Assembly (NCBI GenBank): GCA_030141605.1
Contig: JAQGDQ010000014.1
Span: 889,001 to 953,000 of the forward strand
Direction of reading: 5' to 3'
Origin: Tubiluchus corallicola
Taxonomy: Eukaryota; Priapulida; Priapulimorpha; Priapulimorphida; Tubiluchidae
Length of the DNA stretch: 64,000 bases
In this document: positions 1-64,000 of the stretch, piece by piece
Layout: every line of letters begins with the position of its first letter
Position numbering within the stretch: the first letter of the stretch is position 1
Notes under the pieces: generated by a model
Seen by the model: only the letters and a program-made list of their open reading frames with translations
Told to the model about the DNA's origin: nothing
The model's database searches: none
Position numbers and translations under genes: made by a program

Positions 1-3000
1 TACGTGTCCCACAGATGTAAGAGATATAGTCCTAGATCTTGAGGTCTGCTGCTTCCGTTTCTAAAAAAATTAAAGGAACACAAATTTTACATATTTGAAA
101 TATGGTTATCAGTTACAAAAACTTCAACAAAAAATTCTACAAAACAAAAAAATCAAGGAACAAGAAAAAAATTTGAAAACAATTACACCTAATTACACCC
201 AAAATTTAGATTGATAACCTGCATTCCACTATTAATAATTACTTGCCTTTTTCTCTATTTTCTTCTCCTTTTTCTTCTGATGCTTACTCTTTACCTGACC
301 TCTAGCTGCTATTTCATCAATTGCATTTTGTGGTGGAGTATCATCTGCATCTGCATGACTGTTCTGCTCTTGTAGCTTTCTTGGCAATATCTTCAATAGT
401 AAATAATATTAAAAAGTATTGTCTACTTTATATATCAAGTAACTAGTGATGCTCCATATTTTTGATGAATAGCAAATACAAGTAACCATCACACATGTTC
501 ATAAAAGTATCTACAAAGGCAGGAAGAAAATACCGACAAACCTATAAGAATTCTCCAATGGATCTCTATGCTTTATAAACTTTAGCTGTTTTGCGCTAAT
601 AGATTAAGATATTCTATATATTACCATTTGCAGGCTCTACAGAAAGGGTGTAGAGGGAGAATGTATATACATACAAATAATACAAATATGGCTGAGACAT
701 CTCTACTGGTTCAGTAGCTCATCTAAGAGAGATATCTTTGATAGTGAGCCAGGCTCTAGTTATACCACAAACATCTCATTAAGTGGCCCAGCATTTGAGT
801 ACTGGACTCTGGTTTGCCATCTACCAAAGTGTATAAAAAGAGTAAAAAAACTTTATAAAACTTTCACTGAAAGTGACTGTACAATTCATTTCAATCCATT
901 TTCACTTTATTTATTCAGTGCCAGTAAAATAATTAGTAAAAAGGATTATATTTATTGCAAGCTGTTAGAAACTGCTACAATTGCATTTTTAGAAACTGGC
1001 TGGCAAATAATCATAATTATCCAACTCACTTAATTAGTATAAAAAAACAGGATTCTAAAATATATAAAGAATCACAGTGTACGATGATTTCTTTTAATTT
1101 TTATGTTATTTTTATTGTCTTTTTCAGGACATAAGATGGATTTTGTTATTCATCTAGCAATATGTCTCTCACTGTCTCACTCCATGTAACAAGATAATCT
1201 CTGTCAATAAACTACTACTGCTTCTATTACTGCTACTGCTACTGCTACTACTACTATGCTTATATAGTTACCCGTATGTGGTGATCCACAATGTCTTTCA
1301 ATCATCAATGTTTGGCACTTTCTACTTCCAGCATATTTTTTAGGGTTTGCATAGTGTCACTAATTCAAACACAGCTCAAAGTAAACGCAAAAAACAATTA
1401 ACAAAAAAGTAAACCTTCAAATAACATGCTGAAAACTCACTTGCTTTGACATTGTCATTTTCGTAAATGCCTGCCCTGGTCGCTGAGGTTTCTCTTCTGT
1501 GATTGGCAACGAAATGTCCAAGAAGTTTTCAAAGACTAGCGACGGTTCTTTGCATTCTTCACACAACACAGTACTAACCAGCTGTCCCCCAAACATGCTA
1601 TCCACCCAAGTATTCTGACCATTTTTACCATACGCTGAAATTCAATGTATTAACAGAAATACGAGAACCAACAATTTACATTAATAAATTAGAAACAACA
1701 CAACGTGTCGATAAGTAAAACTGAAATGTACTGAATTAAGGCGCTCGCAACTCACATCAGTGTACATCAGATGGTCACTTAAAATAAAAAGTGCACTAAT
1801 TTATGTTATGTGAATTTGAGCTACCAGCACAAATAGAACACGTCAGCTGAGGATTTTACAAACTACTCAAATATAGACTGTCTACTATACATATAAATGT
1901 TACAATTCTCTGACCAATCTTACATTTACTTGCTTAGCCTTGACTTGTGCTCTGATCTAACATGGGAGAAGCATCTTACAATACTGACCAAGTAAACGAT
2001 AAAAGTGAGATGCCTGTATCATACTGGAAAATAAGTAACTCGTAATCATAATAGCATCATAACTCGATTAATTGACCTTGTTTGGGGTACTGAAACCACA
2101 TGCGAACAGCGCAGCCTGTAACCCTAACCAGTTTGAGAAATTAAAAATTGTAAAGTGGTCCGATTTGGAGATAACCATACTATAACTATTTCACCAAATA
2201 CCTGTTACTACAACATTCTTTAGTTATGACTTTCCATGAAAAACAGTCACAGAATCTCTCACATGATTGCTTCCTAAATAAATCAAGTTAGCCAGGGGTA
2301 CTTCTAATCTGTTACTTCTCATATTTTTACCATGGAACTTTTTTAATACAGAAAAGGTGCTTATAAATCCAATTTTATTCGGCTTCTTAAATGCAGAATT
2401 CTTTTAAGGTAGCCTTAGGTTGACTATGCAATGCTATGCAAATGAGAGCAACTGAAGACTTAGTAACTGGCTGAAACTGGCGGCATACGGCACGCTGCTA
2501 GTTCCGAGTATATCCAGTTGCAACTTGCTTGAACTTGTATCTTCATAGTTGCTGGAAATCATTCGCAGTCGACCATAGCGTATCTACGATTGTTTCCCGT
2601 CATTTGAGGCAAATTGCATAGTATCGCAGGTCTTCCTAAGCTTGGCTTAACAAAACATTATTTTCATGTTAACTGCTTCACTACTTGCTTTAACAAGAAC
2701 ATCAACACTCAACAAAAACCTCATATTATTAAAATGAAGAAATTTTCTGAACATATTCATATTTTTCACTTTTAAACTATAGCTAGTGATGGTCAATTTT
2801 GAAATTTTGAAATTTGATTATAATCCTGTTCTTGAAATTTCATATCAGAATTAATCTTTTGCTAATTTTTTAGCAATATTTTCAAAACATTGCAGCACTG
2901 AAATATAGACTATAAACGTCTTCATGGCTTTTCTCGCTATATGCCATTTTCGTACTCGCAAACTATTTTTATTGAAATGCACATTTGTTAACTACTTAAT

Positions 3001-6000
3001 GACTACATCACTACACACGTCAAGAACTTAAAGCCCCAAATTTGCTACACTTTAGTTTGCAATTATGTACACTGTGTAAGGTCAGAAATATGAAGGAAAA
3101 ATGCAAGGATTTCGTTTTTTTCTGGTAAAACACTGCATCTTAGTGCATAACACATATTTTTTGCTGTCTATTAATCTTGATTAATCTTGATTAATTGAAT
3201 TACTGTTCAATCGCCAATTGTATCGATTTGCACATGGTTGTAATTTTGATGTAGTCGATTAATCACCCATCATTTACTGTAGCTACCACCCTGAGCGATC
3301 ATTGGCTTTGCTTATAAAGCAGTTTCTATAAAAAATACAATCAGTAACATGATGTTACATGATGTTAATAATCATCAACATCACAATACCTTTAACCTTG
3401 CGCTTGGTATTCTCGTCAACCTTTTTAGGATTGATATTCTCCGGAAGATGAAAAGCTTTTAGAATCCCGGCTTGATGTCGACGAATTTCTTCAGCCTTCA
3501 TTCCATCTAGTAGGTGGCGCAACAACTCGTGACTGTCTTGCTGTTGAAATCCCTTGAACCTCGGAGCTCTGACGCAATAAAACAAATAATAAAATTCTGT
3601 TACTACAGAATCAGAAAACGGGAAAAAAATGGAAAGAAAAGAAACACAAAACATGACAAAAAATATGAGTGATTTAAAAAATAGCACAGGACATGGCAAG
3701 GTGAAGAAGCCAGTTAGTCATGCAATCGATGCTATCACAGATGCAAAAAGCTCTAAAGATAATATCTTTTGCTAAGCTTAATTTATTATCACAAATACAT
3801 AAACAGCTTAAAAAAAATTCAACACTAGAAAGTTTTCTATAAACTGAAAAAATGAGTCAAATGACGACAAACAAGTAGGTAAGAAAGACACTCTATTGTT
3901 ACATTCAATTTCACAATTAAAATGGGGAAACACAAATTATGGTAATTTATAAATATTTAACATCTGTAGAAATGAAAATCAAAATATAATCCAGGCGAGC
4001 CCTGGCAAGAAGTAGTGGAACATCTTAGTTAACAATTTTTAATCACTGTAAGCATAAGGTAGCGATTGCAGTTGGAAAAGTAAAACTGATTGGCTAAGAT
4101 TGCTACTAAAAGAAAATTACATTCTCAATCTGCACAAAAGAGACCTTTACAAGCTTTTTATATACCTGCTTTTCATCAAATAGTCCGAAATGCATTTCAG
4201 CACAATGCAAGCTGGTATTAGGGACTGCTACAAATACTGAACAGTAATGGTGAGATTTGAACCTTTTTTATACTATTCTGTAAACTGAATCCAGCAGTTA
4301 TTTGCATGACCTGTACTCAATATGGTTGGCTGTAAATATATAATGTTACCAAAAATTCCTCATAATCAAGGCCATGCCTTTATGATGAAACACCGAACAG
4401 GAAACGATGTCTTAGCCAAGTATGAACATGAATGCATCTTTCCTCTACGAAGTAACCAGTCAGAATGAGCTCGGCAAATGAAACCACCCAGAGTGAGAAC
4501 CGAACAAAGTGGTTATCTATTTGCTAACGAGTCTCAGCGTTGCTTAACATTGGTCACCAAGGACCCACCATTATCACTTTAGTATAGCCCACACCTCATC
4601 TAAGTTGCCATGAAGGAAATTTTTTTAAGATGAGGCACTGAATTAAAAGAGGCATCTCAACCACATTCATATGTAAAGTTTTTTACGCACCTTCCTTCAA
4701 AGAGACAAATAGATGAAACCCATGTGGCAAATAAAATCATCTAGAAGTGATTTACTGCCAGTCATCCATCAATTTAATAACCTGTCTCAGTGCTGCTTGA
4801 CTACCAAAATCAAGCACACACTATGTCAATTTGGCTATTTCTTTTCCCTCCACGATAATCATGTTAGTCCGTTTTGAAAAGCTGACCACCTTTGTCAATC
4901 ATCAAAATCCTTACATTTTTGAAACTATGCAGTTCTTGAAGAACAATTATAAGCATTAGGATCAGAATTTTTTTCCGCATTAAGAAAAAAACAAAGTTAA
5001 AAATTAAACAACAATAAAAAAGCCAAAGATGGCTTCCTTGCACTTGACCACTAATGGCCAGCAATGGAGAAATGCATACACAGGTCCGCTTCAGACTATC
5101 CTGCACTCACTAATCTAGATTAGCTTTCAAATTTTTTAAAACAAAATAGCTTACTCATGAAGTTACGCTGTATGACCTGAGTGCTTGAAACACTTAGAAA
5201 AAAATCTAATAACAAAAACTTGCAATGGAGTTAACATCATGCATGTGCACATACTCTTTTTCTTACAATTACACTTTTCAACACTTACTTCTTACAAATT
5301 TGTCCAAAAAGTGCATTTGGAGAAAGAGTACTGCTCTTGCCAGCTGAATGCATGTCCCGTAAAAATGCTAACAATGCCTGGGTGAGAGCGCCAGATTCTG
5401 GAACTGAAACTTGCAGTGGCTCCTGCAATTTTTTGAACAAAAACACCAATTAAGAACATTTTGAAATGGCAGTACTCACAATCAGTACTACAATTATCGC
5501 ATCATCAAAGCGATGTGATCTTAAGAACCTAAAACAATTCATTTATGCAATCAAGACAACAGAAAACTAAACCACACGCACCCGGTATCATCAGGAAGAA
5601 CCTGGATTCGCATTTCAACCACTTCTCCTTAACGCCCAGACCCAGACAAGAGCGGCCATTTGCACAGCTTTATAATATAACAGAGCCTCATGTTAAGGTT
5701 TTCTAAATCTAACCACTTCATTGAATAAATGACATCACATTAAGGCAACATCAGGGCAATAATAATACAATCTAGTGTGTTCTGCAATACCTATATGCTG
5801 ATCTCTTTAGAAGTAATCGAGCTATGGATTTTTCAAACAAGTCAAAGCATAAATAAATAACAAAAAAGAAATCGTGTGATATGGTGCCATTCACTTATCG
5901 GAAAAACGGGTCGTCAATACTTACTAGTGGAAACTCATCTTTATCAGAATCACTGCTGGAGGAAAGAGAAGAGAAACCGTACTTCTCTGTTGACTGGCGT

Positions 6001-9000
6001 TGCAAAGTGATGACTGTATCTTTCTTACAACATTCACTCAGAAGCATCTCGAGGCAATGAGTCTGACTAATGCTCTGCAAAAATGCAGTTTTGAAAACAA
6101 TATTACAAACAAGCTCCAACAGTAAATGCACAATCATGCTATTAGTGCAACATTTCTGCTGGCTTCCAAAATCAAATGCTGTGAAGATTGTATTAGCCTT
6201 AGTTGTACATTTTTATTGTTGTTCATTGTGGTTTAATTTTGACAAGTATGTTATAGAAAAATTTAGGGTGGCATACAGTAATGGTATGAGGAAACTTTTT
6301 AAACTTCAATATGATTACAGTGCATCTCAAATGTGTATAGATTTATCTCTTCCACATTTTATTCATATACGACACAAATGTTATTATAGTTTGCTTCCTA
6401 GAATTGTGCAATCTGGCAATGCTCTGATGGCAAATATTGTAATGATGACTCTGATGGAAACGGATATACTTCATTTTTTTTATTTGTGTACGTCCTTCTC
6501 AATTGGTGTGGATAGCTTTTAATATTTTTTTTGTTGTCGCATGTAATTAGTAGAGTTAGTATTTTGTGAGTTTGTGTACATGTAGTAATTTAGCTTTTTA
6601 GTGTGTTATATGGCAATTTTAATGCTGAATTAAAGGTGAATTGAAATGAATTAATTACTGAGCATGCAAGAAAAAAGACAGTTTCTTCTTTCAAACTGTA
6701 AATGTCACAGTGCGATAATACTTACTTGCATTACAGAATTAAAAAAACATGTATTTCCTAAGTTGCTCAGCCCCTTCACTTTAGGTAGACTTGTTGATGT
6801 GAAGCAAGCTTTTTGTTTTCCATGAACACCACCTTTCTCCTCAAGCTTTTTTGATGGTGCCTGTTGGGTAACTTCAGTACTAGGTTCCTTTCCCTGAGGC
6901 ATATCTTCTCTGTCTTTAGCAGACTTGTCTGTAAAAACATTAGAAAAAGTTAGCACCAAACATTTGATAAGCTATGCAACACCTGACGACTGATACAACC
7001 ACAAAATATCTTCAAAATATTATAGAATTACAGCAAGTCAATCACTAAACATTTATTAATGTCAAACAGTTGCTATCAAATCTGACAAGAGGTTTATTAA
7101 GATGCGCATTGTTTTGATACAATTAGGCCTGATACCTTGACCAGTTATTACACTGTTCTACTAATTTTTTTTACAAAAAATGAATAATAGAAATAGATGA
7201 AATGTCACATGCTTTGCTTGGATCAGTAGAATTAATGAATAATAGAAACCGATGAATTGTCATATGCTTTGCTTGGGTCAGTAGTACAAATCGCTCCAGG
7301 TGGTTTTGAACATCGTAATTAAGCAATCACTAGTCAAAAACATTTGCCATTCAACAAATGCTCTGTGCTAGGTGCTCAAAAACTAAAATTCGGCCTTTTT
7401 TGTCATCATTCCCAAGCGAACAAAACCATCGATTAAAATAGTTTTACTGTTTTAAAATAGTGATCATTACTATTCTACTGTTCTTTTCAAAGTGATCATT
7501 ACTTAATTAACAAATTTCAGCAAGCTACATACTGGGACCGTCAAGCTTTGATAATCCAGCCCGCTTTCGCACAAATTCAACACATTCGAGCAGTTTCTTG
7601 CTAGATTCTGCAGTGACTTCATCATCACAGTCATAACACCTATAATACACATAAGTTACAATTATAACCAGCCTACAAGTCTCACTGTAATCTCAATAGG
7701 TTTTAAGAAAAGTTGTTTAGTATAAAAAATTTTTAACAAGTAAAATTACAGTACACTACGCTGTAAATGTATATATATATATTACAAAACTATATTGAAA
7801 CAATAATTCCCATAATTTCAGTAATCATTAGTTGTTACCTAAGAGAAAAACAAGTACCATTACTTACCATACAGTCCAAAGAATTGTATTCAGCACCAAC
7901 GAGTGAGATACTGAGTGAGGTGTTTTATAGTGCTTCAGTGCATGTTGCTCTGGGGTAGCTCGACCACAACCCTTTAAATAAGTACATGTTTTACAATTTA
8001 CAACTATTTGACCAAAGCCACCTAGTACTCTGGCTGAAAACGTACTTTTATGTTTACAGAATAAGATTAGTCCTTGGTTGACAATAGAACTAATGCTCTC
8101 AAAAAGCTAATGGAATTGCTAGAGAAAGTCATCAAGTAAAAGTAACAAAAATAATGTTCATGTGCAGCTAGTACGAATGTGTCATTCCAAGTGTGACTGC
8201 ACTGACTTGTGATTATGGTGGGTATTGAGGGGAGATTTTGAAATTTTATAATTCGATTATAATCTTGTTCTTGTAATTCGATATAACTAATTTTTTGCGT
8301 TTTGCATTGCAGTGAAATATAGCCTATAAACCTTCTCAGTCTCAGTCTGCTATTTTCTTGCTTTCACAGTACTTTTATAGACGCACATTCTTTAACTACT
8401 TTATGACTACATCACTACACACATCACGTCCCAACGAATTTGTGGCCTCCAGTCAACACGTTCGCATCATGCGCATTGCGTATGACAAGAAAAAGGAAGA
8501 AAAAATGTAAAGATTCTGTGTATTTGTGTGAAAAAGCTGCCTTTTACTCAGCATGTAAAATGTATATTTTGCTCTTGAATAAATTGAATTAGTGTTCAAT
8601 CGCTGATTATATCGATTTATACATGGTTGCAAATCACAGTTAATTCGATTAATCTATTAATCGTCCATCACTATGGTTCAGCATTGAGTATTCCTGTTTA
8701 AAGAATTCTTATTCAATTCAAAATTGATTAAAAATTTCTTAACAACAATTTACTTGCATATGACTGAATCAAATTACTACAACACATTCAACAAAACAGC
8801 GACTGATAATACAAGCAAGTAAAGTTATTTGTGAATTAAAATGCAACTATAACCAGTTTGTTAAAGTCAGCTAAGAAGCCTTTTTTTACATAATTCACCA
8901 CAAGCAAGGTCATGAAGAAAGGAACTACAGTACAAAGTGGGAATATTCATACAAAATTGGAAACTTAATAAAAATTCCACAATATGAGCAACCCATCATT

Positions 9001-10042
9001 AACTGACTTCAGGCGAAATGAAAAAAAAGGATAGAAATTACCAATCACTAATATTATTTTTCATTTCACGTTATAGCACGCTTATCAAGTAAAAACACAA
9101 CCAAAAAGGACTTTTAGTAATTACTTAAATTGTTTTTTTATAAAAATTTGAATTAAATTTAAAACAAAAATTTACTTAATATGGATTAAAAAAGCTCAAA
9201 TTTTATGTTTTCCTACAGCATCAATTAGGTTTACTACGGACTAACCTGATGTCCACATTGTAAACATAGCCATATATTAGCTAATAAATAATCAGATGCA
9301 AATTCTTCTAGCCCCTCTTCAATCTGCTGTGATTTTTCTATACCAGCCTCATCTTGACAACATGCCTGACACTCCGTCAAGTTTTGTCGAATGTTTTTCC
9401 TGATGTTACCCAAATTGACAGCTTTTCCAATGTGTGGGCACGTTGGCTCTGTATGAAAAATCATGCAACTATGACTGCTATTTATTTCAACAAGAATGCA
9501 GCCAGTTTTATGAACTAAGGCACAAAAGTAAGGAACTAAGGCACATATAGCACACCACGAGCTTGTTTTTAATAATTTAATAAAAAAGAAGTTATATTCC
9601 GGAAATGCATTTACTGGTTCACAGTCTTGTATGTGAGCTGCCTTGTATAGTAAATATAAACAAGTAATCTATGAAAAACAGTTTTACCTACTTGGCAATA
9701 CAATATTTCCTTTAATTAACAAAAAGCTTAATGAGGAGCCATTTAATACAGTCTCTAAAACAATGGATGAAATGAAAGTAGAGGACATTTTTTGTCTGTG
9801 AATTCCTGTATAATTTGAATTATCATTATCTAGTAAGTAGAATAGATGAGAAATCTTATTAGATTTTTCAGCTGTTTGAGATGTTAATCCACTTATTTCG
9901 TACTGCACACCAGCAATGCGCAACCACTCAAAGCAATGTTACCTCCACTATGATGTTCTGGGCCTTTTCCATCATCAGAAGTGTCTGATGCATCGGCTTG
10001 AGCAAACCTGGACTTTCTCACTTTCTTCTTATTCTTCGCCAT
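1..10042 (-). CDS. USP16: Ubiquitin carboxyl-terminal hydrolase 16/45-like, partial (C-terminus off left edge)
   Basis: Cysteine protease that removes ubiquitin; USP16 acts on histone H2A and ribosomal substrates, and USP45 is its paralogue. Exons (minus): 10042-9943, 9448-9246, 7971-7868, 7639-7533, 6928-6726, 6074-5925, 5422-5289, 3568-3390, 1634-1441, 390-243, 60-1 (incomplete). All junctions are GT..AG and phases join, giving at least 527 aa. The start MAKNKKKVRK resembles the basic start of human USP16. A zf-UBP domain (about residues 37-140) keeps the expected ligands: C37/H39, C60/C63, C95/C98/H100, C103, H111, H115, H124, C137/C140. The Cys box LSNLGNTCFFNSVMQ has the nucleophile C232, followed by the box FKGFQQQDSHELLRHLLDGM. 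Exon 10 carries the Lys-rich linker typical of the family; the catalytic His box lies outside the window. USP16 and USP45 cannot be separated here. The last two exons are the least certain. Confidence 0.88.
391..1440 (-). other. USP16 intron 9
   Basis: Non-coding in every frame read. It contains an (ACT/GCT)n stretch at about 1206-1257. The AATAAACTACTACTG-like start of this stretch resembles the tail at 17415-17450, so the part around 1100-1260 may be a LINE 3' remnant. Otherwise nothing recognisable. Confidence 0.4.
1635..3389 (-). other. USP16 intron 8, with trinucleotide repeat-free MITE insertion
   Basis: Intron between exons 8 and 9 (GT at 3389-3388, AG at 1636-1635). It holds the hAT-like MITE at 2785-3276; no other gene is visible. 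Confidence 0.6.
2785..3276 (+). mobile_element. hAT-like MITE, family A copy 1 (in USP16 intron 8)
   Basis: About 492 bp, non-coding. Left end AGTGATGGTCAATTTTGAAA; right end ATTAATCACCCATCATTTA, so the outer 8-9 bp are inverted. Flanked by CTATAGCT (2777-2784) and CTGTAGCT (3277-3284), an 8-bp target duplication with one mismatch. The interior matches copies at 8223-8672 and 18639-19061, for example the stretch reading GACTACATCACTACACAC. Confidence 0.75.
6142..6655 (+). mobile_element. LINE 3' fragment with C-terminal ORF, antisense in USP16 intron 5
   Basis: The plus strand stays open from 6070 to 6522. From about 6200 the translation resembles the C-terminal tail of non-LTR retrotransposon proteins: it includes VIEKFRVAYSNGMRKLFKL followed by YSASQMCIDLSLPHF, like the family pattern AYNNxxRxLxxLP..CSASxMF. 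It ends in non-coding DNA with a TGAATTGAAATGAATT-type tail, as in other LINE 3' ends here. It lies about 70 bp upstream of the 3' splice site of USP16 intron 5, in the opposite orientation. No RT core is present, so this is a 5'-truncated copy. The similarity is from memory. Confidence 0.6.
8223..8672 (+). mobile_element. hAT-like MITE, family A copy 2 (in USP16 intron 2)
   Basis: About 450 bp, same family and orientation as copy 1. Left end is decayed (TATTGAGGGGAGATTTTGAA); right end TTAATCGTCCATCACT is well kept. The expected 8-bp target duplication is poor (ATGGTGGG against ATGGTTCA), which suggests an older copy. Confidence 0.65.
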
Positions 10043-12454
10043 GATGACCACACTCTTGGCATTTGTTGTTACCTCTAGAACCCGCATTAATAACGGCTGT
10101 AGTGAGGTGACAGTATTAATCCTGCAAATCAATAGATTTTATAAATTATCTGAAGGACAGGCAATTAAACATCGTTTTATCAATATTTCAATTTTAGGTT
10201 TAATAAGCACCAATCATTTGTCTATTTTGGTATCGACATACATGTACTAGAGGTGTAGATACAAAATAACAAATTGTTAAGCAGTTCTCTTACTATATTA
10301 ACATCGATTATGATGGTAATAAAACATACAATATCCGTATGGCTACAGTCTTGTGTGTATAATAAAAACAATGTTTTCATTTATTTCAAGAATAGTCCTG
10401 AAGTTAGCCTGTAGATGAATAATAAAGTATTCTTGAAAGTCAAAGTACAAGTTCAAATATTACACTAAAACATGAAATGGGATAATTCACTATATAGTTT
10501 GTTTTAAAGTACAAGGGAAGGCATTTTTAATGTGAAGTTCAAATCACAGTTTTGTCCTCAACTACTTAAATCCATAACAAGCGACAGACGCAAAAATTTT
10601 AGTAACGAAATACAAATGTGCAAAAGTTTTAGCGTGACATCACTAGTATTTTACACTGGGCAGCTTTAGTATAGCAGCATGGTAAGTATTTTATTATTCT
10701 TACCTTTTGAATATCATACTGCCAGGGCTACTTTGTTGCTTAGAAGAGTGATTACTTTAAAGTTTTCCAAAAGATAAAATTGTAAGAGAGCAATTGATTC
10801 ACAGGTGTGACTGATGAGAAAAGAGCTGGGTGGGCACCATGAGAGTTTGCTAACTTCACATTACAGAATACGATATTTAGTCTGAGTAAGGTGTACGGTT
10901 CGACTTGAAAGCAACTGTGAGGTTTAAAACAAAAAAATCTTGCTTTGTTACTGCTTTGAGTAGGAGACATTGAACTGTACAAATTCTAACTAAATGCACT
11001 TGCGAAATTTTAGGGTCAAATAAGTTAGACTGACCTTATCTGATATGTTTTTGGGAGTTGCAACAGTAAAATTAAAACAACTGTTATTATTGCAAAAATG
11101 CACAAAAATTGCAAAAAATATCTATAGTAATTCAGTAACTTCTACCTTAGATTAAACATGGTTTTCATGAAATTTAGCGAGAACAGTTAATCACCAGTAT
11201 TGTATGTACGTGTATTAACCCAGGAAGTTGTTTCTAGCAGGTAATTCAGCTATGATAATAATTATATTATTTGTAGCTCACAGGTTTAATTTGTGGAAGT
11301 ACTCGTCACTCATTTGCTCATACAGATCAATGAATCACCATACAGGACTGGACTCATAGCTTCCAAAGAGTTACCTTTATTTGATGTATTTAAACATTAT
11401 TTTTGACTATCTGTGATGTGTGTAAATCTAGAGAAATTAATATAAATTCAGCAAAAAAATTCTGATACAGCAGGAATTTTATATGTGTTTTACTGTATAC
11501 GTACATGCATTGCTAAAGGGACTAGAGATACCAGTGACGTTACAGCAAAACTAAAGCAGCTTATGTTTTTCCGTAAAAAGCTTCTCGTCAGTTTTTAAAT
11601 ATAAGGCTAACGAGAATGTCTAAACTGCATTTTAAGACCCAATCATTATCTTGACACCTGCGATGGTTCAGGTTTGAAGGGCCACGGGTACCCGAAAACC
11701 ACCTTTTGACGTAACATGTGCCAAAAGGTGTATGCTAATGATTTATGCTAATTTTACGACAGGAATAAATATTCTGTTTGTAATTTTCCTAAATAATATA
11801 TGGCTTGTTTTCTTTTCACTGGTTAACGACATTTATCCGACTCAAAACACAAGTAAGATACTATTTAATGACATGTAGCAACAAATTTAATAAAATTCTA
11901 AATATTCAAAAAAATGACAGCGATCATTAATATACAAAACGAAAAATGCCTTCCACAAAATACTGGCGACCTAACCAGGTTCTGTTGAATGTTCACTGGC
12001 AATACAACAGTCTGCGCTGACAGTCACAACTTTCAGATTTCTGCATGGCAGTGTCACGTAGACGACATTCCCAATATGGTAACCATTTAACATCTATGTC
12101 AAGGTAACAACATCTTCATATGGCGATGGAAACAACCATCACATTCCTCAAGTGAATCTGGCCATTTTACAGTCTACCATCCCTAACGTGTTAACCCAAC
12201 AAATGGCTATTAGCAGTTGACAAATTACGACAGTAATAACGTAAGTTGTGGTATACTGTTACGTCTTTATGTGATTGCTAACGTCTCCCTGGGTCCATGA
12301 ACCTTGCACGAGAACTCGGGGACCACATCACATGCTTTGATGTCAAACTGAGTCAGGATACAAGATGGAAGGTATTTGACGTGAAGACATACCTTCGTTT
12401 AGCACAGGAAACCACTCTCTACTATTACATGGCATAAAATTGGCAGGTAGAAAT

Positions 12455-12813
12455 TAGGGATGTTACGGAAACGAAATTTTCGGTTCGGCTTGCCGATAAT
12501 TGTACTTTCGGTTTCAGTTTCGGTAAAATATATTAAGTTTCGTAGCCGAGATTTTGGATAATTTTCCGTAGCATTTTGCAGAGGTTTTAGTGGCATTTAT
12601 CCAATTTACCATTTCTTTTCTCCTACATGTCAAAAACCACTGAAAAATCTTGGCTAAAATAATTCAAATAAAGCAAAAATATCCTTTAACATAACAGTTT
12701 GTGACGTGTTTTCAAAGCAATGCGGCATATTTTCAGTGCTGCCCACTGTGAAGTTTTAGGGTGAGCCGAAATTTCGGTTTCGGTTTGTAAATTCAGTTTC
12801 AGTAACATCCCTG
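12455..12813. mobile_element. hAT-like MITE, family B, with perfect 8-bp target duplication
   Basis: A 359-bp non-coding element. Left end TAGGGATGTTACGGAAAC; right end GTTTCAGTAACATCCCTG, inverted over about 18 bp with two mismatches. Flanked on both sides by GTAGAAAT (12447-12454 and 12814-12821), the 8-bp duplication expected of hAT transposons. Subterminal DNA is dense in TTTCGGTTTCGG-like motifs on one side and CCGAAATTTCGG on the other, possible transposase-binding repeats. Confidence 0.85.
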
Positions 12814-14213
12814 GTAGAAATCCAGGTCAACACTGCTCACATGAATGTATGGCTTCAGCGGTTTTAACTTTAACGTGAAGAATTTTCTCTATGATGCAAT
12901 ACTCCTGTCCCTACCTGCCCCCCTACTAGAACATTAAATTAAATTAAAAAGGCAAAAAGAAAAGTTTATCTCTTCATCTCTTTATCAAAAGCCTAGCTCA
13001 TCAATGTGAACAAATATGCGTACGACTGTTAGGCTCGTAATTCGCTACATTACCATACTGGACCATCACAACACCCAATCATATTTTGCATTCAGTGTGA
13101 CTTTAAAGCCATAGGCCCAATACAAAATACAAAACCACACAATGATTGGGTGCCACTGATACTTACTAGCACTGGCTGACAAGGAAGTGCAGCTAATTTA
13201 AATTAGTTATATTTTTACTTCTTAGAAACCAACTTAGAAAATGTAATGATAGTACAATTATCTAAACAAAAAATGTCCTGAAATGCACTATTATTGACTA
13301 TACCACATTCTATAGTACTTTTATGTGATTTTCTGGCATTTATTCAGGTACATGAGTGAAACTGAGTTGAAGTTATAGTTATAGGAGTAATCAAGTGCAA
13401 TATTTGTTTGTTTTTTGTCGCTTGTGTCAGTTGTACTTATATACAAGTTATTTGCGATCTTTTGCTGCATTGCACAATAGGTTCATCATTTAGGTAATGC
13501 ACACATGCAGATATGAGATACTAACAAAAAGTAACATGACTATTAATGTCAAAAATATGTTTATTTTTAACTAATAACACGATTTTATAATGTAATATGA
13601 TAACTGCAAAACATAAGTCTCTCACAAACTGTTAATAGCACTACTAAGTTAACTAAACAAAATAGTTATATTTTATAAATAGGGATGGCTGCTAGGTGCC
13701 ATTATGATCTTTTGCCTACATATTATGAACTGTGTGTAATTAAATACTATATCAATATGTGCATATGGAGTGGGACTAATAAACTAATCTAAATCTGGCC
13801 TATTTGCTGGCAAAGTAATTTTCGTGGTTTATCATTTAAATGGAAAGCAGTTAACGTGCTTCTGACTGGTTGTCCGCAAAAATACTGCAGCTTTGGAAAA
13901 AAAATCTGCTTGGACAGTAGGAAACCGTATGGTAGGTGATTTTACCAAACGGTTTGACACAGCAATTAACAGCAAGAAATCATGCAGAAAACTGTTTAAT
14001 ATAAGTGGACCCTCAGTTCCAAGTTTAATTTGTACTTTTTTATTTCGATATAATAAAAAACGTTAAATTATTGAGAATACCTAATCGGCTATAACGATTA
14101 CACAACAAACCTAAATTTATGACTTGCACTGAACTTCTAAGGTAAATTTAACTGATTGCTTTCAGGAAAATTGCATTTTCATTCTTTTCTTAATGAATAC
14201 ACATACTGGTGCT

Positions 14214-14939
14214 GGGAGCGGAGTAAGACACTAGCCGAAGTAGGACAGTGGGAGTACATGGGCTAACCCAAGTAGGGCGTGTCGTACATGGGCTGCCCAA
14301 GTAGGACAATAGAGACAGTTCACGAATTGAGTCGTTAACCGTACTGGCAGCATCCGATGTCTTTGTTTATTTAATAATAATAATAATTGAAAACGTCAAT
14401 ACACTTTGAATAACTTATTATACATCTGATAAAATGAAAGAATCTTATTCTGAGCTAGTAGAAGGGCCAATACTAAATTTGGCTTCGATATTGATCTTTT
14501 TTAAACTGAAATAAGCCCCCTTTTTAGGTGATTCTAACATTTGCTTAAGGTATATCATTTTTATTTTGACTCGCTTCACAGACAGGTGATCAGTTTCACT
14601 ACCTCTAAGTCTTGGACAAAGAATTGTGTTCTACTAAGTAAACGGGCTAGTTTCTCTCTTGAAGCATTAAATGCTTAGTTTAATGTTATGATGATATTAA
14701 TGGAGCTAATAATGATGATGATATTATTGTGAAAAATACGTATGTAAATTGTCAAGGGCTATCCATCATTATTATACTTTTTTTCTAAAACAAATTTAGT
14801 TTTATTATGTCATCATTCTCGACAGAAATCGCAAGTGCCCTCCTTGGGTTGCCTATGTACGAGACTGCCTATGTCCGAAATTTAGCTCATGCGCTTTAGC
14901 CGAAGTATCCTACTTCGGCTAGTGACTTACTCTGCGCCC
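14214..14939. mobile_element. 726-bp MITE with 32-bp terminal inverted repeats
   Basis: Left end (14214-14245) and right end (14908-14939) are inverted copies over 32 bp with a few mismatches; the core is CACTAGCCGAAGTAGGA. Inverted subterminal similarity continues inside: ACATGGGCTAACCCAAGTAG near 14256 pairs with the inverse of the CCTTGGGTTGCCTATGT block near 14840. The interior is AT-rich and non-coding. No clear target duplication was found, so the superfamily is open. The CACTAG motif is inside the TIR, not at its edge. Confidence 0.75.
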
Positions 14940-16508
14940 TAAGACTGGCTTTTTCAGTGTTGAAGTACCTGAAAAACGCACCGCCGAAAATCTTTCCACA
15001 TTTCTTGATTTCGTTGTATTGAACCGCCAAATGTGGGCTGATCAATGGGTGGGTAGTAAAAACGGCACAGAAAAACAACGCAAGAAAAAACAACATTTGG
15101 AAAGATAGGAAAAAACGGCACATTATTAAATTTGAGTTTAGGGCTAGATTTACTGTGTTGGATAATTAATTAGTTATTTTTACTTCTGCTAAGAAAATTA
15201 TGCTCCAACGCTGTTTGTTAGATTGATTGCTCTTTGTCTATACAGCAGTGAGCCTACTACGAAAAAACTACTTAACAGATTTCCACGCAACACTGTGGGG
15301 GTGGGTGGGGGGCAAGAAATGTACATTTTGAAGCAGATTCCTGGAAAGGGGAGGGTGAAAACTGTTAAAATGGGCGTTCTTTTTTCACAAGACTTGACCA
15401 AACATGTACAAGAAAATTGTGAAGTGCTTCTTGGACACCTCAGAAGGAGTATCATGGTTCTAGAAAAAAGAGGACTTTACTGCAAGATGGGGTAATTAAT
15501 CTTCTCACCACCAGGACAAACAACTACGAGTTAGTTACAGGTTCCTTTTTGAGGAATTCTGGCTTGGAAAAAAGTGTAATGCTGCCTCCATAGGAAAATT
15601 GGTATATTTGTCAGTCTATTATACCATAACTAAAATAACGGTTAAAGAAATATAAATGAACCCTATGTGGAATGTTTGTGCATTATTGATTATAATTATG
15701 TTTAATGAAGAATATATTTTGAGAGTTCTTTTACTAGTCTATATATTTTTGCATTTCCTTTCATCTTTGTTTTGTCTTTTCTGACAAAAGAATCAGACGT
15801 ACACGTTATGGATTTTGATACCTTGGCGGGGATCTGTTTTCTACTATAAGCGCATTCTAGTTTCATCATAAAATTATTTGAATTAAAATAACGTATGTGT
15901 TATTTTTTCTGTTTTTCAATTTCTGCCACCTTTTCCTGTGCCATTTTTACTTGTTACATTTTTAACTACAAAGCAGAGTGAGCCACATTGAAGTCAAAGT
16001 CGATTGTTTCAATATAATCGCTCTGCACATACAGCTGCTAAAGCACATTTTAGTCTGCAGAATAAACTTCAATAACTGTTGTGTGCATGAGTCATTCTGT
16101 AGAGCATGCAAGCAAGCTGACTGCACAGTGGTTAATTGTCATTATATATTAATTAGGGTGAAGCATTTATAAACTGTACTTTGCCAAGACAACACACTTG
16201 TAACAGGCCACCACATAAGACACAGTTCATCAACGCCACTTATTGCTGGTCCATGGTGATTTTATAAAGCGAGGATTACTGTATTACTTTTCGGTCACCA
16301 GTCATTTTTGAAACTGATTCTGTGGCCTACTGGGCATATTTCAGTCAGATCTCTCACAGCAGCCAAGTTTTCACATTTTAATGTGGGTAACTTTGAATGC
16401 TTTGAACCTAAATCGTAAATCTTCCACTAAAAACGTCCCAACTCAAGTGGCATATTGTACAAATTTCATGAATGCTCAAAACCTTAGCAATCAGTTAAAG
16501 ACCATAAC

Positions 16509-16514
16509 TTTATT
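16509..16514 (-). promoter_or_regulatory. Polyadenylation signal AATAAA for CLYBL
   Basis: AATAAA on the minus strand, about 215 nt past the CLYBL stop; the best candidate for its 3' end. Confidence 0.4.
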
Positions 16515-16729
16515 TTACACTCTCCACAATTTTCGTGATCAGCTTATAAAAAATACTTCCTTGCATGGTTCATAAATACAGTAATTAACTTTTAAATTTG
16601 ATCAGCAATAATAACAATGATATGAAATTAATGATTCTATAGGGCTGACTGTGTAGTGCAAAGGCACAATACCATACATAAATATAAACACAAATTATGT
16701 TAATTGCTTCAGTGAAGCAGCGCAAAACA

Positions 16730-19700
16730 TCAGGAGGATGTGCAAGATATCTCTGCCAGCTTTAATACGTTCAATGCTTGTCGCAGCAAAGGCATGTCAA
16801 TCATGCTACCTTGAAATGTGAAAGCACCCTAAAAATACAAAAAATAACTATGTTAACAATCATATTGAAATGCTGATACATGCATTCCCAAAGCTTCTGA
16901 ATTCAAACAGGACATCTAAAATGTAAAAGCAGCTGTTTTAATTATTTGAAGCCCTTTTTTATGTTTTGGTTTATAAATTAGATTTTTTTGCAGTACTAAA
17001 ACATAAGACATTGTAAATTAATTTGACACCTGTTACGTGTGCCCAGCTGTCTCCTCTGTTATACATTGCCCAGTTGGTTGCTATCGCTCATTAATGTAAA
17101 TTCTAATGTTTATTCTAATGTAAATCTAATCCTTACATCCTTTCATTCTCCATGATTTCACCATCTTTGTCACCACATATTCTTCACATTCATAACCATT
17201 CATGATTTTCTTCTTTTATTTTGCACCTCCTGCACCTCGTTAATCCATATTACCTATTCGGCTCAAATCTTGCAAGTTTTACTTTGATCTGAGCTGGTAA
17301 TTTGTCTTGCTCATTGTAAATTGTAAGGCTATATCTAATTTAAGATCATTTCTGATGTCTTCATATTGTGCACTTTGTATAACATATTGTAATTTTTATG
17401 TTAACTGGCTTTGGAATAAATAAACTACTAAACCAAACTACTACTACAGTTAGCTAAAAGAGCTGAAGGTGTCACAGGAAGAGTTAAGAAACCGACACGT
17501 CAAAGAAACAAGTAGGTACAATGACACAGTAGGTACATGGAGGCTATGCTACTAAGTGAAGTCAGGCAGACAGGCCATTTGTGCAAGCAGAAAGTGGGCA
17601 AAGCCATTTGGGTGTTAACACTTGGCCAAAACATTTGGGGCCAATGCCGATGGGCAGCTACATGTACCGTAAGTCTGTGATTCGAACAAACAAGTATACA
17701 TTATATTTCTGTTTCTGCACTATGAATAACGCTGTGTATTATGGTATCGACAATGAATAATATTAAAATGTTACTAAATTTAAGAGGCTTCTTAATAAAA
17801 TGGGGAACAAAATCTGTCATTGATGCCTTACTGTCTAGTTCTGTTCTTGTTGATCGTACCCAAGAATCTACTGTTCTTTTGCAAATTCATATGCTGGAAA
17901 ATGTAAAAATGATCGCTCTTTGGCAGAAGCTTTGGCACATCGGGCAAAAGATAACTTGGCAGTGAGACATTTATAAAGCAGAAATGATCAGAAAACAGAA
18001 ATTAACTGCTATGGTTTGAGCTTAACACTAAAATGCCTTCAGCGAGTAACCCAATCTCTCCATTACTGGTGTACTGCTGTACCTTGCTCACATGTAAATA
18101 CAGCGAGAGTCACACATGCGCAGTGTTACCACTTATGGGATGTTACTTCCGCTTTCTTCCCTGATTTTTCGTGTTTCGCATGATGTCTGTGTGGCGCTAA
18201 ATTTGAATAGTTTCAATATTAACCAAAGCGAAACACGCAAGTTAATAGAGAAATAAACTGGCTTTTTTGTATCATGCTAGTCAGTAGTGAATTTTGACAG
18301 CAAGTGTTTACCAGGGTGTCAGTGGACCTTAAGAATTGCTGTTAGAAAAATCTGACAATAGTTTGCAATTGTATTTGAATACCAGTCTAATGTCTTTTAA
18401 ACAGTGAGCTGTATGAAAGGTCTTAAGAAAAGGGGCATATCAAACGACAGTGTTTTTTTAATTTTCATTATCACCATTAGCGACATGAGTAGTTGAATTT
18501 TGAAAATTTTTTGAGTAGTGAAACAATTTAGTGCTCATTTGAAAATTTTTCAGAATAAGCCAGTTTAGTGAAAGAGGTTTCATATGGGTTAATTCAGCTT
18601 CAAGTCAAATGTTATCACAATTATCTAGGGCTCTGAGGTAGTGATGAGGAATTAATAGATTAATCGAATTAATCGAGATTACAACCACGTGCAAATCTAT
18701 ATAAACAGTGATTGAACAGCAAAATATATGTGTTATACACTAACTAAAAGGCACAAATAAATGAAATTCTTGCATTTTTTCTTCATTTTTCTCACCTTAC
18801 ACAATGTGCACAATTGCAAACTACAGAGTTAGAAACTGGGGCTTCAAATTTGTTTTCACGTGACATGTGTAGTGACATAGTAATAAAGTAGTTAATGAAT
18901 GTGCGTGTCTATAAAAATAGTTCGTGACAGCAATGAAAGCTATTAAGAAATTTATATTTCGGTGCTGCAATGTTTGAAGAATATGGCTAAAACACTAAAG
19001 AACTGCCACAAAAGATTAATTGTGATGAATTATAAGAAAATTTCAAAATTGCCCACCACTACTCTGAGTATTTATTATTCGATCTCACTATTATTGTCAT
19101 TAGGAATTAATCTGTGTTAAATACTTTTTTGTATCAGTGCTCAGCACTGGCTTCAGTGCTCTTCTGTATCACTATTATAAACCTAGCGCTATTGTCTACA
19201 ATGTGTGTATAAAACTACATATGAAACTAAAAATGTTCTATAAAGCGAAAAGTAGTATTTTTAAGCAGCAAACTTGTGTTTAATTAACTGAACATGTCGA
19301 AGATGATTAAAAGGAAACCCAGCTGGCTGATACTACAGCTTCCAACTGCCATAAACAGGAGAATGCCAAGCTAGTTTACAAGCATGCTGGAAGACTATTT
19401 TAACTGACTTTGCTAACCCATTTGGTACCATTTAAATTTAAATGTACTCACTAAGTGCAAATAGACTTCTAATGTTTTCAATCACACAACTTATCCTAAT
19501 TTATCGTAATGAACAAACCAAATGAAAGACATTCTTAATTTACACGTATGTACATTTACAAGGACAAAAAACCGACCTTCCCAGATTTCTGATGTTCCTC
19601 AAAAGCAGCCACTAATTTTGTTGCCCATTCCACCTTCTTTCTGCTGGGTGAAAATGCTTCTTGCACCACAGTCACCTGAACAGGATGAATAACCTGTTTT

Positions 19701-22700
19701 CCTGTAAATCCCATCCTGGCACCCTCTATGGATTGTTTCCTCAAGCCATCAAGATCTACAATGGAAGCATTAAATGTCAAAAATTTGCTCAACGGCAACG
19801 ACTTACAAAGCGATGCAACTAATTAGAAACTCTAGCTTTGCTTAAACAAATGTTACTGCAGCAATTTGTCACGTTGATCAACCAGTTTCATAGAACACAA
19901 TTATTGATTACTTCATATCAGTATCTCTAATTTCCTCCTGAAACCCATCACAATGACTGAATACCACACTGTGACCTTAAGAACTGGCCAGGTCTTTGTC
20001 AGATCAAGGTCTTCGAAATATTAGTAACTGTGCAGCTCAAACTGCTAGCGATGCATTATAGTTTTCGTGACTACAGAAAAATCTTGAGCATGTTCCAAGT
20101 CAAAGCTGTAAGATCGGGAAAAAATAGATCGCTGCACAAACTCGGTATGAGAATGGTTTTGTCGGTTTAGTCCATCGTACTGAAGTCTTCATAGACGTAG
20201 TATTATCAAGTTATAATTTCGGTTCGTTAGTTTGCATCTCCATCGTGCTTTTAATACGACACAACTACATTCATAGGGATCGTAATACAGCAGGAAGAAG
20301 CCAGTTAACAGGGGAAGAGACAGTCTCTCATTGACACATGATCTTTGGAGGATTGGCCATGAACACTGTATTTCTGTATTCTGTAATTTTGCAGTGTTGC
20401 AGATGGGTCTCTTTGTCATTATCCAATGTGACAAGGGCTTAATGTCACGTTTTGCCCTAATTATATATTTCAATAAATAAAAGGGAATTTCGGTACAAAT
20501 ATTTGTGTGCCACATTTCACTTAAAATGCTTTTACAACAGAATTCTCAGTCTTCCATTCTTTATGCCCAACTATTTTTTACCATCAACTCTAACTGCATA
20601 GTTTTTTAATATTTTGGTGTTCCTTAGTGCTTATCACAATTGATCTTTGCCTTGCTTACAATCTTTAAGTCAAAAAAAGATTAAAAAATTTATCACTTGC
20701 ATTTATGACAAGTTATATAAAACGTAAAATTTCGACAAAGCAAAGATTGTATTGAAAATACCTTTAAAATTTATATGTACTAAATCTATAGCTTGCATTC
20801 CAAAAGCTTTACAGTTTACCACAGTTTTCTGCCTGGCATACATTAATTCACTTGCATCATCAGTCCTGGTTGCCCCTGAGCACAAAAAAAACACACAAAT
20901 AGTTGCTAGTAGATACTTGTGCTAGAGATTCAGGCTACATTTTTTAAAAAATTTCCCAAACAAGCTAAAGACCCTGAAACATGAAGACACCTTGCAAAAA
21001 ATTGCAAAAAAGGTAAAATACCCCACAACACTTAATAAACCTTTAATGAAAAACAGCACAATGATTCAGTTCAACACTTTGGGCTTTCAGGTTACTAAAG
21101 TAAAAACAGTTACCAAATACTTTACTTAATTAAAACATTTTTGATAAGTCTGTTATTTTAAATGATGGGTTTTCACTCACAACATTGTATTTCCTTACAA
21201 GTCCTTTTGTGTGTTACAAGTACACATGGTAACATTCGCTATTAATCAAATCAAAATTATTATGTAGTGAGCCTTTCGGCCTTTTTTGCCAAAACGTGTC
21301 CATAGTTGTAGACTGAAATATAACGAATTTTCTTTTCTTTATTGTGCAATTTTTCATTAGTTGTACCAATTCTTGACATTAAGCATTATGTCTGTATAAA
21401 AAGATGTTTATTAAAAGAAAATGTCATTGATGAACAGGGGATTATACAAGTGTCATAAACTAGATCTGACTGAATCAGCAAAACAACTTTGCAGTCAAAT
21501 GGGCTAAGACAACAGGCTAAATAAAATATAAACATTACTACGTTGATTAGCATTAAGTAAACAAAACACATAAAGTACTATCTGGAGAAGGCACTCGGTT
21601 TCATGAGCCAACATGTTAGTCACACAGACCAAAGGCAGCAAACTAATAAAACTGGCAATTCACTAAAACCTTTGCATTGAACTATCTCACTCTGAGGTAA
21701 CTTCTGGACTACTTCTAAAAGTTTTGAAGTAATAACTGATAAACAGAAAACAAGGGTACGATCTGAACTAATGCCACTTGTCAGAGCTAAAATCACAATG
21801 CACAAATTTATGATATTCTTAACTAAAAGTTGCTTCAAGCCACAAATTTGCATAATATTATACTATTAATCATTCAACGTTTGTCACATAGTCACATTAC
21901 TGAAAATTTTATTGCAAATAGTAAAGCATAACATTACATGTTGCAATAAAAACCTTGAAAATTTAAATTATTAACTAAATAATAACTTACTAGCTAGCTC
22001 AAACACCAAATAATTTAAATACTCTAAAATTAAAAATCATTTACCTATGCTTGCACAGAAATCATCGGACCCAAAAACAATGCAGTCAAATTGATGTATT
22101 GGATGCGTTTCCGATAAGCTAGCAGCTTCCTTACAAATATCATGCAAGTTGACCAACCCTAATGCACTCTCAATGTATATGATGATGTTAATCTTACTGC
22201 TTTGTGACAGACGTGAGCCCAGGTGTAAGTGTATTGCTTCAGATATCTGCAATGTGATTATCATTTAAGCATGTAAATTGTTACATTTCTAATAAAGCTA
22301 CAAGACCCTGTAAAATTTGGAATTTTGTGTTTACTTTACCTATACAATGTATTCCATAAATAAAATTACGATAAGTAAGTAACATACAATTGAGTGCAGA
22401 GAATATATAAATCATAAGCATGAGAGTCAAAAAAAACACAGATGAAGTATAAGATGCATTAACATTTCATACATTAATAACCATAAAATTATACCTCATG
22501 TCTAAACCATTTAGCAAGTTATTTATAAAATTCACTCTGTACTGTAAAACACATTTCGTTTTCCAAGAATCACTTAAAATTGTGAATTCTTGTTTTTGCA
22601 CAAAATTAATAAAACATGAGCACCAAAAAGATGATAAAAAATAAAGCAACCTGTAAACGTTTACAAATACAACATTGAAGGAAGTTTGAATGAAATTGAG

Positions 22701-24355
22701 CTACACGAACTGTTGGCAATTAAAATGAAGAAGGTTAAATAAAGCAACGCTAATGATTCGTTTTAACATTTTAAGTCTACTAATTTGCACTCTTTATATT
22801 AAATAAAATAAAGTAATCTGCCAACTATCTTGCTTTTGCATTTTAAGTATGTGGCACACTACTATAACAAATAACCATAGCAACATACCAGATTAATCTG
22901 TGAAGAATCTTCTACTTTTGGAAACAACACAGTAGTGGGAAGAGTTTTTGCCTGAAATACGGCCTTCATATCATCATTGCATAGTGAGTTTGTGACTGGA
23001 TTAAATCGCACACACAGTTCTGTTGATCCGAAAGCAACAGAATCTATAGCCTTCCTTATGGTACTCCTAGCAACTTCCTAAAATGCGACAATCCTGTACA
23101 GGCAAAAATCACAAAACAACTGAAGTTATTACAAATGAAGCATGTAGATAGTACCATTTTACTTGCAATGAATTACAAACAATGGGAGCATTTGCTAGAT
23201 TACAGTTTTAAACTAAAATTGTACGAACCTTTTTGTTAGTAGCTACACCATCTTCACAGTCAAGAATCACAGCATCAACATCCAGCTTTGCAGCTTTCTC
23301 TATCTTCTTTTCATCATCACCAGGCACATATAGTAAAGCCCTGTAATAATTAAATGAAAGCACTAAGTGACATTTCTTTATTAAAACTAAACACCTCAAG
23401 AAAAGACAGGTACGACATACACCAGACAATTATTGTAATAAAATTTTAAGTTAATGTATTTTAGTGGTTAAATATTTTGTTGTGTGTCAATGATTTAATA
23501 AAATCACCTTTTAAAAATCAGTCTTTTGTTTTTGTCTTTTGGCTAATATATTACTAAATACAGTTTAATAATGTATGTTTGTGAAATAAAAATGTGAAAC
23601 AAATGGAAAATTCTTGCACAAAATATCTTAAAGGAAAACCGGATGATTGCGTAAACATTAGTTCAGAATAAAGAATGCTCTAAAATAATGAAAACTACAT
23701 AGTTTATAGTTTTTCTTTAAATCAAAGCTCAGATTAAATAATAATTACCTCGGATACTCAAATTTCGTTAAACTTTCAAAGCTACGCGCGGCTCAGTAAA
23801 TATACTAAGATTGACCGTTGCCAATCTTAGTATATTTACTGAGCGGTGCCTTTTTGTCACATTTGCGTGGCTGACAAATAGAAGGCGGCACCATGATAAG
23901 CATGATCATGAACTGCAGTGTTAGTTTCTGACATCATATGATGTAGAGCCCATTTTTCATCACATCATGTGTTTAAACAGTACTGTAACACTTATGCAAA
24001 TGTGCTTGATGCACAAGGGAAGACCTCTGCATTGCACAAACTGTGGTAAGTTTCTGAAGTAAGCAATAGCTGTGGTTGGCTGCCGTTAATGAACTTTCTA
24101 AGCTAATTATTCAAATATAAGGAACAAATGTTAACTTTTATAGGCAAGAAAATGTATATTTTCAGCAGTAAATTAAAATGAGATTGAGTCTAAACAATCG
24201 ACCGGTCTTCCTTTAAAAGTGCTTGATAAATATTACCGTCGTGGTGTAAATCTTTGTGAGCCAGACAATACACACATTGACCTTAAACCAAAGAAACACG
24301 GCTGCTTTAGTAAGATGTGCCTAGCAAACGCAGCAGACTTTTGAGAATTCATCAT
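16730..24355 (-). CDS. CLYBL: Citramalyl-CoA lyase, mitochondrial (citrate lyase beta-like)
   Basis: Mitochondrial enzyme that cleaves citramalyl-CoA to acetyl-CoA and pyruvate in itaconate (C5-dicarboxylate) breakdown. Exons (minus): 24355-24237, 23340-23229, 23077-22889, 22246-22045, 20875-20762, 19755-19577, 16828-16730. All introns are GT..AG and phases agree, giving 337 aa against about 340 in human. Exon 1 encodes a 39-residue leader, basic and without acidic residues, fitting a mitochondrial targeting peptide; it joins exon 2 at TPRRALLYVPGDDEKK, like human PRRAVLYVPG. Family marks: LDCEDGVATNKK (residues 70-77 end exon 2), Mg-site Glu in YIESALG (E166), Asp in FGSDDFCASIG (D202), ARQK, and the C-terminal GSMIDMPLL with the catalytic Asp (D316). 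Nothing is broken. A second ATG directly follows the first. Confidence is high for identity; the exact start is inferred. Confidence 0.94.
17040..17450 (+). mobile_element. Probable LINE 3' tail remnant in CLYBL intron 6
   Basis: Non-coding DNA ending in TGGCTTTGGAATAAATAAAC, then CTACTACTAC-type simple sequence. The shape is that of a non-LTR element 3' end with a simple-repeat tail. No ORF remains, so the call rests on tail structure only. Confidence 0.35.
18639..19061 (-). mobile_element. hAT-like MITE, family A copy 3 (in CLYBL intron 6)
   Basis: A 423-bp inverted copy of the element at 2785-3276. Ends TAGTGATGAGG and CCCACCACTA. Flanked by CTCTGAGG (18631-18638) and CTCTGAGT (19062-19069), an 8-bp duplication with one mismatch that supports the hAT assignment. 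Inserted in opposite orientation to the other two copies. Confidence 0.78.
23791..23844. repeat. Perfect 23-bp stem hairpin in CLYBL intron 1
   Basis: 23791-23813 (GCTCAGTAAATATACTAAG plus ATTG) is the exact inverse complement of 23822-23844, with an 8-nt spacer ACCGTTGC. A second imperfect hairpin follows at once (23845-23892: GGTGCCTTTTTGTCA and TGACAAATAGAAGGCGGCACC). This may be a fold-back MITE or a recent inverted duplication. Confidence 0.85.
23845..23892. repeat. Imperfect hairpin abutting the 23791-23844 hairpin
   Basis: GGTGCC..TTTTTGTCA pairs with TGACAAA..GGCACC around a 12-nt loop, with a 6-nt insertion in one arm. The two stems are back to back with no spacer. Confidence 0.6.
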
Positions 24356-27300
24356 TTCAGCTTTCACCTGATATAATTTTAAAAATAAATTAACACAAAC
24401 CTATGCAAACTGCAAGTTCCAATGTCCGTTAGCTATTAGGATTCGATGTGTCACCGAAGCTATATTGCCAGTGAAGCCACATTTTAGTTCTTACACTTAT
24501 GCAACAGTGCTAACAATTAAGGCTAATTCTGTTCTAACACTGCCACATAAAACATTCTCTAATGACCTAATTAAGTCAAACTGTATCTGAAAAAGATGAG
24601 CATCACCTACTGTTTATCAAAGTAGTAATGTTTTTGAGCACGTAGCTAACTTAAATAAACTAGCTGAACAAATATCTAATGGAGTTAAGTTTTTGATGAT
24701 ACTTGGTTAACATAAATTATTTTTAAACAGTAGGAACTGTGCTTAAGCTACTCTAATCTTAAATTAAAGTGAGCAGGCACACAGTCTAAACTTTGTGCCT
24801 GACATTGTCTTCATTTAATAGAGATTGCCAAAAGTGATCTCTAGATCTGCAAGAAAATTAAAATGTCCGCTGTGCAAAAAGAGAAAAACGTAGTCCAAGT
24901 ATGAGGAGTGGTTAAACACATAGCTAAGAAGAGTTGTTGAAGTAAAACTTCACAATAGCAATTAAAGAAGTGGATGAATTTGTGACTGGTGTCCTGTACA
25001 TTTCGGAAAGATTGTAGTATCTGCCAAACTTTACAATGGCTACAAAAATGCTATCATCATAACCACCAATGTGACATACTAAAATACTGGTTTCATGGTA
25101 CAACAGTAGAGTATTTTGACTCACTATTAAACCTACTGGAACTAAACTCTATGGGACCACTCTTATAATAACTCCAAGTAATAACTCCTGTAGGACCATA
25201 AGGTCCCCAAAGCCATAATGTACCATCCCTCAAACCTAGAGTTGTGATTGCTTTTTCTGTTTGCAATTTGTTCATTTGCTTACCTGGCAAAAATATATTA
25301 ACTTGATGTTTATTTCCAAAATCCCACAATAAGTACACCAACTATACATGAGCTGTATACATAGCAAACAGCAAACAAGAAAAGGTGTTGAACATATTTT
25401 AGACATTAGTTCATGCCAGGAAGAAGGCCATGTAAGGCCAGTATAGGGACTACATACATTGTCATTATCAACCTCGGGCCTTTTTGTTGGTCCAAGATCT
25501 TCACGTAGCTTAATCATAATGATAAAGCTAGATAATCGACAGTACAGCCTAGGATGTGGACATTCTTTAATAAACATTAATGCTCGAGCCCCCAGCCAAT
25601 GCAATCTTTTTATTTGGATTTGCTTACTCTAGTCCAATGAATCCCCTTCACTACATTGTAAAGGATGAGGCAATTATTTCAATTTAACTTAATACTCGAG
25701 CCCAGTGTTTACACAGGTACCAAAAATCAGACTTGGGTACCTTTTCCCGATACCTGTCGGGTACCAGGGTAGCCGATTGTTAAGATTCAGCGGCAGTGAA
25801 GAAATTGTAATGATTTATGTTCACAAGTAAAAACAACCACTGGTACATTTTAACTAGCTGCACTGTTATGTTAACATAAACCATTCAGTTGATACACCCT
25901 GAAAGGCTGAACACACAAACTATAAGTCACAAAAGTTAGTGTTTACCCACACAAGCTGATATCTGCCAAACTTCTTAATACTTAATTACATGTTTCGTAA
26001 ATAAGTCAGCTATGTCAGTACATCAGCTACATTAGCACTACTAGCATAGCGATTAGAGGAATAAAATAATCTATACTATCCTTTTTCTTGCTCTTAAACT
26101 TAACAATCTATATAATTGGCGATGAATGCCCAGGTGGACCACTCTAACAAGTTCCTTCATTATTTTTGACTTATGAAATGCAAACCAGTCTGAACTCAAC
26201 TCGTTCAGTGAAATAAAGTTTATACTTCAATACGTAACGATGTAAATTAATCATTTATTCTCTCGGAACCGTTAGTCCGATTTATACTGCAAATCTTACT
26301 CATAGTAACTCAACAAGTTAGCAGTAAAATAACCACCAAATGGTTGCACAGAAAATGACATTGATACAATGCTTATACACTACTAAACTACAGTGATACG
26401 GTGAATTCGCCACTGATCGCCCGTTATGAATGCCATTTCATAAGTGATAAAATCCAGCGGCCTGACAAGTATCAACCAACAGAAAAATTTGACGAATTCT
26501 GGACTCTCGGTACAACTTCACAAAAAGACGATCCCAGTTCTATATACGGGGAAAATAAGTCATAGATCATGAACTGTAAATCGGCTTTGGTCACAGTTAA
26601 AATCCACTTATTCGTATTTTCATTAATGGCTGCCGCAAATAGTTTTTTAAAGGTTAATAAACAATTTCATTTGGATAACTAACCTCTCGGTAAAGAAATC
26701 ATAGTTTGTTTTTTGTAAATCACCTCTACGGCAAAAGTGGTTTGATTTGCCAGCTCATTATTGGCTGTCAGCCTGACATGCTGCCAACGCAACAGTTAAT
26801 ACCAATATTCTTGTCATTATTAGATATGCGCTGTACAACTGCACAGCAGAAGTTGACATTTAAATTTCCTAACAATAGATATCCTATTACAAAGAATGTC
26901 TGCATTTTCATTGTTGGCACCTGGTAGAAATATTATTACTAGGCTTTATTAATAAACAATGTTTGGCACAATATGTTTTGCGACACAGTCCACGATCGTG
27001 GACATACGTACAGAAACCAACGAAGATTGGAGAGGTTTATAAGCTATTTATCAGCTTAACCTCTATCCTTCGACGGTAACGGTACCCGATGAAAACATTG
27101 CTCGAGCCCCTAACCAATGTAAACTTTTTATTTGGATTTGCTTGCGCTAGTCTAAAGAACCCTATTTCATTACATCATACACATCACCATTAACGTTCTT
27201 GTAGGGCTATCTGCCACCAAAATCTATAACCACGACGAGTTTCCGTATGCTATGCCCAATTGCCCATGTGCCAGCCCTCTAACAAAACTTTTGTCTGCAA

Positions 27301-27979
27301 TATGGGAAATCGTAACTATGGCAAGTGTTTTTAGAAGGAATGCAAAGGTCTTTCATGTTACACATGTTGATTATTATTCTATTGCTTGATGTTTTCTTTG
27401 TCAATGTGCATGTTTCCGAATTGTTTCGTAAAATGTAATAAAGCTGTTAAAAAGCCAATTTCAAGCCTCACTAGTCTAGGTAAGGTAACTACTCCAGTGA
27501 AACTGAAATGTAGTTAATTTAGAAGTTTTGGTAGGCTAAATTCTAGGGTAGGGTGCCAAATACTTTTTATACAGTTAATTCATATTCACATTGTCAAGCA
27601 GCCCCACATAACTATAATGAATTCATTACTTAGAGACAGAGACATTTCTTGTGCCACACTTCATGATCGCAGTGTGGCTACCTATTTTCTTTATTTTTAA
27701 TAAAGTAAACAAGAAAGAATGGAGAGGTCTATAAGCTGCTATGCTTAATTTTTGACGGTAAATTAGTTTTGGATTGCATGCATGGAACTATCACTTTATA
27801 CTAGTGCTTGCTTAGCATTAACAGTCAGTGTGTTGAACCATACATTAGCTGGGAAATGTGAATTCAAATGGAAAAAACTATATGTCTTACAGCCAGGTTT
27901 AAAAAAATAGCTAATTGTATTACGCAGATGAATTAATTTATTAATGAACCTTGATTTTAGTATTTATTTGATGGTCATT
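24356..27979. other. Intergenic region between divergent CLYBL and RCAN genes
   Basis: No gene recognised. Minus-strand frames around 24924-25604 are open for 60-110 codons and have a weak kelch-like look (HIGGYDDSIFVAIVKF) but no repeat series. Two related direct-repeat pairs occur: 25573-25669 with 27092-27183 (shared CTTTTTATTTGGATTTGCTT), and about 26988-27083 with 27655-27765 (shared TGGAGAGGT-TATAAGCT). Promoters for both genes must lie in this 3.6 kb, but no core motif stands out. Confidence 0.45.
25573..27183 (+). repeat. Pair of dispersed direct repeats (about 95 bp each)
   Basis: Left copy 25573-25669, right copy 27092-27183. Both read TGCTCGAGCCCC, then an AACCAATG-like block, then CTTTTTATTTGGATTTGCTT and CTAGTC. 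They are about 1.5 kb apart in the same orientation. Origin unknown; they may be two copies of one unclassified element. Confidence 0.5.
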
Positions 27980-30900
27980 ATGGACCGACTCCCTGGTGAT
28001 CTTCTGCTAAACTTGGAACAACTGCAGATTGATAATGATGAAGAGTTACCAGATGCATCAGCACTTTCCACTTCGCTCATTGTAACGGGTGCCGATCTAT
28101 CAGTGTTTGATGATATACATGCACGGGTGAGTAAGAAATTTCTATTCTCCTACTTCCTGTTTTTAAGATACCAAGTAAGCCATAATATACTTGCTGCTGT
28201 TGAGCACTGTCGTTTCATGAATCTCTGGTAAATGAAAGTAAATCTACCATAATATAGTCGACAGTGGACTTTAGGATCACACAGGACCAAATTACGCTCA
28301 GTTCTAGCAATTCAAAACAATTTTTTCATGATCACCTTGATGATTTGATCGATTTCGTCAATGAACTAATGTCATTTAAGTTAGTCTCACACTACACATT
28401 TTAAACTATAGACTTAATCATTCTGTCTATCGCTAACTCAAGAACTACTACTGAACACTTTTATCGGGTGTGTTATCTAATATTTAAATATACAGTGTTT
28501 AATAATGGTCATGAGGAATGTTACTATTGAGTTTTCCCTTTTCTTGCTATTATAATCTGGAACTATATTGCTTTTGGTGCTTCTAAAGATGTAGATGAGA
28601 TCTCTCAATGGCTTAAAGAAAAAGTCAGAAGTCAAACAGTCTTTCATGAATTTCAATATACAATTAAAAATACTGAAATTTCAGCATAATATATTCACTG
28701 AAAAAGCCTTGCTTGAAACAACAAAAGAAAGCTGTAATCATTCGTACTATGAGTGAGTAAGTTTAGAAATAAAGGTTAAGCAAATGCCAGGGTGAGTCTC
28801 CTTTCATTTCCTTTGACTGAGGTCCTGAGTGACTTTTGACAATGTATAACTGGGAAATATAACATAGCAACCAAGCTGTTCAACTTTTGCAACTGCCTGA
28901 CTTAATCTCACTTGTTTTGAAATTCTCAAACCAGTCCATTGTCCATCATTGTATTAATATTGTAATCTTGTTATTGTGATGGTGAAAAGCCATTTACTTT
29001 CACCCCCCCCCCCCTACCTCTACATTGTAACGGTCGTTTCATTACAAAACCACAGTGTGTGGGCATTAAATACCAGTTGTAAAAGCACCTGTAAGTAACG
29101 GTTCCATGGTCCACTAACAGTGCAGACAGGTGTGTTTACCATTTCAGTACCTATTCCGCAACCCAGAACGAGAAATGTAGGACAAGTATGCTAGCAAGTT
29201 TAACATTCATTTCTGGGCAAACTCTGGTATTTCTACGGGAATATTAATGACCAGTGCTATCAACGCCATTGCTGACAATTCAATATCTTAAGCTAATTGA
29301 AACTAATTATTGTTTTTTAGCACCTCTTTGAAGATAAATTCCGTCAATTTGATCCAGATGCTGAATTCCACTATTTAAAAAGCTTTCGCCGTGCGAGGAT
29401 AAACTTTTCCTCGCCAGATCGTGCTGAATATGCAAAAATGGATATGCACAACTCAGAGATCTGTGGCAAAGCTATCAAATGTTTTTTTGCTCAGGTATGT
29501 GTCTGTATTGATTTTATGTTACTCTTTAAAGTTTGACAATTTGCTCACACCAAGAATTTGCCTAGTTAATAGGTCCTGCTGATTCTGCCCACTGTTATAA
29601 TCTTTCCATTCTAAAAAAATTACTGTCCATGTCTTTGTCTGTCTTTGTTCATCTTCATTTCATAATAATTAGTTGTTGTAGTTCCAAAACATGTATCATA
29701 CTTTTAGCTTGTTAGAGTTTACTTGGTATGTACATCCTATATCGTCTGGTTTCAAAATACCTGGTTTTTGATTAATCTGACAAGTTGGTGTTCAATTTGA
29801 CCAAATTTCTATGCAATAATGGGTACAAAACATTATATGATAATTTTGTCTACTATTATACCAACAACTGAAATGGGCTGAAAAAGTGATAAAAAGTGAT
29901 TTGTGCCAATTAATCCTCATTCGGTAATCGCGATTTGAATAATATTACTGAAATTCATAGTTATCAACCTTTATCTATGAACAACTTTGCAGCACTATCC
30001 CAGATTTTGATAAAACTGGACACATTTCTCATTTCTTATAGAACAGAATGTCAAGTTGACATCAGGCAAAAACAGGCAGTTGTGACCAGTAATTATGAAA
30101 TATTGGCAACCAATTGTGTTTCTAGGTCCTTGTCCCAGTACAGCCATTTATACACCCTGCTACTGAGTGCTTGATACCAGCTTGCAATGTTCCAGCTATA
30201 TACAAAGCTCAAAAAAATGTTGATATAGTTCTGCAGTCATTACATTTTTCTTGTTTTATATTCTTTGAATATCTTGTATACTTTTGTTTTGTTTATGTGC
30301 AACATGTCTGTTCTTCAGTAAATTTTGTTGTTGTTTTTAATTATTTTTTATTTCCTATTCAAGGGATGGAACTAATTTTTATATACATTTTTATCAGTAG
30401 TAGCATTTGTATTTTTACATAAATATATTTTTTAAAGAAACACCTGAACCGTTTGGGTGTCACTATAACTATACATCTATAAGTCTACTCTTTCCCATGT
30501 AGGACTCACTTTTATTTTTCATTTTTCAGCCAATTAAAATGAAATGCAACTACAGTGGCCTTTTAGAGCCGCCTCCTGTAGAAAAGCAATTCCTCATTTC
30601 TCCACCTGCATCGCCTCCCGTCGGATGGGAACAGATGCAAGAAAATCGTCCTATAATCAACTATGAGTTGGTGTCAGCATTAGCACATCTGACTCCAGGT
30701 ATGTAACAAACTACGAGTTGTTGTCAGCATTAGCACATCTGACTCCTGGTATGTAACAAACTACGAGTTGTTGTCAGCATTAGCACATCTGACTCCTGGT
30801 ATGTAGCAAACTACGAGTTGTTGTCAGCATTAGCACATCTGACTCCAGGTATGTAACAAACTACGAGGTTGTGTCAGCATTAGCACATTTGACTCCAGGT

Positions 30901-32491
30901 ATGTAATAAACTGCAAGTTGGTGTCAGCATTAACACATTTGACTCCAGGTATGTAATAAACTACGAGTTGATATCAGCATTAGCACATCTGACTCCAGGT
31001 ATGTAACAAACTACGAGTTGTTGTCAGCATTAGCACATCTGACTCCTGGTATGTAACAAACTACGAGTTGTTGTCAGCATTAGCACATCTGACTCCAGGT
31101 ATGTAACAAACTACGAGGTTGTGTCAGCATTAGCACATTTGACTCCAGGTATGTAATAAACTGCAAGTTGGTGTCAGCATTAGCACATTTGATTCCAGGT
31201 ATGTAATAAACTACGAGTTGATATCAGCATTAGCACATTTGACTCCAGGTATGTAATAAACTATGAGTTGTTGTCAGCATTAGCCCATTTGGCTCCAGGT
31301 ATGTAACAAACTACGAGTTGTTGTCAGCATTAGCACATCTGACTCCAGGTATGTAATAAACTATGAGTTGTTGTCAGCATTGGCACATCTGACTCCAGGT
31401 ATGTAACAAACTACGAGTTGTTGTCAGCATTAGCACATCTGACTCCAGGTATGTAACAAACTACGAGTTGGTGTCAGCATTAACACATTTGACTCCAGGT
31501 ATGTAATAAACTACGAGTTGATGTCAGCATTAGCACATTTGACTCCAGGTATGTAATAAACTATGAGCTGGTGTCAGCATTAGCACATTTGACTCCAGGT
31601 ATGTAATAACTATGAGTTGGTGTCAGCATTAGCACATTTGACTCCAGACATGTAATAAACTACGAGTTGGTATCAGCATTAGCACATTTGACTCCAGGTA
31701 TGTAATAACTATGAGTTGGTGTCAGCATTAGCCCATTTGGCTCCAGGTATGTAATAAACTACGAGTTGGTGTCAGCATTAGCACATTTGACTCCAGGTAC
31801 GTAATAAACTACAAGTTGGTGTCAGCATTAGCATATTTGACTCCAGGTATGTAAAAAAAACGTGTGAGGAGGCTCTGTCTGTTTAGTTTTTTTTGCATTG
31901 TATTGTAAAATTGTAGTGCAAATCATCATAAATTATTATAATGTATTATAATAAAGCTGGTATTAGCTTCAACACACTTGACCTTAGGTATGTAATAAGT
32001 AACGAGCTGGTATCAGTTTTAGAGCTCTTAATGCCAGGTATGTAATAAACTATGGTATCACTTATATGCCTACACACTTAGCTCCAAGTACATAATAATC
32101 TACAAGTTAGTGTTAGCTTTCATACACTTAGATCCAGACAATTTAATCGACTACAAACTAGTATCAACTTTAGCACACTCAACTCATAGTTTGTAGTAAA
32201 CAGTGAGCTGGTATCAACACTAGCACATACAATTTTAAGACGTGCTTAGAATGATACAGGCTTATATGGTTTGCAGGTTTGTAAAGCATTTGCACATGTT
32301 TGGCAGGGTTACAATGTAATCTTTTTTTATTAAGTATTTTGATTTTTATATTTTCTTTTGTCCTTTTAGGAGAAATAGAGGTTCATCCTCCAAGTGATCA
32401 GCATCCTGCAATAGTGGTGCACGTGTGTGAAGATCTCTTTCAAGGTCCACGACCCCGAATAGTACAAACTCGCTGTCCTGAACGTGACTGA
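27980..32491 (+). CDS. RCAN: Regulator of calcineurin (calcipressin)
   Basis: Cytosolic protein that binds and tunes the phosphatase calcineurin. Exons: 27980-28126, 29321-29494, 30530-30698, 32370-32491; phases agree, giving 203 aa, near the 197 aa of short human RCAN1. Order of parts: acidic N-terminus; RRM-like fold (about residues 50-107) with SFRRARINFSS; the hallmark FLISPPASPPVGW (128-140), whose serines are phosphorylation sites in the family; VVHVCED; and a C-terminal PRIVQTRCPERD matching the PxIxIT-like/TxxP calcineurin-docking tail (human PKIIQTRRPE). ATG at 27980 was chosen; an in-frame ATG at 27971 is also possible. Intron 3 begins with a large tandem array built from the end of exon 3. 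Reading through the normal exon 3 donor meets a TAA two codons on, so donor choice decides whether the docking tail is made. Confidence 0.93.
28989..29017 (+). repeat. Poly-C tract in RCAN intron 1
   Basis: Run of about 12 C within intron 1, unusual in this AT-rich DNA; no further function seen. Confidence 0.7.
30661..31858 (+). repeat. 50-bp tandem array (24 units) duplicating RCAN exon 3 end plus its 5' splice site
   Basis: Units begin at 30661, 30711 and so on every 50 bp to 31561, then 31610, 31660, 31709, 31759 and 31809. Each has 38 bp matching the last 38 coding bases of exon 3, then GTATGTAAC/TAAA. Unit 1 is the real exon end and donor. Nearly all downstream units keep the AG or TG followed by GTATGT; the unit from 31660 is preceded by GACATG in place of GGTATG. 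A 250-bp higher-order period is visible: the variants CTACGAGGTT, CTGCAAGTTG and GATATCAGC recur at 30861/30911/30961 and 31111/31161/31211. Confidence 0.95.
31945..32232 (+). repeat. Degenerate outer part of the RCAN 50-bp array
   Basis: About six diverged units follow the main array after an 85-bp gap. They still show GAGCTGGTATCA, TTAGCACAC and AGGTATGTAATAA in order at about 50-bp spacing. They are far more diverged than the units near the exon, so they are probably older. Confidence 0.7.
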
Positions 32492-32928
32492 CTTTTGGTT
32501 TGACACTTAGTACATCTATGCTCTTCCAAAGTGCTTACACACCATATTTTTCACTGTGTGATATGCATTTGTACATTTTGTTTAAAATGTTAGCACCCTA
32601 AAATTGAGTGTTTTTTTGAGGCCATATCACCCTTAGCCTATGCTTTACTTATATCACGCTTAATTATCAAGTAGTACTGAAAGAATTATTATAATTAAGT
32701 TTTCTGACAGTTGCATTAATTATTATTGAATTTTACTTGTAATATTTGCATCATTTGTTTGTTATACTATAAAAGGTACTGCAAGGTAAATGCTGAATGA
32801 GGAATCTTAAACAGATCTGTAAGTGTTGGTAACTTTTTCTGTGTTTTAGAATCTCATTCATAGACCTTGCACTAGGTTCGTAAAGGTACAGCTGTTTGAT
32901 AGGAATTGTAACACCTGTAGACATACAA

Positions 32929-32934
32929 AATAAA
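32929..32934 (+). promoter_or_regulatory. Polyadenylation signal AATAAA for RCAN
   Basis: First AATAAA seen downstream of the RCAN stop, about 440 nt past it. Confidence 0.45.
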
Positions 32935-35900
32935 TGTAAATGATAAAGAGTTGATTTACTAAGAAATATAGCTCAGTATTTCAGCTACCTAGCGGTAGCC
33001 ATTTTCAAGAACATCACTTCACTAAATCACCTCTCTAACCCATTTATCATTTACATTTCATTTGATTCATAAAAGTATTATCTAAACTTTTGTAATGTAC
33101 AAGCGAACAATAAATGCGAGCTTCATGAATAATTTGTGAATGTGAATTATCATGATATTTTGATGAATGTCTCAATTGTCACTGGTAAGTTTAGCTCTTG
33201 TAACTCCCACTTTTTTAAAATTCGAATTTTATGATTTTTGGCAAAGCAAGCTTACTACAATGAAAATAATACTAAATGCACTTGGCCTTATGACATTACA
33301 TTACAATGTTTATCCTTGTATACCATTTTGTTTTAATCTAAGTTTCTTTGTAACAAAAACCTTTGTTAAAGAAGCTGGAATGGATGTTGAACAGACAGAC
33401 ATTCCAACAGTGTGTAAGACGGGTAAAAATTTTACTCCCAGGTTAATGGAATTACAGTTTTTTTCAGAACTTGACCTGATATGCACAGTTTGTTAATTAA
33501 ATGCGATTTTGCCTTAACTGCCTAAAATCAATTCTTTTAAACTTTCTGGGAAACTAATCAGAGTCAATTTACAAATTTCATATATATATATTGCTTTGTT
33601 ATAGTACCAGATAAGTTTTTTTATGTAAAATTCCTAGGTGCAACAAAATTTTTGTGGTAAAAATTAAATGTCTTCTTGGTAGATACCCTAGATCTCATCT
33701 TAAAGCTGTGTGCTTCCCTCTTATTATCTGTTCACTTCTACACCTCATCTCTCATGAATATATTCAACTACTGAAAATTCTTCATTGTCCACACATAATT
33801 TATTGCCATTGCTACTAATTCTGAAATCTTTTGAAATGTGATAATGGAAGACATTCACTAAATAGATTCCATCATTTATCTACCCTAGGGATATGACTTT
33901 CTAATCATTTTTCATGAATGTATATTCCTATTCATTTGGGGTAAATTATGCAGGGAAAATATTACATATAATTTTTTGACATTTTTGCTGGTATTGCTCT
34001 TTTGTGCTATGAGTTTGTCATTGATACTAGTTAGGCATTTGTTTCCTGTCTTTTAAACTTGTGTGCTTTTGTTACATTGTTTTATGTCAAATATTTTGAA
34101 GAGATCTAGCATGCTGCAATACTATTCTTTGTTCCTTTAATATTAAACTATTTGGTTTGCACACTACAAAGCATATGTGACAAAGTATTATACAGCTGTG
34201 TTAGGCCATTATGTTGTCGAACCATCACAATTTAGTGCTGTTACGTATGTGGTGCACTATCGGACAATGATGATAATTTTGAATATTTTTGTAAATTCAA
34301 TGTGAAATCTCGATAGCTAACTATTGCGATGACTGTAGTTACAATTCATACTGGATTACCACTATAACTAACTGTAAGCAATAACATTTGTCATACATGT
34401 ATTTTTGAAATGCATAATGATCTGCCAACTACTAAACATTCTGAAATTTCGTTTTGTGGACAGTGTTAATTTCAATCAGTTAAGACTTACTTTTAATTCG
34501 CATACATTACCTCTCAAACAAAAATGGTATTTATTGAAAAGTAGCTATAATAGTTGTCAATTTTACTGTAATACATAAATGTTATGTAAACAGTGTTGGC
34601 ATTATTATTAACTGCTAAAAATGTTTTTATTTGGTATGCACAGAAACAGCTCCGTACTAAAAGTATAATAATTGAATGATATAGAACAATTTCCAAACTA
34701 AATTTCCAAACTATTTAGATAATTTTGTTAGCTTTTTGCAAGATTTATTTGTGCTTGATTATTGTGAAGTTGAGCATTAGTTAGACATGCTATTTTTGCT
34801 GTAATTTATGTGAAAACTTGTATAATTTTGTGTTCACATAACGAGCTGAAACAATAGAAAATGGATGTTAACCAGTTTTCAGTATTATATTTAAAAGCTT
34901 TGGAGCCAGTATTTTCCATTGTGTATTTAGTATGCTGCATATTCTTCTGAGTGGTATTATGTTGTACTTATGTCAGTTATATAATTTTTTAATACAATTG
35001 ATATTAATTACAATATTTGTCTTCAGATTTCATTTAGCTGAGTGCAGTTATCGTACTTGCACATAGTGTAACTACACAGTAAAGCACACGTGGTAGAGTG
35101 TAATACATTAACATTAGTGATGTTGGCATATTTTCATGTTTAGCTGCATTTGTGAGATTCCAATCAAAATTTTGACTAGGTTTCTAGCCAAATGGTTTAC
35201 AATAATTCAATGTTTTATGTGCCACAACTTTTTTCAAAATATTTTGATTAAAGCGAAATGCACAGCGCAAAGGTAAGCTGATAACCGAAGCATACAAGCT
35301 AGATGAGAAAACCCGTTCATTAGAATTAGTCTGTGAATGTTTTAATTTTTCAGTCTACCACAAAAGAATTGCTAAAATGTAAACAAAAAGTGAACATTTT
35401 CTGCAATTAGTCTACGGTCAGTTAAAGAGATGTATCAATCGGAGATTGTCAGCTCACAGCATCATGATACTGTGGGTATACGTTGTCAAGTGGCAGTAGG
35501 TACAAAATGTTACATTTGCAAATTCATTTGTAGAAAAGCAAAAAATTAATAGGTTGCCTGCTACAGACTTGCAGCATAATACAGTACCGAGATCTTTGAA
35601 AACAGTAATTAATAGGCATCCTTGTATTTTGTGATTGTGCGGCCTGATATTGTAGTGCTAATAAGCATACAGCCATGCTAAATCATGCAAAGAACACTTG
35701 CTTCACTGATGGAAAATCATCGTATAGGGTGTCGCAAAAGCCACTATACATTTTGATTTCTAATTTTCGTTTTGAAATTTTCTGCAATCTCAGCAAGCTT
35801 TTATATGAATCGAAAGGGGCCTTTGAAAATTCTTTTTTGTCTGGAACCTCTTTACTATAATGAAGACAGGTAGTGTTAGAAATAAGTGCGAAATCAGCCT

Positions 35901-35963
35901 GACATGATGCTCTTTGATCATCAACTGAAAATCAGCAGAAATTCACAGAACCACATCATTATT

Positions 35964-36130
35964 TCAGTTTTCAACAAGATGCAGCAATTCCTCGTCACTC
36001 ATAGGCTGTGAGAAACTTTTATCAATGCAAGATGCTTGACTTGCCATTTGGATTAGTCTCTGAACCTCTTTAGGTCCATGGAGAAAGTAGAGAAAATAGC
36101 AAACCATACTAGTGCTGTAGTTCTTTTCAG
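35964..36130 (-). other. Candidate terminal exon of an unrecognised gene or pseudogene
   Basis: Open minus frame ending LLHLVEN-stop, with FLHGPKEVQRLIQMASQ and SFSQPMSDEELL. It follows a T-rich stretch ending in AG. Upstream on the same strand is a 60-bp open segment (about 36345-36287) bounded by TTCTAGCGTTAG and GTAAGTG. Phases between the two do not join cleanly in the frame that looks most protein-like. I do not recognise the product. It may be chance in AT-rich DNA. Confidence 0.2.
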
Positions 36131-38659
36131 ATATTTGTCTAACTGGACTAAAAATTTCCAAAGTTTTAGTTTATCATTTAGTACCAATTTTCAAACATTT
36201 TGCTTCATTGAACCAAATTAATAAATGGTGTGTTGCTTTTCTTGATGCAATATGGAAGTGCGATACACTTACATTTGCTTTCAACAAAGGCACATCGCTC
36301 TTTTCTTGACCCCTTTTCCATATAATCAACTCACTAACGCTAGAAATAATTTTAATAGTGAGCCGACTTAAGCTTGGAACACACTATGATGAAACCTTAG
36401 CAGTTAGAAAACATGGCCAAACTGAGTTTAATCTGGCAAACTGAGAGATTAATTCCTTCAGTATACAAACTTAAAAATATAAGAAGTCACAATTATTGCA
36501 CATGCAGGACAGCAGAAGTGTGTTATGCCTATTGAAAAGAGCAAATCTGTAAATTGAAAACTGTAAGAAACAAGGTTAATTGCTGAGTGGTTATGGTATG
36601 CATCGAGTCTGAAAGTAGAATTATTATTGAGATTGGTCAGTAAATGGATGATGATTAATAGAAAAACAGTATCTGCAAGGTTTCAAGCGTCACACTGCAC
36701 CAGGCTAATTACCTTATAAAGGAATTATATTCATCTGAAAATGACTAAAGCAGTTTTGCCGAAGCATCATCTTAAAGGCAATGGGCTTGGTTCTAACTAC
36801 ATCAAGGAAGCCCTGAAAAATTTAGTTATCTTGGCATGTTCCTTCAGTCGAATAGCACGACTCCACAAGGGAAACTTAGCATTGGAGCAATGATAGCCAG
36901 TTATCTATCTTCACTCAATATCATTACAATAGCACTTGTAACACAAACACCCGTTTCTCTCTTTCAACGTATCGCACCATACATTATGAAAAACACATAT
37001 GAAATGCACTTTCGATCTTCAGATTTCTCATCAAACAAATGGGCACACTGTCAAATGATCACATGCTTAGGTCAGCGCAAGCACTTCTCAACAGATAATC
37101 ACCTACATAGACACTTTCTCTCAAAAGTGCACTTGCAGAATTGACCAGCACAGGATCTTTCTTTCATAGATGAGCCAACAAGTTATAATCACTGTGTATC
37201 AAAAGGAATACTTTTAATTTTGGAGCTACCATTCTTGCTTATATGCACATTAAATAACACACTGCGACCATTCTCCTGTTTTAAGTTCAGACTCTATCAA
37301 GTAAACTGGACAACACCACCATTTACTTCACGATACAAATTGCAAAGATGACACAGTTTGCGTAATATTCCACCTGCTCATAAACAAAATATATTCCACT
37401 CTGCAGCAGTACTTTTTGTTTAAAGAATTTCAAAAGTTGCTTCACCTCATGGCATTGCTTGTGAAAATGTATCCAGTGGGAAGAAACATATTATCCCTTT
37501 TTATTAAACACAATTTTAAACTTGACAAAATGACGGATGTGCCACTAATGAAGATGCATCAAAAAATCTTCACTGGCTTGTGATGAAAATAAACATCAGT
37601 ATATTAAAGCGGAACTGTCGCAGATCTCAATAAGCAGCAACATACAATTTGTAAACTCACAACGGCATAATAGCCAAATAATCCAGCAAAGCAAATACTT
37701 CCAGCACTACACTTGTTGGATTTAGTAGCATACTTTACAGTGCAGCATAGAGTTTCACTTTTCACATCTTGGAGGAAAGCAGTTCTTGATGTCAACGATA
37801 ACAATTACTACTACGACATCAGAATTGTAATTGGATCATAAACTGATTGAATCAAACAAATACAAGATCATTGTTACATTGAAAATCAATAATTTTAATT
37901 TTGATGATGAATAAGGTAAAACCAACTATGTAACCATTTTTATCAGTTGAGAAAAAGCAGTAAGCTTGAATGAGGATGTAACTGGATTTAGTCATCAATA
38001 CATAACAGAATCAACGCAGACAACAGCGCCTACAAAATCAGCTTTGCACAAAAAAGTTTGAATGTACCCAACTGCATTGTAGAAAATTAAATAATTTGTT
38101 AGAAAAATGGTGCAAAATAAATAATAATGAAGCATCTTCCTTACTGTTTAGATCTTTCACTTGCATCGTGAGATGTTGTTTTTGAACTTTAGAAATTACT
38201 AAGCCTGTAATCTATGCTCTGGAGTGCTCGTTCCTAGTAGCTAAAATACATTATGGCAAATAAATGAAAGGAATTCTGTTTACCCAGCTCAATCAATAAC
38301 TTTGAACTACACTTGAAGAACACTTGACCTAATATTAGCTGATGATTTTAAACTCTTAACTTGTGCCATGAAATTAAAATTGAATGCTGGAACTATACAA
38401 ATTACACAAGCGTAAACAAAACAAATTTGTCTACATAGCTGGACGAGATTTAAATGGACTGAGTAATTTTATACTTAAAAGCTTCCAAAGAACAGGCGCA
38501 TTATCTAAAAACTTGTGAAAAATTCACAAACTTTATAATTTAAACATTGAAGAAACTTGTTAAGCAAAAATAAGAAGTTTCCTTCTTTGATTTGCAGCAA
38601 GAAATGCGGTAGCCAATCATCAACAATGTTACAACAATTAAGAAATAAAACTGAAAAAA

Positions 38660-41600
38660 TCAGTTTGTTTCCATTGGTAAAGAGGTTCCACTATTACGTG
38701 CAACTACACCATTTGCGCATTCTGTTGGGTTATCCAGTTTGTTTACTGCTTCTGCAGTAAACTCTTTACATGGCATAGTCCGATTTTCCCGTGGATCCAA
38801 GTGGCTTCCTCTGTCAGTAAGTTCGTTTTGTACAGCGTCTCTTTCGCCACTCACTTCCAACAATGAGTTTGATAGTACGTCGCAGTTTGATTTCTTCCGA
38901 ACAGCATTGAGAATGCGACGCTTAACACTCACAGGTTCTAACACCACATCAGTCGTTTCTTCAGGTGTAGCAGCCCTAGCACTTTGCACAGTGGTCCGTT
39001 GCTGTTCAAGCGCGAAAGATTCTAAGAAATTGCTGTTATCAATTGGCTCACCTTCAACAAATTCATTAGTAATGCTTGTGTCAGTGTTGTGAAGATGCTT
39101 AGATTCTACGGGATACTCGGCAGGTACAGGAGTCCGGTAATCATTGGTCTCAGTTGCAGAATTACTATGCTGCAGTGTTGCTCCATCTTCTGAATTTTGC
39201 ACTAAATCAAAACATTTCAGTGGAGATTTTGTAGTTGTCCGTAGTTCAAATGACGGCGACCCACTCTTTCGTGATGGCCCCAACAGAGGGGAACGCCTTG
39301 AAGTCTGTTGAATTATTACAGTCTGTTGATTACTACTTGATATCTGTTCCTCCAGCACTGGAGACACGTGTGCTAAATGGTGCTCCACGAATGCTGGCGA
39401 CAATCTTGCAACCTGATGCCCAAAATTTAAGGACTGGTTTGAAGTTTGTGCACAATTTTCTGGATCTGTCGAGCTCACCTTTGTTTCAATAGTCTGCAGA
39501 TTCTGGGTTGAAATATTTGCACACACATCTTCAACATTTTCAGACATTCCAGTATGGGAGTTGAGGCTTGATGATGCCTCCATTTTTACTGAGGTGGCTG
39601 GCAGCACTTCTTCGTGAGACACATTTGCGTTCTTATTGCTGCCACTATCATCAATATTTAATCCACCAACATCTCCAGTCACTACGTTTTCTGTTTCCCC
39701 AACTGTCAATGGTTTCAACACAGGCAGAGGGGATGTTCGTAAACCCTGTGGGGTCCAGAAACTGCTTTCACGATCAATGACATTAGTCGTTACATTTTCA
39801 GACACATTGTCTGCTCTTAAATTAGCATCAAAATTATTTTGGTGTTTATGATCACTATCACCTGAACTTTCCATTTTCATATTTATTTCATGTTTGACAG
39901 CAAAGTTACCTACAACATTAATACTATCCAATTCTTTTTGTAGTTCCAGTTTTTCAGCCTGTGTCCTACCAAGTTGCTCTTGCACTTCTTGAAGCTGTTG
40001 TTTGAAGAAATAGATTGTACTCTGCATTCCTTCAACATCTTCATCCAACTCCAAAAGAAACTCGTCTAATTCTGAAAAAAAATAAAATGTTTACTAGCAG
40101 TTTATCTCAGGTTTTCTACCACTTAACGTTTTTCACATTCAGAAAGTCCATCTGACAAACCTTGTTGGCTTTTCTTCATTTCCTCACTGAAATTTTTCTG
40201 CAATGCCAAGTCTCCCTCTAGTTTAGCAATACGCCCAGAAGATATCTGTTTGCCTAGTTCTTCATTCTCCTGATACAAAAGTCTGCACTTTGCCATCAAA
40301 CGTTTTCCAGTTTGACTACACAAAAGTAAAAAATGCATACAAATGACATATCAATACATTTCTAATTTTTCTACATTAACATAGTCAATAAGCACAATAC
40401 TAGTTGGTATTAGTGACACAGTGCAAACTTTTATAAGCATTTTGCAAGATAGCAGATGAACAGCATAATTAATAGAATACAATAGATCAAAACAAGTATC
40501 GTTAATTATGGTTAATTTCCTTCTTGGGTTACCCCTGCTTATACAAATAAGTTTTGTTTTTATTGCATCTTATAATATAAATAGGCTAGTAACTCAAGGT
40601 TCCTTGCATATAATCTCCATTGTTTACACCTGTTTTCACCACTTCTTTTGTACAGGCAAAGCAACCCGGAAAAGCAAAGTAACCACAATTCATGGTGTGT
40701 AAACAAGCTGTCTTAGGCTTACTACATAACATTAACTTTCTTGGATTACCTGTCAGGTGTGAATTTCCAAGCACTAAGTTCACCCTGGGCTTCTTCGTAT
40801 TTAGTTTTAAAGTTATCTGATTGTTTCTTCAACTGCTTAAATAGCAGGTTGACAGCAGGATCTAATAACATGGCACGCAACTGTGCTAAGCTTGGTGTTT
40901 GTCCTTGCTTCAGATCCTGAATTTGGTTCTGTTGACAAAATAACTCAATTTAGTAAACAAGTTAAAAGTCTAATGAATAATACGTATAAACGGTATTCTC
41001 ATTGTTTCAGTTTCGATTATAATTTATGCAATTAGGCTGTCATTAAGTTTTTCGTACAGCTCAAGATAGCTCGAACCTACATCATACTGTTTATTCCCCA
41101 TATCTATGTTTTAAGGAAGAATCTTCAATGTAGTTTCTAAAGTAACTGTAAGTTAAAGTAATGCTATGACATCTTAACTGCTCAGGTAAACTGGACAAAC
41201 CACACGTACACTATATATGCAACAGCTGTTAATTTCTTAGTATCATAATTTACGTACAGCATATTCTTGCAGTTCTTGTTCCTTAGTTGTTAGTCTCATA
41301 ACGAGAACATTTTCTCGACGAGTTGCTTCAATTTGCTGTTGCTTCAACTTTTCCTCAGATTCTCGCAGCCCTGTCAACTCTTCACCTTAAAATATTGCAA
41401 ATGTTTCAGTTAATGTTGACCCAATCTCAAATTGGCAAACTTCTTTAAATAAAAACATTTTTAATAATTTGTTCAATACTGATAGTAAGCAAATATCTAC
41501 TTGCCAATGTTGTGATAGCCTTAACTCGTCTTTCTCTCTCTCTCTCTTTCCCATATTGTTAAAAAATTGTATACGTCTTGTATTATCAAGAAGTATGCGC

Positions 41601-42927
41601 AGCTGAATTTACTATTACAATTTTAGTGTATTTATCCAGTTTGAGGATTTACTGACACCACGCTGACATCCCTATTGCAGTGGCAGTGACAACAAACTAC
41701 CAATCAATGCTAGTTTAATACCAGGAAGAGTTTAGGAATAAATTTATACAGGTACAATAGCCACATCTAATAGCATACAGTCAGCTATTGGTTGAGAAAC
41801 CAAAATGCAACCAGACCAAACCCGCACAAGTTTAAAAGATGACAAAGTTTTCTCAAATCAAGCAAGGCAACTCCACCAGACATAACACCACCAAAGTGAC
41901 ATATTCAAAAATTTATTATTCAAACTGATTATAACAGTTGGAGAAAAAATAAGGCAAATATAAATCATACAAAACAAAACAAATATAACTTGTTACACAT
42001 GTGTCAGTGATGTCTTTTGTGTTCATTAAAGTATTTATAATGTAATTGTTGCACAAACTACACTTGTTTTTTCTAAAGCTTCCTACAAATAACGGAATAA
42101 AACTAAATGAAATTTTCTTCATAAGAAACAAATTTTTTGAGTTACTGGATTCAACTTTCAGATTAGATCTTGTACCTCAATGGAAAAATGTTGTATGCTT
42201 GTTTATCATTGTTACAGTATCACAAATTGAATGCAATTTCATATTAATTGATGTCTTGCACCTTCCTTACTATGGTTTCTACATTTAGTCTGTTTTATTA
42301 TTGGAGTACCTTTTTCTCAACATCTTTGGTTGATCATTCTACTGCTTTTTTGTTTTTTTACGGGATTTTGAAGTTAATGCTCAAATTATGCTTTTTCTGT
42401 TATGTTATTTTTATTTTGTTTGCTTTGCATACTCACAGTATTTTAGAATCTTAAATTTTTGATTAGTTAAATTATAATGTTCTACAGTATTGCATTACCC
42501 ATCATTTAATTGCCAATTAGACGCCAACAGATTTCAAATTTAAATTACGAACAGTGCCAAAATTAATTTTATTTAATCCTAGTTATTTAAGGGTGGCTTG
42601 CTAGATAACCTACGGGTTCTTCGCTGCCCTTCTCCGTTATTACATAATATTGCATGTATTCCTAATACTGTATTTTGACAAGTTTTGCGGAGTTAATAAA
42701 TGAATTGAATTGAAGTTATGCTTTGCATAAAGCACCATTATCATTATTTCATATTTTGATGTCTATTGGTAGTCATACTTACTATCAACAATATTTCCTT
42801 TTTCCTCTAATGCATTAATACGTGTCTCGTATTCTAGTAGTTTACTAATTAATTCCTCTTTGTCAAATTTTTCTAGCTCATCTCGCTGGAGCTTGGCACG
42901 CTTTAGCACAGGTTCACAGTCAGACAT
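38660..42927 (-). CDS. WTAP: Pre-mRNA-splicing regulator WTAP (m6A methyltransferase complex subunit)
   Basis: Nuclear adaptor that holds METTL3-METTL14 in the m6A writer complex; Drosophila Fl(2)d also controls Sxl splicing. Exons (minus): 42927-42783, 41385-41258, 40928-40750, 40315-40128, 40071-38660; phases agree, giving 683 aa. The N-terminal half (about residues 1-255) is coiled coil with near-identical family blocks: TGLRESEEKLKQQQ, ENVLVMRLTTKEQELQEYA, LSAWKFTPDSQTGKRLMAKC, ISSGRIAKLEGDLALQK, and LDEDVEGMQSTIYF. The rest is a long Ser/Thr/Asn-rich, probably disordered tail with several SP sites, all in one 1.4-kb exon. Human WTAP is 396 aa and Fl(2)d about 536, so the tail is unusually long. 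Head-to-head with SOD2, 955 bp between start codons. Identity is secure; the 5' UTR was not mapped. Confidence 0.95.
41530..41549 (+). repeat. (CT)n tract in WTAP intron 1
   Basis: TTTCTCTCTCTCTCTTTC simple repeat. Confidence 0.8.
42046..42715 (+). mobile_element. Probable LINE 3' remnant in WTAP intron 1
   Basis: Antisense to WTAP. Short open frames end before non-coding DNA that closes with GTTAATAAATGAATTGAATTGAA, the same kind of tail as at 6620-6650 and 50125-50145. No RT motif remains. Confidence 0.35.
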
Positions 42928-43882
42928 TATATTTATATGTTAGCTGTTTGTCTTTCCATCCCCTAAAACAAGGTATTTGCATAGTTAGACCATTGCACTA
43001 AAAATCTATAATCTGTGCTACACTGTACACATTCACTGGTGAGCGATTTTTATCCCATCCGAAGAGTGTGCTTTAACTTGAAACATGAGCAGTTCTAAAC
43101 ATCTAGATGTGGTCCAAAAGTGGTATATAGATGAAGGTCAGATTCTGCCTGACAAATGAAAACGTAATTACCTGCCTGAAACTAGAAAACAAAATTAAAC
43201 ACTTTCCTTATAGCTAAACGCCTACAAAACACTACGAAACACACATACATTCACCTAAAATTGGCTCGATTTGGCTATACCACTTAAATGACTCACAAGT
43301 CGAAAATTAACAATTACTGTGAATAGTGAACTACGAACAAAATAAATACAATTAATTTGGACAGCACAGCACACATAATATCAACATGCTTTTGTAAAAC
43401 CATGCAAACAAACTACGCTTATTTTCCTATAATATATAAGCAGCTACAGAAATTTAAACGTTGCTGCAAAATGGCGGTCACGATACAGCAAATTTTCTGA
43501 TAAAATCTCACTTTAACAGCTTTATAAAACTGACACTCAAAATACGTACGTTAAATTCTTAGATCAGCTTATTAAGCAAAATTCTAAAAACGGCAATGCT
43601 GATGTTTCATAATCTGGTCAACGTCTGAACAAAAAAACACATTCCTGCCTAAAAGTGGAAGCAGCCATCTTAAACAATAATGTAAAACAGCATTTTGGGA
43701 TATCCTCGAAAGATCACGTGTCCGAGAACACGCGAGATACGGCAGAGGACTAGTTCCATTCAGCATGTGTGTTGAGTGTGTACATTGTAATTAATCAGCT
43801 GGAGAGCCGTTTGCAGTACTGTGTATGCTTTATTATTAGTACTTCGATCTTGATTTGTAACTGAACTTGGTACACAATAGAC
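42928..43882. promoter_or_regulatory. Shared WTAP/SOD2 intergenic promoter region
   Basis: A 955-bp gap between divergent start codons. Visible sites: AAAATGGCGG at 43468-43477 (YY1-like on plus), GCAGCCATCTTA at 43661-43672 (YY1-like AAGATGGCTGC on minus), and an E-box CACGTG at 43715-43720 within a locally CpG-containing patch (CCGAGAACACGCGAGATACGG). No TATA box at a convincing distance. Which sites work is inference. Confidence 0.5.
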
Positions 43883-46728
43883 ATGCTTCGGTCACTTATG
43901 CGGATGCCCAGGTATAATTTATATACTAAGAACTTAATAATTATCTTTTATAAATTAAATCTGAAAGTATGAAACACTGGACAGACATCCATGTATGTAG
44001 CATATTACATCCTGTATAACCATGTTTAAACAAGTGTTAGTCATACATTAGATTAACTGTTCTGCAACCCAAATCATAAACAAAAATCAAATCTTCGTTT
44101 TAAATATTCGTGAGTTGTTTTTTCTCTTTAATTGCATTTTTGCAGAACTATATCAGTCATGGAGTACAATTATGTAATCTACTCTATCTAATATAGGTTA
44201 GCTTGCAGTTATGTGCGTAGTAAGCACACTTTGCCTGACATGCCGTACGATTACGGAGCACTTACTCCACATATATCAGCTGAAATTATGCAACTGCATC
44301 ACTCAAAGCATCATGCCACCTATGTCAACAATCTGAATTTAGCTGAAGAACAGTTACAAGAGGCTCTTCACAAAGGTATGTGACCAACACAGCTTATACA
44401 AAAAAGAATGTACTAATGTGTATACTTGTTAAACTAGTTCAGCTGTGCCTATATATATATATATATATAAGATGGGCGGGTGCGGATGTGTGCGTGTGTA
44501 AGGTGCATATGTTCGTCTGTCAGTGCATCCGTGTGCGTCTGTCAGTGCATATATATGTGAAAAGCCACAAGAGATGATGATGTGACAAGGATGATGACAA
44601 TAATGCTACAGTGATGATGAGAGAGTGACTGCCATGATAAAATTAACTTCCAGTGATTATTTCTTTGTACATGTTATATGGTGCCTTGGTAGTATGTTTG
44701 CAAACTTGTGTGTTTTCTATGGCATTCATAACATGTCATTGTTAAAGGGACTTCATTTTAATAATGCTTTATCTTTCATGCCCTACATGCCAACAAATTT
44801 ATTTTTCTGACAATTGATTCTTCCAACCAAAAATAATCAAGTTGTGAAGTTAAAAACCAGCTGATTTTTTATTAGTATATCTCGTGATTACTCTCATGTT
44901 CAGGATCACTGTTCAGGTCATTTTTACATCATCTGATTATTATTTAATGATATCTAATAAGACATTACTGCTGTCACTTATAGTAATACAGTTCTGTTTT
45001 GATTATGTCATTTTTATTTCATTGTAGGCGATGTTGCAAAAATTGTTGCACTGCAGCAAGTCATTAAATTTAATGGTGGTGGCCACATAAATCACAGTAT
45101 TTTCTGGAAGAATTTGTCATCTGATGGTGGTGAACCTAGTGGTATGTGAGTTAATGTTTTNNNTTTAATATTATTTTTGTCTCAAAAAGGCACTTCTTTC
45201 CTTGAACCTCTTATAAGCATCATGTTTTTCTTTTTTGGTAAAATAATTTCGATTTGATAGTTACATTGCTTGTACTTTTTGTGAATTATTTATCTGTCTT
45301 GTCTTTTGATTTTGGTTCTGTATCAGTCCTACATTCAAAAGCGGTTGTTTTTATTGTTTTTGGTGATATCTACTGATACACTATACTCTTGCGAATATTT
45401 AGTATCTAGTTGTTTTTGCTTTATTTATTGTCATTTTTTCTTAAAATTGCCAAGGTGGTAAACCAACGGGTTTTTCTTGCACTAATTCTGTCTTATACTT
45501 AACTCTGAAACTGACAGTTTGGGATCATAGAATAAATTTTTGGCGTTACAGCCAATTACATCTAACTGACTGCTCTTACCAAGCACCTATTTGACAGTTC
45601 TTTTCTCTATGGAATATTATAGGTGACTTAAAGGAAGCTTTAGTTCGGCAGTTTGGGTCTTTTGAGGACTTCAAGGCAAAAATGACTGCTGCTACTGTGG
45701 CTGTTCAGGGATCAGGATGGGGCTGGTTAGGGTACAACAAAACAAACGGTGCCTTACAGATTGCTGCCTGTGCCAATCAAGATCCGTTAGAAGCGACTAC
45801 TGGTAAGAATGTGTTGAAGTGTCTAAATTTGTTATTATTTGTTAGAAATATATAACTTGTAGATAATCATTTTGATATAAGAAACAATTTTGACAGAATA
45901 AAAATCCTACATGAAATATACAAATTGAACTTTAATCGCTAAAGATGACTATCCTATTAAGTTTCTATCCTGAGTACACGTTGAATTATTCCTTGCTATG
46001 ATTGTTTTGTTTTTAAGTTCAATAATAACCATTATAGATGGGATTGACCATTGTGTGTTGTCATATGTAGTAATAGTAATAAAAAATTTTATCTTCACTT
46101 ACAAATGTGAATCAAACAGCACTTCTTTGGTGTATACAACTGCAGCAAAAAAATGATTTTTTGCTTGTGGCCTGGTCAGCCTGGTAAGCTGATGATAATG
46201 AGGCTGTAAAGTGAACAATACGGTCTACAGGCATTAAATTTTAAGAGTTTGTTTCAGTTTTAGAGATGCAAAGAAGAGGCCTCTTTGTAATAAAATCATA
46301 AAGTTTCAGTGTCTTTTTTACTTTATTCCTTGTGCATTTATACCATCAGTATTAACTGTAAGTCTTTTTTACTTTACTATGAGTTGTTTTAATATTACAT
46401 AATTTTGTAATAATCTTAATTAAGCAAGATTTTAATTTCACAATTCTTTGCTTAAAAATGACAAATATGCAGATAATACACTCTGATTCAAATGCTATTA
46501 TTGTCATTTTATTTAAAGAAAACTGGTATTAGACATTTCTACTTTGCATTGATAAAAGTATCATTTCTTGTATTTGCAGGTTTGATTCCTCTACTGGGTA
46601 TTGATGTCTGGGAACATGCATACTACCTCCAATACAAGAACGTACGACCAGACTATGTCAAGGCTATCTGGAATGTCATCAACTGGAAAGACGTCACAGA
46701 GAGATTCAGTGTGGCTCGAAAGTCTTAA
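43883..46728 (+). CDS. SOD2: Superoxide dismutase [Mn], mitochondrial
   Basis: Converts superoxide to oxygen and hydrogen peroxide in the mitochondrial matrix. Exons: 43883-43911, 44197-44375, 45028-45141, 45623-45802, 46580-46728; phases agree, giving 216 aa (human 222). Residues 1-18 are an Arg-rich targeting peptide; by alignment from memory the mature protein starts at K19 ([12 protein letters not shown], human KHSLPDLPYDYG). Metal ligands: H44 in [10 protein letters not shown]92 in [12 protein letters not shown]176 and H180 in [20 protein letters not shown]. The active-site Gln is in [13 protein letters not shown], and the GGGHINH pattern favours Mn over Fe. Exon 1 is only 29 coding bases and splits the targeting peptide. 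Three Ns (45161-45163) lie in intron 3, 19 nt past its donor start, without affecting coding. Head-to-head with WTAP. Confidence 0.96.
44449..44470 (+). repeat. (AT)n microsatellite in SOD2 intron 2
   Basis: About 11 TA units, followed by GT-rich simple sequence to 44570 with a repeated GTCTGTCAGTGCAT motif. Confidence 0.8.
45161..45163. other. Three-base ambiguity (NNN) in SOD2 intron 3
   Basis: The only Ns in the window, inside a T run; probably an unresolved homopolymer or short gap. Confidence 0.95.
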
Positions 46729-48299
46729 TCTGTTTAATATGTCTTATACTGTGGGTCATATCAGCGCTGAGTCTTGAAGTTGCTTGTAGCTGTCTTGTTT
46801 GAGAATTTGCCATATTATTTCTCTGCCATAAAATAAGCGTTTTCAGAGCTGTAATGTTTTGCTCTGTAACATATCTAAAAATGTATATGAGATCATTATT
46901 CTTGCCAAATTTATAAAATAGTTTTTATCTTTAACCGTTCACTTTCACTATTACATAAATTTTTTGAAATAATTATATGCATAAGTTTTGAGGCTGCTTA
47001 GAAATTATGTGATGTATTAAAATCATACCTGTACTATATAGGAGCTTTGGCATCTTATCAATGAAATCCTTTTACTAGTCATGTACATCCAATTGTAACT
47101 ATCCATATTTCTTACACAAAAACTGAAAGAACATGTTAATTCTGAAGTTGAACAAACATGATATGATGAGACTTTAGAAAATCTAATAATTTTTATATTA
47201 TTATACTGTTAACGTCAGCACAAGCGAACAAAATTTCTTGCAAGTGATAGTGGTTTACAAGGCATTTTCTAGACTTCTGCATGACCCACCGTGCGAAAAA
47301 TGTATGTTTTTGGTATGGCGAAGAAACATGCCAGTTGTTATTGCTTTGTAGTTAGCATACAGTTCTTCTGTCCTCTCTAGTACTACCTATCATCACGTTG
47401 AAGAGCTCAGTTTTGTACTACCTATAATTGTGGAAGTGATGTAATGGTTACCTATCATTTTTATTAAAATTATTGAAATTTACAAGTAAATTTTGAAGTT
47501 TTAAATTACGTAAGTCACTTTTAATGATGATGAATAATCAACTGAAAATCATGTGAATTTGATTACTTATCATTACTCTAATCGTAGAAGTTTTGAATTT
47601 TAAAACAGTGTAAGATTTATTAAAGATAGAACTGTCGTAGACTTTCATTTTTGAAAAACGTTTGTTTTTGCAATGTTTTGTCAATTAACATTAAGTATTA
47701 TTATTTGCAAAAAGTCATCAAATTACCTTCTCAGTTCTTGTAGCATTAGTAAAATTATTCGTAGTCACTGAATGTAATAACTATGATTGTTTAGGAGCCA
47801 AATTTGGGATTGCGTGAAAAGTAAGTTGTTCAAAACCAATTGTATAGTAAAGGCATTATAATGTGCTTCTGCTGTTAAGCAAACAGTTCCCACTAATAAT
47901 TTGGCTTAATTTAGATGTGTTCTGGCCTTAGGTGGGAGAATTAGTTTACAAAAGGAGGCTATAAATGCATTCTGCTCCTATATTAATTTGGTAATAGCTC
48001 CTTTTTCGTTCCTTCGTATTTAGTATTAAAGAAATGAATACCAGTGATTATCGATAATGAATTACATTAACGTAATAATTATGTTTAAATAATGTTGCCT
48101 TAAGAGCAGTGCTAAGCACTGAAGGCGCTTGTCACATAAAAGATTAGTTAAAATAAGAAAGTGCATGTACTACACACACTACTACTCCTTGTACCACTAT
48201 CGAAATGATTACTACTTTCATTGCTTTTACTGTATTTTATTTATCCACAACGTATTCTAGTCAGTATGTTGCAGTCACTCGCCTTGCATCTGTGCGGCC

Positions 48300-49700
48300 A
48301 TGTATGGTTTGGAAGATTGAAAAGTGTGGGTACAACCAGATTCTGAACAAGTAGATGCGCAATGTGGTAGCAGTTGTTTAGAACAAATCCTTGCTTTGAT
48401 TTATTAATCGGTAGTGCCAAAAAAGCTAATCGAAAACTGTATATACTTTTTTGTTGACTTTCAAAAAGTGCATGACAACGTTAAAAGAGGTGTTCTAATT
48501 AAAGTACTAAAACACTACGGTTGTGGCAAATGATTGAAACCACGATGGCAAAACGTATGTGCAATGTATAACTCCCAATATTTTAGGAAGCGAAACTTTT
48601 TACTCAAATTGTGGCGTGAAATAGGATCATGCAGTTCATGTACCCTTTTTTTGTATTTACCTAAATCCGCTAGTGCGTGCGTTAAAAGGTCTAGGGTAAT
48701 GTGGTTGGTCAGGTCACTTGCATGGGCTCCTGTTTACGGACGGCACAGCTATATTGCCTCTACTAGTAGGCAAAACAGCGAAAACAAATTAGATACAATA
48801 ATAAATTTTTGTTCAGAATACGGGATAAATATAAATGAATTAAAAACTCAGTTTAAGGTAATAAATGCTGACAGTGTTTTTGTTCAGAATACGGGATAAA
48901 TATAAATGAATTAAAAACTCAGTTTAAGGTAATAAATGCTGACAGTGTTTTTGTTCAGAATACGGCATGAACATAAATGAATTAAAAACTCAGTTTATGG
49001 TAATAAATGCTGACAGTGTGGACAAACAACCTTTGGTAATTAATGACCTTAACATCAAACACACTCGGACGTATATTTATTTGGGGGATGTGATTACAAC
49101 TGATGCTTACAAGATGAGCTCTGTAATTGCAAATTACTTGGAGGTCTAGCAGTCCAATGTGCTTAAGTTTCGCGCATTCATAAATAAAAATGAAGATTAC
49201 CCTTTTTGGGTAGATTACCCTGTATCAATCTGTATCATATAGATTAGTTAGCTAGAGAGCGCAAAAAAATTATTGATACAGTTAGAGCTAGTGCCTCATC
49301 AAAGAGGATGATACATAAACAATTAAATACCTCCCTAATATAAACTGTGATTCTATGCAATACTGTCGAAAAATTTCGTATTGCAGTCACATGAATGAGA
49401 CTCCAGTCTCATTAATTAAAATTTGAGACAGCTAGATGGAGTCGCCAACCGGTTGAAAACAGACTGTGTGAATATAGTGCTGTCCAAACTGAAAAGCATG
49501 TTTTAACCACTTGCAAGAAACCGAAAATCTTAGAAATGAGTTCATGAATGTAAATTTTTCTATTATTATTGATGTATTTGAAAATGAACACACATTTGAA
49601 ATTTATTGTCCGGAAATCGCATATATATTTCCCGAAGATAAATTTAATTTTATGTGTCTATAAAATCCCCCTAAATTCTCTAGCATTTTTTCTAATTAAT
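48300..49700 (+). pseudogene. Decayed non-LTR retrotransposon reverse transcriptase
   Basis: Fragments in shifting plus frames match RT blocks in order: LEQILALIY (about 48380), LYILF and VDFQKVHDNVKRGVLIKVL (RT motif A, 48440-48520), HYGCGK, MYNSQYF, then after a deletion TIINFCSEYGININELKTQF (48800-48860) and LNIKHTRTYIYLGDVIT (49050-49100), then KNEDYPFWV. The catalytic FADD box is missing. Stops and frameshifts throughout mean the element is dead. It carries an internal 71-bp tandem triplication. The family cannot be named without a search. Confidence 0.7.
48811..49017 (+). repeat. 71-bp tandem repeat, nearly 3 copies, inside the RT pseudogene
   Basis: GTTCAGAATACGG recurs at 48811, 48882 and 48953. 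Copies 1 and 2 look identical; copy 3 has a few changes. The 71-bp period is not a multiple of three, so the duplication shifts the RT frame. Confidence 0.9.
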
Positions 49701-50779
49701 CAATTCTCCTTTAACTACAGTCTTATAATATAGCCTTGAATGTTAAACTTAGATTTACCCTTAGAATAGGTCTGTAGGTAGTTTCAGACCATACAAGTAT
49801 GCATTGCATGAAGCCCACTATTTAGATTAATTTATGAAGGAAAAGTTTATATAAGGTCGCTCGACATGAGCAACGAGGACGACTCTCTTGGCTTTCACTG
49901 GCTAACACAGCAAGTCCCTCTGTATAGGCCTATAGTGCTAAGTTATAGATAAAATTATGGTGCACCTAACTTGAATTTATGCTTTAGTGCATTGTGCTAC
50001 TTGTGATAATTATGCTATTCATGTAATTGGTAATATGTAAGTAAACATTTATGATAGTCAACTAACACGATATATTTGTGAGGATGTGAGGATCAAACTA
50101 TAGCTTGTGAAGTATGTATTATCAATGAATTGAATGAATAATTATGTTTTGTAGTGGCCACATTTTAATCAAATCTTGCCCTTTTTATTGTTGGTTTGTG
50201 AACATTTGAAATAGGAAGTAAGAATGACTTAATAAAAATGATTAAACGTTCAAAGTAGTGAGACACAAACAATTAAAGAAATACATATCGGTGATTACTT
50301 TAAAAATGGATAATCGCATAACCTTATCTTAACGACAATCGTAAAAACATTTCTGACAGTTTCAGCCCTGTTACAAATAGCTTACCAGGTTAGTGCACCA
50401 TAGGTTTCTCCCCTGAGCTTTATTAACATAAAAATCATACATCATACGTTATGATGTATTGAAGTTATTTACGGACAGAGAAATGTTATTTTGAGTCTAG
50501 ACCACTGTCTTTCGTCAAGCAAAAATTAATCATTCAGGAAGTTCCTATCAATACATGATTAGAGAATATTCGCAGACTTGTTATGTACAGTATTGTATTT
50601 TTTATGACAGTAATACATAGGCATTGACTTAACCTATGTAGGACTTAACTATGTAGTACATTGCATTTATTTTATCTTTGTTGTTCTTAGTGTGTTATTC
50701 TGGTAACGTCTTTTTGGACTATAGTTTTTCCTGGCTACCCAATGTTACAGTGTATTAGTCTCTAATTATGTAGAATTAT

Positions 50780-50990
50780 AGTCAATAGATTAACTAACTA
50801 ACTAACTTTGTAAACCAATACTAACCGATCCTGTTATCCATTCATTTTTGTTAGATGGCTAACTGACATTCATTGACTAACAGACGTGGCTGACCGGTTG
50901 ACTGATTGACAGACAGACAGACTGACTGACATTGATTGATTGGTTGGTGCAATAGTCTGACTAACTTTGTAGTCCTAATACAATGAAAGT
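50780..50990 (+). repeat. Tetranucleotide simple-repeat tract
   Basis: ACTAACTAACTAACTTTGTA near 50790, then GACAGACAGACAGACTGACTGAC near 50910 and GATTGATTGGTTGGT. Confidence 0.7.
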
Positions 50991-51453
50991 AGTTAAAGAT
51001 CTAAATATCGTAACGAGAGCACAATGATCATTTAGCAATCTCATATTCTTATTCGCATTATTTCACTAACCTAACCTTACTAGTTCCTGTCATCTGCACT
51101 CTCCACTTAGTCCACTATCATTTCCACGTTTTTTGTCTTCCTTTTTAGACCCTACACCTGTACTATTAATTGCATTATAGTCTCACAAGCAATATTTGGT
51201 GACTATAACGCAAACAACAATTTATGTAGATATTATGTCATGTCCATTTTATTAAAATAATGCAGTAATTATAAAGTCCTGTCTGTACTGCATGACATTG
51301 TGTATTGTTGTTTGGTGTTGTAGTTATGAAATAAAAAATTCTTAGCTAGATGGAGCTCTGTCATCATATTCTGTCACTCACTGTTCAATGAAGCCACATG
51401 TTGCCACTGTTACACTTCATCAGTAGACAGAGCTTCAAACAGACGGTGTAGCG

Positions 51454-51678
51454 ATGAGTTTAGTCATGGCAGGCCAGTGTCGGACAGTTCTGCGGTGGCT
51501 GGATATTCTGGAGTCAGAATTTGACAAGGCGTTTGTTGATTTGGACTTGGTATTGGGGGAGATGGACGAATTCGAAGTTGTCCAGGAAAGCCGCAAGAAG
51601 ATGACTACCTTGAGTAGTGCTTTTGCACAGCTGGTACACAAAACTCAAGTGCTCTTTCACAACAATGTTAAGTTAGAG
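51454..51678 (+). CDS. GOPC: Golgi-associated PDZ and coiled-coil protein, first coding exon only
   Basis: GOPC (PIST/CAL) is a peripheral trans-Golgi protein whose PDZ domain steers membrane proteins such as CFTR between recycling and lysosomal breakdown. Only the first exon (75 aa, phase 0, donor GAG|GTACGT) is seen. It matches the human N-terminus closely: [20 protein letters not shown] (human [20 protein letters not shown]), then RKKMTTLSSAFAQLVHKTQ (human RQKMTSLSSCFAQLCHKAQ), ending NVKLE at the same place as human HKLE. ATG at 51454 was chosen; the next Met (51466) is also possible. I looked for the following coiled-coil exons to 64000 and found none, so intron 1 probably exceeds 12 kb or the gene is broken. 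Confidence 0.88.
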
Positions 51679-54289
51679 GTACGTCATTTATGCCTGGTTT
51701 GAATGTTTTCTAATATTACCTCTTTTATAATCACAAATAATTAAAAAGTCCCTTGCTGGTTAACTTTCTATAACTTCTGCGATAAAACTATCGTACTTCG
51801 TTAACTCCGCCGCAGAGAGGTCGTAACTTCTGGTAATAATTTCTTGCGTCAGGACCAATATCTTCATAAAGTTGATCAAATGCTTTTACCTGATCTAGTG
51901 GGCATACCTTCAAAGTTAGATGTCTTTAATCAAAGTTTACGACGTACCGAATATTATCGTAAAAAAACAAACGCATTTTATTAATGATTCGTGTTTCATA
52001 ATGGCTGTTACTTCGTTCAACACATTTGAGACGTCAAAATAGTTTTTTGTGAAAACTCGCCTTCGTCGCTATTATAAATTAAGCGAATTCGGTTCAAAAA
52101 TGGTACGTGAAAAGTAATGAATATGGTGGGCAGTAATACATTTTTTACAAGTAACAATCGTAAAAGGTAGATTAGCACACGTACTAGTATAATAGAGTAT
52201 CAAATTGGTTTCAATATTTTGCTGATACCAGTATAATATCAAAAACATCGTTTAGAAGTGCAAGAAAAATATAAGGGAATGTCTTTAACTAATGCTCTTC
52301 ATTTCAAGTTTTAATTTCATTTTAAGTTATAATTTCCCTCTTAATGGCTGCAATTAACCTTGGACGATATACGAAGGGCGAGTATGATAGCACGAGATAA
52401 AGTAATTTCTCTGTTTTTACATCTTCTTAATGTGCTCGTTTGATGGAAACATATGAAGGAGCAAAATAGATTTCACTTTTGCTTCACCCGTCAATGCGTA
52501 GATAGGACTCAGGTAAATCCTATGTATGCTCTATGAAATTTATTTCACACAGTCATGACAAAATACAAGGCTATCCATACTATTTGATATTAACTTTAGT
52601 GTGAGGGGAGTGTACAACCATTGTCATTTACACACCCTTGTCATTATAATTAGTGCTGACACATGCCGTAATTGCCAAAACAGCAACAGTATTTGGTACC
52701 AAGCAGTATTTGCACAATTTTGTTGAAATTACGGTACTGTCACAGACATGCTAAATTGACTCAAAATCGCATTTGACAACTATTGAAAATTTTTCATTTG
52801 TAACGTCAAATCGAAGTATAGCCAATGATTCAATGAACTTTATTAGTTGTTTAGCAATTCAGTTTTGTTCGTCATACTGATGACCATGGCTCTGTTTATT
52901 TACATCGAAATGACAATTCCCACGAAGTGGGAACTGAGGCTATATGCTTGCACATTAGAAAACGTGTTGTGTCAGCATAGTGTCTCATCTCAGAGGCATA
53001 GCCTTGATAATATGCCAGATTCCGGTCTTGCCACAGTCATACACACCGAGAATGATTATTGTAATTTATCTGCCTGTTGCAACACATAACACGAGAAAAT
53101 TAAATCTGCAAAATTGTTTTTAAAACTTTTTTCACTGTTCCGGGTTGTGGACGGAGCTTTTCTACATTGAATTCCTTGTGACGAAAATGATAGTTTAGAG
53201 ACTTCTTTCAATTTACAAGTAATAATCCTGTTTGAAACATTACTCCTATAATAATTCGAAGCATAGTGTATTAGTTTAATTTAGTTCAAGTATTATCAGT
53301 AGTTTAGTTTAGATACTGTCTTATCAAGCACTTTATTTTCAATATTGGATATGGTAGAAAAAGAAACGACTGCCATCTGTACCTTTTAAATGTGGGTTTC
53401 TGTTAAGTAAACGAAGGTACTCATAATGGACTGATTAATTTGATGATGATAATACGTAAAACTTGCTCGGAATCATTGGACGAATTGGAAAAGAGTTATG
53501 AATAATGCCATACTCGGATACTTTTCTTCTTTTCAATGCCTACTCTTTGGCATTTTTTGAATTGCTGTAATGGGTATTTACAAAGCATTACAACATTTTT
53601 TCCAGGAAAGCTATCTATTATCTGTTATTTAAGTTATCTGTTGGATCTGAGTGATAACAATGATATTAAAAAAAGACGCTACGCCCGTATAAACGCATGC
53701 ATACTATATAAACGAAAAATAAAAGCATGCATACTATATAAACTGCAGGCAAAGGTAATACAAACAAGTACTATGAAAAAGCAAATAAAAGTATCAAAGC
53801 TTAAATATCTTATATATAACGACCCAAAGGCAAAAACAAAATCAACTAAAGCAAGGCAAAACACAAGACAAACAAGAAAAACAGCTTAAATCACAGCTAC
53901 ATCAAATACAAACATAAACGGCTAACAAAAAATTGACATAATTATAGCACAGCGTTCCAGCAAAAATAATAAAGCGAAGCAAGCATATGGCATTCTCATG
54001 CACTAATTTACAATTTTGTTGAGTACCTACACATCCTAAAGACTTCCACGTATTCCAAAAACAGAAAGCTCATTTACTACGCTTCATACTTTAATATTTT
54101 GAAGGACGTGTTCATATTCCGCACAATAAAAGAAAACTGAAAATAAAAAAACGCATATTGTAGACAATTTACATTTTTCCAATTTTACTGTAGAAATCAT
54201 GGGCAAATTTCTTAATTTTCTGTAAGTTTTATATTTAGCTAGCCTTTTGTTTCTTTAAACTATTTTCCTCGGGTTTGCACTATTAGTAA

Positions 54290-55600
54290 ATGTCACATTG
54301 TGAGTGCTTTTCCATTAAATAGTTTTTGTACAATTTACTGATTTGCAATAAAGATCTACAAGAAGTTACTGAACTATCTACATTATTTCAGAGTTTTGCC
54401 CCATTGTGTTGGAATTTACTAAGGCCAAATGATGTTGTAAATCGTGATTGGTAATAGAGACAACCTGTTGCTGCTCTAGTTCCATAGACATGAACATCAC
54501 TATTTTTTGGAAGTAATTTTTATATAATGTTGGCAAAGTACCATTTTTATATGTCAACAACAAATTTTAGCAGTTCTAAATTGTGTACACCTGTGAGCTT
54601 TAGTAGTTATAAGTGGTTGTGAGAAGGCGTTGCACTATCTCTATACGAAGAAAAAGTAATGCATTTCACAATTTTGTTTTGTGTAGTAGTTAGTGGGTGA
54701 AGAGTAAGTGGCTTTTGCTCTTCCTCATGACAGAATACTATGATGTAGATAGCGGTGTACTACTGGCGTTTTAGATTGATGACAATGTTTTCGTCCTTAT
54801 AAAATGTTTTATTTTAAAGAATATATCTTGTTAATTTTTAGTGTTATTGTCTGTACATGTGTTTGCCATTTCATAATATTGTTTATATAAAGCCTAAGAT
54901 GTTTTTATGTAGCCTGTGTGAGTTCACTGTTATCCATTTTTTAAAGTAAATGGTATAATCTCGTTTGAAAATGATTTGCCACTGATTATCATGTACTTTA
55001 TGTTTGAGTAATTAACAGATAGTTTGTTGGCTTTCATCCAAAGTGATATTTTTTTCTAGTTCCTCAGTCATAGCTGAAGGTGGTTTGTGTTTGTGTCGCC
55101 TGAATTGAAATTTGAGACAAGCGGCATATCATTCATGTAAATAAGAAACAACAATGGTCCGAGTGTCGAGCCTTGTGTACTCCACAGTTCATCTTAAGCT
55201 GGATGTATTGTTTTCCACAACTGTATATTGTTGTCTATTAGTTAGGTATTCTGTTAATAATTTTAATGTGTTTTCCCGTATGCCGCAATGGTTAAGCTTT
55301 TGTAAAATTATGTCACGGGAGACTGAATCAAGATAAGTCGAGAAAAATTCCGCATGTATAAGTTCCATTATCTAAGTTTTTCAGCATTTTTCAATAAGTG
55401 CGGCTGTAGCTAAGGCTGTTGAAGTTTTTTTCGGAATCCAAATTGGCACTTTGTAAGTATACTGTAAAAATTTAAGAAACTATTAAAGATTAGAGATAAT
55501 TAGAGATTAGGCGGTTATAGATAATACTTTCCTAAACTTTTGATATGGGTGACAGTATGGAGATCGGATGATAGTATGTTGGGAGTCTATCGGAGATCTT
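54290..55600 (-). pseudogene. Decayed LINE reverse transcriptase, CR1/L2/Jockey-like, antisense to GOPC
   Basis: On the minus strand, reading down from 55600 with frameshifts: a YNRLI block; FRKNFNSLSYSRTY; LDNGTYTCGIFLDLS (motif A, Asp kept); SVSRDIILQKLNHCGIRENT; LKLLTEYLTNRQQYTVVENN; the motif-B-like LGPLLFLIYMNDMPLVSNF; NKLSVNYSNIKYMIIS; and near 54380-54530 the C-terminal VHVYGTRAATG with FQHNGAKL. This is the order of a CR1/L2/Jockey-type RT with its C-terminal tail. The FADD box is not visible. At least three frameshifts and several stops mean it is inactive. Confidence 0.75.
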
Positions 55601-55740
55601 TGCATTCGTACTAACGAGCTACCTATACAATAATGACGTAAAATAAGATTCAGTTTAGATGACTGTAGTGCTTCTCAAAAGAATAGCTGTTGGTTTTAAC
55701 TTGGTTATAGTACTTAGATCAAAAATAAATTTGACTTATT

Positions 55741-55825
55741 TACTTGGGCCTAGCTACCTACCTACTTAGTTACTTACTTAGGCCTACTCACTCACTTACT
55801 TACTTACTTAGGCCAACTTACTTGT
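55741..55825 (+). repeat. (TTAC)n / TTAGGCC simple repeat
   Basis: Irregular ACTTACTTACTTAGGCC motif repeated several times. Confidence 0.7.
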
Positions 55826-57291
55826 TTTTTCTTATCATCTGTTTCACTGGTGTAATGACGGTGTCATCAATCAAACTTGTCCTAAGGACTTTTTGCCGAC
55901 CAAACCGATTTGTCATGAGCTAGTTTTATCAGGCGTCTGTGGATTACTGTCACGATACATAGGCTGGTCGATGCAGATAAGCCTCAACTTGATCTTTTAG
56001 CTTAGTCTTTTATTTGGGAAGCGCTTTTTGTTCATCGATTCGACATCCATTTTGACTCGCCACCACATGAATACTAATGACTTTCTGCAGTGCAGGATTG
56101 CAGTTATGCTTTCCTTTTTCAAAAAGCTTACCATAGAATTGACTCCAGCTGCCTATAGGCTGAATTTAAATGAGAGAAGTTCCCGCAATAACTGCAATAT
56201 CGCAGAAGAGCTGTTGTTTGTTCTGGGCTAATGGGTTGAGGAAAAATATCATCACTGATTCATGTTTTTCGTTTGTCATATTGCTGTTTTCAAAATTTTC
56301 ATGCAGCTGAAGGCAAATTGGCTTCGCTGGCATACGAAAAAATGAATTTTCAACAGAGTTTTTTCTTGTGTGTCTGCCGACATCATTGATTTTTAAATAT
56401 GATGCATTAGTGCAGTCTTTGATTTTCTAATGTGTCCAGCCGGTCTTACAATTTACTTTGGTCTGTATTGAATAACCCTGGTAAAATATTATCCAGTTCG
56501 CAACTATTCGAATTTTGATTCTGTTTGCGCAGTTTCATGTTTTTTGCCTAATAATAATTAAAGCAGAAATAAGTGGATCGTATTTCTTCAAAAGTTGCTA
56601 CTAACCATTTTCGTTGTTCCAGAGATTGATGATGATCATGAAAAGATCAAAGGTTGTATACCAGTAATCGCACTTGTGTACAGTTGACAACGCCTCGCAA
56701 CCCATGCTGTTGTGATAGTTTTAGCAGCTAGCTAGAACCTCACCTTTTTTCTTGTTCCTAAGCACGATCCTGTCAGTAAATCACCCTACGCACAGACTAA
56801 CGCATAATTAAGTAAAGTCCACCTAAACAACCGAAGTTACTGGACTGATGCATCAGGCAGCTTTGCACTTGGCCACATGTCACGTGACGGTTGTAGTTAA
56901 GACGCGTTGCTGTGGTCTACTTAGCCTTTGACGTACAACAACTGCGCTGCGCGGTTTAATTGACGAAAAACTACTAGAATGCAACATATCAGTGCTAATT
57001 TACAGAGCTTCCTTTTACAAAAACGTAATATGACGGGATGATATTATAGTGGAGCTGGGTTGCACCGCAAGGGGTTAAATTGGTAGATCCTCTTGGTCGA
57101 TTTTTAACGCCGTGGTATAGAGGTCAAGAGATTGCTGATTACTGTTCACATGTTGAAGTTTATCATCAAAACCAAATGAAATTATGTGAAGTAGAGATTA
57201 TGTAACAAATTTGCCAGTGTCTTTCTGGGCCATGGATGCTGGTTGCTACCTCCAAAACAGGTGCTTGGAAATAATTAGACTAAAGCATTAA

Positions 57292-60069
57292 GAACGCGTC
57301 CGCGAGAAGACCATGCAAAATCGAAAAATTCCGGCACAAGGTTAGGTAAACCGATTCAGACCAAAGTTCGGGTATGAGGTCCACTAGTCACTAGTATTCA
57401 CTATGTGAATCCGCTTGGCCCAACTCCTCATAGTAGCAGAGGTACGGCATAGGCCGATTTTCATGAAAAAATGCCAATTTTTCTCTAATTTTTACTCATA
57501 TTTGAAGGATTAGTCATGCAGGAACTACTGAGTTTGAATAGATCTGACTCGTAACAGTATTGAATCTTGTTATCTTCTTCAAAATGACTTTTCGACTTTT
57601 GTCCCAAACCCCCCTCTTTCGGCTCTACTGGGGGTCTTTAAGCTCGCATTATGCACAAGATGCAAATACTCAGTCATTTCAAAGTCTTATATCTCACCCA
57701 CTGCGGGGGCGGGGACAAAAATATCGATATGTGTGTGAATAGCAGCAGCATCCCATCCCACTATGCTGTAGTGACAATTTCGATGGAGCGAATTTCCACC
57801 CTATTATAATAGACCCCTGAAAGAGACATATATCAGGGTGAAAATATAGGTAACAACGTTCATCAAAAAGCTTTGTGTAGGTAAACATGAGTTGTCAAAT
57901 CTTGTCAAAATACTTCAAAACATCATAAATATTCATCTTTGGCAACTAGGGGCCTGGCCAGCACATTGGTTAAACTACCGACAGGATTGGACTCCATCAT
58001 TCAAGATGGCGGCCACTGCTGAACTAAAATGTTCGTTTTCTGGGCTGTTTACCAGCGTTAAATGCGGTATTCTGACTAGTTATCCGCACGAAACGAATAT
58101 TGTGAATCTATTAGCCTGTACTAAAGACACTTGACCGCATTTAAAGCGCTTCCAATCTTAAAAAAATGAAATATCTACGGAATGGAAATTGCTTCTTGCA
58201 AGGACTGGAAAATGTTTTATGTACTGTTCATTTTCTATGCTTTGTAAATTTTATGTACAGGTTATTACCTAGTTATTACTCATTGTCTTACATAGGCATA
58301 CAAGCCAGGACACAAAGAAAATTGCCCTAAATCTGAGCAAATACCCAAAAAATATGGGACAGACTTGATATCATTTGTACGGTGATTTTTTGACTGTAAA
58401 ACATCGAAAATTTTTGTGCCTTTGGCGCAATCATTCAATGACACTATTAATATTTTTTGTCAGAAGTATCGATTTTGTGCCACAAATAAATTTTGGGCGA
58501 AGAAAAATTTTCTGAGCTAAATATCACCGCCATCCCCCTAGAAGCGGCCCATACACTTATATTGTCTCATGTTTAGACTGTAAGATTTTCACTTTATCAC
58601 TTTCCCCATGATATATTTGTCTATATTTCTGTATCTATCTTCTAGTGATAATCTACCTGCATCGATAATTCTTTCTCTATTATTTAGATATTATGGTTTT
58701 GATTACTTGTACTACTCTTCAGTGATAGGATTATGCTGCTACAATAGGAACAGTGTTTTGGACGTAGAGAAATTAATTCTGACTGAGTTTTGTAGTTTTT
58801 CATTTTTGTACTGATATTCATAATCTTCTATTTGGAATGAAGCTGTGTATAGCCATGAAGCTTATTCATATAAAAAGTATAAAAAATGAACGGATGTATA
58901 AAAATGAACGGATTTCTATTTTATATGTATATACCAAGTGTTGTCAGATTCTATCGCTAGCAATGACTCTCAATCTTAACAATCGGTACTTCTTTTCTAT
59001 TAGAGGGCTTATTGTTTAGTCTTTCCTGGTATCCATTAGCGATTCAGTGTGTAGAGAATGCCCTGAATCAGGGTCGGACTCGGTACTAGGGGCATGCATG
59101 ATGTCCTGTCCTGAAATCCATCAGAAGAGGCAATTATTTATATTTGTAGTCATATGAAAATTCCGACATAACTAAACGAATTTAAGATGAAATTCGCAAA
59201 TTTCTAGCAATTTCCATGGCAAAGGAATCTATTGCTACTAGGAAATTAGAGCACTAGTCACAGAAAATGCAGGTTAAACGTGGCTAAATGTCTACTGTCA
59301 TATACGACCTGAGCCAAGTATGTCTACTTTTTACACATGGACGGAATTACTATGGAAAGTAAAAAAGCATGTTGATATGGCAATTTATTCTAACAGTGCC
59401 CCCTTTATATAATGTCATTCATGATATTATCTCAGCTCGTGCGTTTTCATGAAATTTAGAATACAGATTTGTCACTTATAATCCAGGATATAGATAGAAA
59501 AAATATTGAAAAACTACAAAAAAGGCGAATTTTGCTGATTTTTGTGAAATTTTAAAGTGCCTGTACTAAATACTGAAACAGGCTCCAGCGAATTTTCTTT
59601 TTTATATTATTAGTGAGGATGATGGTTAACACATATATGAAAACCAGAAGTTCTGTAGCCCCGCAGTGGGCGAGTTATGAGCCTTACAACTTAACCTCTC
59701 CCTGGACTCTTAACAAAGATCCGAATTTGAAAAATCCCGTTCTCTGATACTATTAATAGTATGTCAGAAAAAGTTAGGATATCAGAAGACAATGTCTGGG
59801 TCTATGTACCAGCCAACTTACATCCACCCATCTATAATAGTTTATACAGGAGAAAAAGTTAAAATAACCCCCCCCCCCAATAGGGATTTTTTTGCCTCTT
59901 TTGAGGTCAATTTCTTGATGTGGTCATTTCTCTGCTAATAGTAGCTCGATCGATTTGATATCTTGGTTACATGGTTTTGGGGGGTCGCCCTTCATGTTAG
60001 AAAAAAAATGATATAAATTCGTCACCCCTCATGTGCCACCCTCTGCATGGTGCTCTCGCGGACTCGTTC
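57292..60069. mobile_element. 2.8-kb inverted-repeat (fold-back) DNA element flanked by TTAA
   Basis: Left end from 57292 (GAACGCGTCCGCGAGAAGAC) and right end to 60069 (inverse GAACGAGTCCGCGAGAGCAC) match at about 24 of 28 bp as inverted repeats. TTAA lies just outside each end (57288-57291, 60070-60073), the target site of piggyBac-type elements, though TTAA is self-complementary and could be part of the TIR. Inverted similarity also appears deeper: CTCACCCACTGCGGGG (57691-57708) against CCCCGCAGTGGGCGAG (59659-59674). The interior has no transposase that I recognise. It contains a CAAGATGGCGGC site near 58003 and C-tracts. Confidence 0.7.
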
Positions 60070-60616
60070 TTAAATATTATAGGCCTTGATTAGAATTGAC
60101 GTCGCATTTGTAACGACTGAATGCTCTTGAGAACCCTTGCCTCACACCTTCACATACCTCACCATATACAGTAAATATAGCAATGGTTAAAATATTTGTC
60201 AGTCTCCAAATGCTGTCTACCAAATAAGCAAGATTCTACTTTACATCAAGATTCAAGGGAAAATTCAAGCAACTTACCCGTTTACAACCATATAAGTAGA
60301 AATAATGCGCAGTTGACATTTGGATTATCGTATATCTGTCAAGACTGTTTGTTCTTTTATTAGCTACAGACAGTCAGTATGAATCCAATTTAGTCGAGTT
60401 GTACGGAAAGGCGAACTGAAAGAGGGAATTAGAGCTGGCATTGGGGTTTCCGTCTGTTCAGTTTAACTCTCAATAGGTTGGTAAGCGTTAGAACTTTTAT
60501 TAAAAAGTTTAGTATTGTATTGTCGCAATGTTGTAATATTCGTATTGTATTTATTGTACATTGCAGCCGTTTCAAGATAAATATTGTATCCTTATTATGC
60601 ATTGATTGTCTGCGTG

Positions 60617-60662
60617 AGGATGGTGATAATGGTGACATTGATGACAATGACGGTGATGATGG
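60617..60662 (+). repeat. (GATGRT)n simple repeat
   Basis: GATGGTGATAATGGTGACAT-type trimer repeat; it is what keeps the overlapping plus frames open here. Confidence 0.6.
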
Positions 60663-62649
60663 CCATCTTCCTTTCCGTGCCGACATTACCTTTGCTGTCT
60701 TTATGCATTTTCGTACTGTTTCTCCCTTTTTCTGTATATGTCATCTTACTCCTTTTTTGTATCTCTTCTTTCCCTATTTTCTTCGTTTTCGTCAGTCTCT
60801 CACTCTTTGTGTTCCTCGATCATCCTCACTAAACACCTTGACCTACAATTTTAATGAGAAAACAGTCAAATGAAAAAAATGTGTCTATTTTATTAATCTA
60901 CTTGCATTCTTCCAGACATTTCACTCGTATCTTTCCACTTGTCATTACCTTATTTTAAGAATGCCCTTTGTCAGCAGTTTACTAATTACTCAAAACTTTC
61001 GTGTTAGGCTTATTACTTTCTAAGAGTTTCTTTTACTCTCTAAGATGTTAAGACGGGTATGCAGAGGTGAGTAAAACGCAGAAATTTACTAAGAACTGCT
61101 TGCAAAAACAAAAGTTGCTGGACTACTTTTTGCAAAAAATGACACAAAAAGTGAATTCTCCTCATTTCATGTTAAATAAGTTTTTTCTAGGTCGTCGGTT
61201 TTCAACCAAAGTGGTGTTAGTGTCTGCGGTACTGTTGTATTGATGCATGTGTACATGTAAAGTATTGAACGTTGTCTTTAGGGGTTTCATCATGCGAAAA
61301 CGGAATGGTAATGTCACGGAAAGATAAACAATGCACCTTTAAGTCTGAAATTGATTTTATGTACAGGAAGAAGGCAATGTAAATGATGTCTCACGGGGAT
61401 TAATTCTTGACTATTTGTGTAGTATAATGGTAGATACTGAAAGGTAGATAGATGTTTCCTGTGGTAAAGCCTCTCCTAGCTAAATAATAACTCCGGCTGG
61501 CAAAAACGATATCATCGGACTGCCTCTCCATCAATGTAATAAGTGATGCTGTCGAATGACAAAATTAATGGAAACATTGTCAAGGTGGTGCCTTTTCAAT
61601 GAAACTGCGTGCCACAAACATAGGATTGTTTTAAATTCTACAGACTTTTAAAATGCTGCGAACCTTATTTCTTCAAAAAGTTCCTGAAACGTTTCAGTTA
61701 CGAATGCAAATTTTACTGCGTGGTTATGCTCCGCCAGTTTATTTTGTAAAGTTAATTTTCTTAGATGGAAACAAGAATGCGTGCTTAGCTATTTTCCTTT
61801 CAGCAAACAATACTGAAACTGATCGATCTGCTATAGTATAGTGAATGGCAATGTGTATTTAATGGACATAACTGAAATGAAGCGTCTTTCTAGAGAAGAG
61901 GAAAGCCATTGCAGGGACTTCAAACAACTCTTATTGGGTCAACTATTTAGATTGAAATCTGAAAATCTTATTCGATTCCTTTCATTGAAACAACTGCTGT
62001 TGCTGTCTAGTAGTAGTTAGAGCAGAGCAGGCTTACTAGCTTGTTTTTTTTATAGAAACATTCATAGAAACGCAGCTTTTATAGAAACTATGGAGTACTT
62101 GAGAAATACAACAATTTTTGCTGACCTACTATTAAATTGACATTAACGCAAAGTATGTTTCACTTTCTACTCTATGTAATAACCATAATTAATTGATCAT
62201 TCTGCACCTCGACGTTGTCACACCAACCTTGTCAGATACATCACAAAACAATCAGGCTAATCTGACATCTACCAAATCCTAGTAAGTCATTTTTAAAATC
62301 AGTGAGAGAACAACACACGGCAACACAGATCTTTGCGATACTCCCAATTGTCTCAGACTCTTAGTCACTACAGATACAACACTACACTAACACTAATTTC
62401 AGTTATAAAAGAACACTTCCATAAGATTTCAGCGTTGCTAAAATGTGACCAGTAGTGGAACAAATATATACGTTAATTTAGATATATAAGGTGAATAGGC
62501 AACTTTTATTGCTCTAGAAAGTATCTACTGGCATTATTCTCTGCAGAATTATTAGCACATAAAAACAATTTGTTGCCTTTGAAATCAAGCTAATGTAAGC
62601 TCGAAGTTTCTGTACACGTATTATTTCTTATTATAATGATGATTGTTGC

Positions 62650-62870
62650 CTCACTGCAGCTGTCGTTGCTAGCGCTCAAGCTGCCGCTTCTATTGCCTCA
62701 ACTGCAGCTGTTGTTGCTACCACGCGTATTGCTGTTGCTGTTACTTCATTTGTAGCTGTTGTTGCTACCGCTCATGCGGTTGTTGCTACCACTCATGCTG
62801 CAGCTGCTACTACTGTTGCCTCAACTGTAGCTGTTGTTGCTACCGTTTATGCTGCTGCTCTATCAAAACT
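62650..62870 (+). repeat. GCTGTTGTTGCTACC-type codon-like minisatellite
   Basis: Imperfect tandem motif GCTGTTGTTGCTACC with spacers such as ACTCATGCTGCAGCT. One plus frame is open for about 88 codons and would encode an Ala/Val/Thr-rich peptide ending near 62918. No ATG suits that frame and no splice context is evident, so it is probably a satellite and not an exon. Confidence 0.6.
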
Positions 62871-64000
62871 GATAATATTTCCTGATACAACCAAGTTAAT
62901 AATGTATTTTATAAGGTAGGATTGTAAACTTGCGTTATGATCTTCATATAGTCAATAAAAGCCAAGAAATTGTATTTATCAGTCAATCTTTGCGGCATAA
63001 GAATCTATTTGACTCTCTTTAGTTCCAGTCATCTCTTGAATACACAATGTTGTACTGGCATTAGCCCTTATTACAGACCACTAGTAGATGTCAAGAATTG
63101 TAAATTACTAGTCCAGTTCTTTGTAAAGTTCTCTCGTGTTCTGAATGTAATTATTTGCTATTCAGTCACTGCCAGTTCTTGCGCCAGACCATAAGATCCT
63201 ATCGGCGCTAACAATTTGCATTCTGTTGTATGTTGCGCTATGTTCTGTAATTTAGCCTTCGGCTTATTACTGCACCAGGAAGCCATGTAATGTTCTGTAC
63301 GCTGTGTTCTGCATGATTGCTATAACCGTGACCTGATCTTCTTTCAGTTGAATAAATTTTTGCCGCCGCGAAATTGATGCAATTTGTGATGACTTAAATT
63401 GCTCATTAAACTTGTCGGATTAGTTTTACGACATGCAGAGGGGTGATTGGTTTCAACTTCTGTCTAGTAGCTGTTGCATTTTCACCTGTGCGTTTTTACA
63501 ATTTTTTCAAATTATTTTACAAAAAATAAGGCATGAAAAGGCATGACATTTGATAATTAAGGAATTGTACCAAAAAGCGAAGGTGCAGATGGCTCGGATT
63601 ACTGTACAATAACATAAGAATGTTATTATTGCAATCACTATGTTGACCATTTATTGATTGTAATAATATTAAATAGTAGTATTATTGTATAATTGTATAA
63701 ATTAAAGGATAATTATTGTATAGATAACAAAAAAAGTATTCAACGGGTAGACGAAGCTCAGAATTTGTTACATAAAACGTGATTTGCAACGTTAAATAAC
63801 CGACAAAAAACTGTGTGTAAATACATGCAAAAAATTGTCAGTGACACATGTGGAGTGTCTTATACGAAAAAATGACGTACATCAAAGAATACGGTTAGAA
63901 AACGCTTTTACTAAATCTTGTGGGTGTCTTTTAATAGTGTGGGGACGGCAGATTACACGCATGTGGTAATCAGTTGTATTATGAATTAAGAATTAAGATT

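Follow-up and report, generated by a model that had tools for sequence, protein, structure and literature searches.

The window, which is the whole stretch of 64,000 nucleotides of Tubiluchus corallicola DNA that was analysed, contains an RCAN gene whose four joined exons (Table 1) give an open CDS of 203 aa. The Pfam family Calcipressin (PF04847) matches exons 2 and 3, with one match at C147:918321-918500, and the product of exons 3 and 4 aligns across their junction with human calcipressin-1 (6uuq_B, E 3.5e-4). Together with the open CDS, these matches place the authentic end of exon 3 at 30698. The stretch FLISPPASPP is found in exon 3, and exon 4 contains PxIxIT-like and TxxP-like motifs, both kinds being named in passages of PMC9206313. 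Introns 2 and 3 measure 1035 and 1671 nt, respectively.

Table 1. Features of the RCAN locus (window positions, first to last base) and homology-supported exon ends that start donor arrays elsewhere in the assembly; a slash marks the exon/intron boundary.
Feature	Position	Strand	Basis or remark
RCAN exon 1, coding part	27980-28126	+	donor CGG/GTGAGT
RCAN exon 2	29321-29494	+	Pfam PF04847; donor CAG/GTATGT, equal to the donor word of the array
RCAN exon 3, 169 nt, phase 1 end	30530-30698	+	Pfam PF04847; calcipressin-1 match; donor GT from 30699
Tight 50-bp array; the exon 3 end serves as its first copy	30654-31858	+	TRF
Read-through of the authentic junction, GGT ATG TAA; stop common to retained and downstream-donor forms	30698-30706	+	frame reading
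Unit with donor GT lost (CAG/ACATGT)	31648-31653	+	unit-by-unit reading
Nearly six decayed 50-bp unit copies	31941-32228	+	alignment; two ends with AG/GTATGTAA
RCAN exon 4, last coding exon	32370-32491	+	PAIVVH (PxIxIT-like) and TRCP (TxxP-like) motifs
PDCL3-like array (L012)			PDB match across junction, E 1.8e-20
Citrate synthase array			match across junction, E 2.3e-55
Dynein heavy chain array			Pfam, E 2.9e-8
RapGAP array			Pfam, E 1.7e-10
Helicase C domain array, DEAD-box kind			E 1e-7

A second RCAN-like gene, located on contig C1366, has an exon that ends at the identical codon and phase and is followed by the donor CAG/GTAAGT. No 50-bp array is present there within the 7 kb examined, in which the following exon was not located. 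Since the paralogous exon ends in the same way and lacks the array, intron 3 of RCAN very probably predates the array, judging from the two gene sequences. The same comparison rules against the birth of an intron at exon 3, a candidate explanation that was rejected.

The presence of a 50-bp tandem array built from an RCAN exon end and its splice donor, first proposed in a sequence-only reading of this DNA, is confirmed by TRF (period 50, 24.1 copies, 92% matches, score 1913). The unit had been divided into 38 exonic and 12 intronic bases. Because the seven bases after each GTATG, mostly TAATAAA or TAACAAA, are similar to exon bases 30654-30660 (TAATCAA), a division into 45 exonic bases (30654-30698) followed by five intronic ones (GTATG) is more fitting. 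Likewise, the repeat does not end at 31858, as had been stated: after a spacer of ~80 bp, nearly six decayed copies lie further on, with an alignment score of 213, whereas 200 shuffles reached 39 at most and up to 300 other places of the window 30 at most. Units 19 and 21 of the tight array are 49 bp long. A 250-bp block is also evident, units 2-6 being identical to units 7-11 at 49, 50, 50, 48 and 48 of 50 positions, which points to growth through multi-unit duplication. The array sequence contains no N, and no RNA structure beyond chance was detected in it (300 nt, z 0.49). A dispersed repeat or transposon was considered as the source of the array and rejected, as an array query matched the RCAN locus only in the 343.5-Mb assembly, in a search that scores only the best candidates and skips very common words. 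Of the marker genes looked for, COX1 was not found, and an 18S stretch matched at two places on contig C555.

Within the tight array, the GT is kept in 23 of the 24 units; in 19, among them the authentic one, the sequence is the same CAG/GTATGTAA. Weaker donors are represented by CTG/GTATGT in three units (30749, 30799 and 31049) and by GTACGT in one (31797). Among the ends of the decayed copies, a good donor is found at 31988 and 32038 and none at 32088, 32138 and 32188. Counted by its donor word, RCAN has 20 copies within 2.5 kb of exon 3. The 5' end of U1, ATACTTACCTG, was read at locus L009 and, on the opposite strand, at L010, and by predicted duplex energy the sites of the RCAN array are able to pair with it. 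From -3 to +8, eighteen downstream units have exactly the sequence of the authentic donor, and the U1 duplex energy of these donors is that of the authentic one, -9.9 kcal/mol. For downstream units 1 and 2 (CTG/GTATGT) the corresponding value is -6.9 kcal/mol, and unit 3 has the full site.

Regarding the consequence of using these donors, the joined frames agree with what had been read from the letters: exon 3 ends in phase 1, read-through gives GGT ATG TAA, and exon 4 is lost. The first three downstream donors share a common stop, with a predicted product of 165 aa that ends in LTPGM and lacks exon 4. The TAA (30704-30706) comes immediately after the junction, so that forms made by later donors or by intron retention would end at it as well. 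The distances from this stop to the junctions formed by downstream donors are 42, 92, 142 nt and up. The NMD limit between stop and junction is 50-55 nt, so that all downstream donors but the first exceed it.

It is difficult to recognise selection on the donors. Across the tight array, variation is seen in 4 of the 9 donor columns and in 16 of the 41 others (p 1.0). At the level of single cells, departures from the majority number 6 among 207 donor cells and 59 among the 943 others (p 0.066), a count that leans towards donor preservation, these cells being inherited copies and not independent; the lower frequency among donor cells speaks against a reading in which the downstream donors are mostly latent. 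In the decayed copies, mismatches affect 11 of 49 donor cells and 67 of 233 others (p 0.48). Overall, conservation is not clearly higher in the donor columns than elsewhere in the unit, and there is no clear sign of selection on the donors. Coding constraint within the units is not apparent either, 7 of the 17 distinct variants being synonymous where 5.7 are expected (P 0.31, no excess).

The occurrence of similar arrays was evaluated in the whole assembly by counting triples, defined as three words at 29-59 bp spacing with overlapping matches, using CAGGTRWGT as the donor word and the reversed word as control. This gave 776 donor triples versus 64 control triples, counts that are rough, since the donor total is raised by the words lying within arrays, and the control word is unmatched for gene position. 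As single words, the two occur 14,589 and 6,828 times, respectively. The 64 control triples (full list) are distributed over 15 contigs, three of them seemingly one family, and the first 100 listed of the 776 donor triples over 13 contigs, from C5 to C265. By extrapolation from C1-C265, taken as 11.3% of the genome (a share by contig number, not by length), donor words stand in arrays 3.6 times as often as control words (Fisher p 0.001), and about 100 donor-word arrays are expected in the genome. A stricter CAGGTATGT triple yields 51 matches in 10 contigs (full list) versus 3 control matches. Ten 9-kb pieces of long contigs contain 4 arrays with a period of 34-59 bp, at least 3 copies and 85% identity, which scales to about 15,000 genome-wide (roughly 4,000 to 39,000, the count being small). 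The chance expectation, worked out by hand, is about 20 (6 to 60) donor-word arrays and about 10 control-word arrays, to be compared with about 100 (extrapolated) and 15, respectively. Collectively, donor arrays seem to exceed the prediction from a composition-matched word, and donor minisatellites are apparently recurrent in this genome. For acceptors, 134 TTTTNCAGG triples versus 124 for the reversed word show no excess; this word probably catches fewer real acceptors, and an asymmetry between donors and acceptors is no more than a possibility.

The position of the arrays relative to exons was inspected in 21 distinct arrays, namely that of RCAN, 12 others among the first 100 listed donor triples, and those of the CAGGTATGT list (nine stretches; C613, which starts at the contig end, and C2211 are one family, and one of two C1725 places was examined). 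A homology-supported coding exon end starts six of the 21, i.e. RCAN and the PDCL3-like, citrate synthase, dynein heavy chain, RapGAP and helicase loci. One further array has a weak HEATR1-like match (L027, E 0.015), three have an open frame only, with no Pfam match at E 0.1 (L013, L020, L029), and in one a Kunitz-like exon (E 0.005, under the Pfam cut-off) is close by, its donor not being the start of the array. No recognisable exon was found at the other 10, two of which (L015, L016) have open frames with no Pfam match. An array outside the 21 (L011) also adjoins an open frame with no Pfam match, and NCBIfam gave no match for 4 exon peptides. The first L012 peptide, 28 aa taken alone, had no PDB chain match at E 1; an identity as TXNDC9 was rejected, the exon being PDCL3-like when joined with the next exon peptide. 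At RCAN, the PDCL3-like gene and citrate synthase the array lies inside an intron, since the next exon is present in the DNA read. In all 11 loci read past the authentic donor, an in-frame stop follows within 4 to 195 nt; at locus L025, 14 identical donor words are counted from the authentic donor, with the in-frame stop at 96 nt. At ten loci other than RCAN, the copies of the locus' own donor word range from 2 (citrate synthase) to 39 (PDCL3-like).

The RCAN array is probably a splice-donor minisatellite grown from the end of exon 3, with downstream donors that are mostly latent and near-neutral. A segment comprising 45 nt from the end of exon 3 and 5 nt from the start of intron 3 would have been duplicated in tandem, unequal exchange or slippage, including that of the five-unit block, would have extended the array to 24 fairly clean copies, and the older copies would decay at its far end. 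Since each unit consists of an exon end with its donor, the gain or loss of units leaves both in place, and the array can persist. Exon definition should choose the authentic donor because it lies upstream of all the others and nearest to the 3' splice site of exon 3; the downstream donors would remain mostly latent, perhaps with slight leakage from the nearest ones, all giving the 165-aa truncated frame. The order of these events, the choice of donor in RNA and the near-neutrality are what we infer here.

Some published observations bear on this choice. For near-equal human donors, passages of PMC9225289 report that the upstream one is favoured in 60% of events, with an upstream preference where introns are long, and that the downstream donor is preferred before strengths are equalised. 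By these human data, the lengths of introns 2 and 3 would favour the exon-proximal, authentic donor, a prediction of moderate strength. Furthermore, the array donors are intronic donor consensus sequences that an in-frame stop precedes, a feature shared with the latent 5' splice sites of PMC3510495 (Nevo et al. 2012), according to which intronic donor-like sites after an in-frame stop generally seem to be unused in normally grown cells. Those latent sites are individual intronic sequences, whereas the ones in RCAN are the authentic site itself, repeated in tandem about two dozen times. The like anatomy at the five other homology-supported exon ends means that no RCAN-specific purpose is needed. 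Neutrality does not explain the excess of donor arrays over the composition-matched word unless a hotspot is assumed.

The human gene IFI6 (6-16, G1P3) is said to carry a splice-donor minisatellite, reportedly described by Turri, Cuin and Porter in 1995 (NAR 23:1854). IFI6 and RCAN are alike in having a minisatellite in a transcribed gene with units that carry donor sites, those of RCAN being sequence-predicted. They differ in that the RCAN units are 50 bp long and mostly exonic, and downstream use would lead to a stop, whereas IFI6 reportedly has 26 units, each of 12 bp, close to where exon 2 ends, with two downstream units used in frame. In addition, several genes of this one genome carry donor arrays, while IFI6 is a single precedent in print.

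By analogy with IFI6, the RCAN array could act as a constitutive, unregulated leak at low level, in which the first one to few downstream donors take a minor share of the transcripts; this is rather unlikely. Such transcripts would be degraded or give a weak RCAN, and as a leak of this kind overlaps with the reading of mostly latent donors, the probabilities of the two are not meant to sum to one. Within the array, a full donor is first regained at unit 3, units 1 and 2 being weaker, which is consistent with a leak; it would be costly in RCAN, since the use of a downstream donor means a stop, in contrast to the extra units of IFI6. According to passages of PMC4526556, which cite Turri 1995, two downstream repeat units of IFI6 do act as donors in transcripts. 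That downstream repeat donors are used in IFI6 is an observation against mostly latent donors, and leakage could be substantial.

The sequence-only reading had suggested a regulated competing-donor sink, in which the many U1 sites divert exon 3 and set the ratio of full-length to truncated or NMD-targeted RCAN. The equality of 18 downstream donors with the authentic one, in sequence and in U1 energy, the single stop common to the downstream-donor forms and the position of all of these donors but the first beyond the NMD limit would fit such a device. Nevertheless, a sink is improbable: the donor columns vary like the others, in the decayed copies mismatches are about equally frequent in donor cells and in the others, and a good donor is left at only two decayed copy ends. 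Moreover, exon-centric proximity favours the authentic donor in introns long enough for that rule, and similar arrays are present in unrelated genes.

An intronic polyadenylation module, in which AATAAA near U1 sites would end transcripts early or be silenced by U1 (telescripting), is very improbable: there are 11 AATAAA hexamers in 30699-31858 and GT-rich stretches within the units, but AATAAA comes from TAATAAA, which is itself a changed form of TAATCAA in the exon, and U1 sites lie directly upstream of the hexamers, where they are expected to suppress them. An assembly artefact or a wrong copy number is scarcely credible, for although tandem arrays are in general error-prone in assemblies, the units differ mutually, the array is organised in ordered blocks with old, decayed copies at its edge, and similar arrays occur at several loci.

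Mostly latent donors in a minisatellite grown from an exon end also have partial parallels in other systems. As in the AGGT tandem-duplication intron gain of PMC4974935, a boundary-spanning duplication copies splice signals; in contrast to that process, no new intron is indicated in RCAN, where exons 3 and 4 flank the array. The human internal tandem repeats of PMC2812944 are minisatellites with units of about 30 bp that alter the extent of exons or introns; these repeats lengthen exons or make introns, whereas the RCAN donor copies lie behind the donor. Passages of PMC7058356, on elegans, describe no donor array, and no report of a genome-wide recurrence of donor minisatellites was found in the literature searched. 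The earlier view that a splice junction turned into a minisatellite is uncommon holds only in part, since this genome has several such arrays and one has been published from humans. The kind is known from IFI6; what differs here is the 50-bp, mainly exonic unit, the stop on read-through and the recurrence across one genome.

This recurrence is a stronger lead than a sink in RCAN. It may tentatively be proposed that donors are hotspots for tandem duplication, or are protected once duplicated, and that the genome holds a set of genes with identical competing 5' splice sites, with about 100 CAGGTRWGT arrays by extrapolation, a good part of them at coding exon ends and several times the number that word frequency and array density would predict. 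How one of several identical donors, distinguished by position alone, is chosen has long been asked about splicing, and RCAN and the ten other loci with multiple copies of their own donor word are ready-made tests of this question. If donors are indeed hotspots of minisatellite birth, this would bear on how exon ends shift and on the origin of cryptic donors.

The assembly (G000) contains a second RCAN-like gene, on contig C1366, in which the exon end has the same codon and phase as that of the RCAN gene in the window and is followed by a plain GTAAGT donor. Donor arrays, that is, tandem repeats carrying a 5' splice site word, that start at exon ends of other genes are listed in the table. A 54-bp donor-bearing family occurs twice on contig C1725, in opposite orientation. 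At the C555 locus, CAG|GTGAGT is repeated in an array adjoined by an open frame; the locus also contains an 18S rRNA stretch, seemingly cut short, adjoining other sequence.

Within the window, a 71-bp tandem repeat (3 copies) overlaps an open frame that we take, by its look, to be a putative reverse-transcriptase fragment, and two minus-strand open frames presumably resemble WTAP and USP16/USP45.

Coordinates and loci of the features (L, stretches read around loci; C, contigs)
Feature	Location	Strand	Gene
RCAN-like gene	G000:C1366:68597-69501 (L008)		RCAN-like
Exon-end donor array	L012 (C5)		PDCL3-like
Exon-end donor array	L014 (C29)		citrate synthase
Exon-end donor array	L018 (C173)		dynein heavy chain
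Exon-end donor array	L025 (C2211)		RapGAP
Exon-end donor array	L028 (C883)		helicase
54-bp family	G000:C1725:49607-49993, 73651-74037		
CAG|GTGAGT array	L011 2850-3070 (C555)		
71-bp repeat	window 48806-49019		
Open frame	window 48534-48899		
Open frame	window 38660-40090	-	
Open frame	window 3355-3717	-
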